From assembly GCF_004786015.1 (NCBI RefSeq), contig NZ_CP032096.1:1550001-1614000 (forward strand): a stretch of DNA of 64,000 nt, given 5' to 3'. Under the pieces are notes generated by a model that saw only the letters and a program-made list of their open reading frames with translations, was not told the DNA's origin and made no database searches. Source of the stretch: Hydrogenovibrio crunogenus (GTDB taxonomy: Bacteria > Pseudomonadota > Gammaproteobacteria > Thiomicrospirales > Thiomicrospiraceae). The position numbers were made by a program, and so were the translations under genes. Shown piece after piece: positions 1-64,000 of the stretch. Numbering within the stretch: position 1 is the stretch's first letter; every line of letters begins with the position of its first letter.

Positions 1-552
1 CACCCTCGCGTAGCAAGCGCTTATGCCCGTTGGCAGTCGCAAAAAGAAGAAGCTGAGTTGGAACGTCGCACTGCAAAAGCTGACCCTACAGTTGGAGTTA
101 AGACTGGTCAAGATGGTGGAAAAAACGTTATAGGGTTGACTTTATCCATTCCCCTTAACGTGCGCAATGATTTCAGTGCAGAAACACGTGCCGCTGAACG
201 CGCAGGTCTTGAAGAAAAAGCTCGCTTTCAAAGCATTTACCGTAAACAGCGTTTCAGCTGGCAAGCTGCTTATTCCGTTTGGAAGAGTTTTGATCAGCAA
301 TACCAACGCTGGAAAAAACTAGCTCAAGGTCGGGTCGAGAAAAGTGCTGAACTGCTTGAACGACAATGGAATAGTCGGGATTTATCAACAACAGATTATC
401 TGCTGGCTTTAAATCAACGCGCTGAAAGCCTAATAGCAGGCATTGAACTGGAAAAACAGACGCAACTTGCCCTTCTTGATGCACTTAAGCAATCTGGTCT
501 TTTATTGCAAGCCAAAAATGCTGAACACCAAATTACAGGAATACGAAAATGA
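1..552 (+). CDS. czcC: Outer-membrane efflux protein, TolC/CzcC type (5'-truncated by window edge)
   Basis: The reading frame is open from base 1, so this is the last 183 residues of a gene that begins outside the window. The visible part is helical and rich in Ala, Glu, Gln and Arg, with the segment around GLTLSIPLNVRND followed by long amphipathic helices. That is the pattern of the second half of a TolC-family outer-membrane channel. Its stop overlaps the start of the adaptor gene by 4 bases (ATGA), and the inner-membrane RND pump follows, so the three genes form a classical CBA metal-efflux operon. The protein would form the outer-membrane exit duct. The symbol is by family; the metal is not evident from this piece. 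Confidence 0.85.
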   Translation, partial: HPRVASAYARWQSQKEEAELERRTAKADPTVGVKTGQDGGKNVIGLTLSIPLNVRNDFSAETRAAERAGLEEKARFQSIYRKQRFSWQAAYSVWKSFDQQYQRWKKLAQGRVEKSAELLERQWNSRDLSTTDYLLALNQRAESLIAGIELEKQTQLALLDALKQSGLLLQAKNAEHQITGIRK

Positions 553-1850
553 ACAAAATATTGCTAGCAATTGCTCTGAGCGTGCTTACTAATCCAGCCT
601 TCAGTCAAGATAAAGAATCACAAAATGACCATCCTCGTGCACATGATCATGAAACAGAAACCAACTCCAAAGTACATATCGAAAAGAAAGAGAATGCTGA
701 ACATCCTGAAGAAAGCCACCAAGAGCATGCTACACATGATGCGCACCCGTCAGGTGCTTCACATCTGCATGATGAACATCAAGGGCAATTAGATCGTGGA
801 CACGATAACGAAAATAATGCGCACGGTAGTCATAAAGATATCAACTCAACGACACTCAAACCTGAGCAAATAAAACTGGCTGATATTCAAGTAGAGCTTC
901 TTACTGCTCAGCGAGTCAATTATCAACTTTATGCTCCTGGAGAAATTCTATCCAACGACTATACCAGTTACAGCGTATCGCCACGAGTCGCTTCAATCGT
1001 GTTGCGGCGCCATGTTTCTTTGGGGGATCACGTAAAATCTGGACAACGACTCGTTACCTTATTTAGCGAAAGTGTCGCCGAAGAACAGACTAACTACCGT
1101 GTGGCTTGGACTGAATGGCAAAGATTGCAAAAGCTAGGACGCAAAAATGTTGGGGAACAGCGATATATCAGTGCTAAGTCTACCCTAGAAAAGGCCGAAG
1201 CGAAACTGCTATCCTATGGGTTGTCAAAAGCAAATTTACAATCCCTTACTTCTCAGAAGTCCGCTTCATTGGGAGAGTATACCCTTAATGCCGAAATTGA
1301 TGGTGTTGTGCTTAGTGACAAATTCAAGCAAGGGCAGCGGATTGGAGCTGGTCAACCCTTAATTTCTCTTGCTGATGAAAAACAGCTATGGGTCGAAGCT
1401 CAACTACCCGCCAACATGAATTTAAATTTAGAAAAAGGAGCGCAAGCGGAAGTCGTCATTGGCATGATGCATGTGAAAGCTTCAGTTATTCAAGAGTCGC
1501 ACACGATTGATTCGGTTACTCGTACGCGCACTGTGCGACTTTTGGTCAATAATCCAGCGCACCGTTTGCATCCAGGTCAGTTTGCTGAGGTTTATTTTCA
1601 TTTTAGTACACAGCAGCCAGTGCTGGCGGTGCCTGAAACAGCGCTGATGCGTAGTGAAGACGGTGACTGGGTGGTATTTATGGAAGAGCATCCAGGGGAG
1701 TTTAAGCCAGTAGAAGTTCAGTTAGGCCGAGCGTTGGGACCACTTCGTGAAATCATTGGCATTGAGCCCGGGCAACATATTGTCACCCAAGGAGCTTTTT
1801 TTGTTGCGTCTCAGATCGCCAAGGGCGGTTTTGATCCTCATAACCACTAA
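549..1850 (+). CDS. czcB: RND efflux periplasmic adaptor subunit, CzcB/CusB family, with His-rich N-terminus
   Basis: A 433-residue membrane-fusion protein linking the inner-membrane pump to the outer-membrane channel. Residues 1-19 form a signal peptide ending near AFSQ. Residues about 28-96 are packed with His, Asp and Glu (many HxH and HDH clusters), a likely periplasmic metal-binding segment. A split lipoyl/barrel region follows (SPRVASIVLRRHVSLGDHVKSG around 145-165, and the second half near EIDGVVLSDKFKQGQRIGAG), with only a short coiled coil between the halves, as usual for heavy-metal adaptors. The start is set by the ATGA overlap and an AGGA about 8 bases upstream. Metal specificity is unproven, but the His content favours Zn, Co, Ni or Cd over an organic substrate. 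Confidence 0.92.
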   Translation: MNKILLAIALSVLTNPAFSQDKESQNDHPRAHDHETETNSKVHIEKKENAEHPEESHQEHATHDAHPSGASHLHDEHQGQLDRGHDNENNAHGSHKDINSTTLKPEQIKLADIQVELLTAQRVNYQLYAPGEILSNDYTSYSVSPRVASIVLRRHVSLGDHVKSGQRLVTLFSESVAEEQTNYRVAWTEWQRLQKLGRKNVGEQRYISAKSTLEKAEAKLLSYGLSKANLQSLTSQKSASLGEYTLNAEIDGVVLSDKFKQGQRIGAGQPLISLADEKQLWVEAQLPANMNLNLEKGAQAEVVIGMMHVKASVIQESHTIDSVTRTRTVRLLVNNPAHRLHPGQFAEVYFHFSTQQPVLAVPETALMRSEDGDWVVFMEEHPGEFKPVEVQLGRALGPLREIIGIEPGQHIVTQGAFFVASQIAKGGFDPHNH

Positions 1851-1865
1851 GTATAAGGAACTTCC

Positions 1866-4800
1866 ATGTTTAACCGAATGATTGATTGGGCGGTTACTAA
1901 CCGTTTGCTGGTGATACTCGCCCTTATTACACTGACGGTCAGTGCTTTTTTTGTTATCCCCAAACTGAATCTCGATGCCTTTCCAGATGTTACCAATGTG
2001 CAGGTATCCGTTAATACTGAAGCTCCGGGGCTAGCTGCTGAAGAGGTTGAGCAGCTTATTACCTACCCTATTGAAGCCGTGATGTATGCGTTGCCTGACG
2101 TTGAAGAGGTACGCTCCATCTCCAAAACAGGCCTCTCCGGCGTCACAGTAGTATTCAAGGAAGGCATGGATATCTATTTTGCCCGACAACTCGTGTTTGA
2201 ACGGTTACAGTCTGCAAAGGAATTGATTCCTGACGGGGTGGGAACTCCTGAGATGGGGCCGAATACCTCAGGCCTAGGACAAGTTTACCAATACCTGCTA
2301 ATGGCCGAACCGGATTCAGGCTTTGATGCTATGGAATTGCGTAGTTTGAATGACTGGGTAGTAAAGCTATTGCTACTTCCAGCGGAAGGGGTAACTGATG
2401 TGCTTTCTTTCGGTGGCGAAGTGCGTCAATATCAGGTTAACCTGAATCCCTCGCGATTGTTAGCCTATGGCTTAACACAAGATAGTGTCATGAAGACTTT
2501 GGAACAAAACAATACCAATGTCGGTGGTTGGTATATGAGTCGTGGTCAAGAGCAATTGGTCATTCGCGGGACAGGATGGTTTGATCATGGTGAACTTGGT
2601 TTGAAGCAGATTCGCCAGGTGCCTTTGAAAACGGTGGATGGCACCACTGTTACTGTTTCAGATGTCGCAGAAGTGGTACTAGGGAGAGAAATCCGCCAGG
2701 GTGCCGTTACAATGACTCGTAAAAATGAGGATGGAAAAGTCGAAAATCTTGGCGAAGTCGTGTCCGGTATTGTGCTCAAGCGTATGGGGGCTAACACGAA
2801 AGTTACAATAGATGCAGTTAATGAGCGTTTTGAACGCATCAATCAAGCATTGCCAGAAGGAGTCCGTTTTGAGGTGTTCTACGATCAGGCAAATTTAATT
2901 ACAGCAGCTGTCGAGACAGTGGTCAATGCGCTTTTACTGGCATTTGTTTTTATTGTCGTGATTCTAGCACTGTTCTTGATGAATTTAAGTGCTACGTTTT
3001 TGGTATTGATCTCCATTCCCATCTCCATCGGTATCGCCTTGATGGTAATGTCATGGTTTGGTTTATCAGCTAATTTGATGTCTCTTGGAGGGATTGCGGT
3101 AGCTATTGGGATGTTAGTTGATGGCTCCGTCGTCATGGTTGAGAACATGTTTAAACACTTGTCTCGCCCAGATGCTGAGCATGATGCCGAAAGAGCATTG
3201 CGTGTTGGATCCACAGATAGAGATCCAGTCCGCGCCTGTGGTGACCATCATGGTATCGCCTTAAGATTGCAGGAAGCCGGTAAAGAGGTGGCGCGACCTA
3301 TCTTTTTTGCCACGGCCATTATCTTGGTTGTGTTCATGCCGCTTTTCAGTTTTGAGGGGGTTGAAGCTAAATTGTTTCAGCCTATGGCTATCAGTATTAT
3401 GTTGGCTATGCTTTCGGCAGTTTTAGTGGCCTTGATTATTGTGCCCGCATTAGCGACATATCTTTTTCGTAAGGGCGTACGCCAACGCGAGAGCTTTTTG
3501 TTAAAGCCAATCGATTTTGTCTATCGCAAAAGTTTAACTTGGGCTATGAGGCATAGCAAAGTTGTTGTAGGTATAGCTGTCTTCATGGTAATTTCTGCGG
3601 CACTTGTCATACCTCGCCTAGGAACCGAATTCGTGCCTGAACTTGAAGAAGGAACTATCAACTTGCGTGTCACTTTGGCTCCATCGTCTAGTTTAGAAAC
3701 TGCACTGCAAGTGGCCCCTAAGCTGGAGGCAATGCTAATGGAGTTTCCTGAGGTTACTTATGCACTGTCGCGTATTGGTCGCGCCGAAATAGGCGGAGAT
3801 CCTGAGCCAGTAAACAACATTGAAATTTATATCGGGCTCAAACCTATAAAAGAGTGGCAAACTGCAAAAAATCGTTATGAATTGCAGGCCTTGATGGAGC
3901 AAAAACTTGAACGACATCCCGGTTTGCTTTTCAATTTCTCTCAACCAATTGCAACCCGTGTTGATGAATTGCTTTCAGGTGTCAAGGCGCAATTGGCCAT
4001 CAAGCTTTTTGGTCCCGAACTTGATGTGCTCGCAGATAAAGGACAAGCAATAGAGAGCGTAGTTAAAAATATCGAAGGCGCTAGAGATGTAGCTATGGAG
4101 CAAATTGTTGGAGAATCTCAATTAGTAGTAAAACCGGATCGTCGCGCTTTATCACGCTATGGACTGAACGTCTCTGACGTAATGGAGCTTGTACGTGAAG
4201 GTCTGGGAGGCGCTAGTGCTGGACAAATCATCAATGGCAACGAGCGTTATGACATCTATGTCCGGCTGGCTGAGCGCTTCCGTGAAGACCGTGAAACCAT
4301 TGCAGACCTTCGTTTACAAGCTCCAACAGGTGCTTGGGTTCGCCTTGAGGATGTGGCCGATGTCAATATTGCTTCAGGACCTCCTCAGGTTCGTCGTGAT
4401 GACGTACAGCGACGTGTGGTTATTCAGGCTAATGTTCAGGGGCGAGACATGGGAAGCGTAGTCTCAGATATTCGTCAGGCAGTTGCTGAACAAGTCGAAC
4501 TTCCGGCTGGGTATTCTGTCGATATCGGTGGCCAATTTGAGAGCCAGCAACGAGCGCAAAAGCGTTTATCACTGGTTGTACCGGTTTCTCTGGGATTAAT
4601 CGCCTTGTTGCTTTATTTCGCTTTTGCTTCGGTTGGTCAGGCTATGTTAATTCTGGTAAATGTGCCGTTAGCCGTTATTGGTGGCGTTTTTGCACTTTGG
4701 TTTTCTGGCCAATACTTGTCTGTACCAGGTTCTGTAGGATTCATTACCCTCTTTGGGGTAGCCGTATTAAATGGTGTCGTTATGGTAGAAAGTATCAATC

Positions 4801-5063
4801 AACGAATTATAGATGGTCTATCGGTTTCCGATGCGGTATTTGATGGCGCTACTTCAAGGCTGAGGCCAGTATTAATGACCGCCATTACTTCAGCACTTGG
4901 TTTGATGCCTATGCTACTTTCCAGTGGTGTTGGTGCAGAAATCCAAAAACCCTTGGCAACAGTAATCGTGGGCGGTTTAATAACAGCCACATTTTTGACA
5001 TTGTTTGTGTTGCCAGTGTTATTTGCTTGGTTTTCAAAAGGAAAAATAAAAGATATGGCTTAA
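1866..5063 (+). CDS. czcA: Heavy-metal RND efflux pump, CzcA/CusA family
   Basis: A 1065-residue proton-driven inner-membrane transporter, the usual size for the heavy-metal branch. The N-terminus (FNRMIDWAVTNRLLVILALI) is the first membrane helix, followed by the porter motif NLDAFPDVTNVQVSVNTEAPG. Helix 4 near residue 418 reads AIGMLVDGSVVMVEN. It keeps the Asp and the EN used for proton relay, but has AIG where zinc-type CzcA proteins have DFG, so the metal cannot be assigned by analogy to CzcA. The segment between helices 4 and 5 (about residues 430-475) is long and His/Asp-rich. AAGGAA lies 6 bases before the ATG. It is the last gene of the operon, and a strong hairpin follows. Confidence 0.93.
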   Translation: MFNRMIDWAVTNRLLVILALITLTVSAFFVIPKLNLDAFPDVTNVQVSVNTEAPGLAAEEVEQLITYPIEAVMYALPDVEEVRSISKTGLSGVTVVFKEGMDIYFARQLVFERLQSAKELIPDGVGTPEMGPNTSGLGQVYQYLLMAEPDSGFDAMELRSLNDWVVKLLLLPAEGVTDVLSFGGEVRQYQVNLNPSRLLAYGLTQDSVMKTLEQNNTNVGGWYMSRGQEQLVIRGTGWFDHGELGLKQIRQVPLKTVDGTTVTVSDVAEVVLGREIRQGAVTMTRKNEDGKVENLGEVVSGIVLKRMGANTKVTIDAVNERFERINQALPEGVRFEVFYDQANLITAAVETVVNALLLAFVFIVVILALFLMNLSATFLVLISIPISIGIALMVMSWFGLSANLMSLGGIAVAIGMLVDGSVVMVENMFKHLSRPDAEHDAERALRVGSTDRDPVRACGDHHGIALRLQEAGKEVARPIFFATAIILVVFMPLFSFEGVEAKLFQPMAISIMLAMLSAVLVALIIVPALATYLFRKGVRQRESFLLKPIDFVYRKSLTWAMRHSKVVVGIAVFMVISAALVIPRLGTEFVPELEEGTINLRVTLAPSSSLETALQVAPKLEAMLMEFPEVTYALSRIGRAEIGGDPEPVNNIEIYIGLKPIKEWQTAKNRYELQALMEQKLERHPGLLFNFSQPIATRVDELLSGVKAQLAIKLFGPELDVLADKGQAIESVVKNIEGARDVAMEQIVGESQLVVKPDRRALSRYGLNVSDVMELVREGLGGASAGQIINGNERYDIYVRLAERFREDRETIADLRLQAPTGAWVRLEDVADVNIASGPPQVRRDDVQRRVVIQANVQGRDMGSVVSDIRQAVAEQVELPAGYSVDIGGQFESQQRAQKRLSLVVPVSLGLIALLLYFAFASVGQAMLILVNVPLAVIGGVFALWFSGQYLSVPGSVGFITLFGVAVLNGVVMVESINQRIIDGLSVSDAVFDGATSRLRPVLMTAITSALGLMPMLLSSGVGAEIQKPLATVIVGGLITATFLTLFVLPVLFAWFSKGKIKDMA

Positions 5064-5079
5064 ACCCATCATTCTTCAG

Positions 5080-5117
5080 ACCTGTAGCAGCCTTGTTGCC
5101 GCTACAGGTATTTATTT
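5080..5117 (+). terminator. Rho-independent terminator of the czcCBA operon
   Basis: A perfect 9-bp stem, ACCTGTAGC with GCTACAGGT, is separated by a 12-base loop and followed by a T-rich tract. It lies 17 bases after the czcA stop on the transcribed strand. Confidence 0.8.
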
Positions 5118-5215
5118 TAAAAAAATAAAAAATCTTTATAAAAATCATAAACAATAGAAATCTTCATGATTCTTATAAAGGTTTTTAGGATATAAATTCA
5201 GGATAAATACTTTTT

Positions 5216-6106
5216 ATGCATCAGCACAAAAATGAAAGCAATAAGCGCATCGCAACGGCATTTTTTCTGAATGTTGGCTTTACCATCATTGAATTTATTG
5301 GAGGCTGGTTGACCAATAGCACCGCCATTATGGCCGATGCAGTACATGACTTAGGCGATAGTTTGTCAATCGGCAGCGCTTGGCTATTGAACCATTTGGG
5401 ACAAAAATCTGCTAACAGCGAGTTTACCTATGGTTATCAGCGTCTGTCTTTGCTTGGTGCTTTAATTAATAGCTTAGTTCTAATTGCTGGATCAATATGG
5501 GTATTGAGTGAAGCCATACCCAGATTGGCTGACCCAGTCATGCCGGCTACCGAAGGAATGCTGATACTGGCTATACTAGGAGTTACCGTTAATGGTTTTG
5601 CGGTTTACCGTTTGAGTAAGGGCAATACGCTCAATGAAAAGGTATTAAACTGGCATTTATTGGAGGATGTGCTTGGATGGTTGGCAGTACTTGTCGTTTC
5701 AATCGTATTGCAGTTTGCCGATTGGCCAATTCTTGACCCATTACTGTCGGTGGGATTTACTCTTTTCATTTTTTTTAATGTAATACGAAATCTCAAGACA
5801 ACTGCGAAGCTTTTTTTTCAAGCGGTGCCGGATAAGAAATTGCATGAAAGGATCCGACACTCATTACTGAACATAGACAACATCTTTGAAGTGCATCATC
5901 AACACCTTTGGTCACTTGATGGTGAACATCATGTTTTGACGGCTCATATTATTATCAATCAAAATAAAGATTTCAACCTCAAAGAATATAGTGCGATGAA
6001 GCAATCCATTGCCAATGCCCTCGAACAATATCAGTTAGCTCATACCACTATCGAAATTGAACTAAATCAAGAGTTCTGTCGAGATCAATCTAAACTTCCT
6101 TTTTAG
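5216..6106 (+). CDS. Cation diffusion facilitator family transporter (CzcD/ZitB-like)
   Basis: A 296-residue inner-membrane metal/proton antiporter. Six membrane helices are visible, and helix 2 carries ADAVHDLGDS (HxxxD at residues 44-48). Helix 5 carries WHLLEDVLGW (HxxxD at 147-151). These two pairs form the tetrahedral metal site, and a His at the first position is typical of Zn/Cd members. A C-terminal cytoplasmic domain follows, with HHQHLWSLDGEHHVLTAHI, as in the family's regulatory metal-binding fold. The gene starts about 150 bases after czcA with a terminator between, so it probably has its own promoter. The Shine-Dalgarno match is weak (AGGA about 13 bases upstream). It likely supplies cytoplasmic efflux to complement the trans-envelope RND pump. 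Confidence 0.92.
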   Translation: MHQHKNESNKRIATAFFLNVGFTIIEFIGGWLTNSTAIMADAVHDLGDSLSIGSAWLLNHLGQKSANSEFTYGYQRLSLLGALINSLVLIAGSIWVLSEAIPRLADPVMPATEGMLILAILGVTVNGFAVYRLSKGNTLNEKVLNWHLLEDVLGWLAVLVVSIVLQFADWPILDPLLSVGFTLFIFFNVIRNLKTTAKLFFQAVPDKKLHERIRHSLLNIDNIFEVHHQHLWSLDGEHHVLTAHIIINQNKDFNLKEYSAMKQSIANALEQYQLAHTTIEIELNQEFCRDQSKLPF

Positions 6107-6128
6107 ACCTCTCTCTTTTAGAGGCAAT

Positions 6129-6548
6129 CTAATTTAGAGTTTTCCAGCAGGTTGTATTGGTTAGATATTTCCATGGCGTTAAGTGACCAAGTGAATCATG
6201 TGATCGTTCTTCGCTATACTCTCTCACCCTGTTATCGGTAATTTCTCGCACTTCATTCAACACCCTGAACAAGTAGACATTGAGGATTTTATCCCGATAC
6301 ATTCGATTGGATTGTTCAACATAGTAATTATTCGTATCATTTCCTGGCTTGGTAGACGGCAATTTAATGTCAGTCCAATCAGCAAGAACCCTTGAGATAA
6401 ACTCTGGGCAGTTAGCCATTCGAACCTCCATCGGATAATCTCGCCAAGCTGTGATACGTTCCAACACATGTGTAACTCTTAATGTCGGCAAACTCAGGTC
6501 TATTTCAATGGTGAGTATCTTACACCACTGAAGCAGCCTAATTGTCAC
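6129..6548 (-). pseudogene. IS3-family transposase remnant (C-terminal integrase-core half)
   Basis: The translation resembles the second half of an IS3-type DDE transposase: LTIEIDLSLP, VLERITAWRDYP, then NCPEFISRVLADW, STKPGNDTNNYYVEQSNRMYR and ERSHDSLGHLTP. Intact relatives have DNGPEF at the second catalytic Asp; here it reads ANCPEF, so that Asp is lost, while the catalytic Glu in YVEQSNR remains. The 5' half, including the first catalytic Asp and OrfA, is absent. Similarity begins only a few codons in, next to a sequence resembling another element's end (6543-6600). The gene is therefore dead. It is evidence of repeated insertion and decay in this interval. Confidence 0.85.
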
Positions 6549-6600
6549 CGGCAGTGTAAAAATGCCCTCCCTGACTGCAATCTAAATTTGCCCCCTTGAG
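6543..6600. repeat. Possible solo terminus of an IS21-like element
   Basis: The sequence begins TGTCACCGG and contains two imperfect direct repeats about 26 bases apart, GCAGTGTAAAAATGCCCTCC (from 6551) and GCAATCTAAATTTGCCCCC (from 6577). Repeated internal units next to a TG terminus are typical of IS21-family ends. It abuts the point where the IS3 transposase remnant loses homology. The family name is inference, and no IS21 transposase is present. Confidence 0.4.
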
Positions 6601-6687
6601 TATCATAGTGTTCTCTGTGAACCGCCACTAATTTACAATGCACCATTTAGTCATCTAAACAAATTAGAATCTTTCTAAGGCTAATTT

Positions 6688-7113
6688 TCAGGTTTCGTAA
6701 AAGCTTCGGCATCGCAAGAGTTTCCTATTCAGATTAGACACTAATTTGATTATTGCAGAGCGTTCCGATAATAATTTTGATGCTTCTTCTATTAAAGCTT
6801 TAATTTTATGTGCATTTTCTTTGAATGGCCCTGATCGTTTCACATGCCGTGAAGGATTTTTTATTGTATATCCAAGAAAAACTGGTTCCTCGCCTTTTTC
6901 GACAGAATGCCAAACTAGCCATTTTGGATGTGGACAACCTAAACAATCTTTTCCACATCCGTATAAATGTAAAGTAATAGCTCCAGGTTTCCTAGGCTGA
7001 TTTAACTTTATTAGCTCTGAAATCAGATCTAACCTGAAATTTATTTCAGTAATTCTATCAAGAGAAACAGGTCCTATTTTTTCGTAAATTATTTGGTGCT
7101 CATTCGATGGCAT
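6688..7113 (-). CDS. Unrecognised small protein with a Cys cluster
   Basis: A 141-residue protein whose function I do not recognise. The start was chosen at 7113 rather than further upstream because AAGGA sits about 7 bases before this ATG. The visible core is HLYGCGKDCLGCPHPKWLVW (about residues 51-70), with three Cys and one His in a zinc-knuckle-like spacing. It continues into a YTIKNPSRHVKRSGPF segment and a helical, Leu/Lys-rich C-terminus. This Cys-G-C-P-H-P-x-W arrangement recalls small proteins found on phages and islands, but I cannot name a family with confidence. It sits alone between the transposase remnant and alpA, in AT-rich DNA, which suggests it came with the island. Confidence 0.6.
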   Translation of the reverse strand: MPSNEHQIIYEKIGPVSLDRITEINFRLDLISELIKLNQPRKPGAITLHLYGCGKDCLGCPHPKWLVWHSVEKGEEPVFLGYTIKNPSRHVKRSGPFKENAHKIKALIEEASKLLSERSAIIKLVSNLNRKLLRCRSFYET

Positions 7114-7430
7114 GGAAATTTCCTTTTTGCATATAATGTGCAATTTAAAAAAACATAAAAAAAATACCCAACAGAAATTTAGTGATTGAGGTCAGTAAAC
7201 GCGGGCACTCTTCTTAAGCAGCTGCTCAAAAAGGAAAGTGAAAAGGAAGATTTAGAATTATTTTTTTAGAACGATTTCTAATAAACTTGAAAAAACTCAA
7301 TCGATTAATTCTAAAAAATCCACATTAAATGGAATTTTTGATATTTAATCAGATATTAGTTAACAGATTTCTGCTTTAATTTTTATAAATGTCTTTCTGA
7401 AATATCTCCAGATTTCAGAAAGGTGGAATA
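7114..7430. other. AT-rich non-coding stretch upstream of alpA
   Basis: 317 bases with no credible gene on either strand. It should contain the divergent promoters for the Cys-rich gene (leftwards) and alpA (rightwards). The only clear structure is the inverted repeat at 7393-7422 in front of alpA. Confidence 0.6.
7393..7422 (+). promoter_or_regulatory. 11-bp perfect inverted repeat overlapping the alpA ribosome-binding region
   Basis: CTTTCTGAAAT (7393-7403) and ATTTCAGAAAG (7412-7422) are perfectly complementary with an 8-base spacer. The right arm runs into the Shine-Dalgarno region AGAAAGGTGG just before the alpA ATG at 7431. It could be an operator for AlpA or a partner protein, or an mRNA hairpin that hides the ribosome-binding site. 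Confidence 0.65.
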
Positions 7431-7625
7431 ATGATAGACAAAGTACCTGAGCAACTACTACCGTTGCCAAAAGTAGAGATGATGATAGGACTGAAAAAAT
7501 CAAAAATATATGCTTTAATTAAAACTGGTGAATTTCCAAAAAATCGAGTAATCAAAGGTAAAGCTTTATGGTTAAGCTCAGAAATTCAAAATTGGATATC
7601 CGAACAATGGCAAGCAGCTAAGTAA
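7431..7625 (+). CDS. AlpA-family transcriptional regulator
   Basis: A 64-residue DNA-binding protein of the AlpA/excisionase-like winged-helix group. The pattern is characteristic: LLPLPKVEMMIGLKKSKIYALIKTGEFP (recognition helix region, about residues 10-37), then KALWLSSEIQNWISEQ. Such proteins sit near the ends of prophages and integrative islands and activate the integrase or excision genes. GAAAGGTGG lies 5-9 bases before the ATG. It lies about 75 bases from the proposed attachment site at 7701-7719, the expected location at an island end, although no integrase gene is in the window. Confidence 0.88.
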   Translation: MIDKVPEQLLPLPKVEMMIGLKKSKIYALIKTGEFPKNRVIKGKALWLSSEIQNWISEQWQAAK

Positions 7626-7700
7626 TGTACTATTAATGTACCACTTACTTTTAAATTACTAAAAAATCCTCTAAAAAAGCTACTTCTATAGAAAAGTTTG

Positions 7701-7719
7701 TTTCCGCCCATCTCCACCA
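7701..7719 (+). other. Candidate attR: duplicated 3' end of a tmRNA or tRNA gene
   Basis: TTTCCGCCCATCTCCACCA has the layout of a stable-RNA 3' end: T-stem strand CCGCC, a 7-base acceptor strand CATCTCC, discriminator A, then CCA. It resembles the tmRNA end of other gammaproteobacteria, which commonly ends in CUCCACCA. The bases to the left do not form a T-loop or a matching 5' stem, so only the end is present. A terminator follows immediately. This is what an integrase leaves at one side after inserting into an RNA gene. Whether the target is ssrA or a tRNA cannot be settled here. Confidence 0.5.
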
Positions 7720-7730
7720 AACATTCATTC

Positions 7731-7757
7731 AATCTGTTAGGCCTTAGCAGATTTTTC
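7731..7757 (+). terminator. Terminator downstream of the RNA-gene 3' end
   Basis: AATCTGTTA pairs with TAGCAGATT (one G-U pair) around a small GGCCT loop and is followed by TTTC and TTT. It lies 12 bases after the CCA end and points rightwards, consistent with being the original terminator of the disrupted RNA gene. Confidence 0.6.
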
Positions 7758-7787
7758 TTTCCTCTAAATTTTTTAAATAATTGATTA

Positions 7788-7997
7788 TCAATTAACAGGA
7801 AGCGTCTTTAGATAATCGATGGTTTCCGGTGACAATATGACAATCAGTAAGACAATCACACCCAATACCAATAAAAACTTAAGCAGCAAAGTGGACACTT
7901 TAAAAATCAGATAAACCATTAAAGTGATAAACAGAAACACCAAAACGGAACTGGGATGCATTAAATCCAAAAGTGTTAAATAATCATTTGAAACCAT
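7788..7997 (-). CDS. Small hydrophobic membrane protein, unknown function
   Basis: A 69-residue protein with two closely spaced membrane helices (about residues 17-34 and 37-56) and no charged catalytic signature. I do not recognise a family. Its size and composition do not fit FliO, which would be the expected neighbour after fliN. It begins only 16 bases after the terminator hairpin that closes the fli operon, so it may be expressed by read-through or from a promoter inside that gap. The Shine-Dalgarno match is poor (AAGAAG). It could be a chance ORF, but the strong helix pattern and start position favour a real gene. Confidence 0.5.
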   Translation of the reverse strand: MVSNDYLTLLDLMHPSSVLVFLFITLMVYLIFKVSTLLLKFLLVLGVIVLLIVILSPETIDYLKTLPVN

Positions 7998-8012
7998 TTT
8001 TTCTTCTTTACA

Positions 8013-8043
8013 TAAAAAAGGGCTTACTATGAAGCCCTTTTTC
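8013..8043 (-). terminator. Terminator of the fli-mot operon
   Basis: AAAAAGGGCTT and AAGCCCTTTTT form an 11-bp stem with a 7-base loop (8014-8042). The T-run on the minus strand lies just downstream of the fliN stop. Confidence 0.85.
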
Positions 8044-8065
8044 TATATTAATGCTGAGGTAATCA

Positions 8066-8527
8066 CTATTTGAGCTTTTTAATTCGCTCTTGTGGACTGA
8101 CAACATCTGTTAAACGCACCCCAAACTTATCGTTAATAACAACGACTTCTCCGTGCGCAATCAATGTTCCATTTACCAATAAATCTAAAGGCTCACCCGC
8201 TAGACGATCCATCTCAATAACCGAACCCTGCGTATAAGATAGAAGATTTCTAATAGACACTTTGGCTCGTCCAATTTCCAATTGAAGCGTGACAGGAATG
8301 TCTAATAAAACATCCAAATCTACTTTCTCTGAGCTGTCGCCTCGTCCTTTTTCAAGAGCATCAAAAGAAGCGGCATCAATTTCATCAGAGTTGTTAGAAG
8401 AAGTTTCTGCAGCTTGCTCGGAAAGCGCAGCTCCCCATGGATCATCGCCCCCCGCATCAGTTCCTTCTGCCTCTGCTTGCTCGTCAAGAGCATCACCCCA
8501 TGCACTTAAATCATCTTCTTCACTCAT
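8066..8527 (-). CDS. fliN: Flagellar motor switch protein FliN
   Basis: A 153-residue C-ring component. Residues about 70-150 form the SpoA-type domain: VDLDVLLDIPVTLQLEIGRAKVSIRNLL, GSVIEMDRLAGEPLDLLVNG and GEVVVINDKFGVRLTDVVS are textbook FliN. The first 65 residues are acidic, low-complexity and longer than in enterobacteria, as in many polar-flagellate species. The start overlaps the fliM stop by 8 bases. It is the last gene of the operon, followed by a terminator. With FliM and FliG it forms the rotor switch that receives CheY-P and docks FliH. The expected next genes, fliO-fliP-fliQ-fliR, are not here. Confidence 0.97.
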   Translation of the reverse strand: MSEEDDLSAWGDALDEQAEAEGTDAGGDDPWGAALSEQAAETSSNNSDEIDAASFDALEKGRGDSSEKVDLDVLLDIPVTLQLEIGRAKVSIRNLLSYTQGSVIEMDRLAGEPLDLLVNGTLIAHGEVVVINDKFGVRLTDVVSPQERIKKLK

Positions 8528-9539
8528 CGTACCATTCCTTTACATTTTCTACCATTCTCTCCTGATATGCAGGATGACGAAGTATTTGTTCAATTTTTAC
8601 CGCTTTTCGATCTCGGCTTTCACCAACTTTACCTTTCATAACTCCGATACCTTCAGCTTTAACTGTGACCAGTTCTGGCATTTCAATCGGAATAATATCG
8701 CCTTTTTCCATCTTCATGAGGTCGTCCATGTTCATCTGAAGCTCAAGAAGATTAACCGCCAATTCAACTTCAATATTTTTGGTTTCTTCTTTAAGCGTTC
8801 TTGACCAACGATTATCTGACTCCCCTTGCAGGTTAGACATCCCTTCTTCAAGCTTATCTCGAACAGGCTCCAACATAGCATAAGGCATTACAATATCGAC
8901 TCGCCCCTCAACACCTTCAAACCGTACATTGATTGGGCTTACGACGATCATATCGGTGGCATCAACGATACTGGCAAATTTAGGGTTCATTTCAGAATGC
9001 ATATAATCAATTTCTATATCCATCACTGGCGCCCAAGCTTTGCGTAAATTTTCAGAAGACATATCTAAAATACTTCTGACCATACTCATTTCAACAGGCG
9101 TATATTCACGACCTTCAATTTTGAATGGAAGCAAGCCCGTTCCACCAAAATACATATCAACTGCTGTAAAGATCAGCTTGGAGTCTAATGTAAATAACGA
9201 TACCCCATTAAGCGGGTTAATTCGGTATATGTTTAAACTGGTTGGGACAAAAAGGTTTCTTAAATAATCAATCATTTTAATGATTTTGACTTCGCCCGCA
9301 GTAACTTCCACGCTGGACATAATCATTTCATTAAAGTGTCTTTGAAACCCTCTTGCAAAACGTTCATTGATAATATCTAAGGCAGGCAAACGCCCACGAA
9401 CAATTCGCTCTTGGTTCGTGAAGTCGTATACCTTGGCAGATGTTCCTTCAGCGGGATTATCCCCTTCTGTATCAACATCACCGCCCCCCATTCCTTTAAG
9501 AAGGGCGTCGACTTCATCTTGACTTAGAATATCATCCAT
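8520..9539 (-). CDS. fliM: Flagellar motor switch protein FliM
   Basis: A 339-residue C-ring protein of normal length. The N-terminal MDDILSQDEVDALLKGMGGGD contains the conserved CheY-P-binding motif (LSQDEVDALL). The middle CheC-like domain includes MDIEIDYMHSEMNPKFASIVDATDMIVV. The C-terminal SpoA domain includes NIEVELAVNLLELQMNMDDLMKMEKGDIIPIEMP. It lies between fliL and fliN in the same operon with small gaps or overlaps. It transmits the chemotaxis signal to the rotor; CheV in this window would feed the same pathway. Confidence 0.98.
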   Translation of the reverse strand: MDDILSQDEVDALLKGMGGGDVDTEGDNPAEGTSAKVYDFTNQERIVRGRLPALDIINERFARGFQRHFNEMIMSSVEVTAGEVKIIKMIDYLRNLFVPTSLNIYRINPLNGVSLFTLDSKLIFTAVDMYFGGTGLLPFKIEGREYTPVEMSMVRSILDMSSENLRKAWAPVMDIEIDYMHSEMNPKFASIVDATDMIVVSPINVRFEGVEGRVDIVMPYAMLEPVRDKLEEGMSNLQGESDNRWSRTLKEETKNIEVELAVNLLELQMNMDDLMKMEKGDIIPIEMPELVTVKAEGIGVMKGKVGESRDRKAVKIEQILRHPAYQERMVENVKEWYDE

Positions 9540-9560
9540 TCACGTTACCTAAATTTAATC

Positions 9561-10154
9561 TTATTGCATCACAAAACGTTCGAAATAGACGTTTTCTAAT
9601 AAATCTGGATAAATATTTCTTTTTTCCAACACCGCTCTTGCTTTCGTTAGAATCTTTTCTCTTAAAATATCTGGACCATCATCCTTACTCATAACACTAT
9701 ATGTTTGGACTCTTAACAAAGAAGTGATATCGTTTCTTAAAATTGGGCGATAACTTTCCATCTCTGTTATCAACTGAGGGTAATGTGACATAAACTTTAA
9801 AGTTACCGCCAAAAACTTAGCTTGCCCTTCTCCTTTAAAGTTCACCACAAACGGTTCCATCGCAAAGTACTGTGGAGGCGAGCCTGGCTCTGGTGGTTCA
9901 TACTGTTTAAACTTAGGAGAATATTGTTGTACCACACCTTCACTTGAAACGACTGGTTCATCCGAGTGCTCAGCTGGCGCATGTTGCGCTGATTCTTCTG
10001 CATGAGCGGTTTGGTTTTCCCCATTACCACTTAACAGTACAAACGTCATTACAGCCACACCGACAATCAACAAAACAATGATGACTAATAGAGCAATAAT
10101 CATTCCTTTTCCGCCACCACTGCTTTTTTTCTCTTCTTGAACTTCTTCTGCCAT
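9561..10154 (-). CDS. fliL: Flagellar basal-body protein FliL
   Basis: A 197-residue single-pass inner-membrane protein. A cytoplasmic stub is followed by a helix at about residues 18-40 (MIIALLVIIVLLIVGVAVM) and a Glu/His/Pro-rich linker (residues 48-90). The conserved periplasmic domain follows (YFAMEPFVVNFKGEGQAKFLAVTLKFM ... LLENVYFERFVMQ). FliL rings surround the stator plug and stabilise MotAB under load. Its place directly between motB and fliM fits that role. The His/Glu linker is longer than in E. coli. Confidence 0.96.
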   Translation of the reverse strand: MAEEVQEEKKSSGGGKGMIIALLVIIVLLIVGVAVMTFVLLSGNGENQTAHAEESAQHAPAEHSDEPVVSSEGVVQQYSPKFKQYEPPEPGSPPQYFAMEPFVVNFKGEGQAKFLAVTLKFMSHYPQLITEMESYRPILRNDITSLLRVQTYSVMSKDDGPDILREKILTKARAVLEKRNIYPDLLENVYFERFVMQ

Positions 10155-10192
10155 GTTCTATCCCTTAAGTTCCTAAGTTAATTCTATTATTG

Positions 10193-11083
10193 TTAGTTCT
10201 GGTCAAGCGGTGAGTTAATCAATTCTTTTGATAAATCTTCCATCCCAGGTGCTTCACTTAGACTTTTTAAGCGTTCATCCGCTTCTTTATTCAGCACAAT
10301 TATACTGATTCGTCTATTACGAGGATTATACGGGTTTTCCTTGTCAAATGGCACCGTATCTGACAGTCCAACCACTTGAGCGATCTTTTTCTCTTCAACA
10401 CCACCATCTAACAACAATCTTCTGGCCGCATTGGCTCGATCAGCTGATAACTCCCAGTTAGTGTACTCTGCATTAGAGTGGTAACCTGATGAATCGGTAT
10501 GTCCCGCAATACTAATCCTATTGTTGGTTTGTGCTAAAACCGACCCAACCTCTTTTAATAACTTGGCAGCATAATCTTTTGGCAAATCAACACCACTACC
10601 AAACATCGGTCTTTTTCGATCATCTAACACTTGAACCTGAAGTCCGTTTGGCGTTACCTCAATTTTTAACTGATTTTTTAATTCATTAGTAATCGGGTTT
10701 TCCGAAATCTTTTGCTCTATCTGGCGCTTCAAATCTTCCATTTGCGCTTTTTCTTGAGCTTTTGCCTCACCATTTTCATTTTCAATACTGCCTTTAGGCG
10801 TATCTTTAAACCCTCCCATATCAATCATAGAGTCAGAGCTACGCCCGGCTTCTTTGGATGGCACCAAAACTTGTGGAGAGGCTTCAATCACCGTCGGGTC
10901 ACGAAAATATTCAGCCATGGCTTTCATTTCTTCATCATTGACCCCACCCAAAATCCAAAGCATTAAGAAGAAAGCCATTGCAGCAGTCATAAAGTCCGCG
11001 AACGCAACTTTCCAAGCCCCACCATGAGCACAGTGCGGGCATTTGGTTAACCGCTTTATAATTATGGACTGTTCTTCGCTCAT
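10193..11083 (-). CDS. motB: Flagellar stator protein MotB
   Basis: A 296-residue stator subunit. The single helix near residues 24-46 includes KVAFADFMTAAMAFFLMLWIL, with the essential ion-binding Asp in FADFM. A linker and plug region precede the OmpA-like peptidoglycan-binding domain (about 150-275: ISIAGHTDSSGYHSNAEYTNWELS ... NPRNRRISIIV). It is immediately downstream of motA and upstream of fliL. The coupling ion cannot be read with certainty. The TKCPHCAHGGAWK segment before the helix is typical of the longer MotB/MotD-type proteins of polar flagellates. Confidence 0.97.
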   Translation of the reverse strand: MSEEQSIIIKRLTKCPHCAHGGAWKVAFADFMTAAMAFFLMLWILGGVNDEEMKAMAEYFRDPTVIEASPQVLVPSKEAGRSSDSMIDMGGFKDTPKGSIENENGEAKAQEKAQMEDLKRQIEQKISENPITNELKNQLKIEVTPNGLQVQVLDDRKRPMFGSGVDLPKDYAAKLLKEVGSVLAQTNNRISIAGHTDSSGYHSNAEYTNWELSADRANAARRLLLDGGVEEKKIAQVVGLSDTVPFDKENPYNPRNRRISIIVLNKEADERLKSLSEAPGMEDLSKELINSPLDQN

Positions 11084-11116
11084 TCGTCTTTACTCGATAA
11101 ATTTGATTAGGTGCAA

Positions 11117-11968
11117 TTATTTTTGTGTTTGTAAAAACTCTTCTACTTCTTGAAAAGAAGGTCTTTCGGAAGCAGGGATAGACTTCCGCCCAAACTCAAC
11201 CGCAATTTGCGGAGCATACCCATTCAAGTTGGCCATTAAACAAGTTTTAATCGTACCGAAATAAGCCCCTTCATTATGTGCTCTATTGGCCATATCCGAA
11301 GAAATGGGCCCTACCACCCCATAAGCGACCAATATCCCCAAAAAGGTTCCCACTAGAGCAACAGACATGTGGTGTGCAATTTCAAGAGGCCCTGCGTCTA
11401 GATAGCCCATTGTTACAATAATCCCCAAGACAGCAGCTACGATACCAAACCCCGGAAGCGCTTCTGCAACCTTTCCGATTGCCTCAGCAGGGGCAGCAGC
11501 TTCATGATGATGAATATCCATTTCTAAGATCATAAGATCTTCTAATTGATAAGGATTACTTGCGCCACTGATCATCAATCTTAGATAATCGCAAATAAAG
11601 TCCACTGCATGGTGATCCGAAGAGACTTTAGGCGACGCGCTAAACAATTCACTAGAATGAGGATCCTCAACATCAGCCTCTATTGCCATCAATCCTTCAC
11701 GTCTCGCTTTATTAAAAATTCTGAACATCAACCCCAAAAGTTCCATATAAACTTCTTTGTTATATGGATCAGGTTTTGCCAACCCTAATGCACCGCTGAA
11801 ACTTTTCTTAACCACCCAACCTGGGTTAGCAATAATAAAAGCACCTAATGCACCACCGCAAATAATTAAGACTTCTAGTGGCTGAATTAAAATCCCAACA
11901 CTACCATGAGGAAGATATCCTCCGAGTAGAGATCCAAATACCACTATTGTTCCGACTATCGCTTTCAT
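11117..11968 (-). CDS. motA: Flagellar stator protein MotA
   Basis: A 283-residue four-helix stator subunit. The cytoplasmic charged helix includes FNKARREGLMAIEAD, matching the rotor-interacting Arg and Glu region. Helix 3 holds LPGFGIVAAVLGIIVTMG with the conserved Pro. The C-terminal helix and tail follow the family (VGTFLGILVAYGVVGPIS). It is coupled to motB by a 33-base gap. With FlgT and FlgP in the same window, this stator probably works in a motor with an extended outer scaffold. That last point is inference from the gene set. Confidence 0.97.
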   Translation of the reverse strand: MKAIVGTIVVFGSLLGGYLPHGSVGILIQPLEVLIICGGALGAFIIANPGWVVKKSFSGALGLAKPDPYNKEVYMELLGLMFRIFNKARREGLMAIEADVEDPHSSELFSASPKVSSDHHAVDFICDYLRLMISGASNPYQLEDLMILEMDIHHHEAAAPAEAIGKVAEALPGFGIVAAVLGIIVTMGYLDAGPLEIAHHMSVALVGTFLGILVAYGVVGPISSDMANRAHNEGAYFGTIKTCLMANLNGYAPQIAVEFGRKSIPASERPSFQEVEEFLQTQK

Positions 11969-12016
11969 ATTAGAGCCTTATTATTCTTTTATTTACCACA
12001 CTAAGATCAACAAACA

Positions 12017-13009
12017 TTAAATGCTATTCACTGCTTTTGACAATGCTTCTTGAGCTATTTTTAACTGCGACAGATTATCTTCGATTTCATGAAAAAAATC
12101 ATTTACTTTTCCAGCCTGTACTTGGGTCGTTTCCACTCTTTCTTGACCGCTTCCCATCACTTCTACTGCATTACGCGCTCTTTGTTGCAGCTCTTCAATA
12201 ATTTTTTGAATTTCCGTTGTTGCTTGTTGCGTTTTTCCAGCCAAAATTCTGACCTCATCAGCCACAACTGCAAAACCTCTTCCATGCTCACCTGCTCGCG
12301 CTGCTTCAATAGCGGCATTAAGTGCCAGCAAATTCGTCTGTTCTGCGATATCACGGATCAGCACCAGAACGGTCCCAATGTTATTACTGTCTTCTTCAAG
12401 TTTTTTAATGACCGAAGAAGCATGTGTTACCTCATCTGTTAACCCACTGACTTCAGAGATAACACTCGAAGCTGATGACATTCCGGCATTGGTTCCAGTA
12501 CTCATTTTATCAACAACTGTTGATACATGCTCCGAGAGGCTCACAAGCTCTGAAGAATCAACATTCGATTGGCTGCTGCTGGCATCTGCCTGTGCATAAG
12601 CATCCGACAATGTTTCATTCAATTCTTCAATCTGGCTTTCTAACGTAGCAATTTGTGATTGATTAGCCTCAACTTCATCTTGTTTTGAACTAATAATCTC
12701 ATTCGCTTTTGACAATAACTGGTTAATACTTACTTGTAACTTTGGATCAATATTCTCATCAGACAAAGGAAGAAAGCTTGAATCACTTGACGCAACTTTA
12801 TCAACTGCTTCAATGACAGTAGTCTGATCGCATACTCCCGGTTTATTACACCAAACCAAATAAACCAGCGCACCAGCAACAACCGCCCCAACAAGGATGG
12901 CAATTAAGGCAACCCCTGCTATTGGCGCTCCCGTTATTTCTGACTGTGAAAGCGCCGTAGTTGAGAGCAAACCGGCTCCAAACATAACCAATTGTTGATG
13001 TAATTTCAT
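12017..13009 (-). CDS. Methyl-accepting chemotaxis-type signalling protein without a ligand domain
   Basis: A 330-residue receptor-like protein. The start at 13009 (ATG) was chosen over a GTG 15 bases upstream because AAGGAA lies at proper spacing before it. Residues about 4-22 resemble a signal sequence. A strong helix follows at about 32-54 ([24 protein letters not shown]), then two Cys ([10 protein letters not shown]). The rest is a methyl-accepting coiled coil with the hairpin tip [37 protein letters not shown], which binds CheW and CheA. There is no periplasmic sensor domain and no HAMP. It sits between fliK and motA in the motor operon, so it may sense the motor or membrane state, or the Cys pair may be redox-active. 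Both ideas are inference. Confidence 0.88.
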
Positions 13010-13028
13010 GCTTATTCCTTTCACTTTC

Positions 13029-14960
13029 TTAAGCGTAATAATCCACTAAATTATTGTTTGAACTCTGAACCACAGCTTGTTCCTCTTCCTGAGAATCGTT
13101 TCCTAACTCATTCTGACCTATTCCACTTGAAGCATGCGACTTTGAGTCATCTTCATTATGATTGTCTGAAAACTCTCTTTCATCCTTTACATCCAAGGAA
13201 CCAAACCCTATACCAGCTGCTTCCAGCATTTCTTTCAACCTTGGCATCGCATTCTCAATCGCTTCGCGAGTCGTTCCATGCTGAGCGGTCATAGAAACGT
13301 GTACTTGTTGATCCTTATCCACATTAAGTTTAATTTGAATAGGGCCTAACTTTTCCGGGTTCAGGGTAATTTTTGCCTCTTGAATCTTATTGTTTGCCAT
13401 GTAAGTTACACGGTGTCCTAATGCATGTCCCCACTGCGGTGTTCTGACACCTTGTGTAATCGCTTGCAGCCCTGCTGGCAATTGATTTCTGGAATCAAAG
13501 CTGACGCCTAAATTTCCTAGAATTTTTTCAGTTTTTTCAGCTTTATTCTCTTCGGAACTCAAGGCATCATTAAAGCTTTTCAAAATCTCTTGATGTTCTT
13601 TAGACACTTGTCGGCTCTGTAGCTGACTTAACATTTGTTGCTGTTGGGAAAATTGCTGCCCCTGATTCTGTGAGTTATGTTGCGAAGATTGCCCCTGATG
13701 AGACCCGCTTTGCCCATTTGAAGTTGATCCATTCCCAACAGTATTACCAGAATCTATTCGTGAATGCTTCAATTCACTAGACACGGGAGCATTTGGTTCT
13801 TTATGTACAGAAACACGTGGTTTATCGTCAGCTACCACAGCTCTTTTATCTTGTGCTTGTTCAGCCGCTCTATCAAATGATCGCATAGTATTATCGCCAG
13901 CATTCTCGGCACGGTGCCCCTGTGCTTTAGACTGACCATCCTGAGCGTGAACGATTCCAGCGTATGATGCATGCTGGGAAATATCTTTCTTTGCACTGTT
14001 TAAAGATGCATTCTGCGTTTCTTCCTTTTCAACATTGAGGTCATCTAATGATTGAACTCTTTTATCCACACCAGCTTTATCTTGTTGAGTTTCCATAGAA
14101 TGCTGTTTTAGAGGCTCTTCAACTGATACTTTGTTCGCTTCTACACCAGCAGAGGAAGTTTTCTCACTGAGTTGAGCTTTAGCAGAAGTTTCTTCGATTT
14201 CTTCTGATGATGCTGTTCCTGATTGAACTGCCTCTCTCGAGCTTGAGCTTGAGCTTGCTTCATTTTGATTTAATTGAGTTGCAACTTCATGCGTTATTTC
14301 ATTAGTCGGGTCAGTCTTCTCAGTACTTTCAGCCTTAACATCCATCACAACAGATTGCACACCATCAACTTTATTGATATCTTCAGTGGTTACTTTTTCT
14401 GTATGCATTTCAGCCTTGACAGATTGTTCTCTTTCACTGCCAACTTTTTTGCCGAAATCACCGGTCAGCTCAGATTGTGACGCATTCAATTGCAAGTTAC
14501 TGTCTTCTTGATCTTTACCAGACATCCCTTCTGCTTTTAGAGCCGTTTTAAGTCTTTCATCAATCTTTTCATCAACCGTATCACTTGACGTTAAAATTTT
14601 CTGGCTAACACTTTCTTCTGATCCCTGCTTAGTTTTTGAATCAGGATGTTGATTAATTTGCTGCAATACCACTTCCAAATCAATTTTAGTGTCTAAATCA
14701 GGCTTTGAAAGTAACTTATCGGAACCGGAATCCTCAGGTTTTTCATTGCGTTGAGCGGTGGTGACATCCACTTTAATTTCTGAAAAAGGAATTTTGCTTT
14801 CTGAAGAAGCATTTTCAACAGACTTGCCTGCATGCTCTAATGCTTCCGAAAAAGTTGACGCACCCTTCGGCAAAGATTGCCGTTCTTCTACATCAATAAG
14901 TGTTGAAGCGGCTTTAGACTTGCCGTTTGCTACATTCAATACTGGAGTTTGCTCAATCAT
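13029..14960 (-). CDS. fliK: Flagellar hook-length control protein FliK
   Basis: A 643-residue molecular ruler. Residues 1-500 are low-complexity, rich in Ser, Gln, Glu and Lys, as expected for the extended exported part. The C-terminal substrate-switch domain (about 510-600) carries [27 protein letters not shown] and [20 protein letters not shown], the recognisable core. It is longer than E. coli FliK (about 400 residues) but within the range of this class. Its own sigma54-type element lies 37 bases upstream, so the fliK-to-fliN part of the operon may be boosted separately from fliE-fliJ. Confidence 0.93.
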
Positions 14961-14996
14961 TATCTATTCCATATGATTTGTATTTAAACCGTTTCA

Positions 14997-15012
14997 AGCA
15001 ACATGCAAGCCA
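14997..15012 (-). promoter_or_regulatory. Sigma54-type promoter upstream of fliK
   Basis: On the minus strand the sequence is TGGCTTGCATGTTGCT. It has GG and GC at the correct 10-base spacing and one mismatch to TGGCAYRNNNNTTGCW. It lies in the 79-base gap between fliJ and fliK. Confidence 0.65.
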
Positions 15013-15039
15013 ACTTAATAAAACCTTTGTGAAAGTGAT

Positions 15040-15489
15040 TTATTTAGAAGAATTACTATGAACAAATTGCTGAGAAGCTAATTCATCCAGCATTTTTTGT
15101 TCCTGTTTATCAAGCCTGACACGTTCATCTCGTTTTAATTTTAAGTAAATATTTTTCAGAGATTGATGGCGAGCACGCTTTTCAACCCAAGTTTCTTGAG
15201 CTTTTTCTAGAACTTGCGTCAATTGTGCCATTTGTTCTTTCTGGGACAAAATGGCTTTATTAACGTTATCGATAAATGCTTGTGTTGTTTGAAGTTGAGC
15301 CATCGTAATTTCTTTGTCATTATGAATTTTAGACAAGTGGTTAGCATGATAATCTTGTAGAGAGTCAAGCTGCTCTTCACTGCTCTCTAGTTGTTGACGG
15401 ACAGCTAAGAAGGTTTCTTGCGCTTTATCTAACTCATCCTGAGCCAATTCAACCAACATTTCAAAGCGTTTTAGTTTTGAATTAGCCAT
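15040..15489 (-). CDS. fliJ: Flagellar export chaperone FliJ
   Basis: A 149-residue almost entirely alpha-helical protein that begins KLKRFEMLVELAQDELDKAQETFLAVRQQLE and continues as an antiparallel coiled coil rich in Gln, Leu and Lys, the FliJ pattern. AGGAATTC precedes the ATG. It follows fliI by 27 bases and is followed by a 79-base gap with a promoter-like element before fliK. FliJ inserts into the FliI hexamer and stimulates export by the type III apparatus. Sequence conservation in this family is low, so the call leans on position as well as on structure. Confidence 0.92.
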   Translation of the reverse strand: MANSKLKRFEMLVELAQDELDKAQETFLAVRQQLESSEEQLDSLQDYHANHLSKIHNDKEITMAQLQTTQAFIDNVNKAILSQKEQMAQLTQVLEKAQETWVEKRARHQSLKNIYLKLKRDERVRLDKQEQKMLDELASQQFVHSNSSK

Positions 15490-15516
15490 TTTGAATTCCT
15501 GACAGAATAATAAAGA

Positions 15517-16860
15517 TTAAGAAAGAGCTGATTCAAGCGATGATAAGCTCTCTTTAACAGAAAAAGATTCATCAATTGATTGCGATAAAAAGTGGCTTAA
15601 TTGAGGATGTTTTTCAATGGCTTCATCAATCGCTGCATCCGTCCCTTTACGGTATGCTCCAATACTGATCAAATCTTGATTTTGTTGATACGTTGAATAT
15701 AGTTGTTTAAAACGCCTTGCTAATTTATTTTGCTGTTGAGGTACAACATCAATCATCACACGACTGATGGATGCTTCAATATCAATAGCAGGATATCGTC
15801 CAGAATCGGCTATTTGCCTTGATAATAAAATATGACCATCTAAAACCCCCCTTGCAGAATCTACAACAGGATCATTTTGATCATCCCCTTCCGCCAAGAC
15901 CGTATAAATCGCTGTGATTGAACCGGAGTGGCTTGCACCGTTTCCTGCTCTTTCAACCAACTGAGGCAGTTTAGCAAAAACGGAAGGAGGGTACCCTTTA
16001 CTAGCGGGAGGTTCTCCTACAGCCAAAGCAATTTCACGTTGTGCTTGTGCAAAGCGTGTCAGAGAATCCATCAAGAGCAAAACATTTTTACCTTGGTCTC
16101 TAAAATACTCGGCAACGGACGTTGCCAACATCGCACCATGTAAACGCATCAAAGGAGGATCATCTGCCGGTGTCGCAACAACAACCGACCGCTTAAGTCC
16201 ATCTTCACCAAGGTTATTTCTGACAAAATCATTAACTTCTCGGCCCCGTTCTCCAACCAAACCGACAACAACAACTTCTGCGTCAGTGAATCGTGTCATC
16301 ATGCCTAATAGGACACTTTTACCCACACCAGTACCTGCAAGAAGCCCGACTCTTTGCCCTTTACCAAGCGTTAAAAGACCATTAATTGTCTTAATTCCAA
16401 CGTCTAACGGCTCTTGAATCGGTGCTCGGTGAAGCGGGTTAATTTTATCTCCGTTTAATGACACTCTTTTATCAAAAGAGATGGGACCTTTATCATCTAA
16501 AGGGTTACCGGCACCATCAATAATTCGTCCCAGCATTGATGCACTGACACCAACCTTAATGCCCCCAGAAACAGGAACCACTCTGGCATTCGGTTCAAGC
16601 CCGTGAATTTTTCCAATCGGCATTAAGTAAAGACGATCATCATTAAAGCCAACCACTTCTGCCTCTATAGGAGGTTCGTTTTTAGACAGAACCTGACAAC
16701 GTGATCCAATAGGCGCATAAGTACCCACAACTTCCAATGTCATCCCAACCATTCGAACCAATCGCCCTTCTATTTGAAGCGAGGGTTTATGAGGTATTTG
16801 TTCGGATAATTCTGAAAACTTATAATGTAAGTACTGATTAAAAAGCTGTTTAATCATCAT
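15517..16860 (-). CDS. fliI: Flagellum-specific ATPase FliI
   Basis: A 447-residue ATPase of the F1-beta/type III secretion class. The Walker A loop is GLLAGTGVGKSVLLG (about residues 166-180). Walker B and the following motif read NVLLLMDSLTRFAQAQREIALAVGEPP. The arginine-finger region DSGRYPAIDIEASISR is intact. The start has two adjacent ATG codons behind GAGGGG; the first is used here. The gene lies 10 bases after fliH. FliI with FliH and FliJ forms the peripheral export ATPase that unloads chaperone-bound flagellar substrates such as those of FliS, FliT and FlgN. Confidence 0.98.
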   Translation of the reverse strand: MMIKQLFNQYLHYKFSELSEQIPHKPSLQIEGRLVRMVGMTLEVVGTYAPIGSRCQVLSKNEPPIEAEVVGFNDDRLYLMPIGKIHGLEPNARVVPVSGGIKVGVSASMLGRIIDGAGNPLDDKGPISFDKRVSLNGDKINPLHRAPIQEPLDVGIKTINGLLTLGKGQRVGLLAGTGVGKSVLLGMMTRFTDAEVVVVGLVGERGREVNDFVRNNLGEDGLKRSVVVATPADDPPLMRLHGAMLATSVAEYFRDQGKNVLLLMDSLTRFAQAQREIALAVGEPPASKGYPPSVFAKLPQLVERAGNGASHSGSITAIYTVLAEGDDQNDPVVDSARGVLDGHILLSRQIADSGRYPAIDIEASISRVMIDVVPQQQNKLARRFKQLYSTYQQNQDLISIGAYRKGTDAAIDEAIEKHPQLSHFLSQSIDESFSVKESLSSLESALS

Positions 16861-16870
16861 GGCCCCTCAG

Positions 16871-17701
16871 CTAGGTTTCTTCTGATGGAGTTGATGTTTG
16901 AGAGTTAGAGTTCAACACCTTATTTGGTTGTTTTGCGAGTTTTTTAAAAAGAGACTCTGTATCTCCGAGAAGTTCATCCAATCGACTTTTCCAGTCATTC
17001 ATTACGACTGAAGAATTTTGTTTAATACGACACGTACCTTCTTGAAGGTCATCATCTGCATTCAAGCGCCAATTTACTTTATTTGACTGCAAATATTTAT
17101 CAACAATTTCCAGGTCAGCTGAGTGAAGAAAGACATCAATTGGCTCGGAATCATCTGGTAATTTCTGAACAGCTTCCTGAATTGCATCGATGATCCATTC
17201 TTTATGTAACGCGATTTCCACAGGTACAATGCGAGCGGCCAAATCAACAGAGAGATGACACAAGGATTCAAATACATTTTGAGAAATATCTTGATATGGC
17301 TGACTCATCGATTCCAGTAATTTTTGAATCGATTTAACTTGCGATGAGAGCGTTGCATCGGCTTCCTTTTCAGCCGCTTCATAAGCTTCTTTCCGACCTT
17401 TTTTCAACCCTTCTTGATAACCTGACTCATACCCTTCTTTATGAGACTTTTCATACACTTCTTTTTTTAGCAGGGTTGCTTTTCGTACCATTTCTGGCTG
17501 AAGCTCTTTACGGATTTGTTCTTTGACATCCGCCCGAATTTTTTGTTCTTTCTTAACTTCTTCCTGTTCGAGATCTAAATACTGAAATGCTTTAATTTCT
17601 GGCTCAGCCACTTCATCTGCACGCATTAAACTGGCAACAGGAAGGTTCTCCTCCTCAGGAACAGGAGGCATTGGATCAAGAGGTTCTTGATTGGAAGCCA
17701 T
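16871..17701 (-). CDS. fliH: Flagellar assembly protein FliH
   Basis: A 276-residue stator-like regulator of FliI. The central coiled coil (about residues 50-130, rich in Lys and Glu) includes the repeated small-residue helix SHKEGYESGYQEGLKKGRKEAYEAAEK, the GxxxG-like pattern typical of FliH. The C-terminal domain (130-245) matches the V/A-ATPase E-subunit-like fold. The ATG follows the fliG stop directly (TAAATG), which implies translational coupling. It anchors FliI to FliN at the C-ring. Confidence 0.94.
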   Translation of the reverse strand: MASNQEPLDPMPPVPEEENLPVASLMRADEVAEPEIKAFQYLDLEQEEVKKEQKIRADVKEQIRKELQPEMVRKATLLKKEVYEKSHKEGYESGYQEGLKKGRKEAYEAAEKEADATLSSQVKSIQKLLESMSQPYQDISQNVFESLCHLSVDLAARIVPVEIALHKEWIIDAIQEAVQKLPDDSEPIDVFLHSADLEIVDKYLQSNKVNWRLNADDDLQEGTCRIKQNSSVVMNDWKSRLDELLGDTESLFKKLAKQPNKVLNSNSQTSTPSEET

Positions 17702-18721
17702 TTAGACGAATTCCTCTGCACCACCAGGCATCATTAATTTTTCTTCATCCGCCAAGCGACGCACAGTTTGAATAATAGTTCTTTGAGCTTCTTCAACATC
17801 ACTCAACTTAACGGGACCACTCATTTCCAGTTCTTCTCTTAGCATTTCAGCCTGACGTTTAGACATATTTGTCAAGAAAAGCTCTGTCATCGTATCATCT
17901 GCCCCTTTAAGAGCAATTTTGAGTACATCGGTTGGTACTTCACCCAGTAATGTTTGAATGCCTCTTGGCTCAATACCACTGATATCTTCAAATACAAACA
18001 TTTTATCTTGGATGGCTTTACTGATATCTTCATGTTCGATGGCAATATCATCCAATACTCTGGAATCGACGCCTCCACCCACTAAGTTCAAAATCTCTGC
18101 AGCACGCTTCTCACCGCCAATTGTAGCAAGCTTACCACCCTCACCATCACTGGAAGCATGCTCGAGTACATCGTTCAAATCAAATAATGCTCTTGGCTGG
18201 ATTGTTGTGAGAGTGGCAATACGATAAATAACTTCAGATTGAAAGCGTTCAGGAATGCCCGCCAAAATTTCAGCCGACAAGTCTGGCTCGAAATAAGATA
18301 AAACAATCGCAACTACCTGAGGATGCTCATTTCGCAGCATATTGGAAATCGTTGAAGGGTGCATCCACTTGAGCGCTTCAAGGCCTTTCACCTGGTCGCC
18401 TAGCATGGCTGCATCCATCAAGCCGCCTCCGCCTTCACCAAGTGCATCCACCATTAACGATTGGGCGTATTCTGTTGGATTAATTCCTAATGCATCTTCA
18501 CCCAGCTCATCCAAGAATTTTTTCATTACAATATGAATATCTGAATGAGACACATCCGTTACACCAGTCATTGCGGTACCAATCTGCTGAACCTCTCTTG
18601 GGTTAAGATGTCCTAAGACTTTTGAAGCCGTTTCTTTTCCTAAAGCTAATAAAAGAATGGAGGTTTTTTCCAACCCAGTAAGAGTGTCTTCGGCCACTTC
18701 TTCAATTTCAGAGCTTGCCAT
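17702..18721 (-). CDS. fliG: Flagellar motor switch protein FliG
   Basis: A 339-residue C-ring protein of normal length. The N-terminal FliF-binding domain has EKTSILLLALGKETASKVLGHLNPREVQQIG. The middle domain carries LKWMHPSTISNMLRNEHPQVVAIVLSYFEP with the EHPQ motif. The C-terminal torque domain holds the charged helix LFLTNMSKRQAEMLREELEMSGPVKLSDVE. It is separated from fliF by a single base and coupled to fliH. It is the rotor face that meets MotA. Confidence 0.98.
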   Translation of the reverse strand: MASSEIEEVAEDTLTGLEKTSILLLALGKETASKVLGHLNPREVQQIGTAMTGVTDVSHSDIHIVMKKFLDELGEDALGINPTEYAQSLMVDALGEGGGGLMDAAMLGDQVKGLEALKWMHPSTISNMLRNEHPQVVAIVLSYFEPDLSAEILAGIPERFQSEVIYRIATLTTIQPRALFDLNDVLEHASSDGEGGKLATIGGEKRAAEILNLVGGGVDSRVLDDIAIEHEDISKAIQDKMFVFEDISGIEPRGIQTLLGEVPTDVLKIALKGADDTMTELFLTNMSKRQAEMLREELEMSGPVKLSDVEEAQRTIIQTVRRLADEEKLMMPGGAEEFV

Positions 18722-18722
18722 A

Positions 18723-20408
18723 TTAGTCTCCCTTCGCCATCCATTGCTTAATGATATGCGCCGCTAGTTTTGGATCCGCCGATACAACGGCTTTAACTTT
18801 TTCAAGCATTTCCTTATCTTTTTCAGAGTCTTCATCCACCTCTTCGGCTTTTTGTTCGACCTCTTCATTCATTTGTTCTAATGCTCGAGAAATCTCATCT
18901 GCATTTTCAAGTTCTTCTTCTTCCTCAGGCACATCCTCAGGATAATCCATCGCCACTTCTTCGCGTTTTGATAGATCTTTCAACATGGGTCGAATCACAC
19001 CAAAGATGATAATTAAAACAGCCAGGCCTGCTAAGATTTGTTTAACCAATGTCCAGAACCAAGGTTCTTCCCAGATTTCAGGCCCTGCAAAATCTTCTTG
19101 TTTTTCTTGAATAAAAGAGGCATTCACAATACTTAAAGTATCTCCACGCGCTTCATCCAAGCCAACGGCATCACTGACCAAACGACGGTAACGTTGCAAC
19201 TCATCTTCAGTTAAAGGCGTTCTGACCGTGTCACCATTATCATCAACGGTTAACTTATCATCCAAAACCACCGCAACTGACAATCGTCTAATACTGCCGA
19301 CAGAATTTTTGATATGACTGACTGTTCGATCAAGCTCATAGTTTTTAGTTTTTTTCTCTTTTGAGTTTTTCAGGTTAGGATCATTTTCAGCTTTATAACC
19401 TTCCTCAGGTGCGATACCTGCACGAGGTGGTTGATTGGTTAAAGCACCAGGAATCCCCATCGGCCCTTCATTTCGATTGATTTCTTTAATTTCTTGTTCA
19501 GACCGAATCGCTTCAGGATCGGGTTCATAATTTTCTCGTGTTTGTTCTTGCTGAGTGAAATCAAGCTCGGCCGTCACCTGTGCTCTTACCTTGTGATCTC
19601 CACCTGCAACAGGCGTCAACAAGCGGATAATTCTTTGAGACAGTGTATCTTCTACTTGGCGAGTATATCCCAATTGCTTAAGGCTCACATTCATGATGCC
19701 GGAATGAGAATCACTGGTTAACAAGTTACCTTGCTGGTCAACAACCGTTACGCCTTTAGGTTTCATATTAGGAATACTGGAAGAAACTAAATAAACAATT
19801 GCACTGACCTGTTCTTCATTCAATGCACGACCAGGATAAAGTTTGACCGTGACCGATGCGGTAGGTTCTTGTTGCTTACGAACGAAAACGGAACGTTTTG
19901 GCATCCCCAAAATCACCCGTGCTGACTTTACCGCATTAATGCTTGATACGGATTTGGCGAGTTCTCCTTCAAGAGCTCGTTGATAGCGCGTGGTTTCTTT
20001 AAACTGAGAAATACCAAATCCCTGATCGATATCCAAAATCTGATAACCAGTAGGCGCTTGCTTAGGATAACCTTGAGCTGCGAGTTTGAGGCGCAAAGAA
20101 TGTACCTGTTCATTCGGCACCAAAATAGCACCAGAGTTTTCTTCAATTTTATAAGGGACGTTTTCTTGGTCTAGGGTCTGGATGACTTCATTCATGTCTT
20201 TGGCATCCATACTGCCAAACAACAAGGTATAACTAGTAGATTGGGACCAAAGGATAATTCCGATTGCCAACGCGACGCTGGCAGCTAATGCGATAACTAA
20301 ACTGACTTGCTTCGCAACGGATAAAGACGTTAAATTTTTTAGGAGGGGAGAACCTTCCGCGGCTTTTGACGAACTTAAAGTAGGATCAAGAGATGGTTGA
20401 TCAGGCAT
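18723..20408 (-). CDS. fliF: Flagellar MS-ring protein FliF
   Basis: A 561-residue inner-membrane ring protein. The first helix is near residues 32-53 (QVSLVIALAASVALAIGIILW). Ring-building motifs follow (SYTLLFGSMDAKDMNEVIQTLDQENVPYKI and VYLVSSSIPNMKPKGVTVVDQQGNLL). The second helix is near 448-468 (ILAGLAVLIIIFGVIRPML). The cytoplasmic tail is acidic and ends in the FliG-binding segment (AVVSADPKLAAHIIKQWM). It is the second gene of the fliE operon. Nothing departs from the family. Confidence 0.98.
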   Translation of the reverse strand: MPDQPSLDPTLSSSKAAEGSPLLKNLTSLSVAKQVSLVIALAASVALAIGIILWSQSTSYTLLFGSMDAKDMNEVIQTLDQENVPYKIEENSGAILVPNEQVHSLRLKLAAQGYPKQAPTGYQILDIDQGFGISQFKETTRYQRALEGELAKSVSSINAVKSARVILGMPKRSVFVRKQQEPTASVTVKLYPGRALNEEQVSAIVYLVSSSIPNMKPKGVTVVDQQGNLLTSDSHSGIMNVSLKQLGYTRQVEDTLSQRIIRLLTPVAGGDHKVRAQVTAELDFTQQEQTRENYEPDPEAIRSEQEIKEINRNEGPMGIPGALTNQPPRAGIAPEEGYKAENDPNLKNSKEKKTKNYELDRTVSHIKNSVGSIRRLSVAVVLDDKLTVDDNGDTVRTPLTEDELQRYRRLVSDAVGLDEARGDTLSIVNASFIQEKQEDFAGPEIWEEPWFWTLVKQILAGLAVLIIIFGVIRPMLKDLSKREEVAMDYPEDVPEEEEELENADEISRALEQMNEEVEQKAEEVDEDSEKDKEMLEKVKAVVSADPKLAAHIIKQWMAKGD

Positions 20409-20438
20409 TAAAGATATCTTCTCTTGTTAGTAAATCAA

Positions 20439-20771
20439 TTAAATAGGCATGTTTTTAATATCTTTATAAGCTTCGACCAGTTTATTTCTTACTTGAGTCA
20501 TTGCTTGAAAAGACAAACTTGCCTTTTGTGCTTGAACCATTACTTCCGTTAAATCAACGTCCTCCCCTTTTTCAAAGGCAGTTTTCATGGCGGATGATTT
20601 ATTTTGCTCTGTTGCGACGGCATTAACCGATTGAGAGAGTAAATCGGAAAAATTCTCCGCAGCTTGGGCGCCTTTTTCAGCTTTTTGAACCGGTTGAGAT
20701 TGAGATGCCGCTTCTGCAGCCAAACTTCTCATCTGCAACATAAGGCTTTGTGTATCGACCGAATTACTCAT
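20439..20771 (-). CDS. fliE: Flagellar hook-basal body protein FliE
   Basis: A 110-residue junction protein between the MS ring and rod. The start is taken at the ATG giving [18 protein letters not shown], which yields the normal FliE length; the frame is open further upstream, but that part does not resemble FliE and overlaps the promoter. The C-terminal conserved helix is [40 protein letters not shown] lies about 13 bases before the ATG, slightly far. It is the first gene of the large operon, with a perfect sigma54 match upstream. Confidence 0.95.
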
Positions 20772-20850
20772 TTTTGTGTAAAACTCCAGTTTGTCATCAC
20801 ATAGTCTTTGTAATAAGACCATCGTCAGTAAGCTAATTATGACATAGTTC

Positions 20851-20866
20851 AGCAATTCATATGCCA
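20851..20866 (-). promoter_or_regulatory. Sigma54 promoter of the fliE operon
   Basis: On the minus strand TGGCATATGAATTGCT matches the TGGCAYRNNNNTTGCW consensus at every defined position. It lies 80 bases upstream of the fliE ATG. The FleQ/FleR-type activators encoded just upstream are the obvious partners. Confidence 0.85.
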
Positions 20867-21007
20867 AATTAAGCGTCAAATTAACGACATCTAATTGCAG
20901 CCAAACCATATAACGATAGGATCTTCTATAAATAATCAAAAGACCATTTGTTTACGCTGACTTTTCTAGTCCACCAACATGAAAACAATGTACCATTTTT
21001 GGCAGCG

Positions 21008-22387
21008 TTATAAAACGTCCAACCCTTGCTCTTTAAAGCGTGCCAGTTTATACCTTAAGGTCCTTGGACTAATATTCAGTGCCTCAGCCGTTTTTTGACG
21101 ATGACCATTGTTCGCTTTTAACGTTTCTAAAATAATTTGCACTTCACGCTCTTTTAAATCCGTTGAGGGCGACTGACCATCTGTCGCAACGGATTGGTGA
21201 GTATCCACAGCTGAAGCTTCCACCTCTTTAACGCTATTTGCCTGGGAAGTCCCCGCATTTTGATGAAAGCTATCATCAAACAAAATATCCTGTTCTTGAA
21301 TGGTTTCACCAGACATCATCACCAATGCTCTTTGAATGACATTATCAAGCTCTCGAATATTTCCTGGCCATTGAAATTGAATTAATGAACGCATTGCAGG
21401 AGCCGACATCATTGGCTCTACTCTTCGACCACCGCAATGACGCTGCAATAGGCGTTCTGCAATAGCAGCAATATCTTTGGGGCGCTCTCTCAAAGGCGGA
21501 ATCCGCATCGGAAAAACATTTAACCGATAAAACAAATCTTCTCGAAAATCGCCATCAGCCATCGCTTTTTTCATATCAACATTGGATGCACTCAATACGC
21601 GCACATCTAATTTAATTAGCTTAGAACTACCGATACGTTCCACTTCTCGTTCTTGTAAAACCCTTAATAACTTCGCTTGCAAGTCAGGTTTCATTTCGCC
21701 AATTTCATCTAAAAAAATGGTTCCACCCTGCGCCAGTTCAAACTTACCTGGCATCGCTTTCATTGCACCGGTAAAAGAACCTTTTTCATAACCAAACAAG
21801 GTCGCTTCCAGCATGTTTTCAGGAATTGCGGCACAGTTGATAGCAACAAAAGGCTGTTTGCTTCGCGTGGAATGATTATGAATAAACCGAGCCAAAACTT
21901 CTTTCCCGGTGCCACTTTCTCCTGTAATCAAAACCGACGCGTCACTTTCGGCGACTTTTTTTGCCATCGATTTCAATTGTACGGTTGTTGCGTCAGCCAC
22001 CACAAAATCTTCTTCCGCCGAGGCGTCTCGATAAAAATACGCTTTTGCTTTTTCTACTAAAACATCCGCTTCAAAAGGCTTCAAGATATAATCTACCGCG
22101 CCTGACTTCATCGCTTCAACAGCCTGCTCTACCGTTCCATAAGCCGTCATTAACACAATAGGTAGGTATGGCTTGATCGCTCGAATACGTTTCATCAAAT
22201 CATAACCATTCATCCCATCCATACGGATGTCAGTGAAAACCATCGCAATCTCATCGTCCAATGCAACAAGTGCTTCTTCGGCAGACCCCACAGAAACAAC
22301 ATCAAACCCATTAAGCTCTAAGGTATCGACTAATGCTTCTTGTAATTCTGTATCATCTTCTACTACTAAAATCTTAGCAATACTCAT
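21008..22387 (-). CDS. fleR: Sigma54-dependent flagellar response regulator FleR/FlrC
   Basis: A 459-residue activator with three domains. The receiver domain is at about 1-120, with phospho-acceptor Asp53 in VFTDIRMDG. The AAA+ domain is at about 135-370, with Walker A GESGTGKE and the sigma54-contact loop reading GSFTGA instead of the common GAFTGA. A Fis-type helix-turn-helix closes it (GHRQKTAEALNISPRTLRYKLARFKE). The start overlaps the sensor-kinase stop by 4 bases. It would activate class III flagellar promoters once phosphorylated by FleS. Confidence 0.95.
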   Translation of the reverse strand: MSIAKILVVEDDTELQEALVDTLELNGFDVVSVGSAEEALVALDDEIAMVFTDIRMDGMNGYDLMKRIRAIKPYLPIVLMTAYGTVEQAVEAMKSGAVDYILKPFEADVLVEKAKAYFYRDASAEEDFVVADATTVQLKSMAKKVAESDASVLITGESGTGKEVLARFIHNHSTRSKQPFVAINCAAIPENMLEATLFGYEKGSFTGAMKAMPGKFELAQGGTIFLDEIGEMKPDLQAKLLRVLQEREVERIGSSKLIKLDVRVLSASNVDMKKAMADGDFREDLFYRLNVFPMRIPPLRERPKDIAAIAERLLQRHCGGRRVEPMMSAPAMRSLIQFQWPGNIRELDNVIQRALVMMSGETIQEQDILFDDSFHQNAGTSQANSVKEVEASAVDTHQSVATDGQSPSTDLKEREVQIILETLKANNGHRQKTAEALNISPRTLRYKLARFKEQGLDVL

Positions 22388-23556
22388 GAGCTCTCCTCAA
22401 TTCTTAACAAGGGTAAGCGCACACCAAAAACCGCTCCTCTTCCCACTACCGAGTTCACCCATACTTCTCCCCCATGTGCTTCAGCAACGGCCCTAACCAC
22501 TGCCAGACCAAGGCCTGTTCCTTGTGCACGACTGGTAAAAAAAGGTTCAAAAATTTTCTCATTCATTTCTTCTGTCAATCCTGGTCCATTATCTGCAACC
22601 ATAATATCAACCAAATTCTGTGTTGTTTTGACTGACACTGAAATTTCCGCCTGTTCAGAAACAATGTCAATTGCATTGCTTACCAAATTCTCTAAGGCTG
22701 TTAACAGCGCATCTTGATCCCCTAAAACGACCAGGCCTGGCGGAACTTCATCAAATTCAATCACACTTCTTGATTGTTGGGCTTTTGCCTCAACCGCTTG
22801 CTTTAAGCTCTCTAGCAATGCATCCACCGCTACCTTTTGATCTTTCGCCTTGCCGCCTTTTGCGTACTGCAACATATCGTTCACTAAGGATTCAAGATGA
22901 CGTAAACTATTTAAGGACTTGTGAACAAATTTTTCTCGTTTTTGAGAATCCAGTTGACCTGAAGACATTTGAGAAACATAAAGTAATGCCGAAGCAAGGG
23001 GGGTACGAATTTGATGTGCCAAAGAAGCCGCCATTTCTCCCATGGAACTTAAACGCTGGTGACGACTGATATGCTGTTGCAAATCTCTGGCATCAGTCAC
23101 ATCCTGAATTAATAAAATCTTCCCCGTGACATCGTGACCATCAAAAGAAAAGTTTAATGGGGATTCGGATAATTGGAATGTCATTTGGTTATGAGTAATA
23201 AGCTCTCCGGCATCATTAAAGGTTAAAAAGGCATTTCTAACCACAACTTCCCAAAGGCGCCCTACTGCATCTTTTCCTAAAATATTTTCTGCGGCAGGGT
23301 TCATATCGATAATTCTTTGTTGCTCATCTAACACAATAACACCAGCGGGAAGCAAATTTAACAACTGTTCAAGTCGTTCACCAACTTGGTGTTTTTCACG
23401 ATTACTTTCCGCTAATTTTTCTTGTAAATCTTCTACTTGATTTTGTAAAGACTCATAAGCCTGTGTCAGTTGAGAGGAAGTTTGATTAAAAAGCTCAAAG
23501 GCTTCTTCTAATTCGGCTAAGCGCTTTTGTTCAACTTCCTTTTCGATTGCACTCAC
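22384..23556 (-). CDS. fleS: Flagellar sensor histidine kinase FleS/FlrB
   Basis: A 390-residue soluble kinase with no membrane helix. An N-terminal coiled coil (residues 1-65) precedes a PAS domain (about 66-160: LLNLLPAGVIVLDEQQRIIDMNPAAENILG). The HisKA box is MAASLAHQIRTPLASALLYVSQM with the phosphorylated His. The catalytic domain has LENLVSNAIDIV (N box), DNGPGL and GTGLGLAVVRAVAEAHGG (G boxes). The start is a GTG with AAGGG 7 bases upstream. It is co-transcribed between fleQ and fleR. Its coding sequence contains one copy of CCAGGCCTGG (22731-22740). Confidence 0.95.
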   Translation of the reverse strand: MSAIEKEVEQKRLAELEEAFELFNQTSSQLTQAYESLQNQVEDLQEKLAESNREKHQVGERLEQLLNLLPAGVIVLDEQQRIIDMNPAAENILGKDAVGRLWEVVVRNAFLTFNDAGELITHNQMTFQLSESPLNFSFDGHDVTGKILLIQDVTDARDLQQHISRHQRLSSMGEMAASLAHQIRTPLASALLYVSQMSSGQLDSQKREKFVHKSLNSLRHLESLVNDMLQYAKGGKAKDQKVAVDALLESLKQAVEAKAQQSRSVIEFDEVPPGLVVLGDQDALLTALENLVSNAIDIVSEQAEISVSVKTTQNLVDIMVADNGPGLTEEMNEKIFEPFFTSRAQGTGLGLAVVRAVAEAHGGEVWVNSVVGRGAVFGVRLPLLRIEESS

Positions 23557-23571
23557 AACAATCCCTTTACC

Positions 23572-24681
23572 TTAACTCAGATTAAATTTACGGATTTTTT
23601 CAACCAATGTCGTACGGTTTGTCTGCAATAGCTTAGCGGCTTGAGAAACATTCCCGTCCGTTTGCACCAGTGCTTTTTGAATTAACTGTACTTCCATTTC
23701 CACTAAATAAGATTTTAAATCCAACCCAGAATCCAAATCAGGCATGCCAAGAGATGACGCGTTCTCTGTGCCATCCGAATTTTCTGTGATTTGTTGTGTA
23801 ACTTCCGGCTCAGTCGTATTCAGTGCAATCTGAGATGAACTTTGACCAAGATCCGGTTTGGCAGACTCTAATATTGTGGAGTCAACTCGAATCAGGGATG
23901 CATCCTCTTCCAATTCAACTTGATACTTAACAGGTAAATCATCGTAATCGACGGTTAAATCAGGGAATAAAATAGACAGTCGCTCAGCCAAGTTACCCAG
24001 TTCGCGGACATTACCAGGCCAGCTATAACGCTGCAAAGCAATCATCGCTTTTTCCGATAGTTTAGGAACGGTCCGCCCTGAGTTTTGAATTTTATGAAAC
24101 ATAAAATCAAATAAATCGGGGATATCTTCAGGACGTTCTCTTAGAGAAGGCATTTCGATAGGAAAAACATTTAATCGATAAAACAAGTCTTCACGAAATG
24201 TTCCATCTGAAATATTGTCTTCTAAGTTTCGATGTGTTGCCGCAATGACTCTGACATCACATTCAAAACTTTTATTACCGCCGACACGTTCATACATTCG
24301 TTCTTGCAGAACACGCAGAAGCTTAACTTGCATCGGCAAAGGCATGTCACCGATTTCATCTAAAAAGATCGTGCCTTTTTCAGCCATTTCAAAACGACCT
24401 TTACGAGCTGTAATCGCGCCTGTAAAAGCCCCTTTTTCATGACCGAATAATTCTGATTCTAATAATTCGCCTGGAATGGCACCGCAATTAATAGGTATAA
24501 AAGATCTATCAGATCTTTCAGATACGGAATGTAAGGATTGAGCAACGACTTCTTTCCCCGTTCCTGATTCCCCTAGAATCAAGACAGTCGCGTCGGTTTT
24601 TGCAACCTGCTGTATGAGTTTTTTAACTTGTTGCATGGCTGGTCCATTACCAACCAAAGAGGATAAAAGCTCTTCTTTCAT
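23572..24681 (-). CDS. fleQ: Flagellar master regulator FleQ/FlrA-like, lacking the N-terminal receiver-like domain
   Basis: A 369-residue sigma54 activator. The AAA+ domain begins at once (about 8-240): Walker [20 protein letters not shown] loop in [17 protein letters not shown], Walker [11 protein letters not shown] and the sensor region [11 protein letters not shown]. The helix-turn-helix at the end reads [24 protein letters not shown]. Pseudomonas FleQ and Vibrio FlrA are about 490 residues with an N-terminal receiver-like domain; here an in-frame TAG directly precedes the ATG, so the domain is truly absent. It heads the fleQ-fleS-fleR operon behind a sigma70-type promoter, as expected for the top of the hierarchy. 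Confidence 0.9.
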
Positions 24682-24696
24682 CTAGCCGCCACTTCG

Positions 24697-24745
24697 TTTT
24701 GACATCTAAGACACTTTATATAAGTTTTTTTACGAGATGTCAAAA
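24697..24745. promoter_or_regulatory. Perfect 11-bp inverted repeat bracketing the fleQ promoter
   Basis: TTTTGACATCT (24697-24707) and AGATGTCAAAA (24735-24745) are perfect inverted copies 27 bases apart. One copy contains the -35 hexamer and the other lies at the expected transcription start. The half-site contains TTGAC/GTCAA, reminiscent of FleQ-box halves, so autoregulation is plausible. Confidence 0.65.
24715..24743 (-). promoter_or_regulatory. Sigma70-type promoter of fleQ
   Basis: On the minus strand TTGACA (24743-24738) and TATAAA (24720-24715) are separated by exactly 17 bases. This is the best housekeeping-type promoter seen in the flagellar part of the window. Confidence 0.75.
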
Positions 24746-24767
24746 TTTTGGCAGCCTTTTTCAGCTT

Positions 24768-25064
24768 TTATTTCAAATACTCTTTAATCGAAGCGGCAAT
24801 GTGTGTATCTTGCTGCATTTCTGAGGCCGTTTCTTGTTGCGCCTCTTGTAGATATTTAGCGATTATTTCATTATCTTCTAAAATTTGTTCAACAATTCCA
24901 GAAAGAGCTTCACCGTACTCTTCTACTGCGTTTTCCAGCATAGGATGCCAAAGGTGATCTAATTCTGTTAGCTCTTGCCATTGCCTTGATTCAGCAGCAT
25001 TCAACATATTTTTAGAATGAGCCAGCAAGTTTAGCTTTGTTTGCTCTACCGACAAATCACGCAC
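24768..25064 (-). CDS. fliT: FliT-like flagellar chaperone
   Basis: A 98-residue all-helical protein directly after fliS, in the position of FliT, the FliD chaperone. The start is placed at a GTG (25064) that overlaps the fliS stop by 8 bases and follows GAGAGA. An upstream ATG at 25130 would overlap fliS by 74 bases and give a basic, unlikely N-terminus. The sequence (TKLNLLAHSKNMLNAAESRQWQELTELDHLWHPMLENAV) fits FliT-type helices, with the common Trp-x-x-Leu motif. Similarity in this family is weak, so position carries much of the call. Confidence 0.75.
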   Translation of the reverse strand: MRDLSVEQTKLNLLAHSKNMLNAAESRQWQELTELDHLWHPMLENAVEEYGEALSGIVEQILEDNEIIAKYLQEAQQETASEMQQDTHIAASIKEYLK

Positions 25065-25491
25065 TCTCTCTTTCAATCTGATCTTTAGAAGATCGTTTAA
25101 TCTCTTCCGGCATCGCTTTCCATGCTTCATTTAATGCCTTAATATGCTCAACGACTTCATCAATGATAACAGTATCATTCTTGGCCGAAACCTCGATCAT
25201 CTTACGATAACAGTAGTCATATAAGCCATACAAATTTTCTGCAACCTCTCCTCCTTTTTCAAGGTCTACTCCATCTCTTAGAGAGTTTAGTATTGCTAAT
25301 GATTTATTAATGTGCTCTGACTTTTGTTCGTATTTTTTTTGCTCAATAAATACTTTCGACAATGTTAAATGCTTAATTAAGCCATCATAAAGCATCTCCA
25401 CCAGCTTATGTGGCGTCGCTTCTGAAGCAGCCGTTTCTACATAATTATTTGCATATTGTTGTGCAAACTTATTACGCATATTCATATCCAT
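25057..25491 (-). CDS. fliS: Flagellin export chaperone FliS
   Basis: A 144-residue helical-bundle chaperone. NKFAQQYANNYVETAASEATPHKLVEMLYDGLIKHL is the conserved FliS N-terminus, and LYGLYDYCYRKMIEVSAKND the second conserved block. It binds flagellin in the cytoplasm, prevents polymerisation and delivers it to FlhA. It lies between fliD and fliT in the usual fliDST order. An alternative Met four codons in cannot be excluded as the start. Confidence 0.96.
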   Translation of the reverse strand: MDMNMRNKFAQQYANNYVETAASEATPHKLVEMLYDGLIKHLTLSKVFIEQKKYEQKSEHINKSLAILNSLRDGVDLEKGGEVAENLYGLYDYCYRKMIEVSAKNDTVIIDEVVEHIKALNEAWKAMPEEIKRSSKDQIERESA

Positions 25492-25516
25492 AACAAAATC
25501 CCTTGTTTAAACTTTT

Positions 25517-27862
25517 TTAATTATTATTGTTATTACTATAGGTTGCTGTCAGCATATTTCGAGTTTGTTCTGAGCTATTAATCAATGACTGCAACATAGA
25601 GAATTGCATTTGATACTTTGCCAATAGTTTTTCATATCTCGTATCAATGTCTTTTGTTTTTTCATCATAACGATCAAGTCGATCATTCAAATTACTCATT
25701 CTCGTACTCAACAAACCAGTATCTGCTTTAAACAAGTCATTAATGGTTGTTTCTAACTGACTCGCATACCCTTCCGAATAACTGATTGTTCCTCGTGCAC
25801 CAGTTGTCCCGCCAATGACCTCAAACTCGAGCCCTCTAACTTCGGCTTCATTTCCAGCAATCATGGCATAGTCACTGATTTTTACTTGGCGACCATCTGC
25901 CGTGCTGGCATAAGCACCAATATTCAATGAACCGCTTGCCGTGGTCAAAGTACCATCTACATTTTGCCCTGCATCCAATACATCCGCAGTGAAACCTGCC
26001 GCGCCAAAATTAGCAAACCCAGTTAACTCAACACTCGAAAACCCACCAAAGCGTGTAGAAGTGACCGTAAAAGCACTGCCATCATGTGTCACACTGACTT
26101 CAGCGCCCGAAGCCTTAACATCTGCATTATTATTAATTGTTGAGGCCATTGTGAGGGCTAATTCATCCATCGTGTATCTACCAGCTGTAATGGACACTGC
26201 TGAACTTGTTGATTCATCTACTTTGACATTAAAGGTGGCATCAGTCGCTCCTAAATCAAGCAGTTGTTGCCCAGCATAAGAAGCAGACCCAAATCCTTGA
26301 TTCGACATACCAGTTGTTGCAGCAATATCAACAGTTCCTTGACCTGACGCAGCATTAAGTTCAAATCGTGATTGAGACGAATCATATGAAATGGCAACGA
26401 CCCCTGCTCCAAAGGCGGCATCAATTTGCCCTTGAATTGCAGTCGCCACTTCGTCTTTTGTTGCATACGTTTGAGCCACAGATGCCAAGTTAATCGTATT
26501 AACGGTTCCATTGACATTTAGATCAAAACTGGCTGAAGCATCAATGGTTAAAGCAGAAGTCAAATCACTGATACGATCCCCTGCAACCTGTTCATCGGTC
26601 GTCAGACCTGCAACCGCGCCACCTGTTACCGTTGCTCTATCCGCCAGTTGAGTAATATTTAAAGCATAGTCCCCAGTCTGCGTCTTGTCACTACCTGCCA
26701 ACACATTAACCAGAGGATCATCACTAGTTCCGCCTTTAGAAAACATTGTCGATAGTGCACTCATATCTGTTAATAGTGCTGTATCAAGTTTGGCACTGTC
26801 TACTTCTAAAGCACCGTCTCGCGTGAAGTTAATACCTATATCGGCCAATGACTGATAACTACCACCAGAAAGCTGGCTAATTGCCCCTGACATCGACTCT
26901 CTAACTTGGTATTTAACAGAACGCAATAAACTGCTTCCTGCTAAATCGCCATAATACTTATACTCATCTGATGCCAGCTCTTCTTTTGTTAAATCACTAG
27001 TATCATATTTTCCAAGCTCGTCTAAAATCGTATCTAACTGATTATAAACATCCACAAAACTGGTAATGGTATCCTTAACACTTTGAGAATCTTGTCCAAC
27101 TGAAACGGTACTAATTGTCCCGACAGATGCAGAGTTCAATTGAAACGTGACGCCATCAATAACTTGGTCAAAGGTATTGGTAGAATTTGTCACTGTAACA
27201 CCATTTAAAACCATGACAGCATCTTGTGCTTGAGACGTCGTCGTAAAACCATTTGTATCAAAATCAGCGATCCCTGAAATAGTCGCTTCACCAGCCGCAC
27301 CACTTTCTTTTGATGTAAACATCATTTGATAAGACCCACCATTATTAATAATGGAGGCTGTTACACCATAATCACCGTTATTGATAACCTTTTGCAACCC
27401 CTCCAAAGTATTGTTGGAAGCATCAACAGCAATATTGGATACCTGCCCTCCGACATCAATGGTTAAGGTTCCGGTTGATAACGTATCAGAGGGGGATGTA
27501 AATCCTTTATTAGCGACCATAGTATGTGCTTGAGCTAACTGTCTGGATTCAATTTGATAACTAGACAGTGCGGCAGAATTAGTCGCTGAAACAGAAACAA
27601 GCGTATCATTTGAAGAGGATGCATTTTTCTGACTAAATAAGGTTGGTGAAGATAAATCCGTCACATAACTGTTAAACGCTTCTAGGTTTGTCTGCAAATA
27701 CTTAAATGCATCCAGCTCAGTGGTTACTTTTTCAACATTTCTTTCTAAAATAGCTTTAGGCCCTGCAACTTCTGCCGTTGCTAAGGCTTTAGACATGTTT
27801 CCAATATCAAATGTACTGTTAGTTAAGCTATTTAAAAGCGTGCTACCTATTTCGTTTGCCAT
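25517..27862 (-). CDS. fliD: Flagellar filament cap protein FliD (unusually long)
   Basis: A 781-residue cap protein, far above the usual 450-500. The N-terminal domain includes SYQIESRQLAQAHTMVANKG (about residues 100-119). The C-terminal domain ends with the conserved coiled coil LLSTRMSNLNDRLDRYDEK ... LLAKYQMQFSMLQSLINS and a poly-Asn tail. Between them, at about residues 395-415, a second copy-like motif GDYALNITQLADRATVTGG appears, followed by extra Thr/Ala-rich sequence, so the middle has probably grown by domain duplication. AGGAG precedes the ATG and a sigma54-type element lies upstream. The extra domains would face outward on the cap. Confidence 0.93.
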   Translation of the reverse strand: MANEIGSTLLNSLTNSTFDIGNMSKALATAEVAGPKAILERNVEKVTTELDAFKYLQTNLEAFNSYVTDLSSPTLFSQKNASSSNDTLVSVSATNSAALSSYQIESRQLAQAHTMVANKGFTSPSDTLSTGTLTIDVGGQVSNIAVDASNNTLEGLQKVINNGDYGVTASIINNGGSYQMMFTSKESGAAGEATISGIADFDTNGFTTTSQAQDAVMVLNGVTVTNSTNTFDQVIDGVTFQLNSASVGTISTVSVGQDSQSVKDTITSFVDVYNQLDTILDELGKYDTSDLTKEELASDEYKYYGDLAGSSLLRSVKYQVRESMSGAISQLSGGSYQSLADIGINFTRDGALEVDSAKLDTALLTDMSALSTMFSKGGTSDDPLVNVLAGSDKTQTGDYALNITQLADRATVTGGAVAGLTTDEQVAGDRISDLTSALTIDASASFDLNVNGTVNTINLASVAQTYATKDEVATAIQGQIDAAFGAGVVAISYDSSQSRFELNAASGQGTVDIAATTGMSNQGFGSASYAGQQLLDLGATDATFNVKVDESTSSAVSITAGRYTMDELALTMASTINNNADVKASGAEVSVTHDGSAFTVTSTRFGGFSSVELTGFANFGAAGFTADVLDAGQNVDGTLTTASGSLNIGAYASTADGRQVKISDYAMIAGNEAEVRGLEFEVIGGTTGARGTISYSEGYASQLETTINDLFKADTGLLSTRMSNLNDRLDRYDEKTKDIDTRYEKLLAKYQMQFSMLQSLINSSEQTRNMLTATYSNNNNN

Positions 27863-27925
27863 TTCGGGCTCCTGGTCATCTGGTCTGATGATGTCTTATG
27901 AACATATAGTTATTATATTGAGTTA

Positions 27926-27941
27926 AGCATACAAAATGCCA
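27926..27941 (-). promoter_or_regulatory. Sigma54-type promoter of fliD-fliS-fliT
   Basis: On the minus strand TGGCATTTTGTATGCT has GG and GC correctly spaced, with two mismatches to TGGCAYRNNNNTTGCW. It lies about 65 bases upstream of the fliD ATG and downstream of the flaG terminator. Confidence 0.65.
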
Positions 27942-27986
27942 TCTGTATTAGATATATCGACAAAAAACTAAAAGACTTTAATTTTT

Positions 27987-28014
27987 AGAAAAAAAAAGCG
28001 GCCAAAAGACCGCT
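27987..28014 (-). terminator. Terminator after the flagellin-flaG transcript
   Basis: On the minus strand AGCGG and CCGCT form the stem, followed by a run of at least eight T. It lies just after the stop of the second flaG-like gene. Confidence 0.8.
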
Positions 28015-28037
28015 AAACACACAAGGGAAACTGAAAA

Positions 28038-28481
28038 CTAAACTTTCTCATCCGCAATCAACCCCAAAACGGGCGCTATCTTTTCAGATAATTGTTGACG
28101 CATCTCTAAAAAGTTTTTTATATTTTTGGAAACGGTTAAAAGTTCTTGTGAGGGTATCTGACGTAACACCTCATCCGTATCACTATTTTTTATAAAGACA
28201 ACCATCTGTTGGAGGTCTTCATTTCTTTCAAATTTTAAGTAACTATCGTAGCCACTTAAATCTTTATTCACGCGTTCTATTAGCCCGTCCAGATCTTCTT
28301 TGGAAAGCTTAACGTCCTGCGCACCTTGAACCTTCTTGATCGTTCTCTCTTGCTGAGAAGAGCTCATCTCTTTTGAAGATTCTGTCAATTTGGTACCTAA
28401 AGCTTCTTTTTTTAAAACTTTAGGATTTGTTGCTTCAGCTAATGCCAGGTTACTTGGTTGCATAACATTAAAATCTGCCAT
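28038..28481 (-). CDS. FlaG-like flagellar protein (paralogue 2)
   Basis: A 147-residue protein starting at the ATG that follows TAAGGAG by 7 bases (MADFNVMQPSN). The C-terminal half fits FlaG: YLKFERNEDLQQMVVFIKNSDTDEVLRQIPSQELLTVSKNI. FlaG limits filament length and sits next to flagellin in polar flagellates. The typical Phe-Ser-x-Asp is replaced by FERNED here, and the N-terminal half is Lys/Ser/Gln-rich. It follows another flaG-like gene by 26 bases, so the pair arose by duplication or has split tasks. A terminator follows. Confidence 0.85.
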   Translation of the reverse strand: MADFNVMQPSNLALAEATNPKVLKKEALGTKLTESSKEMSSSQQERTIKKVQGAQDVKLSKEDLDGLIERVNKDLSGYDSYLKFERNEDLQQMVVFIKNSDTDEVLRQIPSQELLTVSKNIKNFLEMRQQLSEKIAPVLGLIADEKV

Positions 28482-28507
28482 ACCCCATCTCCTTACCAAT
28501 CCATCAT

Positions 28508-28921
28508 CTATATGATTTCATTGAATAAGACACCTGTCAAACTTTCTTTATCTTTAAACTCATTCCGTTGTAAGTTATCCAGATAGTCTTGAATATTTTT
28601 CATCATCTTCAAAGACCCTTCCGAGGGTAACTGTTTTACAACTTCATTCGTTTTCGTATCCAACACAGTCACAACAGATGACTGAGTTCCTTCATCAACA
28701 CTAAATGCCAGCGATAAACCAACCAATAACATTTTTTCATTCAAGCTTGTCGCTTGGCTTTGAATATCATCAATCGCTATCTTATCAGCATTTTTTGTTA
28801 ACGCACTTGTCGTTAGTGTTGAAGCCTGCTGCGGACTTTTGGATATTGTTGCAACCTGATGACTAGTCTCAGGCTGCATATTTAAAGCCACATCAGGCGG
28901 TAAGTGGTTTTTAATATCCAT
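28508..28921 (-). CDS. flaG: FlaG-like flagellar protein (paralogue 1)
   Basis: A 137-residue protein. The conserved core is LSLAFSVDEGTQSSVVTVLDTKTNEVVKQLPSEGSLKMMKNIQDYLD, matching the FlaG pattern of a beta-hairpin domain followed by a helix. The first 55 residues are variable and polar. AAAGGGGG lies about 6 bases before the ATG. It is 34 bases downstream of a flagellin gene, so it probably shares the sigma28-driven flagellin transcript. The paralogue at 28038-28481 shares the motif but little else. Confidence 0.88.
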   Translation of the reverse strand: MDIKNHLPPDVALNMQPETSHQVATISKSPQQASTLTTSALTKNADKIAIDDIQSQATSLNEKMLLVGLSLAFSVDEGTQSSVVTVLDTKTNEVVKQLPSEGSLKMMKNIQDYLDNLQRNEFKDKESLTGVLFNEII

Positions 28922-28955
28922 ACTTACCCCCTTTAATGCGCTTCATTAGACGCTA

Positions 28956-29819
28956 TTAACGAAGTAGTGAAAGTACGTTTTGCGACTGTTGGTTCGCTTG
29001 AGACAACATACTCATCCCTGCTTGTTGCAGTACTTGTGTACGCGCTAAGTCAGCACTTTCTTTTGCAAAGTCAGCATCTTCGATACGTGAACGCGCACCT
29101 TGGATGTTTTCATTTACATTCGATAAGTTTGAAACCGTTGATTCTAGTCGATTTTGTACCGCACCCCATGATGCACGCTGCAGGTTAAGCTTTGACATAA
29201 CAACGTCTAACTTAGAAACCGCTGCAGAAGCTGCTGTTGTTCCTGTTGCTGTACTTGTTAGAGTCAAAGATCCTAGCGTGACACCACCGGCAGACAATGC
29301 ACTGGTACCAACGTTCAACACACTCATTGAGATTTTGTTGTTAACACCAGATTCCCAACCAACGTGGAAGACTTTTGCAGTTGAAGCTCCAAGTGCTGCT
29401 GAATTCAACAAGTTAACACCGTTAAATTTTGTAGTCTGAGCAACACGATCAATCTCTTCTTGAAGGGCACTAAACTCTTCTTGCATTTGACTACGGTTAG
29501 CTGTGCTGTAGGTACCGTTCAATGCTTGAACACCTAACTCACGCATACGTTGCATCATGTTAGAAATTTCTTCAGATGCACCATCAGCTGTCTGGATTTT
29601 AGCCATCCCGTCGTTCGCGTTACGAATCGACATATCCGTACCCATTACCTGAGTTGTCATTTTAGTGGTAATCGCAAGACCAGCCGCATCATCTGCTGCG
29701 CCGTTAATACGTTTACCAGATGTCAAACGCTCCATCGCTGTTTGCTGATCAACAGTTGTGTTACTTAAAATACGGTTTGCATTGATTGCAGCCATATTAG
29801 TATTAATGACCATTGCCAT
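28956..29819 (-). CDS. Flagellin (second of a tandem pair)
   Basis: A 287-residue filament subunit. The start is at the ATG giving MAMVINTNMAAINANRILSNTT, with AAAGGAG upstream; this makes it exactly as long as its neighbour. The N- and C-terminal D0/D1 helices are standard (LTSGKRINGAADDAAGLAI; ARSRIEDADFAKESADLARTQVLQQAGMSML). The central part is short and ends in a Ser/Thr-rich stretch (TLTSTATGTTAASAAVSK, about residues 185-202), a good candidate for O-glycosylation by the Maf protein encoded upstream. Only about a dozen and a half residues differ from the other flagellin. Confidence 0.96.
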   Translation of the reverse strand: MAMVINTNMAAINANRILSNTTVDQQTAMERLTSGKRINGAADDAAGLAITTKMTTQVMGTDMSIRNANDGMAKIQTADGASEEISNMMQRMRELGVQALNGTYSTANRSQMQEEFSALQEEIDRVAQTTKFNGVNLLNSAALGASTAKVFHVGWESGVNNKISMSVLNVGTSALSAGGVTLGSLTLTSTATGTTAASAAVSKLDVVMSKLNLQRASWGAVQNRLESTVSNLSNVNENIQGARSRIEDADFAKESADLARTQVLQQAGMSMLSQANQQSQNVLSLLR

Positions 29820-29907
29820 GATACTTCTCCTTTTTTGAAAATCAGCTGAAACTTTCATTCCAGCTATACTTCTGCCTAATCGTAAAACTTTGAGCAGAAC
29901 TGGTTTA

Positions 29908-29926
29908 TTAAGTGCTTAGCACTTAA
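29908..29926. repeat. Inverted repeat between the two flagellin genes
   Basis: TTAAGTGC and GCACTTAA flank a 3-base spacer. No T-run follows on the transcribed strand, so it is not a clear terminator. It may be an RNA-processing or partial-termination hairpin setting the ratio of the two flagellins. Confidence 0.5.
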
Positions 29927-29976
29927 ATAAATTCTATTTTCACTTGCTGCGTACCTGACTTACTCGTGTTCTGCGA

Positions 29977-30840
29977 TTACTGAAGTAACTGCATAACATT
30001 TTGTGACTGCTGATTCGCTTGGGACAACATACTCATCCCTGCTTGTTGCAGTACTTGTGTACGCGCTAAGTTCGCACTTTCTTTTGCAAAGTCAGCATCT
30101 TCGATACGTGAACGTGCACCTTGGATGTTTTCATTTACATTCGACAAATTTGAAACCGTCGATTCTAATCGGTTCTGTAATGCACCCCATGATGCTCGTT
30201 GTAAATTCACTTTCGACATAACAACGTCTAACTTAGAAACCGCTGCAGAAGCTGCTGTTGTTCCTGTTGCTGTACTTGTTAGAGTCAAAGATCCTAACGT
30301 GACACCACCTGCAGACAATGCACTGGTACCAATATTCAACACACTCATTGAGATTTTGTTGTTAACACCAGATTCCCAACCAACGTGGAAGACTTTTGCA
30401 GTTGAAGCTCCAAGTGCTGCTGAATTCAACAAGTTAACACCGTTAAATTTTGTAGTCTGAGCAATACGATCAATCTCTTCTTGAAGGGCACTAAACTCTT
30501 CTTGCATTTGTGTACGGTTACCTGTGCTGTAGGTACCGTTCAATGCTTGAACGCCTAACTCACGCATACGTTGCAGCATGTTTGTGACTTCTTCTGAAGC
30601 ACCATCCGCCGTCTGGATTTTAGCAATCCCGTCGTTCGCGTTGCGAATCGCCATATCCGTACCCATTACCTGAGTCGTCATTTTAGTGGTAATCGCAAGA
30701 CCAGCCGCATCATCTGCTGCACCGTTAATACGTTTACCAGATGTCAAACGCTCCATCGCTGTTTGTTGATCAACAGTTGTACTTTCTAAGATACGGTTTG
30801 CATTGATTGCAGCCATATTTGTATTAATAACCATTGCCAT
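29977..30840 (-). CDS. fliC: Flagellin (first of a tandem pair)
   Basis: A 287-residue flagellin, promoter-proximal in the tandem array. The D0/D1 regions match the neighbour except for scattered conservative changes (ILESTT, TDMAIRNANDGIAKIQ, QNVMQLLQ). The central Ser/Thr-rich segment is identical. AGGAG lies upstream of the ATG and a sigma28-type element lies about 80 bases upstream. The identity of the pair in the middle, where flagellins usually diverge, points to recent duplication or gene conversion. The short variable domain plus Ser/Thr clustering fits a glycosylated filament. Confidence 0.96.
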   Translation of the reverse strand: MAMVINTNMAAINANRILESTTVDQQTAMERLTSGKRINGAADDAAGLAITTKMTTQVMGTDMAIRNANDGIAKIQTADGASEEVTNMLQRMRELGVQALNGTYSTGNRTQMQEEFSALQEEIDRIAQTTKFNGVNLLNSAALGASTAKVFHVGWESGVNNKISMSVLNIGTSALSAGGVTLGSLTLTSTATGTTAASAAVSKLDVVMSKVNLQRASWGALQNRLESTVSNLSNVNENIQGARSRIEDADFAKESANLARTQVLQQAGMSMLSQANQQSQNVMQLLQ

Positions 30841-30917
30841 GATACTTCTCCTTGTGTGTACTTTCTTTGTGTGTTTTTCTTATTTATTTGAGGCAGTGTT
30901 TCCTGCCTTCAATTAAG

Positions 30918-30943
30918 GTATCGGCCCTAATAAAATTTCTTTA
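30918..30943 (-). promoter_or_regulatory. Sigma28-type flagellin promoter
   Basis: On the minus strand TAAA, a 14-base spacer, then GCCGATAC. The sigma28 consensus is TAAA with a 15-base spacer and GCCGATAA. The same 14-base spacing occurs before flgM. Confidence 0.75.
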
Positions 30944-31086
30944 GAAAAAAACAATAAAAATTAAAAAAAATATAAAAACCCGTTATTTACAGGGTCAAGA
31001 GGCTATTAAAAGAAGAAAGATAAAAAGGTGTTGACTCAATGGAGAAGCGATAGAAATTTAAAATGAGGAAAATATATAATGAATAA

Positions 31087-31113
31087 CTGACTAGGCAACA
31101 GATACCTAGCCAG
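31087..31113 (-). terminator. Hairpin after the Maf gene, possible terminator
   Basis: CTGACTAGG and CCTAGCCAG form a 9-bp stem with one G-U pair and a 9-base loop, just past the stop at 31124. The T-run is better on the plus strand (CTTTTT) than on the minus strand (TTATTC), so it may act weakly or in both directions. Confidence 0.5.
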
Positions 31114-31123
31114 CTTTTTAAAA

Positions 31124-33562
31124 TTACTGTTGTAGGTAACTTTGCAATTCTGGGTGAAAAGGGTCCATCGAAAGTGCGACAGCCAGAGCATCTGAAAACA
31201 CATCATTTAAGCCTGCTTTATTTGCATAATGCACAACTTTGATTAAAGCAGGTAAATTGGTTTGTTCTTGTCTAAAAAGTTCTAAAGCCACCTCAGTAGC
31301 CAAATCGGGTCTTCCTAAAATATTCAAATAATCTGCATAAGGAATCATATAATCTGAAGACAGTTCACACAAGTCCTGCAAGGTTTTAAGCGCTTTATCG
31401 TGCTGCTCTGTTTTCATATACGTCGGCAACAATTGACTTTTTATATACACCTGCAATTTAGGATGTTCATTTTTTTCATAAAGCTCAATAGCGGATTCAG
31501 GTGATTCTATCGCGGCAATTGATGCTTCAATAAAATTAGACAATCCTAACTGATCGATGGGATTTTTAAGGGTTTGTACCGGGTCCATTAGTGCTTTCAA
31601 CTCTTGGATATTACCCAATTCAAATGCCTCTTTGATTTTGTCAATCAAATTGGTCACGCCATAAGCTTTTCTTTGAAGCATTTGCGCTTGTTTAGTATGC
31701 TCAGTAGAAATATCTTCATAGAATTTTTCTTGCACCCTGTCTAGACAAACTTGTTGCTCTGTAGCAAGTGAACCTGAATGATAACGAGTCCAAACTTCTC
31801 CTCGCCCAAATTCTTTATGTTGTTCCCAAACCGTTTCAAGTTCACAAGGTAAAGAGTTGTCATCAAATTCTTTCTGCATAAATTTGATTTCAGCAATAAC
31901 CGAATCAACCAACACAATGAAGTCTTTAACCGACTTTTTCATGCCGTCAAAATAAGTAGATAATGTATGTGCGATTTCATCGTCAGATAAATTAGAACTA
32001 TCCTCAACTGGCTTCATCACTTGAGAAAAATAACTGTATCCAAAATAAAAGAGCATCATAGCTTGATCATCTAGTTTTTTCTCTAACTTTTGGCGGTGTT
32101 TTTGAGCTTTGGCTAACGCTTTCGAATTAAAATCTTTTTGATATTGTTTTATACTTTTAATCGCATCGGTCAAAATTGATTGTGCTGAGATAATTAAAGC
32201 TCTTTCAGACTGCATCTCTTTTAGCTTATCCTTAAGAATTGTCTGCATTTCAGACAATGAAAACTTAATCTCAAGTTTTAATTGTTCCAAAACCGGGTAT
32301 TTTGCTTGACTCCCCTCCTTGGGCAGGGAAATATCGTCAAATGAACGATATGCAATATTTTCAACCTTTGCTGCGTTTTGGCTTAAGTTAAACAGCTTCG
32401 TTTCACGCGTTTCCTGTAAGTAAGCAGCAATACTTCCCAATGCGATAACCCCTTGTGCAAAAGGAATATCTGTTTCGGCTTCCTCACCACTGTACGTCAA
32501 TACTTTAGACAAATCTTTAATACCAAGCTTACCGACATTAGACTCAGCGGTACCGGAAACATGCGTCTGACCATTGTAAAAACATAAATCAACACCCGTG
32601 AGATAGATTTCATCACACCCTAAATACGCGGCTTGAACAACCGCACTATGGAGGACCGTTGGACCAGGTGAAGTGGAGTTTCCACTGGCTTCTTCCCAAG
32701 GATAGAGTTCACCAAAATAGCAAGAGATTCCAGACCATTGACTCAACAACCGAGGTGCAATGTGAAAACAATTCAACAAAATACTTTCTTCAGAAAAATA
32801 AAACATTTGCTTACTGTTGTCATAACTCAATTCATGCGGATCAACCGAAATAATAAAATCAGGTGTCACTCCAGCTTGATACAGTTTTTTGGAAACTCGA
32901 CCAACAGCGAAAATAAAAAAAGAATCCTGTACGTCTTTTATCCATTCTATCGTTTGATCAAGAGACGGACCGCCTGCAATCATAATGGCTTTCTGACCTT
33001 TTAGGCGGTTTTTAATTTGTTTAATGGGAAAATTATTTCTTGGAAAGTTTTTTAACTGCGCTTCAACAAATGGCTTGGTGTGGTTGTTAGCTAAATCACT
33101 GAATTGCAAACGAGAATATTGATCTTTGATCAAAACCCAAAGTGATTTTATTTCTGTTGAGACTTCATCTATAACGGAAATGGATTTATACAGTCCAATG
33201 CGTTTGGTCATCATGTATTCAATCCAGTTTGCGCTGAGTTCTTTTAGATCAACATCTGCCGGTTCAACGCTGATCCAATCAGGTAGATAACTAAAATCGA
33301 CTTTTTCAATGACTTCCGGTTGCTCAAAGAAAACAAACTCGCGACCTTTTTTGTTGTCTCGGTATTTTTCGTAAATAAATTTGGGTAACAACCCAGAATC
33401 CGTCCCCACAATTAAATTTAACTGATACTCAACATCGAATGAATCCTTAAAATAACGCTCAAAAACTGTCTTACTGGAAGAGTTTGTAAAAATTTTACCA
33501 TTTAACTCTTCATAAAATTCTTCGCCATAGGCATTTTGTTTGGGCGCATTTAATACCGTCAT
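31124..33562 (-). CDS. Maf/DUF115 motility-associated flagellin glycosyltransferase
   Basis: An 812-residue protein with the DUF115/MAF core at about residues 185-400: KGQKAIMIAGGPSLDQTIEWIKD, FAVGRVSKKLYQAGVTPDFIISVDPHE and SPGPTVLHSAVVQAAYLGCDEIYLTGVDLCF. Maf proteins of Campylobacter, Aeromonas and relatives transfer pseudaminic or legionaminic acid onto flagellin. The C-terminal 400 residues are helical and Lys/Glu/Gln-rich with a TPR-like end. It lies between the flagellins and a legionaminic-acid pathway, which makes legionaminic acid the likely donor sugar. The start has a weak Shine-Dalgarno sequence. Confidence 0.92.
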   Translation of the reverse strand: MTVLNAPKQNAYGEEFYEELNGKIFTNSSSKTVFERYFKDSFDVEYQLNLIVGTDSGLLPKFIYEKYRDNKKGREFVFFEQPEVIEKVDFSYLPDWISVEPADVDLKELSANWIEYMMTKRIGLYKSISVIDEVSTEIKSLWVLIKDQYSRLQFSDLANNHTKPFVEAQLKNFPRNNFPIKQIKNRLKGQKAIMIAGGPSLDQTIEWIKDVQDSFFIFAVGRVSKKLYQAGVTPDFIISVDPHELSYDNSKQMFYFSEESILLNCFHIAPRLLSQWSGISCYFGELYPWEEASGNSTSPGPTVLHSAVVQAAYLGCDEIYLTGVDLCFYNGQTHVSGTAESNVGKLGIKDLSKVLTYSGEEAETDIPFAQGVIALGSIAAYLQETRETKLFNLSQNAAKVENIAYRSFDDISLPKEGSQAKYPVLEQLKLEIKFSLSEMQTILKDKLKEMQSERALIISAQSILTDAIKSIKQYQKDFNSKALAKAQKHRQKLEKKLDDQAMMLFYFGYSYFSQVMKPVEDSSNLSDDEIAHTLSTYFDGMKKSVKDFIVLVDSVIAEIKFMQKEFDDNSLPCELETVWEQHKEFGRGEVWTRYHSGSLATEQQVCLDRVQEKFYEDISTEHTKQAQMLQRKAYGVTNLIDKIKEAFELGNIQELKALMDPVQTLKNPIDQLGLSNFIEASIAAIESPESAIELYEKNEHPKLQVYIKSQLLPTYMKTEQHDKALKTLQDLCELSSDYMIPYADYLNILGRPDLATEVALELFRQEQTNLPALIKVVHYANKAGLNDVFSDALAVALSMDPFHPELQSYLQQ

Positions 33563-33583
33563 GTTTACTTCTCTTTAATTCGT

Positions 33584-34306
33584 TTATTTCGCTAACATTT
33601 TCAAATAAGCTTCTACTTTAAAAACATCGACCAATTCATCTACGTCAATCCCAGCGATGGAACTCATTTCAAATAAAGCCGTTTCCCCCTCAACCACAAA
33701 CGCTTTATGCTTCAAAAACCAACTTGGTTTAACAATATAAAAAGCGCCATTCACCGTAAAGAAATTGCCATCATAGTCTTGTCTTCGGTGGGCTTTTTGA
33801 CCAGGCCTGGCTAAATATTGCCAGCTGCCATCTTCTTTCATATGCATACTTTTAAAAGGATGCTCAACCATTTTATGAACACTGACCATAGAATCAACGC
33901 CCAGCTCCATAAAACGCTGAACGGCACGATTTATATCTTCTGCCGAACGGAGTGGGGATGTTGGTTGCAATAACACTAATACATCGGGAAGTTCTCCCAT
34001 TTGCTCCAACCAGGTCAACACATCCAAAACGACATCGGCTGTGCTTGCTTGATCTGTTGCAAGTGTTTGTGGACGTCGATACCGTGTATCAATTCCATGT
34101 AACTGAGCAAAATGTAGAATTTCATCATCTTCTGAAGAAATCAGAATATTATTCAGCACACCACTTTCCTTTGCTGCTTCAAAGGTATATTGCAATAATG
34201 GCTTGGCCATAATAGGAAATAGATTTTTCTTTGGAATGCCTTTTGAACCGCCTCTGGCTGGAACCAATCCTAAAATTCGTGGGCTGTTTTGTGTTTCTTT
34301 AGACAT
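33584..34306 (-). CDS. legF: CMP-legionaminic (sialic-type) acid synthetase, NeuA/LegF family
   Basis: A 240-residue cytidylyltransferase. The N-terminal motif LGLVPARGGSKGIPKKNL binds CTP. LLQPTSPLRSAEDINRAVQ is the second conserved block, and FTVNGAFYIVKPSWFLK the third. It activates the nonulosonic acid as the CMP sugar, the donor for the Maf transferase next door. In this leg-type cluster the substrate is likely legionaminic rather than N-acetylneuraminic acid. GGAAG precedes the ATG. Its coding sequence carries one CCAGGCCTGG copy (33801-33810). Confidence 0.93.
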   Translation of the reverse strand: MSKETQNSPRILGLVPARGGSKGIPKKNLFPIMAKPLLQYTFEAAKESGVLNNILISSEDDEILHFAQLHGIDTRYRRPQTLATDQASTADVVLDVLTWLEQMGELPDVLVLLQPTSPLRSAEDINRAVQRFMELGVDSMVSVHKMVEHPFKSMHMKEDGSWQYLARPGQKAHRRQDYDGNFFTVNGAFYIVKPSWFLKHKAFVVEGETALFEMSSIAGIDVDELVDVFKVEAYLKMLAK

Positions 34307-34340
34307 GCATGCTTCCGTTATCGTTTTTCTGTTTATTTAA

Positions 34341-35414
34341 TTAACTAAAAGGATTAGCATTTCTTTTTTGGAAATGCACCTCGTAATCAGCCTGTGCTTG
34401 CTCAAAATCAGGCATCTGACCAATGTCCATCCAGTATTCAGTAATTGGAAATCCCCCAACATTCCCTTTTTCAGTCAAGACTTCATCAATCAAGGTTGGC
34501 ATATCGTAAAAAGCTTGCTCAGGAACTTTTTCCATCGCCTCGGGAGAAAGCGCGTAAATTCCTGCATTGACAAAATAACGATAAACCGGCTTTTCAACCA
34601 GTTGGGTCACATGAGCACCTTCTATTTCAACAACACCATAAGGCACTTGTTGGGCATATTCCCGAACACAAGCGGTTGCAATGTTATGGTGTTCAGCATG
34701 GAAATCCAGTAAGCTCGATAAATTGACTTTGGTCAGTAAATCTCCATTCATCACAATAAAAGGTAATTCTGGTTTTTCAGGCAGTAAGCTCAATGCCCCA
34801 GCAGTCCCTCGGCGCTCTTCTTCTTCCACATACTCAATATTGATGCCCCATTGACTGCCATCACCAAAATAACTTCGGATTTGTTCGCCAAGATAGTTAA
34901 TGCAAAAATAAAAGTTCACAAACCCCTGTTCCGCAATGTGCGTCACAATCGTCTCTAAAATAGGCTTATCCCCGACTCTAAGCATTGGTTTAGGAATCGA
35001 TTCTGTTAAAGGGCGTAAGCGTGTTCCTAGCCCGCCCAACATCAGTACAACAGGATTCAAACGTTTTTGAATTTCCGCTTTATCATAGTAAAGCCCAACC
35101 ATCACACCTTCAGCATTCACAATGGGAAGATGTCGAATCGATTTTTCCAACATCTTTCTTTTCCAGGCCGTCTTATCCTGACTGTCAATACCTGCGATAG
35201 GGGTTGAATTCATGGCCTCTACAACCGGCCCGTCAATGCCCCCTCCTTTTAACAAGGAACGGCGGACATCTCCATCCGTTAAGGTACCTTTCAAACAGCC
35301 TGTTTTATCGGTCACCAAAACAATCTGCAACGCTTCTTTATCGAGCACGGTCAATGCTTCTTTAACCGTGACCGATTCGTCTACAGCAATACGACGCCAG
35401 TCAAAAAGATTCAT
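34341..35414 (-). CDS. ptmE: CBS-domain sugar nucleotidyltransferase, PtmE-like
   Basis: A 357-residue protein with two CBS modules (residues 1-115: DESVTVKEALTVLDKEALQIVLV and IRHLPIVNAEGVMVGLY) followed by a nucleotidyltransferase domain (from about 120: VVLMLGGLGTRLRPLTESIPKPMLRVGDKPILE). This fusion matches Campylobacter PtmE, the glucosamine-1-phosphate guanylyltransferase that feeds the GDP-sugar route to legionaminic acid. Its stop lies 35 bases from legF and its start overlaps the legG stop by 4 bases. The PtmF and PtmA partners that make GlcN-6-P in Campylobacter are not seen here. Confidence 0.9.
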   Translation of the reverse strand: MNLFDWRRIAVDESVTVKEALTVLDKEALQIVLVTDKTGCLKGTLTDGDVRRSLLKGGGIDGPVVEAMNSTPIAGIDSQDKTAWKRKMLEKSIRHLPIVNAEGVMVGLYYDKAEIQKRLNPVVLMLGGLGTRLRPLTESIPKPMLRVGDKPILETIVTHIAEQGFVNFYFCINYLGEQIRSYFGDGSQWGINIEYVEEEERRGTAGALSLLPEKPELPFIVMNGDLLTKVNLSSLLDFHAEHHNIATACVREYAQQVPYGVVEIEGAHVTQLVEKPVYRYFVNAGIYALSPEAMEKVPEQAFYDMPTLIDEVLTEKGNVGGFPITEYWMDIGQMPDFEQAQADYEVHFQKRNANPFS

Positions 35415-36634
35415 ACAGTTTCTCCCTTCTCGTCAATGCTTTCATTTATATTCAAGGGTAAATTATAAAAAGACTTCACGCCCAAACAGGCCCTTTCAGA
35501 CAACAGTGCTTTTTCCAGTTGTCCGACCATCTCTTTGGCACTATGACCTTGACCATAACAGGACACCTTTTTAGCCGCTAATATCTTAAACTCTGGCGCT
35601 AAGCTTTGTTCTAAAGCCAGCCTAATATCCTGCTGCTGCTCATCACAATCAATGACAGATGGCGCCCGAAGACGGCCGGTTTGCCGTTTTCCAATATTGA
35701 CAGTTGCGACGCCCATGGCCGGTGCCTCGATAATGCCACTGGAAGAATTGCCTAATACAACATCACATACTTTCATCAAACTTAAATAACGCTGGGATCC
35801 TAAAGAAGAAACAAATGTTGCATTCATCTGAGTGGTTGAAATCCATTGGTTTACGTGTTGATTCAACTCAGCTCCGGTAGCATCGGTATTGGCCGCCGTC
35901 CAAACAACGGTCGCGTCAGGGAACTGTTCAATCGCTTTAAACAAATTATGCAGTGCTGTAATGCCCGATGTTTCGCCCCAGGAAACTGGATGATAAGTCA
36001 CTAAAAAAAGCGGTGATGTTAATGGCATTTCCAAAGAATCACTCAGCTCTTTTTTAGATAAAAATTCCGTTGTTTTTATCACATCCAATCCCGGAGCGCC
36101 GACATTGAAAACGCATTGTGGTTGCTCACCCATTTGAATCACACGCTGACGATAGGGCTCGGCCGCTACAAAATGCAAATGCGCCATTTTCGTGACAGCA
36201 TGACGAATGGCCTCATCCACGGCTCCTTCAGTCACTTCGCCTCCATGAATATGCACAATTGGAATATGTGCTAACAAAGCCGCCGAGCAAATCCCCAACA
36301 ACTCATAACGATCACCCAAAACCACAACACAATCTGGGGTAAGACGTGCGAATGCCCGTGCAAAACCCGATGTTGCTTTAGCGACTGCATCCGACAAAGT
36401 CACGTTTTCGTTGCCGTTTGTCGTCGTTTCCGGCAAAATCGGAATTTCAGCCGCAATCTCGACACCGTCCGCTCGAATGTGCTTCACCGTCAGGCCTTGC
36501 TCAAAAACCAAATGTGCTCCTGTAACCAGAAGCTGACAATCGAATTTAGGGTGCGCATCAACCGCTTTAATCAAGTTAGACAGCAAACCATATTCCGCAC
36601 GGGTTGCAGTAACGATAGCAACCTTTTTAATCAA
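35411..36634 (-). CDS. legG: Hydrolysing UDP/GDP-GlcNAc-type 2-epimerase, NeuC/LegG family
   Basis: A protein of about 407 residues that begins IKKVAIVTATRAEYGLLSNLIKAV, the NeuC signature. VVVLGDRYELLGICSAALLAHIPIVHIHGGE and GNSSSGIIEAPAMGVATVNIGKRQTGR are the conserved catalytic and nucleotide-binding blocks. The start is taken at TTG 36634, which overlaps the legI stop; an ATG 15 bases further upstream (36649) is an alternative. The enzyme removes the nucleotide and epimerises the diacetyl sugar to the mannose-configured substrate for LegI. The C-terminus extends beyond usual NeuC by about 20 residues. Confidence 0.92.
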   Translation of the reverse strand: MIKKVAIVTATRAEYGLLSNLIKAVDAHPKFDCQLLVTGAHLVFEQGLTVKHIRADGVEIAAEIPILPETTTNGNENVTLSDAVAKATSGFARAFARLTPDCVVVLGDRYELLGICSAALLAHIPIVHIHGGEVTEGAVDEAIRHAVTKMAHLHFVAAEPYRQRVIQMGEQPQCVFNVGAPGLDVIKTTEFLSKKELSDSLEMPLTSPLFLVTYHPVSWGETSGITALHNLFKAIEQFPDATVVWTAANTDATGAELNQHVNQWISTTQMNATFVSSLGSQRYLSLMKVCDVVLGNSSSGIIEAPAMGVATVNIGKRQTGRLRAPSVIDCDEQQQDIRLALEQSLAPEFKILAAKKVSCYGQGHSAKEMVGQLEKALLSERACLGVKSFYNLPLNINESIDEKGETV

Positions 36635-37631
36635 GCTCAATCCCCTCATCTTCCTGGTAATCCCGCGTTGATTTTTGCCCAATCACCTGGTCCCACTCCG
36701 TTGCAAACACGCCGGAATCACTTCGCTTAAGAGTGATATTTTCTTCCGAAAAAACGGTATTCTTTGGAATAGGACGAGCCGCAACAATGCGTTTTCGCGC
36801 CACAGCAATGTTCATTGATTCAGAAGCAGACACCGTTTTTTCGCCATGCCCTAATGCTTGCTCAACGTGACGAATGGCAGTGACCATCGTTTTCAACTCT
36901 GAAGGGTTCAAACTGGCCTTATGGTCTGGACCTGGCCAGCTTTTATCTAAAGTGAAATGTTTTTCAATCATCTGTGCTCCCATTGCTACAGCGGCAATGG
37001 GCACTTCAATACCCAATGAATGATCCGACAAGCCAACAGGCAGATTTAACACCTTCTCTAAGGTTTGCATGGCATTTAAATTCACATCTTCATACGGTGT
37101 TGGATAAGCGGTATTCGCATGCAACACGGTTAAGTTACTCGCCTCTAATCCTGCTTTTAACAACGTATTGACTGAAAACTGAACTTCTTCCAGACTTCCC
37201 ATACCGGTTGAAAGAATGGTCGGCTGATTATACGCTGCGATTTTTCGTAAATAAGGAACAGATAAAAGCTCTCCTGACGGAATCTTCCAACGCGCCATAC
37301 CCAATTGATGCAGCAGCCGAATACTCTCATCATCAAAAGCCGTTGACATAAATTCAATGTCTGAATTCAAGCAATGCTGGATAATCACGCGGTGATCTTG
37401 CTCTGAAAGCTCTAAAGACTTAAGCAGTTCATATTGGCTTTTTTGTTTGCCCGTGTTCTGCGCTTGATAATCAGCTTGTTTGACACTTTTAGAAACGAGT
37501 GCTTGAGTGTTAAAGGTTTGAAATTTAACCGCATTCGCTCCAGCTTCCACTGCGGCATCAATTAAACGTAACGCGGATTGTAAATCGCCATTATGGTTGA
37601 CTCCTGCTTCTGCAATGATAAAAACACTCAT
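36627..37631 (-). CDS. legI: Legionaminic (sialic-type) acid synthase, NeuB/LegI family
   Basis: A 334-residue PEP-condensing synthase. The TIM-barrel part holds IIAEAGVNHNGDLQSALRLIDAA, GANAVKFQTF, ILSTGMGSLEEV and GLSDHSLGIEVPIAAVAMGAQMIEKHFTLDKSWPGPDHKASL. The C-terminal SAF/antifreeze-like domain (about 275-334) reads RIVAARPIPKNTVFSEENITLKRS. It joins phosphoenolpyruvate to the six-carbon precursor to make the nine-carbon acid. It overlaps the upstream DUF2920 gene by 4 bases (ATGA) and legG by about 8. Confidence 0.95.
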   Translation of the reverse strand: MSVFIIAEAGVNHNGDLQSALRLIDAAVEAGANAVKFQTFNTQALVSKSVKQADYQAQNTGKQKSQYELLKSLELSEQDHRVIIQHCLNSDIEFMSTAFDDESIRLLHQLGMARWKIPSGELLSVPYLRKIAAYNQPTILSTGMGSLEEVQFSVNTLLKAGLEASNLTVLHANTAYPTPYEDVNLNAMQTLEKVLNLPVGLSDHSLGIEVPIAAVAMGAQMIEKHFTLDKSWPGPDHKASLNPSELKTMVTAIRHVEQALGHGEKTVSASESMNIAVARKRIVAARPIPKNTVFSEENITLKRSDSGVFATEWDQVIGQKSTRDYQEDEGIELD

Positions 37632-38803
37632 GCCACGGCCTTTTGAGTCACTCGTCCTGTCACTGGAAACGTTGAAAAATCGAACTCATAACGGTGATCG
37701 CCAGAATCATACCCCACTAAAGAACCGTTCATAAAATCATTTTCTAAACTGATGGTATGGTCATTAATATGAGCGAAAGCCTTGTCAAAAAAAGTCAGCA
37801 TCGACAAGTTCATGCCATGCTCAATCGTTTTAATGTATTGACCATCTATATCGGCGGCTTCCATTACTTCCATATGAACATTCATTTCTCGCTGAATCAT
37901 ATAAGTGGCCATTTGAATTTTGTGTTCAGTCAGCGCCAACTTATCTTTTTCAGCATGAATAAAATAATAATAGGTTTCAGGCTCATAGTTTGAAAACTGA
38001 CCAAGTTGGTCCTCCGAAAAAGTTCTGACGTAAAAACGCTTACCATCAAAAGTATTCGGCAAGCCTTTTTTTAAAGTCCAAGCTGTGCGCAAAAAGAATT
38101 TTGTCGCTATATGGCTATGCGTTTTGTGAATCAACTCAGGGTAACCATATTCTCTACCAACGATATATGTAAAATGCGGTTGCGCCCAAGATGAATTGTC
38201 AAACACCGCTCGGAATGTTTTGGGGGCAAACTTAGTGGCTAAATTTGCAATGTAACCACCGTAAGAAGACCCAATTAAGATGACATTTTCAGCCGGAATT
38301 GAATATTTTTTAATTGCATGCGCCACGGCATTGATAATATCTAACGCTTGCAATACACCGGCATTTTGATATTCATCTTTGCCTGGTATTAAAGTGGCCG
38401 TAATGGAGGCCTTTTGATTGTGATTCGCTAAATGCTTATTTAATATTTCGACCCCTTCCTCAATTGTATCCCCAGCAAAAGGTAGGTTATGCGCAAGAAA
38501 TAATTTTTCTATTAACGCGACATCTTCCGCTTCATAAACCGTCGCACTGTGCACTTCAGGTCGACTGTAAAAACAATGATAATCAACAGTCATCGCTGCC
38601 AGGTCGTATTTTTCAGCCACCTTTAAACAAAATTTTTCTCGGTACGTCCCCGCATCATCACCAAACCCGGGGATATAGACAACCAAGCCTTTGGCGCGCT
38701 CTTTTGGCTGAGCAATAAGGTAATCTGTTTGGCGAGGGCAATGCTCAAACCCCAACTCAAAATCAGGCGTCGTTGAGAAACTGACTTTTTCTAGCGTAGA
38801 CAT
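37628..38803 (-). CDS. DUF2920-family alpha/beta-hydrolase-like protein in the glycan cluster
   Basis: A 391-residue protein resembling the DUF2920 proteins found in Campylobacter flagellin-glycosylation loci. GLVVYIPGFGDDAGTYREKF, then VILIGSSYGGYIANLATKFAPKTFRAVFDNSSW, show an alpha/beta-hydrolase fold with a GSSYGG nucleophile elbow (Ser near residue 197). IHAEKDKLALTEHKIQM supplies a likely Asp, and IEHGMNLS a His. It overlaps legI by 4 bases. The substrate is unknown. A deacylase or acyl-modifying step on the nonulosonic acid, or a role in glycan quality control, is conceivable but unproven. Confidence 0.8.
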   Translation of the reverse strand: MSTLEKVSFSTTPDFELGFEHCPRQTDYLIAQPKERAKGLVVYIPGFGDDAGTYREKFCLKVAEKYDLAAMTVDYHCFYSRPEVHSATVYEAEDVALIEKLFLAHNLPFAGDTIEEGVEILNKHLANHNQKASITATLIPGKDEYQNAGVLQALDIINAVAHAIKKYSIPAENVILIGSSYGGYIANLATKFAPKTFRAVFDNSSWAQPHFTYIVGREYGYPELIHKTHSHIATKFFLRTAWTLKKGLPNTFDGKRFYVRTFSEDQLGQFSNYEPETYYYFIHAEKDKLALTEHKIQMATYMIQREMNVHMEVMEAADIDGQYIKTIEHGMNLSMLTFFDKAFAHINDHTISLENDFMNGSLVGYDSGDHRYEFDFSTFPVTGRVTQKAVA

Positions 38804-38905
38804 TCACCCCCCTTCCATGCTGTTGTGTTAAGAACACCGTGCACTCGAGCCACGATGCGGGCTGATTGTGAAATAATTTTAATCATTAATGTGAAATCCC
38901 GTGTA

Positions 38906-39562
38906 TTACTCACCATCTTTAAGGCCTCGATGTAACTTGGTCGGGTTGCCAATATAGATGCCGCTTTCATGGATTGATTTGGTCACAACCGAGCCTGCCC
39001 CTAATACGATTTGATGTGTAATATGCACTTCCTGAAGCAAAATCGCACCACTGCCAACCAAACAGTTATTGCCTACTTCAGCCGCCCCATTCAATATTGC
39101 ACCGGTTGAAATATGACAATGATTCCCTACCAACGCATGATGTTCCACCAAAGCATGGGTATTGATAATACAATTGTGACCAATGCTGGCACAACTATTC
39201 ACCAAAGCATGATGCATCACCACACACCCTTCACCCAATTTAGCCGAGCGTGCAACCCGTGCAAACGGGGAGATAATGGTCGGTAGAATGCCACCATGAC
39301 GTTTTACTTTTTCATATAACATTTGACGAAGTACGGCAGTTTTAACTTGACCCACGGTTAAAACGCAATGCGGCGTTTCACTCAGTAACACATCCAAATC
39401 TTCATCGGTTCCTACCACAGGATATCCTAGCAGAGAGGTATTCTGAGCATTTTCAGCTTCCACAATCCCTTTGATTTCAAATTGTCCAGTGGCTTCAATC
39501 ACATCAATCACAGAGGCGCAATGACCGCCGCCGCCAATCAACAAAACAGGCGTTTTAATCAT
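38906..39562 (-). CDS. legH: NeuD/LegH-family sugar O/N-acetyltransferase
   Basis: A 218-residue enzyme. An N-terminal Rossmann-like part (TPVLLIGGGGHCASVIDVIEATGQFEIKGIVE) leads into a left-handed beta-helix of hexapeptide repeats (VARSAKLGEGCVVMHHALVNSCASIGHNCIINTHALVEHH). The HH pair is the catalytic His region of this family. In the pathway it acetylates the 4-amino group made by LegC. The start overlaps the legC stop by 4 bases. A gap of about 100 bases separates it from the DUF2920 gene, with no clear structure inside. Confidence 0.92.
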   Translation of the reverse strand: MIKTPVLLIGGGGHCASVIDVIEATGQFEIKGIVEAENAQNTSLLGYPVVGTDEDLDVLLSETPHCVLTVGQVKTAVLRQMLYEKVKRHGGILPTIISPFARVARSAKLGEGCVVMHHALVNSCASIGHNCIINTHALVEHHALVGNHCHISTGAILNGAAEVGNNCLVGSGAILLQEVHITHQIVLGAGSVVTKSIHESGIYIGNPTKLHRGLKDGE

Positions 39563-40758
39563 TTTCGGACTCCTGCACAGTGAATGCCACTCGGCAGATT
39601 CACCACCCTTTCAGCAAACCATTCCGTATTAGGCAGTTCTGCTCGCAAAGCCTGTTGATAAATCTCAAGTTGATGCATGGGCGTCCATAAAGGACGCGTT
39701 TGGATGCCTTGCTCATTCGTCAGCATCAAAAATGTTTCTCTTTCAGAAGCATTTTGACAAAGAATGGCATTCAGCCAGTAATTTGATTGCGCTATATTTT
39801 CGTTGTTGGCATCATTAAAAACAGCCAGACCTGGCTGATTTTGAATGATTTGTTGATAACCTTGCGCCAGCGTACGCTTTTCTTTTAAAAAAGATTTCAT
39901 TTTACCGAGTTGAGCCACACCCAAGGCTGCATTAAGATTCGGCATTCTTAAGTTATACGCCACTTCATCATGTTCAAAATACCAAGCATGAGGTTTTTTG
40001 GCTGTGGTGCTTAAATGCTTTGCATGCTCAGCCAGCTTGGCATTATTGGTCACCAGCATCCCCCCACCGCCTGTTGTGAGAATTTTATTACCGTTAAAGC
40101 TAAACACTCCCACATCACCAAACGTGCCGGTATGTTGTTTTCGATAAAAACTGCCTAAACTTTCAGCCGCATCTTCCACTACTTTAATATGGTGTTGGTG
40201 GCAAATCTCAACAACCTGATCGATTTCACACGGGAACCCCAGCGTATGCATAGGAACACACGCAGAAATTCGACGCCCGGTTTGCGTATGAATACAGTGA
40301 CCTTGATGCGTGTGCGTTTCTGTTTCTAGAAAATGCTGTAATGCTTCAGGCGATAAGCCCATCGTTTTACGAGAAACATCTAAGAATAATGGTTCCGCTT
40401 GACAAAGCTTGATGGCATTAGGCGTGGCCACAAACGTCAACGACTGGGTTAACACCAAGTCGTTTGCTTGCACACCCACTATCTTTAGACCAAGAAATAA
40501 CCCCATGGTGCCATTGACTACCGCTACAGCGTGGCTTGCTCCGGTATAATGAGCCAAATCAGTTTCAAATTGTTCGACATACTGACCAACAGAAGAGACA
40601 AAAGTGCTGTCAATACAATCCACGACGGTTAATTTTTCAGCCTCATCAAAACAAGGCGCATGCAATGGAATCACTCCTTCTTGTTTCGAAAAGATTCCAT
40701 AGTGATTTCGAATAAAATTCAACAAGGCATCATAAGACTGAGACGTCGTTTCAGACAT
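39559..40758 (-). CDS. legC: LegC-type PLP-dependent sugar aminotransferase
   Basis: A 399-residue DegT/DnrJ/EryC1 enzyme. HAVAVVNGTMGLFLGLKIVGVQAND is the cofactor-phosphate region. VVEDAAESLGSFYRKQHTGTFGDVGVFSFNGNKILTTGGGGMLVTN contains the PLP-binding Lys in NGNKILTTGG. It transfers an amino group to the 4-keto sugar made by LegB. The start overlaps legB by 8 bases. The internal stretch at 39826-39841 is another near-palindrome of the CCAG...CTGG type. Confidence 0.94.
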   Translation of the reverse strand: MSETTSQSYDALLNFIRNHYGIFSKQEGVIPLHAPCFDEAEKLTVVDCIDSTFVSSVGQYVEQFETDLAHYTGASHAVAVVNGTMGLFLGLKIVGVQANDLVLTQSLTFVATPNAIKLCQAEPLFLDVSRKTMGLSPEALQHFLETETHTHQGHCIHTQTGRRISACVPMHTLGFPCEIDQVVEICHQHHIKVVEDAAESLGSFYRKQHTGTFGDVGVFSFNGNKILTTGGGGMLVTNNAKLAEHAKHLSTTAKKPHAWYFEHDEVAYNLRMPNLNAALGVAQLGKMKSFLKEKRTLAQGYQQIIQNQPGLAVFNDANNENIAQSNYWLNAILCQNASERETFLMLTNEQGIQTRPLWTPMHQLEIYQQALRAELPNTEWFAERVVNLPSGIHCAGVRK

Positions 40759-41752
40759 TGTAAATGCCCGCTTTATATTGTTTTAAATTGTCCATATTTC
40801 GGAACCAGCGAACGGTTTCTTCCAGCCCCGTGCGTAAATTGTATTGTGGTTTAAAATCCGTTAATGACTGAATCAACGTATTGTCACACCACAAGCGAAA
40901 CACTTCCGAGTCTTTCGGGCGAAGACGTTGTTCATCTGTCACAAACACCACATCCGATTGCATAATGTCTTTAATCATGTCCAAGGTATCTTGAACGGAA
41001 ATTTCAAAGTTTGAACCGATGTTAATGGTTTCGCCAATCGTTTTATCAGACTCGGCAATTGCCATCATGCCTCGACAGGTATCGGTCACAAAATTAAAGT
41101 CTCGTGTTGGGGAAGTGTCCCCTAATTTGATTTCTTTCATGCCATTGGCAATTTGCGTAATAATGGTTGGAATCACCGCTCTAGCAGACTGTCTCGGGCC
41201 GTAAGTATTAAATGGACGTGCAATTGAAACAGGCATTTCAAAGGCATTGAAATATGACATTGCCATGGCATCGGCACCAATTTTACTGGCACTGTAAGGT
41301 GACTGCGGCTGTGATGGGTGTTTTTCATCGATCGGTACATATTGCGCGGTGCCATAGATTTCCGAAGTGGATGTATGCATGAATCGCGTTACGTTATTAT
41401 CAAGACAAGCTTGCGCCATATTTAAGGTGCCATTCACATTGGTTTCAACGTATGAATTAGGCGCAACATAAGAGTAAGGAATGGCAATCAACGCAGCCAG
41501 ATGAAAAACCGTGTGACAGTCTTGGGTAATTTTTTTGCACAAGAAAGGATCCCGTACGTCACCCGACACCACTTCGATTTCATCCAGATAAGGCGACTGA
41601 TCCAACCACCCCCAGAAATTAAATGAATTATACAGCGCCAATGCGCGGACTTTCGCGCCTGCTTTGACCAGCTGTTCGGTTAAATGTGATCCAATAAACC
41701 CATCCGCTCCCGTTACCAGAACTTGCTTGCCCTGCCAGTACTGATTCATCAT
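40751..41752 (-). CDS. legB: LegB-type NAD-dependent sugar 4,6-dehydratase
   Basis: A 333-residue short-chain dehydrogenase. The Gly motif GKQVLVTGADGFIGSHLTEQL binds NAD. TSEIYGTAQYVPIDEKHPSQPQSPYSASKIGADAMAMSY holds the catalytic Thr/Ser and the YxxxK motif, and RPFNTYGPRQSARAVIPTI is typical of NDP-sugar dehydratases. It starts the leg pathway by making the 4-keto-6-deoxy sugar. A GGGAG lies about 10 bases before the first of two ATG codons. It follows mltC by 34 bases, so both probably share the sigma54-type promoter at 43079. Confidence 0.94.
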   Translation of the reverse strand: MMNQYWQGKQVLVTGADGFIGSHLTEQLVKAGAKVRALALYNSFNFWGWLDQSPYLDEIEVVSGDVRDPFLCKKITQDCHTVFHLAALIAIPYSYVAPNSYVETNVNGTLNMAQACLDNNVTRFMHTSTSEIYGTAQYVPIDEKHPSQPQSPYSASKIGADAMAMSYFNAFEMPVSIARPFNTYGPRQSARAVIPTIITQIANGMKEIKLGDTSPTRDFNFVTDTCRGMMAIAESDKTIGETINIGSNFEISVQDTLDMIKDIMQSDVVFVTDEQRLRPKDSEVFRLWCDNTLIQSLTDFKPQYNLRTGLEETVRWFRNMDNLKQYKAGIYNV

Positions 41753-41786
41753 TTAATTTTATCTCCCTGTGTGTCTCGAGGTTACC

Positions 41787-43028
41787 TTAAACTTCGTTCA
41801 ATAACGCTCGATATTTGGTTTCCGCTTTTAAGACTTTATCTAAATATCGACGTGTTTCATCCGACTGGTGGTCATAACGTAATTTACGATACACTTGATT
41901 TGGTTTCATTTTATTCAAGCGTTCAACCGCCTTTTCCGGAGTGTTACCAAACAGCCCAAGCACCGTGGTTAAGCCTCCATTATAAGAAGAAATGGTAACC
42001 ATTTGCTTAATTTTATCATCCTCTATATTAGAGAGATAATCGTGCTTTAGCAAACTCAAATATGCCGTTCCCATACGGATATTGTTTTTAGAATCGAATA
42101 GGTCGTTTTGACTTGGCTGCCCAGGCTTTGCATCAATGTATTGATAAACGTCTCGCCCTGCTGCTTCAGGCTTAAGCTGCATCAACCCTATGGCATTCGA
42201 TCGGCTAACTGCTCGCGGGTTAAAAGCACTTTCCGTTTCCATCACCGCATATACCAGAGAAGGCGGTACGTCGAACTCATCTGCATAGTCCTTTACCCAG
42301 GCCTGGTAATTTTTTGCAGGCCCCGTCAGACCATCTTCAACCAAAGGGATATGAAGCGCAATAAACTCGCCTTCTTCATCTTTGATTTCTTCAGCATGAT
42401 GTTCAATTAGATACCCTGCATAATCAAAGGCTTGTTTCGGATAGCGGATAGGCTGTTTATGTTGATCAAGTGCTTTACGATAAAAATAAGGTTTCTCAGA
42501 CAAAACAAGACTGTCTTTTGATAACAGATCATGATCCGATAAAGGATGACTGAGCAGTAAAACTCGGCTCACGGCATTCTTAATATTTTTAGTCGAAGCA
42601 ATTTCTTTCGGGAATTCAATAACCAACTCATCTTTATACACCACTAAAACAGGGTGTAGTTGTGATATATCTTGTGTTTGAGAGGCGCTAACCGGAGCGG
42701 GTTTAAATGAGTTTGACTGATCGGCTTTAAAAGCAACATCCTGCTTTTGATCTGTTAATGGTATAGGCTTGAAAGTTTCATTTATTGCAGGACGGGAACC
42801 GATATGAGACTCGGTATGAATCGACTCGACACTTGTTCGTTTTTTAGGCGTTGAAGACACCATATGACGAATGCCTGACTCAACAGGAAGATGTCGTGAG
42901 GAAGTGGTTTCCTTTGCTTGTGTTTGTGCAATAACCCATTGTTCAAAAGACACCATTAGACCGCTACTGACACCCAGTAGAATCATTGAAGCGACAATCA
43001 AATACGTAATGGTTTTATGGAATGACAC
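41787..43028 (-). CDS. mltC: MltC-like lytic transglycosylase (DUF3393 + SLT)
   Basis: A 413-residue envelope protein starting at GTG with AGAGGA 6 bases upstream. A signal-anchor helix lies at residues 8-26. A Ser/Gln-rich linker (30-130) is followed by a DUF3393-like domain (about 130-215). The SLT catalytic domain (about 235-400) has PPSLVYAVMETESAFNPRAVSRSNAIGLMQLKPEAAG, with the catalytic Glu in ETESAFNP, and ends in SSYNGG. No lipobox Cys is visible, unlike E. coli MltC. Its place between flgL and the leg cluster under a sigma54-type promoter suggests a flagellar role, perhaps opening peptidoglycan for the rod because FlgJ here lacks a hydrolase domain. Confidence 0.88.
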   Translation of the reverse strand: MSFHKTITYLIVASMILLGVSSGLMVSFEQWVIAQTQAKETTSSRHLPVESGIRHMVSSTPKKRTSVESIHTESHIGSRPAINETFKPIPLTDQKQDVAFKADQSNSFKPAPVSASQTQDISQLHPVLVVYKDELVIEFPKEIASTKNIKNAVSRVLLLSHPLSDHDLLSKDSLVLSEKPYFYRKALDQHKQPIRYPKQAFDYAGYLIEHHAEEIKDEEGEFIALHIPLVEDGLTGPAKNYQAWVKDYADEFDVPPSLVYAVMETESAFNPRAVSRSNAIGLMQLKPEAAGRDVYQYIDAKPGQPSQNDLFDSKNNIRMGTAYLSLLKHDYLSNIEDDKIKQMVTISSYNGGLTTVLGLFGNTPEKAVERLNKMKPNQVYRKLRYDHQSDETRRYLDKVLKAETKYRALLNEV

Positions 43029-43078
43029 TTGAATCCTCTGTCAAAATTTTGTTAAAAATTATCATTAAACAGAGGAAA

Positions 43079-43094
43079 AGCAATTTAAGCGCCA
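43079..43094 (-). promoter_or_regulatory. Sigma54-type promoter of mltC and the leg/maf cluster
   Basis: On the minus strand TGGCGCTTAAATTGCT has a perfect -12 half (TTGCT) and correct spacing; the -24 half differs from consensus at two bases. It lies 51 bases before the mltC GTG, giving a transcription start near 43068. Confidence 0.6.
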
Positions 43095-43160
43095 ACATCA
43101 ACAGAAAAACGATTTCAGAGTGTAAGGCAACCTGTTTTAAAAGAAGCTTCTGCCTTTCTC

Positions 43161-44186
43161 TTACCTTAAATAATCAAACAAGGACATTCCCTGTACTTTA
43201 GAAAAAACCTGCTGCGCCATTTGCAAAGCATTCTGGCGCATATTCAGTTGTGAAATACCTTCAACTACGTCCATTTCTTCAATATTAACTCTTCTTTCCT
43301 GCAAGGCCATTGAAAAAGTCTGCCCCGCCTCAAACTGAGTTTGAATACGATTTTGTCGGCTGCCTATTTCAGCCTGTTGCTTAGACAAGCCTTTTACGGC
43401 TGATAATAAATCATCGGCTACCGCATCAGGTGGAGGGTTACCTTGATCAAGCGAATCTTTCAATCCTACTAAAACATTCAATAAGTTCGGGTCTACGCCA
43501 GGAGGTAAAGAGGTTGCACCACCTGGGATATTGAACACTTTAGCCCCGTTATCTGTGATTCGAACGCGACTCGAATCCCCTTTATCATCTGGTGCTGCTG
43601 TCTGGTCATTATCAAACCCAATTTGAACAAAGCGTGATCCGAAATTGGCTCGTTCATCAAATTGGGCGCCAGCATTTGCACTTCCAATATAGGCGTAATA
43701 CTCATTCCCAGGTTGTAAAGCAGCGGAGTTGGCTGGGTCAACGACAAATGCCGCCGTTGCATCCACATTATTACCGGCAAACAACAATTCTTCTTCCGAG
43801 TTATTACTGTTCATAATACCAGTCAGATGTTTAATAATTTGGCCAATTTCTTGTGCGGTTGACTGTCTATCTTCTGCGGTATAAGTTCCGTTCATCATTT
43901 GAATACTTAATTCACGAGCTCTTTGCGTCAAGTCAACGGCTGTAGAGATCTGACTTTCTTCCAATGACAGTTGCGATTTGGCAAATTCACCATTTTTTTC
44001 AAATTGAGAAAGGGTGTTGACCGCTTTATTCAAAGAGTGAATTTGACTGGTTGCTATAGGATCATCGCTGGGTCGGTTAACTCGATTACCCGTTGTCAAT
44101 TTTTCTTGAATATCCAGCACCGAATTTTGGTGTTTTTCAATGGCCGAAAAACTTTGCAGATGAAATTGGTTGGTTGAAACTCTCAT
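43161..44186 (-). CDS. flgL: Flagellar hook-filament junction protein FlgL (HAP3)
   Basis: A 341-residue flagellin-like junction protein. The N-terminus (MRVSTNQFHLQSFSAIEKHQNSVLDIQEKLTTGNRVNRPSDDPIATSQ) and C-terminus (VNIEEMDVVEGISQLNMRQNALQMAQQVFSKVQGMSLFDYL) are diagnostic. The middle (about 120-250) is variable. It is separated from flgK by 21 bases and ends the flgI-flgJ-flgK-flgL set. It sits between the last hook-associated ring and the filament. Confidence 0.96.
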   Translation of the reverse strand: MRVSTNQFHLQSFSAIEKHQNSVLDIQEKLTTGNRVNRPSDDPIATSQIHSLNKAVNTLSQFEKNGEFAKSQLSLEESQISTAVDLTQRARELSIQMMNGTYTAEDRQSTAQEIGQIIKHLTGIMNSNNSEEELLFAGNNVDATAAFVVDPANSAALQPGNEYYAYIGSANAGAQFDERANFGSRFVQIGFDNDQTAAPDDKGDSSRVRITDNGAKVFNIPGGATSLPPGVDPNLLNVLVGLKDSLDQGNPPPDAVADDLLSAVKGLSKQQAEIGSRQNRIQTQFEAGQTFSMALQERRVNIEEMDVVEGISQLNMRQNALQMAQQVFSKVQGMSLFDYLR

Positions 44187-44207
44187 GATAATATCCCTTA
44201 ACCGCGG

Positions 44208-46100
44208 TTATAACCGTACTGCACCAAGTAAAGATTGAAACAATGATTGTGATGTCTGAATGATTTGAGCCGATGCCTGATACGCTTGCTGGAAGCGTAG
44301 TAAATTCGCGGCTTCTTCATCCAAATTCACCCCTGAGTAAGATTCTCGTCGTGCATTAACTTGATCAAAAACATTCTCTTGCGACGTCAGTTGGATTTCA
44401 GTACCGCGTACATACATCCCCACATTCGTGGCCATCTTAGAAAAACCACCCAACAAGGTCTCTGATGCATTGCCTGAAGCATCCGAATAAAGCACTTTTT
44501 TAGACTGAAGACTAGCCATATTGGCAATATTAACATTATCACCGACAGAAGCGGGTGTCGGTGTTTCATCAGCCAAGCCTGCAACCCCCGTATCAACAGG
44601 TGACTGCCCTCGTGTCGCGATTTCTTCACCACTATTAATACTGGTCGAGAAATCTTCAAGCATTGCTTGATGAGGTTTTACAATAAAAGTATCCCCATCG
44701 GCTGGTGCTGCAGCGACATTAGTCACATCAAAGCGAAGTCCTTCAACGTCTTCGAACCCATTATCGGGCGCTCCCAGCGTAATCAAAACCGGATTACCCG
44801 CCGAGTCTAAAACAGGATCACCCGTTTTATTATCTTTAATTTCAAATCCATTGCTGGCTGTTGAAAACTGCAATTTATACTCTCGTGGTTCGAACTCACC
44901 GATTGCGCTCATCGCTTGTCCTAAATAGGTTTGCTTATCCCCATAGAACGGAGGCTGAGCATCAGCCGCAGGTGGAACCGCCGCCGAATCATAAGGCGGG
45001 TTGGTTCCCTGAACAGGAGCCGTTGGGTCATATACAGGGTTAAAACTCACTTGTATATTCGTACCATCTTCCGGCCCGGTATTTTTAGCACTTTGAATTG
45101 CATTGGTTGACAAAGGCGTGAAAAAATCTTGCCCAGGGTTACCATTTTGATCATACCCTTGATAGTGTTGCCAATTAGTCGAGGCAACCAAACCATTTAA
45201 GGCCACCCCCATTTCATTCATCGAACGATCCAGCAGATTATTACGAAAATCTAATACACCGCCTAGCTGTCCGCCTTTTATGTTATCAGAGACTTCAACC
45301 TTTTGACCGCCAATCTGCATATAGACCTCTATGCGGTTTTCATTTTTATAGTCGGTTAAATCCGCATTCAATGTGGTGAGGGTATTGTCACTAATTAAAG
45401 GATAACGACCATTGCCGGTATGAATATCAATCCGACCATCTTCCTGTCGAAACGTTTTGATATCCATATACTGCCCCAATTCTTTGATGGCTTTTTCACG
45501 TTGATCCAATAAGTCATTAGGTGGCTGCCCACCATTTGAAAGACTATTGGCCACCTGATTATTAATCGCCTGAATGGTGGTTAAGTTCTTGTTAATTTCA
45601 TCCGTCATGTTTTTAATCTGACCGTTGACTTGCTCTTGAGTATCGCCCAAAACGGTGCTCATGTTTAACAGCATGGCTTCCATGTTATTGGCTTCACTCA
45701 GGACTTGGTCACGACTGGTTGACGAGGTTGGGTTATTGGATAAATTCTGAAAAGAATCAAACAGGTTCTGCATAAAGGTTTGAAGACCTTTGTCATTACT
45801 GGCAACCACCCCTTCAACTTGCTTAGACAAGCTAAGCTGTTCGTCATATCGACTCTTAAGGCTGTACGCGTCAACCAATTGTGTTTGGATATAATCCGCA
45901 TAAACTCGGTCAATGGAGCTGACCCGAGAGCCGGCCCCTAAGAATCCATAACCTGTATTGCTTGGCGCACTACTGATTATATCGGCTCTTTGTCGGCTAT
46001 ACCCTTCGGTTCCAACATTGGCAACATTGTGACTGGTTACCTCAATCGCGCGTCTAAACGTATTCGTCGCTGCGGTACCAATATTTAACATATCAGCCAT
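44208..46100 (-). CDS. flgK: Flagellar hook-associated protein FlgK (HAP1)
   Basis: A 630-residue hook-associated protein. The N-terminal rod/hook signature is LNIGTAATNTFRRAIEVTSHNVANVGTEGYSRQRADI. The C-terminus reads GVNLDEEAANLLRFQQAYQASAQIIQTSQSLFQSLLGAVRL, as in the family. A Pro/Asp-rich insertion (about residues 340-400) is longer than in enterobacteria. It lies 42 bases from flgJ. It forms the junction on which the FlgL ring and the FliD cap assemble. Confidence 0.97.
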   Translation of the reverse strand: MADMLNIGTAATNTFRRAIEVTSHNVANVGTEGYSRQRADIISSAPSNTGYGFLGAGSRVSSIDRVYADYIQTQLVDAYSLKSRYDEQLSLSKQVEGVVASNDKGLQTFMQNLFDSFQNLSNNPTSSTSRDQVLSEANNMEAMLLNMSTVLGDTQEQVNGQIKNMTDEINKNLTTIQAINNQVANSLSNGGQPPNDLLDQREKAIKELGQYMDIKTFRQEDGRIDIHTGNGRYPLISDNTLTTLNADLTDYKNENRIEVYMQIGGQKVEVSDNIKGGQLGGVLDFRNNLLDRSMNEMGVALNGLVASTNWQHYQGYDQNGNPGQDFFTPLSTNAIQSAKNTGPEDGTNIQVSFNPVYDPTAPVQGTNPPYDSAAVPPAADAQPPFYGDKQTYLGQAMSAIGEFEPREYKLQFSTASNGFEIKDNKTGDPVLDSAGNPVLITLGAPDNGFEDVEGLRFDVTNVAAAPADGDTFIVKPHQAMLEDFSTSINSGEEIATRGQSPVDTGVAGLADETPTPASVGDNVNIANMASLQSKKVLYSDASGNASETLLGGFSKMATNVGMYVRGTEIQLTSQENVFDQVNARRESYSGVNLDEEAANLLRFQQAYQASAQIIQTSQSLFQSLLGAVRL

Positions 46101-46141
46101 CTGAATGTCCTTTTTCTAGTCTAAAGTTAAGCCGACTCATC

Positions 46142-46609
46142 TTATTTTAATTGTCTTAAAGCCAAGCTATCTGAAGTCGTTTGCACCGGTTGCTTCGATT
46201 TTATAGGCAAATCATCTGATTGTGAAGCCTGTTTATTCTCTCTACTCTCGAGCAATTCTTTGTACTGCGACGAGGTCATTGAAGGTAACTTCGGTGAAAG
46301 TTGTTCAACAATTTTATCGGCCAACCCTAAAGAACCTTTAGTCGCTAATGTTTGAGAAAGTTGTTTATCGTACCAATCTTTGTAGAAATCGGCTTGCTCC
46401 CCATCCATAAATCCATCATCAAATTTAACTTTACGAGCCTCTTTTAAAATTTGCGACAGAAACATGGCCTCAAACTGTTCTGCAACCGGGCGTAATGCCG
46501 CTTTCTGATCTTGCTTGGCCGTTTGTTTTAAATCATTAAAAGAACCGCCATTGCCATAGATCTGTTGATAGGCTTCAAGTTTTGGAACTTGTAAATCTGC
46601 ACCAGCCAT
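46142..46609 (-). CDS. flgJ: Rod-binding protein FlgJ, single-domain form
   Basis: A 155-residue protein with only the N-terminal rod-cap domain: KAALRPVAEQFEAMFLSQILKEARKVKFDDGFMDGEQADFYKDWYDKQLSQTLATKGSLGLADKIVEQL. E. coli FlgJ (313 residues) carries a second, peptidoglycan-hydrolysing domain that is absent here, as in alphaproteobacteria and some other groups. A separate enzyme must therefore clear the wall for the rod; the MltC-like protein downstream is a candidate. The C-terminal tail is Ser/Gln/Lys-rich. Confidence 0.93.
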   Translation of the reverse strand: MAGADLQVPKLEAYQQIYGNGGSFNDLKQTAKQDQKAALRPVAEQFEAMFLSQILKEARKVKFDDGFMDGEQADFYKDWYDKQLSQTLATKGSLGLADKIVEQLSPKLPSMTSSQYKELLESRENKQASQSDDLPIKSKQPVQTTSDSLALRQLK

Positions 46610-46619
46610 ACCCTACTCC

Positions 46620-47720
46620 TTAAATCACCATTAAGTCAGCGGACAACGCACCGGACTGTTTCAATGCTTCTAAAATAGCAACCAAGTCACCAGGAGCAGC
46701 CCCGACCTTATTGACCGCTTGGACAATATCATCCAACGTCACGCCTTTCGGAAACTTAAACATTCGCCCTTTGCCTTCGCTTTCAACACTCAACTCCGTT
46801 TTGGGCGTAACCTCAGTATTTCCGCCAGCAAAAGGGTTGGGCTGAGACACATCTTTACTCTCAGAGACTTTCACCACTAAATTACCATGCGTGACCGCGG
46901 CAGCTGATACTTTGACGTTACTGCCAATGACAACCGTCCCTGTTCGCGAATTAATAATGACTTTGGCCGAATCCACGCCGGGAGTAACTTCAATATTTTC
47001 AATCACGGATAAAAAAGCAACGCGTTGATTGGGAATTCTTGGCGCCATCACTTCAACCGACTCTGCATCCGTTGCATAAGCGGTACCTTTTCCAAGCTTA
47101 GCATTAATCGCATTCACTAAGTTAGTCGCGGTAGTAAAATCAGAATTTTTCAAGTTCAAGGTAATGGTATTCCCTAAATCAAACCCGGTATTGACGGTTT
47201 TCTCAACAATCCCGCCACCTGGAACACGCCCCACACTTGGAACATTGACCGTAATACGAGATCCATCCGCACCAGAGGCATCTAACCCACCGACAATTAA
47301 ATTGCCTTGTGCCAAGGCATACACATTACCATCCACCCCTTTTAAAGGCGTTAACAACAGAGTCCCACCCCGTAAGCTTTTGGCGTTTCCTAAAGAGGAA
47401 ACGGTCACATCAATTCTTTGACCTGATTTTGAAAATGCTGGCAAATCCGCATGAACTGCCACCGCTGCCACATTTTTTGAGTTGGTTTTTGTGCCTGGCG
47501 GTAAATTGATACCAAACTTATTCAACATGCTCATCAAACTCTGGTCGGCATAACTGGTCTTATCTCCAGTACCACTCAAACCAACCACTAAGCCATAGCC
47601 AATCAACTGGTTAGGACGCACCCCTGCCACATTGGCCAAATCTTTGACTCTTTCAGCGTAGCTGACAGCACTCCAAATCAATAATACCGCCATTAAAATG
47701 ACACTTTTTCTGGTAAACAT
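46620..47720 (-). CDS. flgI: Flagellar P-ring protein FlgI
   Basis: A 366-residue periplasmic ring subunit of normal length. Residues 1-22 are a signal peptide ending near [34 protein letters not shown] is the canonical start of the mature protein, and the C-terminus is [41 protein letters not shown]. It is 10 bases from flgJ and has its own sigma54-type promoter element in the 307-base gap after flgH. FlgA, encoded at 56816, is its assembly chaperone. Confidence 0.98.
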
Positions 47721-47770
47721 GGTCTTACTCCCAATTTTAGGAAATTATTTTTATTGTGTTAAACAATACT

Positions 47771-47786
47771 AGCATCAGGTATGCCA
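47771..47786 (-). promoter_or_regulatory. Sigma54-type promoter of flgI-flgJ-flgK-flgL
   Basis: On the minus strand TGGCATACCTGATGCT matches TGGCAYRNNNNTTGCW with one mismatch (ATGCT for TTGCT). It lies about 50 bases upstream of the flgI ATG, after the flgH terminator. Confidence 0.75.
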
Positions 47787-47812
47787 TCTCGCTCAAAAAT
47801 TAATAAAAAAAT

Positions 47813-47839
47813 TAAAGAAATGAAGAGGTTGGCCGATAT
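47813..47839 (+). promoter_or_regulatory. Sigma28-type promoter pointing rightwards, antisense to flgH
   Basis: TAAA, a 15-base spacer, then GCCGATAT, matching the sigma28 consensus in both boxes and spacing. No plus-strand gene follows, so it could drive a short RNA ending at the palindrome plus TTTTT at 47902-47926, or antisense RNA into flgH. Confidence 0.5.
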
Positions 47840-47850
47840 TAATTCGTCCA

Positions 47851-47879
47851 AACAAAAAAATGGGGCAAATATGCCCCCA
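47851..47879 (-). terminator. Terminator of flgF-flgG-flgH
   Basis: On the minus strand GGGGCA and TGCCCC form a stem around a 4-base loop, followed by seven T and GTTTG. Its flanking bases (CAAACAAAAAA and AAGACCAGAAAAAA on the plus strand) are the same as at the flgE terminator. Confidence 0.75.
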
Positions 47880-47901
47880 AAGACCAGAAAAAAACTGGGA
47901 T

Positions 47902-47925
47902 AAAATGACCAGGCCTGGCCATTTT
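47902..47925. repeat. Extended CCAGGCCTGG palindrome, flgH-flgI gap
   Basis: AAAATG, A, CCAGGCCTGG, C, CATTTT: a 24-bp palindrome with 11 of 12 pairs complementary. The 10-bp core occupies 47909-47918. Confidence 0.8.
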
Positions 47926-47983
47926 TGAATAAATGAAATGAAGATTTGACCTAAGAAAGAAGACCTAGGTCATTCAAACTTTC

Positions 47984-48018
47984 TTTTCCTCATCTTTTTC
48001 CTTAAAAGATGAGGAAAA
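47984..48018. repeat. 15-bp inverted repeat just after flgH
   Basis: TTTTCCTCATCTTTT (47984-47998) pairs perfectly with AAAAGATGAGGAAAA (48004-48018) around a 5-base loop. It lies 10 bases after the flgH stop. It has no T-run on the transcribed strand, so it may protect the flgFGH mRNA 3' end rather than terminate. Confidence 0.65.
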
Positions 48019-48027
48019 AGATTTATA

Positions 48028-48780
48028 TTACAGAGGCCAATATTTATGTAGCCATTGTGTCACTGCGCCAGGCCGGTTGGTATCACCGGAAATACCCGTA
48101 TCTTTATAAATTAAACGAACATCTGCGACCTTTTCAGAGTCAATGGTATTGTCTGGACGGATATCTTGAGGCCGAACAATACCCGCAAAACGAATCACCT
48201 CTTCGCCTTCATGAATGGTAATCCACTTCTCGCCTCGAATAACCAAATTACCGTTTGAGATCACTTGTACCACTGTCACGGCAATAGAACCACTTAAACT
48301 GGATTTTTGTTTGACATCCGACTTACCGGCAAAGCTACCATCTGAACCATACCCGATACCAATCCCTGACCCCAAGCCAGGAACAGAAACATTTCCACCA
48401 AAAACACTGGCATTAGAACCTGCTGCGGCTTGCCCATTTAAACCAAAATTCTGTTGATTACTTTTGTCGTATTTCGCTTCATCTTTTTTCTTGGCATCAA
48501 AATTTTCCGCGAGGTTAATCGTGATAATGTCGCCAACCTTATGTGCCCGAGAATCATCAAACAGCGTAATGGCATCACCGCTCTGGTATAAAGAACCATT
48601 CTTGGGCACCGTTTTTTTCGGAATATTCATCGGATAGTTAGGTTCATAAGAAAATTTTTCCATGCGCTCAGGAGTTGCTGAACACCCACTTAAAACGATA
48701 GATGAAACCATCATCCCCAAGAGCAGCTTAGAAAACTTTGTATTATTATTTTTTTGAGTTTTTGTGTTAATTCTGGTCAT
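48028..48780 (-). CDS. flgH: Flagellar L-ring lipoprotein FlgH
   Basis: A 250-residue outer-membrane ring protein. The start at 48780 (MTRINTKTQ) was chosen because AAGGAG lies 6 bases upstream; the frame is open 10 codons further. The signal peptide ends in the lipobox LSGC (Cys near residue 33). The mature protein shows GSLYQSGDAITLFDDSRAHKVGDIITINLAENFDAKKKDEAKYDK and VVQVISNGNLVIRGEKWITIHEGEEVIRFAGIVRP, both diagnostic. It closes the flgFGH transcript. FlgT is thought to stabilise the LP ring in motors of this type. Confidence 0.97.
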   Translation of the reverse strand: MTRINTKTQKNNNTKFSKLLLGMMVSSIVLSGCSATPERMEKFSYEPNYPMNIPKKTVPKNGSLYQSGDAITLFDDSRAHKVGDIITINLAENFDAKKKDEAKYDKSNQQNFGLNGQAAAGSNASVFGGNVSVPGLGSGIGIGYGSDGSFAGKSDVKQKSSLSGSIAVTVVQVISNGNLVIRGEKWITIHEGEEVIRFAGIVRPQDIRPDNTIDSEKVADVRLIYKDTGISGDTNRPGAVTQWLHKYWPL

Positions 48781-48825
48781 TTCTAGCTCCTTGTGCTTAT
48801 CACAAAGCATCTGGCTATTTAATCA

Positions 48826-49617
48826 TTAAACATTATTATTCAAATACTGCATCATGCCATCCGCGGCACTGATTGCTTTAGAATTCATTTCATAGGTTCT
48901 TTGCGCTTCGATCATGCCGATTAACTCTTCAACCGTATTCACGTTGGAAGACTCTAAGGCCCCTTGCAACAAACTACCCGCTTCTTCAATTTCAGGGTTT
49001 TTAACATTGGGAGCACCACTGGCTAAGGTTTCAACATAAAAGTTCTTCCCGGTTGCTTCCAGCCCTGCCGGATTGATAAACGTCGCTAATTCAATCTGAC
49101 CAACCGCGATTGGTTGAGGGTTGCCTGGCTCTTTCGCTGACACCACACCATCACTGGAGATAAAGACTTCCGTCGTATTCAATGGAATATTGATATTAGG
49201 TTCTACCAAATAGCCAGATGACGTCACCAAATCACCATTCTGATTAACTTCAAACGACCCATCACGGGTATACATGATATTGCCGTCCTGATCCAATGCT
49301 TGGAAAAACCCTTTCCCTTCAATCATCACATCCAACTGGTTGTCGGTTACCATGGCATTCCCTTGGGTATGGATTTTCTGCACCCCAATGGCTTTCACAC
49401 CCGTCCCTAACTGAAGACCAGACGGAAAGGTATTCTCTTCATTTTGCGTGGCTTGCGCACCAGGTTGACGAACATTTTGATACATCAAGTCGTTAAACTC
49501 AGCACGACCTGTCTTATAAGCATAAGTATTGGCATTGGCCAAGTTATTCGAAATGGTAGCCAATCTAAAATCTTGTGCTTCTAAACCTGTTTTTGCGACA
49601 TAGAGTGCTCTGTTCAT
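48826..49617 (-). CDS. flgG: Flagellar distal rod protein FlgG
   Basis: A 263-residue rod protein of standard length. The N-terminal motif LYVAKTGLEAQDFRLATISNNLANANTYAYK and C-terminal LLQGALESSNVNTVEELIGMIEAQRTYEMNSKAISAADGMMQYLNNNV are the family markers. It lies 16 bases after flgF and about 45 before the flgH start. It forms the distal drive-shaft that passes through the P and L rings. Confidence 0.98.
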   Translation of the reverse strand: MNRALYVAKTGLEAQDFRLATISNNLANANTYAYKTGRAEFNDLMYQNVRQPGAQATQNEENTFPSGLQLGTGVKAIGVQKIHTQGNAMVTDNQLDVMIEGKGFFQALDQDGNIMYTRDGSFEVNQNGDLVTSSGYLVEPNINIPLNTTEVFISSDGVVSAKEPGNPQPIAVGQIELATFINPAGLEATGKNFYVETLASGAPNVKNPEIEEAGSLLQGALESSNVNTVEELIGMIEAQRTYEMNSKAISAADGMMQYLNNNV

Positions 49618-49633
49618 TTTAAGACTCCTACTA

Positions 49634-50371
49634 TTAGCTTAACTTAAGAATGCTGTCAGATTTTTGGGCATGATTTTTAGACGTGCTCATCATCTTAATT
49701 TGCATTTCATATTTACGAGAAAGCTCAATCATATTTGTCAAAGCTTCAACGGTATTGACATTACTGCCTTCTAGCGCACCACTCACGACTCTGATCGGTG
49801 CTTGCTCCAATTCCGGACCATTATTTCGAATATAGCCATCCAAGCCTTTTTCTAACTGCTTGATGTCAGGCTCCACCAGTCTTACTTGATCTAAGACAAC
49901 GGCTAAGTTATTGGTCGAATCGGCTGGAATAAATGAAATCGTGCCATCGCTACCAATTTGAATAGATTTGGCAGGCGGAATATTAATCGGCGCGCCTCCC
50001 TCATTTAAAACCGGATTTCCATGCACGTCTAATAAATCCCCTTCAGGGTTAAGATGCATGGAGGCGGAACGGGTTAAGGCTTCTGATCCATCAGGTGCCT
50101 GAATGGCTAAAAACCCATTCTCTTTCGTCATGATATCTAAGTCACGCCCAGTCACTTTTACCGCCCCAGGTGTAAAATCAGTCGCTGGCCTTTCGTCTAA
50201 TGAATACGTTCGTGAATTCCAACCTGGCCCCTGCATATGCTGCGCACGAAACTGGTTAAAATCCTGTTTAAACCCATCCGTGTTTGCATTGGCCAAATTG
50301 TTAGCATTGTTCGCCTGCGAGAGCATCACTTCTTTAGCGCCACTCATCGAAACATAGAGCATACGATCCAT
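49634..50371 (-). CDS. flgF: Flagellar proximal rod protein FlgF
   Basis: A 245-residue rod protein. MDRMLYVSMSGAKEVMLSQANNANNLANANTDGFKQDFNQFRAQHMQG is the conserved start. VVSGALEGSNVNTVEALTNMIELSRKYEMQIKMM is the conserved end. It is the first gene of the flgFGH unit, with a sigma54-type element about 180 bases upstream in the gap after flgE. Nothing is unusual in the protein. Confidence 0.97.
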   Translation of the reverse strand: MDRMLYVSMSGAKEVMLSQANNANNLANANTDGFKQDFNQFRAQHMQGPGWNSRTYSLDERPATDFTPGAVKVTGRDLDIMTKENGFLAIQAPDGSEALTRSASMHLNPEGDLLDVHGNPVLNEGGAPINIPPAKSIQIGSDGTISFIPADSTNNLAVVLDQVRLVEPDIKQLEKGLDGYIRNNGPELEQAPIRVVSGALEGSNVNTVEALTNMIELSRKYEMQIKMMSTSKNHAQKSDSILKLS

Positions 50372-50553
50372 CAGACAATTCCTTTCAATTTATTCCAGTC
50401 AAAATAGTGGCTAAGACGAATCAATCACACCTTAGCCTAATACACTGAAGCACTTATTATTTATGGACTCTAACGGTCCGTACTTCTGTTCCCTTGTATG
50501 TTTAGCGTTCTTGTCAAATAACTGACGCTTTAACATCTATACAGGAATTAGAT

Positions 50554-50569
50554 AGCATAGGCTGTGCCA
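50554..50569 (-). promoter_or_regulatory. Sigma54-type promoter of flgF-flgG-flgH
   Basis: On the minus strand TGGCACAGCCTATGCT has a perfect -24 half and ATGCT at -12, one mismatch from consensus. It lies downstream of the flgE terminator. Confidence 0.72.
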
Positions 50570-50633
50570 ACTTTGACAAAAAAAAGAATTAAAGATTTCA
50601 GAAAAAGGTCGATAACCTTATATGGGAAGGTAC

Positions 50634-50662
50634 AAACAAAAAAGCCGGCAAGAAATGCCGGC
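50634..50662 (-). terminator. Terminator of flgB-flgC-flgD-flgE
   Basis: Two GCCGGC arms (50644-50649, 50657-50662) form the stem around a 7-base loop, followed on the minus strand by TTTTTTGTTTG. It lies 26 bases after the flgE stop. Confidence 0.8.
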
Positions 50663-50687
50663 AAGACCAGAAAAAATAAAACGTTAA

Positions 50688-52307
50688 TTAAAGCTGTAAA
50701 ATCGTTTGCGTCAGTGTTTGCGATGTTTGAATCACTTGTGCACTCGCTTGGTAGGTTCTTTGAGTCTGAATCATATGAACCAGTTCTCCTGCCGTATCCA
50801 CATTCGAATACTCCAGTGCACCGGCATTAATCGAACCATATCCATTACGCTCAGACGTCCCTATCTGGACAGCACCAGAGGCAAAACTCTCTGCATAACT
50901 TTGTCCACCAAGCTTCTCTAGTGCATTTTTATCGTTAAAGTTGGCCATCCCAAGCTGAGCAACTGGAACCGAGCGACCATTTGAATAACGTGCTTCAATC
51001 ACACCGTCTTTACCAGTATATACACCAACCAAATCCCCGATGGCATACCCATTTTGTGTCACACCACGCAAGTTATAAGACCCTGCAAATTGCGTCATGT
51101 CTTTAAAATCAACATCAATACTGACCCCTAGTGCATCTGCTGGATTCCCCAATGGATCATTCGCACCGGTGATAGGGTTGTCAACCACCCATTCCATATT
51201 CGGCTGATTCCCAGTAGGCGTCCAAGTTGCAGGATCAAGCGGGTTATTCGCAGTGTCTTGCCCAGTAGGCGTTGAATTTGCCCCTGTCGCCAGTGCAGCA
51301 ACAGTCGGTTCACGCGTATCAATCAAGTTACCATTGGTATCAAAACGCAACTCGTAAATAATCCCAGCATCCGCTGACGCTGTTCCATCAGCAGGAACGG
51401 CTTCACGATGTCCGCTTGTGACCCACTGCCCTGTAGCTTCATCATAATCTTCCATCGTATACTGAGCCAACCAACTGGTGTATTTGGTATTCCCGACACC
51501 TGCAGCTGCTTCTTGAGTATACGTATCCGTTGCAGCGTTGTACGTCAAATCAGAGTTCGCTTCAGTGACCACATCACGCTTATAGAAATTAGTGGTCAAA
51601 CGGTGTTCTCCCCCTAATGTATCATATACAATCTTATTGGTTGAGAAATCAGGATAGCCACCATAAGCCTCAGTTTCAGGTGCGACTAATTTTTCAATAT
51701 TCGACAAAGCCGACCCAGCCAGAGCAGTATCTCCCCCTACTGAGTTTTCAATGCCCGCTATTGGTGTCTGAGTGGCATCAACGTTGTTATCTTCTTCACC
51801 ATCAACGTTAATGTCGTAATTCATTTCATCCGTTGACTTAGGCGTTTTATTCAACTCATCCAAGTCAATGGAACTTAATGTCGTTTCAAACACAGGGTTT
51901 CTTTCCGTCGACAACGCAGGGTTCAATAAATACCCTTGCACTTTATTCCCTTCCTGAGACGTCACATACCCATCTTTATCAAGCTTAAAAGAGCCATTAC
52001 GAGTATAGACGTTTTCATATTTCCCGGTTCTGTCTTCTAAGATAAAGAAACCTTCACCGTCAATCGCCATATCCAAGTCACGACCTGTATCCGTGATGGT
52101 TCCATTAGTAAAATCCTGGGTAATTGAATCAACGCGTACCCCGTTTCCAGGAGTACTTTGCGCACCATAAAACATATCTGAAAACTCTGCTCGAGAGCTT
52201 TTATACCCCATTGTTTGAGCATTGGCTAGGTTATTGGAAATAACCCCTAACCCTTGAGAGGCGGCATTAAGACCACTGACCGCTGTTAAATCATACGCTA
52301 CACCCAT
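50688..52307 (-). CDS. flgE: Flagellar hook protein FlgE
   Basis: A 539-residue hook subunit, longer than the roughly 400 residues of E. coli FlgE. The N-terminus is YDLTAVSGLNAASQGLGVISNNLANAQTMGYKSSRAEFSDMFYG. The C-terminus is INAGALEYSNVDTAGELVHMIQTQRTYQASAQVIQTSQTLTQTILQL. The additional length lies in the exposed middle (about residues 130-400), rich in Asp, Asn, Thr and Ala. AAAGGAG precedes the ATG. It is the last gene of flgBCDE. Confidence 0.96.
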   Translation of the reverse strand: MGVAYDLTAVSGLNAASQGLGVISNNLANAQTMGYKSSRAEFSDMFYGAQSTPGNGVRVDSITQDFTNGTITDTGRDLDMAIDGEGFFILEDRTGKYENVYTRNGSFKLDKDGYVTSQEGNKVQGYLLNPALSTERNPVFETTLSSIDLDELNKTPKSTDEMNYDINVDGEEDNNVDATQTPIAGIENSVGGDTALAGSALSNIEKLVAPETEAYGGYPDFSTNKIVYDTLGGEHRLTTNFYKRDVVTEANSDLTYNAATDTYTQEAAAGVGNTKYTSWLAQYTMEDYDEATGQWVTSGHREAVPADGTASADAGIIYELRFDTNGNLIDTREPTVAALATGANSTPTGQDTANNPLDPATWTPTGNQPNMEWVVDNPITGANDPLGNPADALGVSIDVDFKDMTQFAGSYNLRGVTQNGYAIGDLVGVYTGKDGVIEARYSNGRSVPVAQLGMANFNDKNALEKLGGQSYAESFASGAVQIGTSERNGYGSINAGALEYSNVDTAGELVHMIQTQRTYQASAQVIQTSQTLTQTILQL

Positions 52308-52375
52308 GATGCTTCTCCTTTACGTATTCTCTTGTGTTTGTTTTTTTATTTAAAAATAATGTGGTTTAATCTGGT

Positions 52376-53059
52376 TTAACTGATTTCTCTAATATCATCT
52401 ATTTTGACTCTTTCTCCTGTAGCCAAAGTCGCTGTTGAACTACCATCCTCATTAATTGAGATTGAATTTACCTTAGATGGGACGATTGTTTTAATAGACT
52501 GTAATTCATCGTTTTTATCCAATCCGAAAACGGTCAAAGTATATTCTCCACTTGATGCGATATTACCCAGCTTATCTTTTCCGTCCCAGTTAACGGTCTT
52601 TTCACCGGCATTCAAGTCATCCACAAAGATTTCAGAGACCGGACCGTTGGCATCCGACACCACGACTGTCACATCTTTTAATGGCTGGTCCAGAGACAGT
52701 CGAATTGGTGTTTCAGAGCCTGCTTCATGAGACATCGTGTCGCCAATGGCTTGAACATTCTTACCAATTAATGAGGCCGATTGCATGACCTGCATATTTT
52801 GCAGCCCAGTCGTCATTGCCAGCATCGACTGGTTCATTTTAGTCGTTGCTTCTAACTGACTCATTTGGGTTAAATCGGTCACGAAATTGGTAGGATCCAT
52901 TGGTTTATTGGGATCTTGGTTTTGAAGCTGGGTGGTTAAGAGGCGAAGAAAGTCTGCCTGTCCCAACTGTTGATCTGGCGCATTCGACTTCCCATTCGTG
53001 GATTGCTGAAGCGCCTTCATATAGTCTGTATTATTGCTGCTGATTGCTGGAGTTGCCAT
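52376..53059 (-). CDS. flgD: Flagellar hook cap/assembly protein FlgD
   Basis: A 227-residue scaffold that caps the growing hook. LGQADFLRLLTTQLQNQDPNKPMDPTNFVTDLTQMSQLEATTKMNQSM is the signature of the N-terminal half. The second half has the Tudor/FN3-like pattern VNWDGKDKLGNIASSGEYTLTVFG. TAGGAG precedes the ATG. It lies between flgC and flgE as expected and is of normal length. Confidence 0.97.
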   Translation of the reverse strand: MATPAISSNNTDYMKALQQSTNGKSNAPDQQLGQADFLRLLTTQLQNQDPNKPMDPTNFVTDLTQMSQLEATTKMNQSMLAMTTGLQNMQVMQSASLIGKNVQAIGDTMSHEAGSETPIRLSLDQPLKDVTVVVSDANGPVSEIFVDDLNAGEKTVNWDGKDKLGNIASSGEYTLTVFGLDKNDELQSIKTIVPSKVNSISINEDGSSTATLATGERVKIDDIREIS

Positions 53060-53070
53060 CGGTTACTCTC

Positions 53071-53481
53071 CTATTTACCCATCTGAATGGTGCGTAACAA
53101 TAACTGTTTTGAAGTATTCAACACTTCAATATTCGTTTCGTAACTTCGAGAAGCACTCATCATGTTTGCCATCTCTTCTACCACGTTCACATTAGGTCGA
53201 TAAATATACCCTTCCGCATTCGCCATCGGGTGATTGGGGTTATATTCCATTTTTAAAGGGGCTTTGCTTTCCACAATATCATCCACCTTTACCCCACCAG
53301 CTGGTAAACCTGTTTCATTGTCCATAATGGTTTTAAAGACAGGCTGCTTGGAACGATAGGTTTCATCGGAGTTTGAACTGATACTGTCAACGTTCGCCAT
53401 ATTAGACGCTATCGTATTCAATCGAACAGTTTGAGCTTGCATTCCAGTTGCAGAAATATCTAACGTTGGAAACATCGACAT
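53071..53481 (-). CDS. flgC: Flagellar proximal rod protein FlgC
   Basis: A 136-residue rod protein. FPTLDISATGMQAQTVRLNTIASNMANVDSI is the conserved start, and YIYRPNVNVVEEMANMMSASRSYETNIEVLNTSKQLLLRTIQMGK the conserved end. GGAG lies about 7 bases before the ATG. It is separated from flgB by 2 bases and from flgD by 11. Confidence 0.98.
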   Translation of the reverse strand: MSMFPTLDISATGMQAQTVRLNTIASNMANVDSISSNSDETYRSKQPVFKTIMDNETGLPAGGVKVDDIVESKAPLKMEYNPNHPMANAEGYIYRPNVNVVEEMANMMSASRSYETNIEVLNTSKQLLLRTIQMGK

Positions 53482-53483
53482 GA

Positions 53484-53885
53484 TTATTCTCCTCTCAAGG
53501 CACCGCGGATGCCGGTAATACTGCTATTTAGAAATTCAAGCGTTGCTTGGTACTGCATTGAGTTTTCCATAAACTGCGCTTTTTCAATATGCGTTTCAAC
53601 CGTATTGCCATCCAAAGAAGGTTGTGTCGGCATGCGATACTTTAAATAATCTTCTGTACTGGCTTCTGCAAACCCTTCTATATGGCGACTGTTCGTCATT
53701 TTCAGATCAGGCTTATAACGCCCTTTATTCAAATCTTCTTCTGCCGCTTGCATTTCTTTTCGCCAGTCCACGTCCCTTGCTTTAAAATTCGGCGTGTCTG
53801 CATTGGCAATATTATTTGCCAGAATACTTTGGCGTTCTTTACGAACCGCTAAAGCATGTTCATGTATACCAAATACCGATTCCAT
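53484..53885 (-). CDS. flgB: Flagellar proximal rod protein FlgB
   Basis: A 133-residue rod protein. The start at 53885 (MESVFGIHEHALAVRKERQ) is chosen because AAGGA lies 8 bases upstream and the family starts there; the frame extends 18 codons further into the leader. ILANNIANADTPNFKARDVDWRKEM is the family motif. First gene of flgBCDE, with a sigma54-type element 90 bases upstream. Confidence 0.97.
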   Translation of the reverse strand: MESVFGIHEHALAVRKERQSILANNIANADTPNFKARDVDWRKEMQAAEEDLNKGRYKPDLKMTNSRHIEGFAEASTEDYLKYRMPTQPSLDGNTVETHIEKAQFMENSMQYQATLEFLNSSITGIRGALRGE

Positions 53886-53973
53886 AATCTTTTCCTTTTC
53901 CAGTCTGCTGTTTAGTTCGTAAAAACAAACAACCGTCAAAATTTTATTGTTTTTATTTTTCTAGGAAATCATT

Positions 53974-53989
53974 AGCAATCAGAATGCCA
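53974..53989 (-). promoter_or_regulatory. Sigma54-type promoter of flgB-flgC-flgD-flgE
   Basis: On the minus strand TGGCATTCTGATTGCT matches TGGCAYRNNNNTTGCW at all but one position. Confidence 0.8.
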
Positions 53990-54080
53990 ACCCTTTAAAA
54001 AAAATTAAAGTTGGCGAAAAAAGGCCGTATATCGGCAGAGAACTCAAAAACTTTAGAAAATAAATCACTTTTTTAAATTC

Positions 54081-54101
54081 TTTCGGCAATTTTTGCCGAA
54101 A
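54081..54101. repeat. 9-bp hairpin upstream of flgB
   Basis: TTTCGGCAA and TTGCCGAAA flank a 3-base loop. It lies about 90 bases upstream of the flgB sigma54 element, where an activator-binding site would be expected, but it also resembles a terminator stem. Confidence 0.45.
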
Positions 54102-54182
54102 ACAAACATAAGAAGTTGTTTTATAAAGATTTATTTAAAAGAAAATGACAAGATATTTTTCAAAGAAGAGTTAAAAGCGGCA

Positions 54183-54208
54183 AAAAATAACCAGGCCTGG
54201 GCATTTTT
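54183..54208. repeat. Extended CCAGGCCTGG palindrome, flgT-flgB gap
   Basis: AAAAAT, AA, CCAGGCCTGG, GC, ATTTTT: a 26-bp palindrome with 11 of 13 pairs complementary. The core is at 54191-54200, just downstream of the flgT stop. Confidence 0.8.
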
Positions 54209-54313
54209 CAATTTGAAAAAAATTAAGAACAAACGTTTAAAAATAAGAGCTTACAGAAAGAACTCTTCAGTGATTTGATTTTGAGAGGCATGCCAAAAAA
54301 ACGACACTTTAAA

Positions 54314-55654
54314 TTACCAGGACCGGACAGTGTCACCAACTTGAATAAGGCCCTCTTTCGCCAAAATTTCAGCAACAGCAAACTTGGACTGGATACGTTT
54401 AATCTTCAGAAAACCAGCCGGTTTAGAATCCAGCCCTAAATCCATTCCCTGATAACGCACAGGACGACCAAAGTTATGGTAAACGGCTAACTCATCCCCT
54501 ACACGAGCACCTGACTCGCGCGACAAGAAAACAATATACTCACCATCTCTGATGTCAATTATTCGGGTTTCAACAGGACGGCAGTTTAAATAGCTATAAA
54601 CTGATTGCGTTTGCTCTTGTAGTAAAGCGTGAAAAATCATACCCGTATCGGTAGCAAAAAATGCGTTGGTACCAAAAGGTCGATCTCGTCCCACAACCAC
54701 ATCGCCTTTAACATCAAAGCCTTTTCTATTCTGAGAAACCACTTTATGATTCACTAAGTCGACAACATAGAAATCAACTTCTATATAACGTGCATTTGGC
54801 TGGACTTCCCGGTTATAAAACCGCTTAATATCATTCCATAACTTAGGGTCTTCATTGTGAGCCGAGATCGAACGAATCACCGATAACAATAAAAACTGTG
54901 CGCCAGTGCTCTCACGAACTGGGTCTAATACTTCCGGAGATAAATTAGGACCTACCGCTTGGTTTGGGTCAATCACGGAAGAATCTTCGAGCATCAAAAG
55001 GTTTTGATAACCTTGGTTTTTTAAGCGTCTTTCCAATTCATTTTGATACCCGACCAATAAATTTGAAATATCAGCGGCACCATAAGAATCTGTCGTGACA
55101 GGTCGAGCAATGGCTAACTTAGGCTGATAATGGTTGCCAGGAATATTATTACAGGCTTTGGGGTCTTCTGTTAGACAAACTTCCATTCGAACTTGATAAG
55201 TTTGTAGCTTCTTGATTTCTTCTGGTGATTTTTTCAATCCTTTTTCATTAAAAAGATCATCAAACTCGGGCTCTTTCACCCCTTCATCCATAATGATAAA
55301 TTTAGAGACTTTACTGTGACTGGTAAAGTGTGTCATATCCTTGGTAAGTGTGTAATCTTTGACCACCTGATCGGAATCGATACTCAGATTGTTTTGCATA
55401 CTGGCAAGCTTCAGACCATTTCTTATCGCCATTTGCCGAGCGAAGGCTTTTGAAACATCTTCCGTAGAGGCCGTGCCTGTCACAACGACACAATGCTTAG
55501 GGTAGGCCTGAGAGGATTCTTTTACTTGAGAAGATTCCTTTAAAGGGGTCGCAGCAACGGCAATGGCACTAAACAAGAAAGAAACCAGCAAAAGAGTCCA
55601 TTCTTTTGCAAACAAATACTTCCTTAAACCCCACAATATCATCAGTTTTTCCAT
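54314..55654 (-). CDS. flgT: Flagellar H-ring protein FlgT
   Basis: A protein of about 446 residues, longer than Vibrio FlgT. The ATG at 55654 is used; a TTG two codons earlier and an ATG four codons later are alternatives. A signal peptide (VSFLFSAIAVAA) leads to the N-domain (HCVVVTGTASTEDVSKAFARQMAIRNGLKLASMQNNLSIDSDQVVKDY). The middle domain follows (QPKLAIARPVTTDSYGAADISNLLVGYQNELERRL), and then a C-terminal SH3-like domain ending AEILAKEGLIQVGDTVRSW. FlgT forms the H ring around the LP ring in Vibrio motors. It lies 14-20 bases after cheV. Confidence 0.9.
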   Translation of the reverse strand: MEKLMILWGLRKYLFAKEWTLLLVSFLFSAIAVAATPLKESSQVKESSQAYPKHCVVVTGTASTEDVSKAFARQMAIRNGLKLASMQNNLSIDSDQVVKDYTLTKDMTHFTSHSKVSKFIIMDEGVKEPEFDDLFNEKGLKKSPEEIKKLQTYQVRMEVCLTEDPKACNNIPGNHYQPKLAIARPVTTDSYGAADISNLLVGYQNELERRLKNQGYQNLLMLEDSSVIDPNQAVGPNLSPEVLDPVRESTGAQFLLLSVIRSISAHNEDPKLWNDIKRFYNREVQPNARYIEVDFYVVDLVNHKVVSQNRKGFDVKGDVVVGRDRPFGTNAFFATDTGMIFHALLQEQTQSVYSYLNCRPVETRIIDIRDGEYIVFLSRESGARVGDELAVYHNFGRPVRYQGMDLGLDSKPAGFLKIKRIQSKFAVAEILAKEGLIQVGDTVRSW

Positions 55655-55674
55655 TCTCAACCCATTGCTTTGAA

Positions 55675-56649
55675 TTATGACGCCTGTTTCTGTCTTTGGA
55701 CCGCGACAGCATCAATCCGGTCAATAATCGCTTGCGCCAACTCTTCTGGGTGCCATTTTGACATGAATTTATTAGCGCCGACTTTCTCGGTCAATGTATC
55801 ATTAAAGCCGCCACTGAGAGATGAACTCAAGACCACATACAAATCACTTAAACGTGGGTCTTTTCGAATATTGGTGGTTAAGGTATACCCATCCATTTCC
55901 GGCATCTCAATATCTGAAATAACCATCAAAACGCGTTCACCAACAGGCGGACTAATATCTTTATCCGCATCATCAGCCCACTTTTTCAAAAAGTCTAAGG
56001 CCATACGTCCATTGGTAACAATTTTGTTGGAGATGCCTAGTTTTTCCAACGTGGTTTTGAGTTGGTTTCGAGCAACGGCTGAATCATCGGCACCCAAAAC
56101 AAAGAAATCATGCCCTTTTGTCTTCGCCTGATTTTGGTGAAGAAATTCATCAGACATTTCTTCTTGTATACCTGACACTTCAGCTAAAACTTTTTCAACA
56201 TCGACAATTTCAACAATTTGCTCTTGTGCACGGGTAATACCGGTGAGGTAGTTTACGTTTTGCAGTGAGTCAGGAGGAGGTAAAATGTCTTCCCAGCGCA
56301 AGTGAACAATACGGTCAACGTCTTCAACCAAAAACCCTTGAACTGAACTGTTAAACTCCGTCACAATGGTCAAAGACTCACTGTATTTATCCCTTGGAAC
56401 GGCAGGTAAATCAAGCGATTTTGCTAAATCAATCATCGGCATCGTTTGCCCGCGAATATCAGACACACCAACGACTCGATCATCGGACTTAGGAACGGGT
56501 GAAATATAAGGCGTACGAATGACTTCTCTAACCTTAAAGACATTAATACCAAATAACTGATTGCCGTGGATTTTAAACAACAATAACTCCATGCGGTTCA
56601 TTCCCGCTAAAGACGTTCGTTGGTCAACCCCTTTTAGAAAACTTGACAT
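55675..56649 (-). CDS. cheV: Chemotaxis coupling protein CheV
   Basis: A 324-residue fusion of a CheW-like domain (about 20-165: MELLLFKIHGNQLFGINVFKVREVIRTPYISPVPKSDDRVVGVSDIRGQTMPMIDL) and a receiver domain (about 180-310). The phospho-acceptor Asp lies in VLMVISDIEMPEMDGYTL. AAGGTGG lies 6 bases before the ATG. It couples chemoreceptors to CheA and adapts by phosphorylation. A weak sigma28-like -10 (CTCGATAA on the minus strand at 56728-56735) lies upstream. The cheV-flgA-flgM region layout resembles that of Vibrio. Confidence 0.95.
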   Translation of the reverse strand: MSSFLKGVDQRTSLAGMNRMELLLFKIHGNQLFGINVFKVREVIRTPYISPVPKSDDRVVGVSDIRGQTMPMIDLAKSLDLPAVPRDKYSESLTIVTEFNSSVQGFLVEDVDRIVHLRWEDILPPPDSLQNVNYLTGITRAQEQIVEIVDVEKVLAEVSGIQEEMSDEFLHQNQAKTKGHDFFVLGADDSAVARNQLKTTLEKLGISNKIVTNGRMALDFLKKWADDADKDISPPVGERVLMVISDIEMPEMDGYTLTTNIRKDPRLSDLYVVLSSSLSGGFNDTLTEKVGANKFMSKWHPEELAQAIIDRIDAVAVQRQKQAS

Positions 56650-56759
56650 TTAAAGCCACCTTCACACTTTTATTTGTGCCATTGCGTTTGTTTCAACATA
56701 AACCTTTCGAATACTCTTAAGAATTTCTTATCGAGACAACAATGATAATTCATTCAATA

Positions 56760-56776
56760 TCAGTTAATATAACTGA
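56760..56776. promoter_or_regulatory. Inverted repeat in the cheV-flgA divergent promoter region
   Basis: TCAGTTA and TAACTGA are separated by 3 bases in the 166-base divergent gap, 40 bases before the flgA ATG. A possible operator; no matching regulator is known to me. Confidence 0.4.
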
Positions 56777-56815
56777 AAACCTAATAGCAAGCAAAATGCA
56801 ATCAAAAGTATCTAA

Positions 56816-57553
56816 ATGAGACCCATAAAACCGTATATTCAACACTTTTCTACCGCTCTTTTTCTTCTGAGTGCTTTACTGCTCAACAGTACCTTTGCGC
56901 AAGCGGAAAACCAATCTCTTAAACCTGAGAGTCAACCGCTTGACACCCTATACAACATGGTACGATCACACCTAAAGCAAAAAACTGACCAAAAAGTTTA
57001 TAACGCTCAAATTGATATTCGAGAATTCAGTCGTCGCTTGCAACTACCGAAATGCCAAGAAGCATTAGAATTAGAAGATAAAGCGCCAGAAAAACTGTAC
57101 GGAAGAATGACATTACGCGTGATTTGCCCTAGCCCGGAATGGAAAGTTTACGTCACTGCCACGGTAGAAGGAGATGTACCTGTTGTGATTACGACTAAAG
57201 CAATCTTGAAACAGGCCGTTATACAAAAAGAAGATGTAAAACGAATATTAGTTCCGTACCAAAAAACCAAAACAGGTGCTTTAATAGATATTGACAGTGC
57301 TATCGGAATGCGCGCGAAAAGAGGTCTATCCCCCAATAGCATTCTAACCGTTAGACAATTACAGCCACCTTATTTAGTTCTTGAAGACAATAATGTCACC
57401 ATCATTACCTATATAGGGAACATCAAAGTGGAATCTGTAGGTAAGGCATTAAAGGACGGTGTTAAAAACCAACAAGTGCCGGTTGAAAACTTATCTTCTA
57501 AAAAAATCATAAAAGGCATAGTTATTGCTCCGAACACAGTTCTCGTTCCTTAA
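56816..57553 (+). CDS. flgA: Flagellar P-ring assembly chaperone FlgA
   Basis: A 245-residue periplasmic chaperone. The signal peptide ends near TFAQA (about residue 30). The C-terminal SAF domain pattern is KAILKQAVIQKEDVKRI, then IGMRAKRGLSPNSILTVRQLQPPYLVLEDNNVTIITYIGNIKVESVGKALKDG, as in the family. The last residues (KKIIKGIVIAPNTVLVP) also match. Shine-Dalgarno match is poor. It assists FlgI assembly. It is divergent from cheV and followed by flgM. Confidence 0.95.
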   Translation: MRPIKPYIQHFSTALFLLSALLLNSTFAQAENQSLKPESQPLDTLYNMVRSHLKQKTDQKVYNAQIDIREFSRRLQLPKCQEALELEDKAPEKLYGRMTLRVICPSPEWKVYVTATVEGDVPVVITTKAILKQAVIQKEDVKRILVPYQKTKTGALIDIDSAIGMRAKRGLSPNSILTVRQLQPPYLVLEDNNVTIITYIGNIKVESVGKALKDGVKNQQVPVENLSSKKIIKGIVIAPNTVLVP

Positions 57554-57580
57554 ACAATACAATAAGTTTTTAAAAAAAAC

Positions 57581-57606
57581 TAAAGTTATTAAAAATTTGT
57601 CGATAA
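57581..57606 (+). promoter_or_regulatory. Sigma28-type promoter of flgM-flgN
   Basis: TAAAG, with a 14-base spacer after TAAA, then GTCGATAA. It shares spacing with the flagellin promoter and lies about 60 bases before the flgM ATG. Confidence 0.7.
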
Positions 57607-57667
57607 ATATAGTAGATACGAATAAATTAATTGTTAAAATACAAGGGACAAATTGGGGATTTAAGTC

Positions 57668-57973
57668 ATGGATATTAAAAATATCAATCAAAGTTTAGTG
57701 AATAATCGCTTAAATGATTCAGCGAACAATTCACCTAAAGGGAATGCAGCATCAAACCCTTCTAGCACATCTAAAAGTACTGACAAAGTCACGTTAACGG
57801 ACGTATCCTCTCAGGTTAATAGCCTCGAGAAAAAAGCGGCGGCAAGTGACATTGATAATTCAGCACGCATTGCGGAACTACGTGAAGCCATTAAAGATGG
57901 AAGCTATCAAGTAGATGCTGAAAAAGTCGCCAACAAGTTAATTCAAACTGAAGTTTTACTTGCTGGTAGTTAA
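57668..57973 (+). CDS. flgM: Anti-sigma28 factor FlgM
   Basis: A 101-residue protein. The disordered N-terminal half (MDIKNINQSLVNNRLNDS ... STSKSTDKVTLTDVSSQVNSLEKK) precedes the sigma28-binding helices (ARIAELREAIKDGSYQVDAEKVANKLIQTEVLL). These are diagnostic of FlgM. GGGGATT precedes the ATG. It is secreted through the finished hook, which releases sigma28 for the flagellin promoters. Its own sigma28-type promoter would give the usual feedback loop. Confidence 0.95.
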   Translation: MDIKNINQSLVNNRLNDSANNSPKGNAASNPSSTSKSTDKVTLTDVSSQVNSLEKKAAASDIDNSARIAELREAIKDGSYQVDAEKVANKLIQTEVLLAGS

Positions 57974-57997
57974 CACTCTGAAAGGACTGCATTATTT

Positions 57998-58486
57998 ATG
58001 AGTCAAGTAACTGAAACAAAAGATATTCCCCAACGTCTTACTCAGTTACTTGAGCATTTAAGAATGTTTGACTCTATTCTTGATCAAGAAGCAGAAGTTC
58101 TAAAAGCATCCGACATCTCCCCTTTAATTACCCTTCTAGAACAAAAAGAAACTTTGTCAGAGACTCTTACAGAAGAGTTTAACATCCTGTCTAAAAGCTT
58201 ATCACCTGATAAAAATGTTCAACTCTCTTTGCAAGAACTGTTATTGGTCGATTCGGTTAAGAATTTATCAACCCAAACACAGCAACATCTTCAAGAGGCG
58301 GTAGATTCAGCCATAAAATGCCATGAAAAGAATGTCATCAACGGCATGACTGTTCAAGCTTTAAAGAACATGAATCAAACTCTTTTAAATGTTTTCACTG
58401 GCCAGGATCAAAATGCACAAACTTATGGTGCCAGTGGTAAAACCGCTACTTCTGAAACAAAATCCAACCCTCTCGGAAAAGCATAG
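57998..58486 (+). CDS. flgN: FlgN-like chaperone for FlgK and FlgL
   Basis: A 162-residue helical protein immediately after flgM, the usual place of flgN. The pattern RLTQLLEHLRMFDSILDQEAEVLKASDISPLITLLEQKETLSETL, with the Lys/Glu-rich LLEQKE stretch, fits the FlgN helix bundle. AAAGGACT precedes the ATG by 13 bases. FlgN delivers FlgK and FlgL to the export gate. The C-terminal 25 residues are polar and variable. Confidence 0.9.
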   Translation: MSQVTETKDIPQRLTQLLEHLRMFDSILDQEAEVLKASDISPLITLLEQKETLSETLTEEFNILSKSLSPDKNVQLSLQELLLVDSVKNLSTQTQQHLQEAVDSAIKCHEKNVINGMTVQALKNMNQTLLNVFTGQDQNAQTYGASGKTATSETKSNPLGKA

Positions 58487-58512
58487 TAATCTATCTTACA
58501 TATAGACTTACT

Positions 58513-58528
58513 TGGCTTGTTTTCTGCT
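58513..58528 (+). promoter_or_regulatory. Candidate sigma54-type promoter of the PilZ gene
   Basis: TGGCTTGTTTTCTGCT has GG and GC correctly spaced and resembles the fliK element (TGGCTTG at -24), with two mismatches to consensus. Confidence 0.4.
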
Positions 58529-58615
58529 TAAGTAGAATTCAATACTAAAATCTTACATCCTGAAAGTATATGTTTTAATATATGCTTAATTTGAAAGTTA
58601 AAAGAGAAAATTAAA

Positions 58616-59191
58616 ATGGCCTCTAAAAATAGTCGTTCTTTCTTTAGAATTGATGTCATGCTCCCATGCAGCTACAGCATTCTTTCATCGGAAGAAGCCA
58701 AAAAGCAACCGCTTCCTCCTCAAGCTGACTCGAGTTATATCGAAAAGCACTTTATGAATAATTTAGCTGAATTGGACGAGCAAATTAGCACCATCGTTTC
58801 GCAAATTGGACAAAAAAGTAGCTTATTAGCAACAGCTCTGACGGCCTTAAATAGTAAACTGGATTTCTTGTTACAAACGGTTGATAAAAAACAACTGGTA
58901 CACGCAATTCCTCAGCAAATGGTGAACATCAGTGCAGGTGGCGTTGCCATTAAAGTAAATGAACCCGTCACAGAAACTGACAAAGTCGATCTTTTAATTC
59001 AACCTTTAGAAGAAGAGCCTCCGATACTGGTTCGATGTAACATTGTCAAAATCATCCCAGATAAGGATGTTGCTACAGCATCAACAGTGGCACTCGAGTA
59101 TGAAGATCTCTCTGAAGATGACCGTCGAAAACTGGTTTACTTTATCCAAAGTAAAGAAATTGAAATGGCGAACAAACAAAAACAACAATAA
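58616..59191 (+). CDS. PilZ-domain (c-di-GMP-binding) protein with inserted coiled coil
   Basis: A 191-residue cytoplasmic protein. The two c-di-GMP motifs are present but far apart: RSFFR (RxxxR, residues 7-11) and NISAGG (NxSxxG, near 103-108). Between them lies a helical, coiled-coil-like stretch of about 90 residues (YIEKHFMNNLAELDEQISTIVSQIGQ ... NSKLDFLLQTVDKK). The barrel then continues (ILVRCNIVKIIPDKDVATASTVALEYEDLSEDDRRKLVYFI). It lies after flgN, so a role in c-di-GMP control of swimming, YcgR-like or through chaperones, is likely. The arrangement differs from YcgR, which has an N-terminal extra domain instead of an insertion. Confidence 0.88.
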   Translation: MASKNSRSFFRIDVMLPCSYSILSSEEAKKQPLPPQADSSYIEKHFMNNLAELDEQISTIVSQIGQKSSLLATALTALNSKLDFLLQTVDKKQLVHAIPQQMVNISAGGVAIKVNEPVTETDKVDLLIQPLEEEPPILVRCNIVKIIPDKDVATASTVALEYEDLSEDDRRKLVYFIQSKEIEMANKQKQQ

Positions 59192-59225
59192 ACCATTCTC
59201 TAATTCTCTACCCCAGATATGCAAT

Positions 59226-59250
59226 AAAGCCCTTTTTTAAGGGCTTTTTT
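59226..59250 (+). terminator. Terminator after the PilZ gene
   Basis: AAAGCCCTT and AAGGGCTTT form the stem around a 4-base loop, with a run of T after it. Confidence 0.85.
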
Positions 59251-59359
59251 ATTGACTCCATTTTTTTTATACTTATCTGTAAAACACTACCGTTCTTTTT
59301 TAGCTTCCCCGCCATAACGACCTTTAAATATAAAACCTATTCAATACTATTTTAGACAC

Positions 59360-59383
59360 AAAAAAACCGGCTAAAAGCCGGTT
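59360..59383 (-). terminator. Terminator of the flgP-associated minus-strand cluster
   Basis: AACCGGCT and AGCCGGTT form an 8-bp stem around a 3-base loop; the minus strand continues with seven or more T. It faces the PilZ terminator, as expected for converging transcripts. Confidence 0.85.
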
Positions 59384-59448
59384 AAAAATTCTGAGTAAAA
59401 CATTCGATTCAGGTTCAAAAACCTTTCTTTTCACTTATTACAATACAC

Positions 59449-59745
59449 TTAAGGAAACGAATAACGATGATCTTTAAACGTTTTTTTCTTCTTTTTATTC
59501 GCTTCTTGCTGTCTTATAAAATCTTTTACTTCTAGTTTCAGTTGTTCAATATCTTTAAGTCCGTTTTTAAGTTCTTTCGAGTAAGATCGATTTTGCCTAG
59601 CTTGCTGTTTAATCAACTTGCTCTGCTTATAAACCTTACCTTCTAATATACGAACTCTTGTACTAATACTAGCAGCTTCCGCAATGGTCTGAAAGGTAAA
59701 CAACATCAACATTATAGAAACCACAAAGGTTATTTTTTTCATCAC
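59449..59745 (-). CDS. Small secreted coiled-coil protein, unknown function
   Basis: A 98-residue protein with a clear signal peptide (MMKKITFVVSIMLMLFTFQTIAEA, cleavage near 24). The mature part is helical and basic, predicted as a coiled coil (about residues 28-83), with a KKKKK cluster and a short tail. I do not recognise a family. It lies 40 bases after flgP on the same strand and before a strong terminator, so it is part of the flgP transcript. A periplasmic part for the motor disk, similar in position to FlgQ of Campylobacter, is conceivable, but there is no clear resemblance. Confidence 0.7.
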   Translation of the reverse strand: MMKKITFVVSIMLMLFTFQTIAEAASISTRVRILEGKVYKQSKLIKQQARQNRSYSKELKNGLKDIEQLKLEVKDFIRQQEANKKKKKTFKDHRYSFP

Positions 59746-59785
59746 CTTTCTCCTAAAGAAACACTAACACTTAATTCCTTAAGAG

Positions 59786-60418
59786 TTAACGTCCTCCAAT
59801 GCCTTGGAACTCATCTACTGAAATAGTCGTTTTTTTAGATTCATCATGGGTATAAACAAAGGTATTGTTAAAGAAGCTTTTATCAACATAAACTTCTAGG
59901 ATTGTCTCATAGTTATGATCAGCTAAAGGAGTAATACTGACAAGTCTAGCACCTCTTACCAGAGCATCAACCCTTGCTCTAAAACTATCATTTTGCGCTG
60001 TTAATGTAGCTACTGAAGTATTACTGTCAATTTTAATCCCATAAAGTTGTTCTGCAAGAGATCTATATGCATCTAATTTAGCAGAACGAATCGCCATTAA
60101 TCGACGTTGACCAGGCGTATATCCTTCAAAGGTACTTTCAGCGCCATAGCCAATACCTGAAATCTTAATCAATTCCGGCTCATGAGATTTTTTGTTCACT
60201 GTATAAACAACTTTTTGCTCTGATTCGGTATTTGATTTAGCCTTATCTTTTTCTACAGGCTCTACTTCGGCTTGCGCTTCAACCTTAATGCTATGTTTGG
60301 AATCAGCTACTTTAGGTTCCTGTTTTGATTGATATTCATTTTTAGTTGGTTGTGAAGTACAACCCGCTAATACAAAGGCACTGGTTAATGCCGTCAATAA
60401 TAAAGTCTGCTTTTTCAT
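59786..60418 (-). CDS. flgP: FlgP-like flagellar lipoprotein (LPP20 family)
   Basis: A 210-residue lipoprotein. The signal peptide ends in the lipobox LAGC (Cys near 20). A Lys/Glu/Gln linker of about 60 residues is longer than in Vibrio. The conserved domain (about 82-190) reads ISGIGYGAESTFEGYTPGQRRLMAIRSAKLDAYRSLAEQLYGIKIDSNTSVATLTAQNDSFRARVDALVRGARLVSI, the FlgP pattern. FlgP builds the outer-membrane-proximal basal disk in Vibrio and Campylobacter. It is flanked on both sides by unrecognised envelope proteins in the same orientation. Confidence 0.9.
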   Translation of the reverse strand: MKKQTLLLTALTSAFVLAGCTSQPTKNEYQSKQEPKVADSKHSIKVEAQAEVEPVEKDKAKSNTESEQKVVYTVNKKSHEPELIKISGIGYGAESTFEGYTPGQRRLMAIRSAKLDAYRSLAEQLYGIKIDSNTSVATLTAQNDSFRARVDALVRGARLVSITPLADHNYETILEVYVDKSFFNNTFVYTHDESKKTTISVDEFQGIGGR

Positions 60419-60433
60419 AACAGTTTCTCCGTT

Positions 60434-60691
60434 TTACTCAAAAAAAGATTGTTTTCTATAAGTCCGGTGAGTCACCCAATCATTCGATTGACCTTCCGCA
60501 CAATTATTCCGTTGTACACGATACTTAAGATCATCCGCATAGTATTCACAGCCATCACGATACTTAATATTTGAAATGGCACTCACATCATAATAACTTG
60601 GTACCGAATAAGTCGTGGTTGCATTACTACAAGCCATTAAACTGATTAAACTGACTATAGCGAATCCACGTTTCAACAAATCGACTAGCAT
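60434..60691 (-). CDS. Small lipoprotein, unknown function
   Basis: An 85-residue protein. The signal peptide ends in a lipobox-like SLMAC (Cys near 21). The mature part has Tyr-rich TTYSVPSYYDVSAISNIKYRDGCEYYADDLKYRVQRNNCAEG, with two Cys that could form a disulfide. It lies 15 bases upstream of flgP and 21 bases downstream of the repeat protein, so it is in the same transcript. I do not recognise a family, and it does not resemble FlgO. The position suggests an outer-membrane accessory of the flagellar disk. Confidence 0.75.
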   Translation of the reverse strand: MLVDLLKRGFAIVSLISLMACSNATTTYSVPSYYDVSAISNIKYRDGCEYYADDLKYRVQRNNCAEGQSNDWVTHRTYRKQSFFE

Positions 60692-60712
60692 CCATATTCC
60701 TCTTAATTATGC

Positions 60713-62068
60713 TTAACGCATACCATCGAAAAAAGGGTTGCTCGGTGCACTATATTGATAGCTGGATTCCTTTCTGTGTTGCTCTTTAATAAGCTCAGCT
60801 TGTTTTTGTTTTTTTATTGCTTCAAGTTCTTTTGATGCTTGAATTTGCTTTTCAAGTATTGTTTTTTCAACATTTTTAACCGTTTTTAAAACCGTCTTAT
60901 ACTGTGATTGTAAAGACTTAATACGTCGGTTCACTTCCGCAATCCTTCTCTGTGTAACGACCACTTGCGAACTTACTTTATCCATTTTTTTAACCAGATT
61001 AGGATTTACCTTCACCATGTCAATCGCCTGAGCAGCTGGAGCAGATTTCGTTTCTTTGGGTATCACCACCACAGTTTTATCTGTAGCTGCCTTATTATCG
61101 GCAGGTTTAGTACCTGTAGCCGGAGATTTAGCATCCGCTGGCTTAGGTGAAGTCGCTGCACTGCTTGATAACATTGGACTTAACTGTGTCAAATCTCGAT
61201 TTAGTTGCTCAATTTGGAAGCTTAACGCATCCAATTTTTTCTCGACCAACTTCACTGTTTTTTCAGAACTCGAGGCTTTAATCATGCTTTGGGTAGCGCC
61301 TGCTTGAATATCTTCCAACAAGGTCACTGTTTCCTCATCCAAACCTGAACTAGATGACATGGCACTCCAAAAGCCAACTCCAATTCCAACCAATACCAAA
61401 GTTATCGTGATTGAGCTGAAAATAATAATCAGTTTTTTTATTGAATCCATTTCGGCCACCGTTAAATTATTTGGACTTGCGTTTTGTTCTTGCGTTTGAT
61501 TTTGTTGTTGTAAAGCCGCGCGTTTTTGTAAAAAGTTTTCCGCACCATCTTCCATACCGGAGTCAGCCCCTCCTTGTTGTTCAGGGGGAGACATCATATT
61601 GCCGCCTTCAGGCGGATCTGTGCTGAATAAAGGCTCAAGCTCGGGCTCAGGCATTCCCATACCCATTCCAGCTGATGGCGCTGGCTCAGGTTCAGACGCT
61701 GGCTCAGGTTCAGACACTGGCTCAGGTTCAGACGCTGGCTCAGGTTCAGGCGCTGGTTCAGGTTCAGGCGCTGGCTCAGGTTCAGACGCTGGCTCAGGTT
61801 CAGACGCTGGCTCAGGTTCAGACGCTGGTTCAGGTTCAGACGCTGGTTCAGGTTCAGGCGCTGGCTCAGGTTCAGGCGCTGGCTCAGGTTCAGACGCTGG
61901 TTCGGCATCTAAACCATCTAATAAATCATCATCAACATCACTTAATGTATCGGCAGCATCTTCAGTCGCACTTTCATTTTCTGAAACGGCTTCCAGCTCG
62001 GCTTCATCCAATAATGCATCTATACTGTCTAAATCATTAGGGTCAATTGTGTCGCCAGTATCAGCCAC
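60713..62068 (-). CDS. Single-pass membrane protein with SEPEPA repeats and periplasmic coiled coil, unknown
   Basis: A 451-residue protein starting at GTG (GAGG 9 bases upstream). Residues 1-55 are acidic ([28 protein letters not shown]). Residues about 56-131 are about 12 hexads of the type SEPEPA or PEPEPA. A Met/Gly/Pro-rich linker leads to one membrane helix at about 214-237 ([22 protein letters not shown]). The outer part has two coiled coils (270-300, 365-430), separated by an Ala/Lys/Pro linker, and a Tyr/Pro tail. Pro-rich arms beside a membrane helix suggest reach between compartments. I know no family match. It heads the transcript that contains flgP. Confidence 0.8.
61680..61908 (-). 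repeat. 18-bp tandem repeat encoding [12 protein letters not shown]
   Basis: About 12 tandem copies of an 18-bp unit (plus strand GGCTCAGGTTCAGACGCT and variants with GGCGCT or GGTTCA). The third-position variants are mixed along the array, suggesting past slippage or unequal exchange. Confidence 0.95.
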
Positions 62069-62125
62069 GCTTGCATCCTCAAACAGATTAAAATTAAAAA
62101 CCGTCTTTTTAATTCAACAGTCATC

Positions 62126-62167
62126 ATTTTCATAAAACTGACCAGGCCTGGCCATACTTATGAAAAT
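62126..62167. repeat. 42-bp palindrome with CCAGGCCTGG core
   Basis: ATTTTCATAA on the left and TTATGAAAAT on the right are perfect inverted copies around TG, CCAGGCCTGG and CA; 17 of 21 pairs are complementary. It lies between the LpoA-like gene and the repeat-protein gene. Confidence 0.85.
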
Positions 62168-62190
62168 AACCTGTTTATTAAAGACAGTCT

Positions 62191-63639
62191 CTAGTCAGTT
62201 AACTTTTCAAATACACCCGTATCCAACCAATATATTTCTGGATAGAAATGATAGTTTTGATTCTCATCTAGGGTTAATTGACCCAATTGAGTGTTCATAA
62301 CCATCGAGTGTTTCTGTGTTGTTTCAATGACAGTCCTTGCCGCCAACTCACCTAAAGCATAAAAAATGCCAATCTGACCGATTTGATCAGTATTTTTATT
62401 ATTTTGCTTAATTGAGCGCGCATAAGACACTGGAAGGATGGCAGACGTAGCTTGCCAAAAAGGAATACTGGCGGCAAATTCATCAACACTTGGGCGTTGG
62501 GACGGTAACCAGTAATGTGGAATGCTGTTTAAATGGTAATACTCTAAAAGAGGCGAAACTTGCATTGCAAGTCGGTAAGGTAAAAAACTAATGACCAGCT
62601 CAAGGTCTTGTCGTGGACGCTCTGTAAACTGAATAGGGGATCGAACGGTTCTTTGCAGCCAAGATTTTCGAGCCGTAGACTGGCGTGAATTTACAGCCCT
62701 CTCTAATGCCTGATCAACATTTGAAACCACTGGTTGCTCTTGAATATACACAGGATAATCTGATTCTTGTTCAGGCCAGTGATTTTTAAAGTCGGCCATT
62801 AATGCTTTTGAGCTATCAGATTCGTCAGTTAAAACGGCAATACGTTGATAATGCCCCTCCTTAACTAAGTCAACCAACTTATCTACAGCATCCTTATTCG
62901 ATAAGGGGACAAAGCTTTTGGCAAGGGCGTTCGGTTTTTTAATCTCATTAAATACCAGCATTGGTATACTTAATTCCAAGGCACTCAAAGCCTCTACATT
63001 TTCTTTCACCAATGGACCGAAAATAAAACTGGGTTGATAAAGCCGGATCCATTCCCAAGCTTCAAACATAGAATCGTAGATATTCGAATCCAGTACTTCC
63101 AGCTTCTCTTCTGGGTACATTGATTTCAATGACGACTTCAACCCTTCATAAAGCTCTTGACCCGCGCGTGAATAAGGACCCGACATAGGCAGCACTGCAA
63201 GGACTCTTCCTGGCTTAAATGCAAACGTTGCCGATGCTTCATCTGACGGTTTCGATTGGTTTAAATAATCCTGCAAAACCGTCATGCGATCTTGAATGTT
63301 AGAAGGCAGTTCGATTCCTTGAGCCTGTGTCTTGAGTTCAGAAAGATAAGTTTGAACTTGATCGGTCTGACCATTTTTATGAGCAAGCTCCGCCTTCAGC
63401 AATAAAATCTCAAGGTCAATTAACTGAATCTGCTCATCCAAAGAAAGATTAGCTGGTGGAGAGTTTTCATCAAGTTGCTGTGTTTGCTTTGCTGGAACAT
63501 CAAACGATAGTGCAACGGCAGAGTAGGCAAATATTGCCAATGGCAATAAAACGGTGCGGCCCAATAAGCCGAATAGTTTATTGGGCAAGAAAAACAAGCT
63601 TAATGCCTGCTTAATACAATAAACCAAAGACATCATCAT
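62191..63639 (-). CDS. LpoA-like penicillin-binding-protein activator
   Basis: A 482-residue envelope protein. The N-terminus contains a long hydrophobic segment (about 24-43), and a helical region (60-130) precedes a periplasmic-binding-protein-like domain (from about 145). That domain shows RVLAVLPMSGPYSRAGQELYEGLKSSL, PSFIFGPLVKENVEALSAL and YQRIAVLTDESDSSKALMADF, as in the C-terminal half of LpoA. E. coli LpoA (678 residues) is longer and is a lipoprotein, but no lipobox is visible here, so the anchor may be the helix. The ATG overlaps the pepN stop (ATGA); two further ATG codons follow at once. It would stimulate PBP1A at the septum or side wall. Confidence 0.8.
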   Translation of the reverse strand: MMMSLVYCIKQALSLFFLPNKLFGLLGRTVLLPLAIFAYSAVALSFDVPAKQTQQLDENSPPANLSLDEQIQLIDLEILLLKAELAHKNGQTDQVQTYLSELKTQAQGIELPSNIQDRMTVLQDYLNQSKPSDEASATFAFKPGRVLAVLPMSGPYSRAGQELYEGLKSSLKSMYPEEKLEVLDSNIYDSMFEAWEWIRLYQPSFIFGPLVKENVEALSALELSIPMLVFNEIKKPNALAKSFVPLSNKDAVDKLVDLVKEGHYQRIAVLTDESDSSKALMADFKNHWPEQESDYPVYIQEQPVVSNVDQALERAVNSRQSTARKSWLQRTVRSPIQFTERPRQDLELVISFLPYRLAMQVSPLLEYYHLNSIPHYWLPSQRPSVDEFAASIPFWQATSAILPVSYARSIKQNNKNTDQIGQIGIFYALGELAARTVIETTQKHSMVMNTQLGQLTLDENQNYHFYPEIYWLDTGVFEKLTD

Positions 63640-64000
63640 TCAAAAGAGTCATGTGACTTTAATGTTTTTGAAACAATTTCGAACACATCCTTGGATAAAT
63701 CCTCTGCACTGGCAATGTGCTCTATCGCTTTGTACATTAGAGTTTTTCTAGGCTCAGCTAATCGCTGCCATTGAGAAAACAAAGAAGCTAAACGAGCGGC
63801 CACTTGCGGGTTAAGTTTATCTACTTTAAGAACTTCTTCTGCCAAAAATTGATACCCTTCTCCCGTTTTATCGTGAAAGCCAGCAAAGTTTAGTCGACCA
63901 AACACGCCTAAAAGACTTCGAAGTCGGTTAGGAGTGTGATAGGTAAAATCAGGATGCTTCGTAAGTTTTTTGACGTCTTCTAAAGCTTGATCCGATTGAG
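63636..64000 (-). CDS. pepN: Aminopeptidase N, C-terminal part (cut by window edge)
   Basis: The frame is open to the window end, so about 120 C-terminal residues are seen. The segment reading TYHTPNRLRSLLGVFGRLNFAGFHDKTGEGYQFLAEEVLKVDKLNPQVAARLASLFSQW matches the PepN C-terminal helical domain (PNRxRSL, GYxFLA, NPQVAARL). The zinc-binding catalytic part lies outside. It is a cytoplasmic M1-family peptidase. Its stop overlaps the start of the LpoA-like gene, an unusual partnership but a common kind of coupling. Confidence 0.92.
   Translation of the reverse strand, partial: QSDQALEDVKKLTKHPDFTYHTPNRLRSLLGVFGRLNFAGFHDKTGEGYQFLAEEVLKVDKLNPQVAARLASLFSQWQRLAEPRKTLMYKAIEHIASAEDLSKDVFEIVSKTLKSHDSFE

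Follow-up and report, generated by a model that had tools for sequence, protein, structure and literature searches.

FlgO, FlgP and FlgT form the H-ring of Vibrio-type flagellar motors. Motors of different lineages have acquired different periplasmic disks, and several described systems bear on how this happens. The FlgO/FlgP/FlgT H-ring of Vibrio-type motors is covered in PMC13023049, according to which the motor of Hylemonella has been imaged. In Campylobacter jejuni, PflC, PflD and FlgQ are lineage-specific periplasmic proteins added to the FlgP rings, and PflC docks under the FlgP ring through a C-terminal domain that follows a proline-rich linker (PMC12222027). In Helicobacter pylori, the flgP operon includes a gene for the lipoprotein FapH (HP0838) (PMC11756786). 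Finally, the EIDALL sequence of FliM/FliY is the CheY-P binding site (PMC9126983, PMC6700473). Here, we analyzed a stretch of 64,000 nucleotides (the window) of Hydrogenovibrio crunogenus, a member of the family Thiomicrospiraceae, in which flgP lies among three genes, TM451, LP85 and CC98, whose products have no Pfam or NCBIfam match above the curated cut-offs. Among the open-access literature matches listed (subscription papers being outside the scope), neither this gene set nor the C-terminal tag reported below was described, and no motor tomogram of this family appeared.

Gene content and distribution of the flgP locus

As seen in the ORF list of the window, TM451 (60713 to 62068), LP85 (60434 to 60691), flgP (59786 to 60418) and CC98 (59449 to 59745) are arranged in tandem on the minus strand between positions 59449 and 62068, with gaps of 21, 15 and 40 bp calculated from the coordinates. 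This agrees with the initial annotation, which had placed four co-oriented genes here, and the set is probably transcribed as an operon. The strong terminator said to close the set was also recovered, at 59365 to 59383 on the minus strand; its fold of -12.4 kcal/mol has a z of -3.91 and was equaled in 0 of 200 shuffles, and by pattern alone terminator-like sites are not rare (5 in 7 kb, with 5.0 expected). A sigma-54-like site at 62356 to 62371 is within chance (36 sites versus 38.7 expected), and sigma-28-like sites, which are enriched across the window (23 versus 7.0), were not found between 59 and 64 kb.

The identification of flgP holds. The LPP20 domain (PF02169) scores above its cut-off (E = 1e-8, 35.9 bits versus 25.9), and the family profile matches the solved FlgP chains 8z5n (5.5e-13) and 9hmf (4.3e-12), so that by its sequence the protein is securely assigned as a true LPP20/FlgP. 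FlgT had been described as nearby, and a gene is indeed present at 54314 to 55660. Its FlgT_M match is weak, however (24.3 bits, below the cut-off of 31.2), no PDB match was obtained for it, and flgA, flgM, flgN and pilZ on the other strand separate it from the four-gene set. Pfam confirmed FlgT in locus L220 and weakly in L232; elsewhere, flgT and fliK were named by eye. FlgO gave no match in the own genome (one contig of 2.45 Mb), though the control genomes were silent too.

The order LpoA-like gene, TM451, (lipoprotein gene), flgP, CC98 recurs in 40 family loci, with or without flgA/flgM/flgN/pilZ following, and the CC98 side is variable while the core is constant. Across 62 family genomes, FlgP was found in 58, TM451 in 58 by profile (56 with a single-sequence query), CC98 in 55 and FliM in 57. 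The phylogenetic profile of TM451 follows that of flgP without exception (62/62 in agreement, 58 with both present and 4 with both absent). Three genomes are without FliM, FlgP, TM451 and CC98: G053, a complete single contig, and G019 and G048, which are 84% and 86% complete. In G036, assembled in 520 contigs, FliM is present and the other three were not found. FliM is missing from G034 and G057 (88% and 83% complete), the former also being without CC98, and G052 and G060 have FlgP, TM451 and FliM with no CC98 match.

The 80 named FlgP loci comprise 37 from the family (Hydrogenovibrio, Thiomicrorhabdus, Thiomicrospira and Sulfurivirga) and 43 others. TM451 is present in 36 of the 37 and CC98 in 35, two of these family loci being contig ends (L186 and L188) and L214 (Thiomicrospira sp. 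ALE5) being without CC98; neither protein was found in the 43 non-family loci at E < 1e-4. FlgP was found in 11 of 274 genomes sampled across the class (2 family, 7 others strong). In the same sample, TM451 gave 12 matches and CC98 10 at E ≤ 0.001, two of each from the family; the non-family matches were weak, and the seven genomes whose non-family FlgP is strong had none of them. The 10 weak TM451 matches (E 3.5e-8 to 9.1e-4) were rejected as remote homologues: of the two loci inspected, one encodes what we take to be an EnvC-like peptidase, and in the other only an ORF opposite the match was seen. The eight weak CC98 matches were likewise rejected; no tag was seen in the seven that could be read, and L116 gave no ORF. 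Three of them look like SlyX and end in PPHY. In L114, the mature protein starts in a similar way (ASISDRVTALE), but its last residues are GWKGPE. In this sampling of 274 genomes and 43 named loci, there was no convincing TM451 or CC98 outside the family. Occurrence of the unknown genes on a wide scale without flgP, named at the outset as an argument against a shared role, was seen neither in the 62 family genomes nor in the class sample.

LP85 has a lipobox-like SLMAC, as read from the sequence. A lipoprotein-like ORF of this type, each with P-x-Y-Y by the same reading, is present in 26 of the 40 family loci (39 loci tabulated, and L079 judged from coordinates), and LP85 is an optional, dispensable member of the set. 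The RhxxhE pattern favors three-stranded coils, and it is present in 34/34 aligned rows of CC98, which reads as a signal-peptide-like start followed by ASISTRVRILExK and whose PDB matches are generic coils. A similarity between CC98 and TM451 (E = 0.008, 16 residues) was taken as chance between Lys-rich coils. The alignments had 35, 34 and 31 rows (A1, A2 and A3, window included) and 33 and 34 rows (A4 and A5), near-duplicates and the broken TM451 of L071, which is split into pieces, being left out.

A further gene, absent from the initial annotation, lies next to TM451 and is possibly a member of the set. This LpoA-like gene (62191 to 63639, minus strand) encodes a periplasmic protein and adjoins TM451 in 39 of 40 family loci (the remaining locus is cut by a contig end); in 33 named loci, the distance is 9 to 239 bp. 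Of 33 relatives, 28 have a PF04348 (LppC) match at E ≤ 0.01, which the window protein itself does not have; the family profile reaches LpoA 5kcn at 4.6e-9, and the structure model (pLDDT 86.0) has LpoA as its best Foldseek match, at a TM-score of about 0.53. A clearer LppC is encoded elsewhere in the same genome and was the only gene returned by the LppC search of that genome. The LpoA-like gene may have arisen by duplication of LpoA and then been taken on for peptidoglycan remodeling around the motor. Family loci often also retain a gene upstream of it, unnamed and encoding about 880 aa.

The N-terminal motif and linker of TM451

TM451 is organized as an N-terminal motif, an acidic linker, a single hydrophobic span and coiled coils. 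By hydropathy and alignment, the span covers approximately residues 213 to 231 (61376 to 61432, minus strand), and the KK directly ahead of it fits a cytoplasmic N-terminus. The AlphaFold2 model (mean pLDDT 75.6) places two long helices after the span, at approximately residues 245 to 301 (61166 to 61336) and 356 to 434 (60767 to 61003), both on the minus strand and with a low-confidence stretch between them; at 0.15 nm per residue, the modeled helices would measure about 8.6 and 11.9 nm. Profile matches in the PDB are generic coils.

The initial annotation had pointed out the SEPEPA repeat of this protein; as a functional core, the repeat did not survive comparison with the relatives. The repeat is an 18-bp tandem array of 12.3 copies with 95% matches (61679 to 61900, minus strand). 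The linker between motif and span is acidic and has 104 to 165 residues in 38 of the 40 relatives (L088, cut at a contig end, and L079 were left out) versus 189 in the window, because the repeat has expanded there. The window protein has 8 SEPEP units; at least 3 were found in 0/40 relatives, and 5/40 have an EP-rich tract that is 12 residues or longer. The array is therefore a repeat expanded in the linker of this strain and not a working part, and it was ruled out as a functional module. The informative parts of the set are instead the N-terminal IDALL motif of TM451 and a C-terminal aromatic-proline tag, neither of which had been noted initially.

No part of TM451 is more conserved than the N-terminal motif, which is nearly invariant over 17 residues (residues 8 to 24; 61997 to 62047, minus strand). 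Its core, [IL]D[AS]LL, is present in 39/40 relatives, with D, L and L in 39/39; the one relative without it, L088, ends near a contig end. In a set of 1,412 greedy ORFs taken from 90 loci, [IVL]D[AS]LL falls within the first 45 residues of 38, and all 38 are in TM451 context. A slightly wider motif occurs three times in the 65 window ORFs, at the N-terminus of FliM, at the N-terminus of TM451 and inside 22384-23556. The window FliM begins with MDDILSQDEVDALLKG, and family FliM has LSQDEVDAL in 30/30 loci. No complete LSQxEIDALL was seen in TM451 among these relatives, where the likeness is to the [IL]D[AS]LL half; because the LSQxE half is missing, the motif was not classed as a FliM motif. 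Judging from its sequence, it may work like the CheY-P-docking motif of FliM, and we only tentatively suggest that the N-terminal helix of TM451 binds CheY-P itself.

The C-terminal aromatic-proline tag

All 34 aligned copies of CC98 end in [YF]x[FY]P (YxFP or YxYP), which in the window is YSFP (59452 to 59463, minus strand). For TM451, a terminal [YF]P was counted at 27 of 40 loci (28 counting the broken L071 gene), and outside the genus of the window the protein usually ends in SYP or similar. The tag is missing from the window TM451, which ends in FFDGMR, and from TM451 of 10 other loci of the same genus. In L077 and L079, which have no CC98, TM451 ends in FSFP or FSYP. There are 9 occurrences of TAYNNNTWYCCNTAR in the own genome, versus 43 of the backward control, in a search that left out TGA stops and non-Tyr at -4. 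The only recognizable gene ended by the pattern there is CC98; the other ends belong to two ORFs, an anonymous one of 88 aa and one of 27 aa, and to frames no longer than 41 codons.

The tag also occurs beside flgP outside the family. In 35 of the 43 named non-family loci (L219 to L261), [YF]P ends an ORF downstream of flgP on the same strand, mostly about 1.2 kb after it. By ORF, such ends were counted in 37/306 downstream versus 6/3039 others. With the greedy gene set of 50 non-family loci, the counts were 26/109 downstream, 0/68 upstream and 0/564 elsewhere, and the stricter [YF]x[FY]P gave 7/109 downstream and none upstream or elsewhere. Tagged loci of one group share ancestry, so these counts indicate specificity and not the number of independent origins, which is lower. 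Three of the eight loci without a tag are short contigs, and L225 has WIQYRR at that end. The tag is not universal, as it was found on the downstream ORFs of 0/7 class-sample FlgP loci (L135 to L141).

The tagged proteins are of unrelated architecture. L261 encodes a secreted coil, L219 to L224 and L242 secreted proteins that end in YSYP or YAYP, and the Sulfuricella-type flgP loci L220 and L221 a transmembrane coiled coil that ends in YVFP and has almost no cytoplasmic part. Others, such as those of L226, L229, L232, L254 and L257, end in WV[QRKH][FY]P and are labeled only FimV/LysM-like, because among the Burkholderiales tagged proteins the Pfam LysM match (E = 0.038, in 1/3) and the NCBIfam FimV_core matches (5/5, best 1.9e-8) are weak or below cut-off. 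When the last 10 residues of 11 representatives were removed, only the three FimV/LysM-like ones remained convincingly alike. From this sequence pattern, docking of the tag on the FlgP/FlgT disk seems somewhat the likelier reading, and the partner would be FlgP or FlgT.

A proposed accessory layer of the motor

The four genes very probably form a flagellar motor accessory set. As the best overall explanation, and one to which we give about an even chance, the TM451-LP85-flgP-CC98 operon would encode a family-specific accessory layer of a FlgP-type motor, with a docking CC98 and a TM451 strut facing CheY or the switch. FlgP would form a disk beneath the outer membrane, and CC98, a short secreted coiled coil, would dock on it via its C-terminal YxFP tag and so decorate the disk. 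TM451 would be a trans-envelope strut whose coiled coils extend from the inner membrane through the periplasm toward the disk, where in most genera it would also present a Y/F-P tag; its long acidic cytoplasmic tail would carry the FliM-like IDALL helix, which could bind CheY-P or otherwise sit at the switch complex. LP85 would be an optional lipoprotein add-on. The strut geometry, the link from cytoplasm through membrane to disk and the scaffold role are what we infer from these features. With respect to the scaffold proposed initially, co-inheritance of TM451 and CC98 with flgP and the flagellum and the kept gene order speak for it; the repeat is not its core, and LP85 is dispensable.

The resemblance of TM451 to FliM in the IDALL half only leaves room for a purely periplasmic scaffold, in which TM451 would be a coil anchored in the inner membrane that connects stators or peptidoglycan with the disk, with its acidic tail binding another partner (FliG, FliN or a polar landmark) and no role for CheY. 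The coiled coil of the Sulfuricella-type loci, tagged and nearly devoid of a cytoplasmic part, is in keeping with such an arrangement. Yet the stretch most strongly conserved in TM451 is the N-terminal one, and its helix core is that of a known CheY-P ligand, so that we consider this scaffold a serious contender of less than even probability. The terminal Y/F-P can also be read in another way, as a signal for processing or stability that is retained on small periplasmic proteins, for instance one protecting them from periplasmic tail-specific proteases; most carriers are indeed small secreted proteins, whereas the near confinement of the tag to the surroundings of flgP (the 6/3039 other ORFs in non-family loci) makes this improbable. 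Most improbable is an ordinary operon for envelope or peptidoglycan functions, with an LpoA-like protein, a lipoprotein and coils, that neighbors flgP merely by conserved chromosome order. It would account for the relation of the LpoA-like gene to a PBP1A activator and for the frequent retention of the ~880-aa gene. Against it, the three genomes devoid of FliM and flgP, of which one is complete, also have neither TM451 nor CC98. In addition, the locus changes on the CC98 side around a core that stays, and the tag ties CC98 to the flgP neighbors of other bacteria.

Beyond the motor accessory layer preferred here, it is conceivable, if rather unlikely, that many FlgP-type motors share a C-terminal docking code, approximately [YVI]x[FY]P-COOH, that attaches to the FlgP/FlgT disk an unrelated periplasmic part of each lineage (a coil, a membrane strut or a FimV/LysM-like peptidoglycan binder). 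Among the tagged parts of the Hydrogenovibrio family, one strut would in addition bear a FliM-like CheY-P docking helix, so that a single protein joins the outer disk and the cytoplasmic switch. If true, new parts would be recruited by a simple rule, a short tag shared beside flgP, and unlabeled motor proteins could be predicted from sequence alone, including one in Hylemonella, whose locus L256 is among the flgP loci with a tagged protein. If true, chemotaxis signaling would also have a new physical link to the outer disk, in the form of a trans-envelope protein whose helix resembles a CheY-docking one.

Compared with the known systems, the locus shares FlgP and a FlgT-like gene near flgA-flgM-flgN with the Vibrio-type H-ring, and TM451 and CC98 were not found in the FlgO/FlgP/FlgT-type genome G199. 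With the CheY-P docking peptide of FliM (LSQxEIDALL), TM451 shares the IDALL core at the extreme N-terminus ahead of a flexible stretch; it differs in having NDLDS in place of LSQxE and in being a membrane protein. Like LP85, FapH is encoded by a small lipoprotein gene beside flgP, a likeness of gene position. The recruitment logic resembles that of C. jejuni PflC, with a short tag instead of a folded domain: PflC is a protease-derived globular protein, whereas the parts proposed here would be coils with a short C-terminal tag, one of them probably crossing the inner membrane.

Surroundings and integrity of TM451

An LpoA-like gene was fixed on the upstream side of TM451, which encodes the single-pass coiled-coil protein of the minus-strand flgP set, in 39 of the 40 family loci compared. 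In the window, this neighbor (62191-63639) encodes the second LpoA-like protein of the genome, a clearer LppC being encoded at another site. The intergenic region between the two genes harbors a perfect short palindrome, TGGCCAGGCCTGGTCA (62139-62154), whose hairpin had a z-score of -2.92, with 4 of 200 shuffles equally good, and which may correspond to a terminator, an attenuator, or an operator. We also observed that TM451 is in fragments in the family locus L071 of genome G020 (6638-7799), with flgP and the secreted-coil gene CC98 intact; this may reflect a true loss or a sequencing error.

Other flagellar and signaling genes in the window

An MCP-like signaling protein without an obvious sensor domain is encoded at 12017-13024, between motA and a fliK-like gene (names assigned by eye). 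A tandem pair of nearly identical flagellin genes spans 28956-30840, and glycosylation-type genes (NeuB/NeuC-like, by eye) lie downstream of it, at 33-38 kb.

C termini at flgP loci outside the family

At Burkholderiales flgP loci, a gene flanked by flgT-like and fliK-like genes encodes a secreted protein ending in WV[QRKH][FY]P (L226, 9812-10270; equivalents in L229, L231, L232, L254, and L257). These proteins, FimV/LysM-like in most cases, are candidates for an unrecognized motor part. In other nonfamily loci (L135-L140, L220-L224, and L242), FlgP itself has an aromatic C terminus, e.g., NFYYTE or NYYLAE, resembling the YYFE end of homologs of LP85, the small lipoprotein of the set, in the window's genus.
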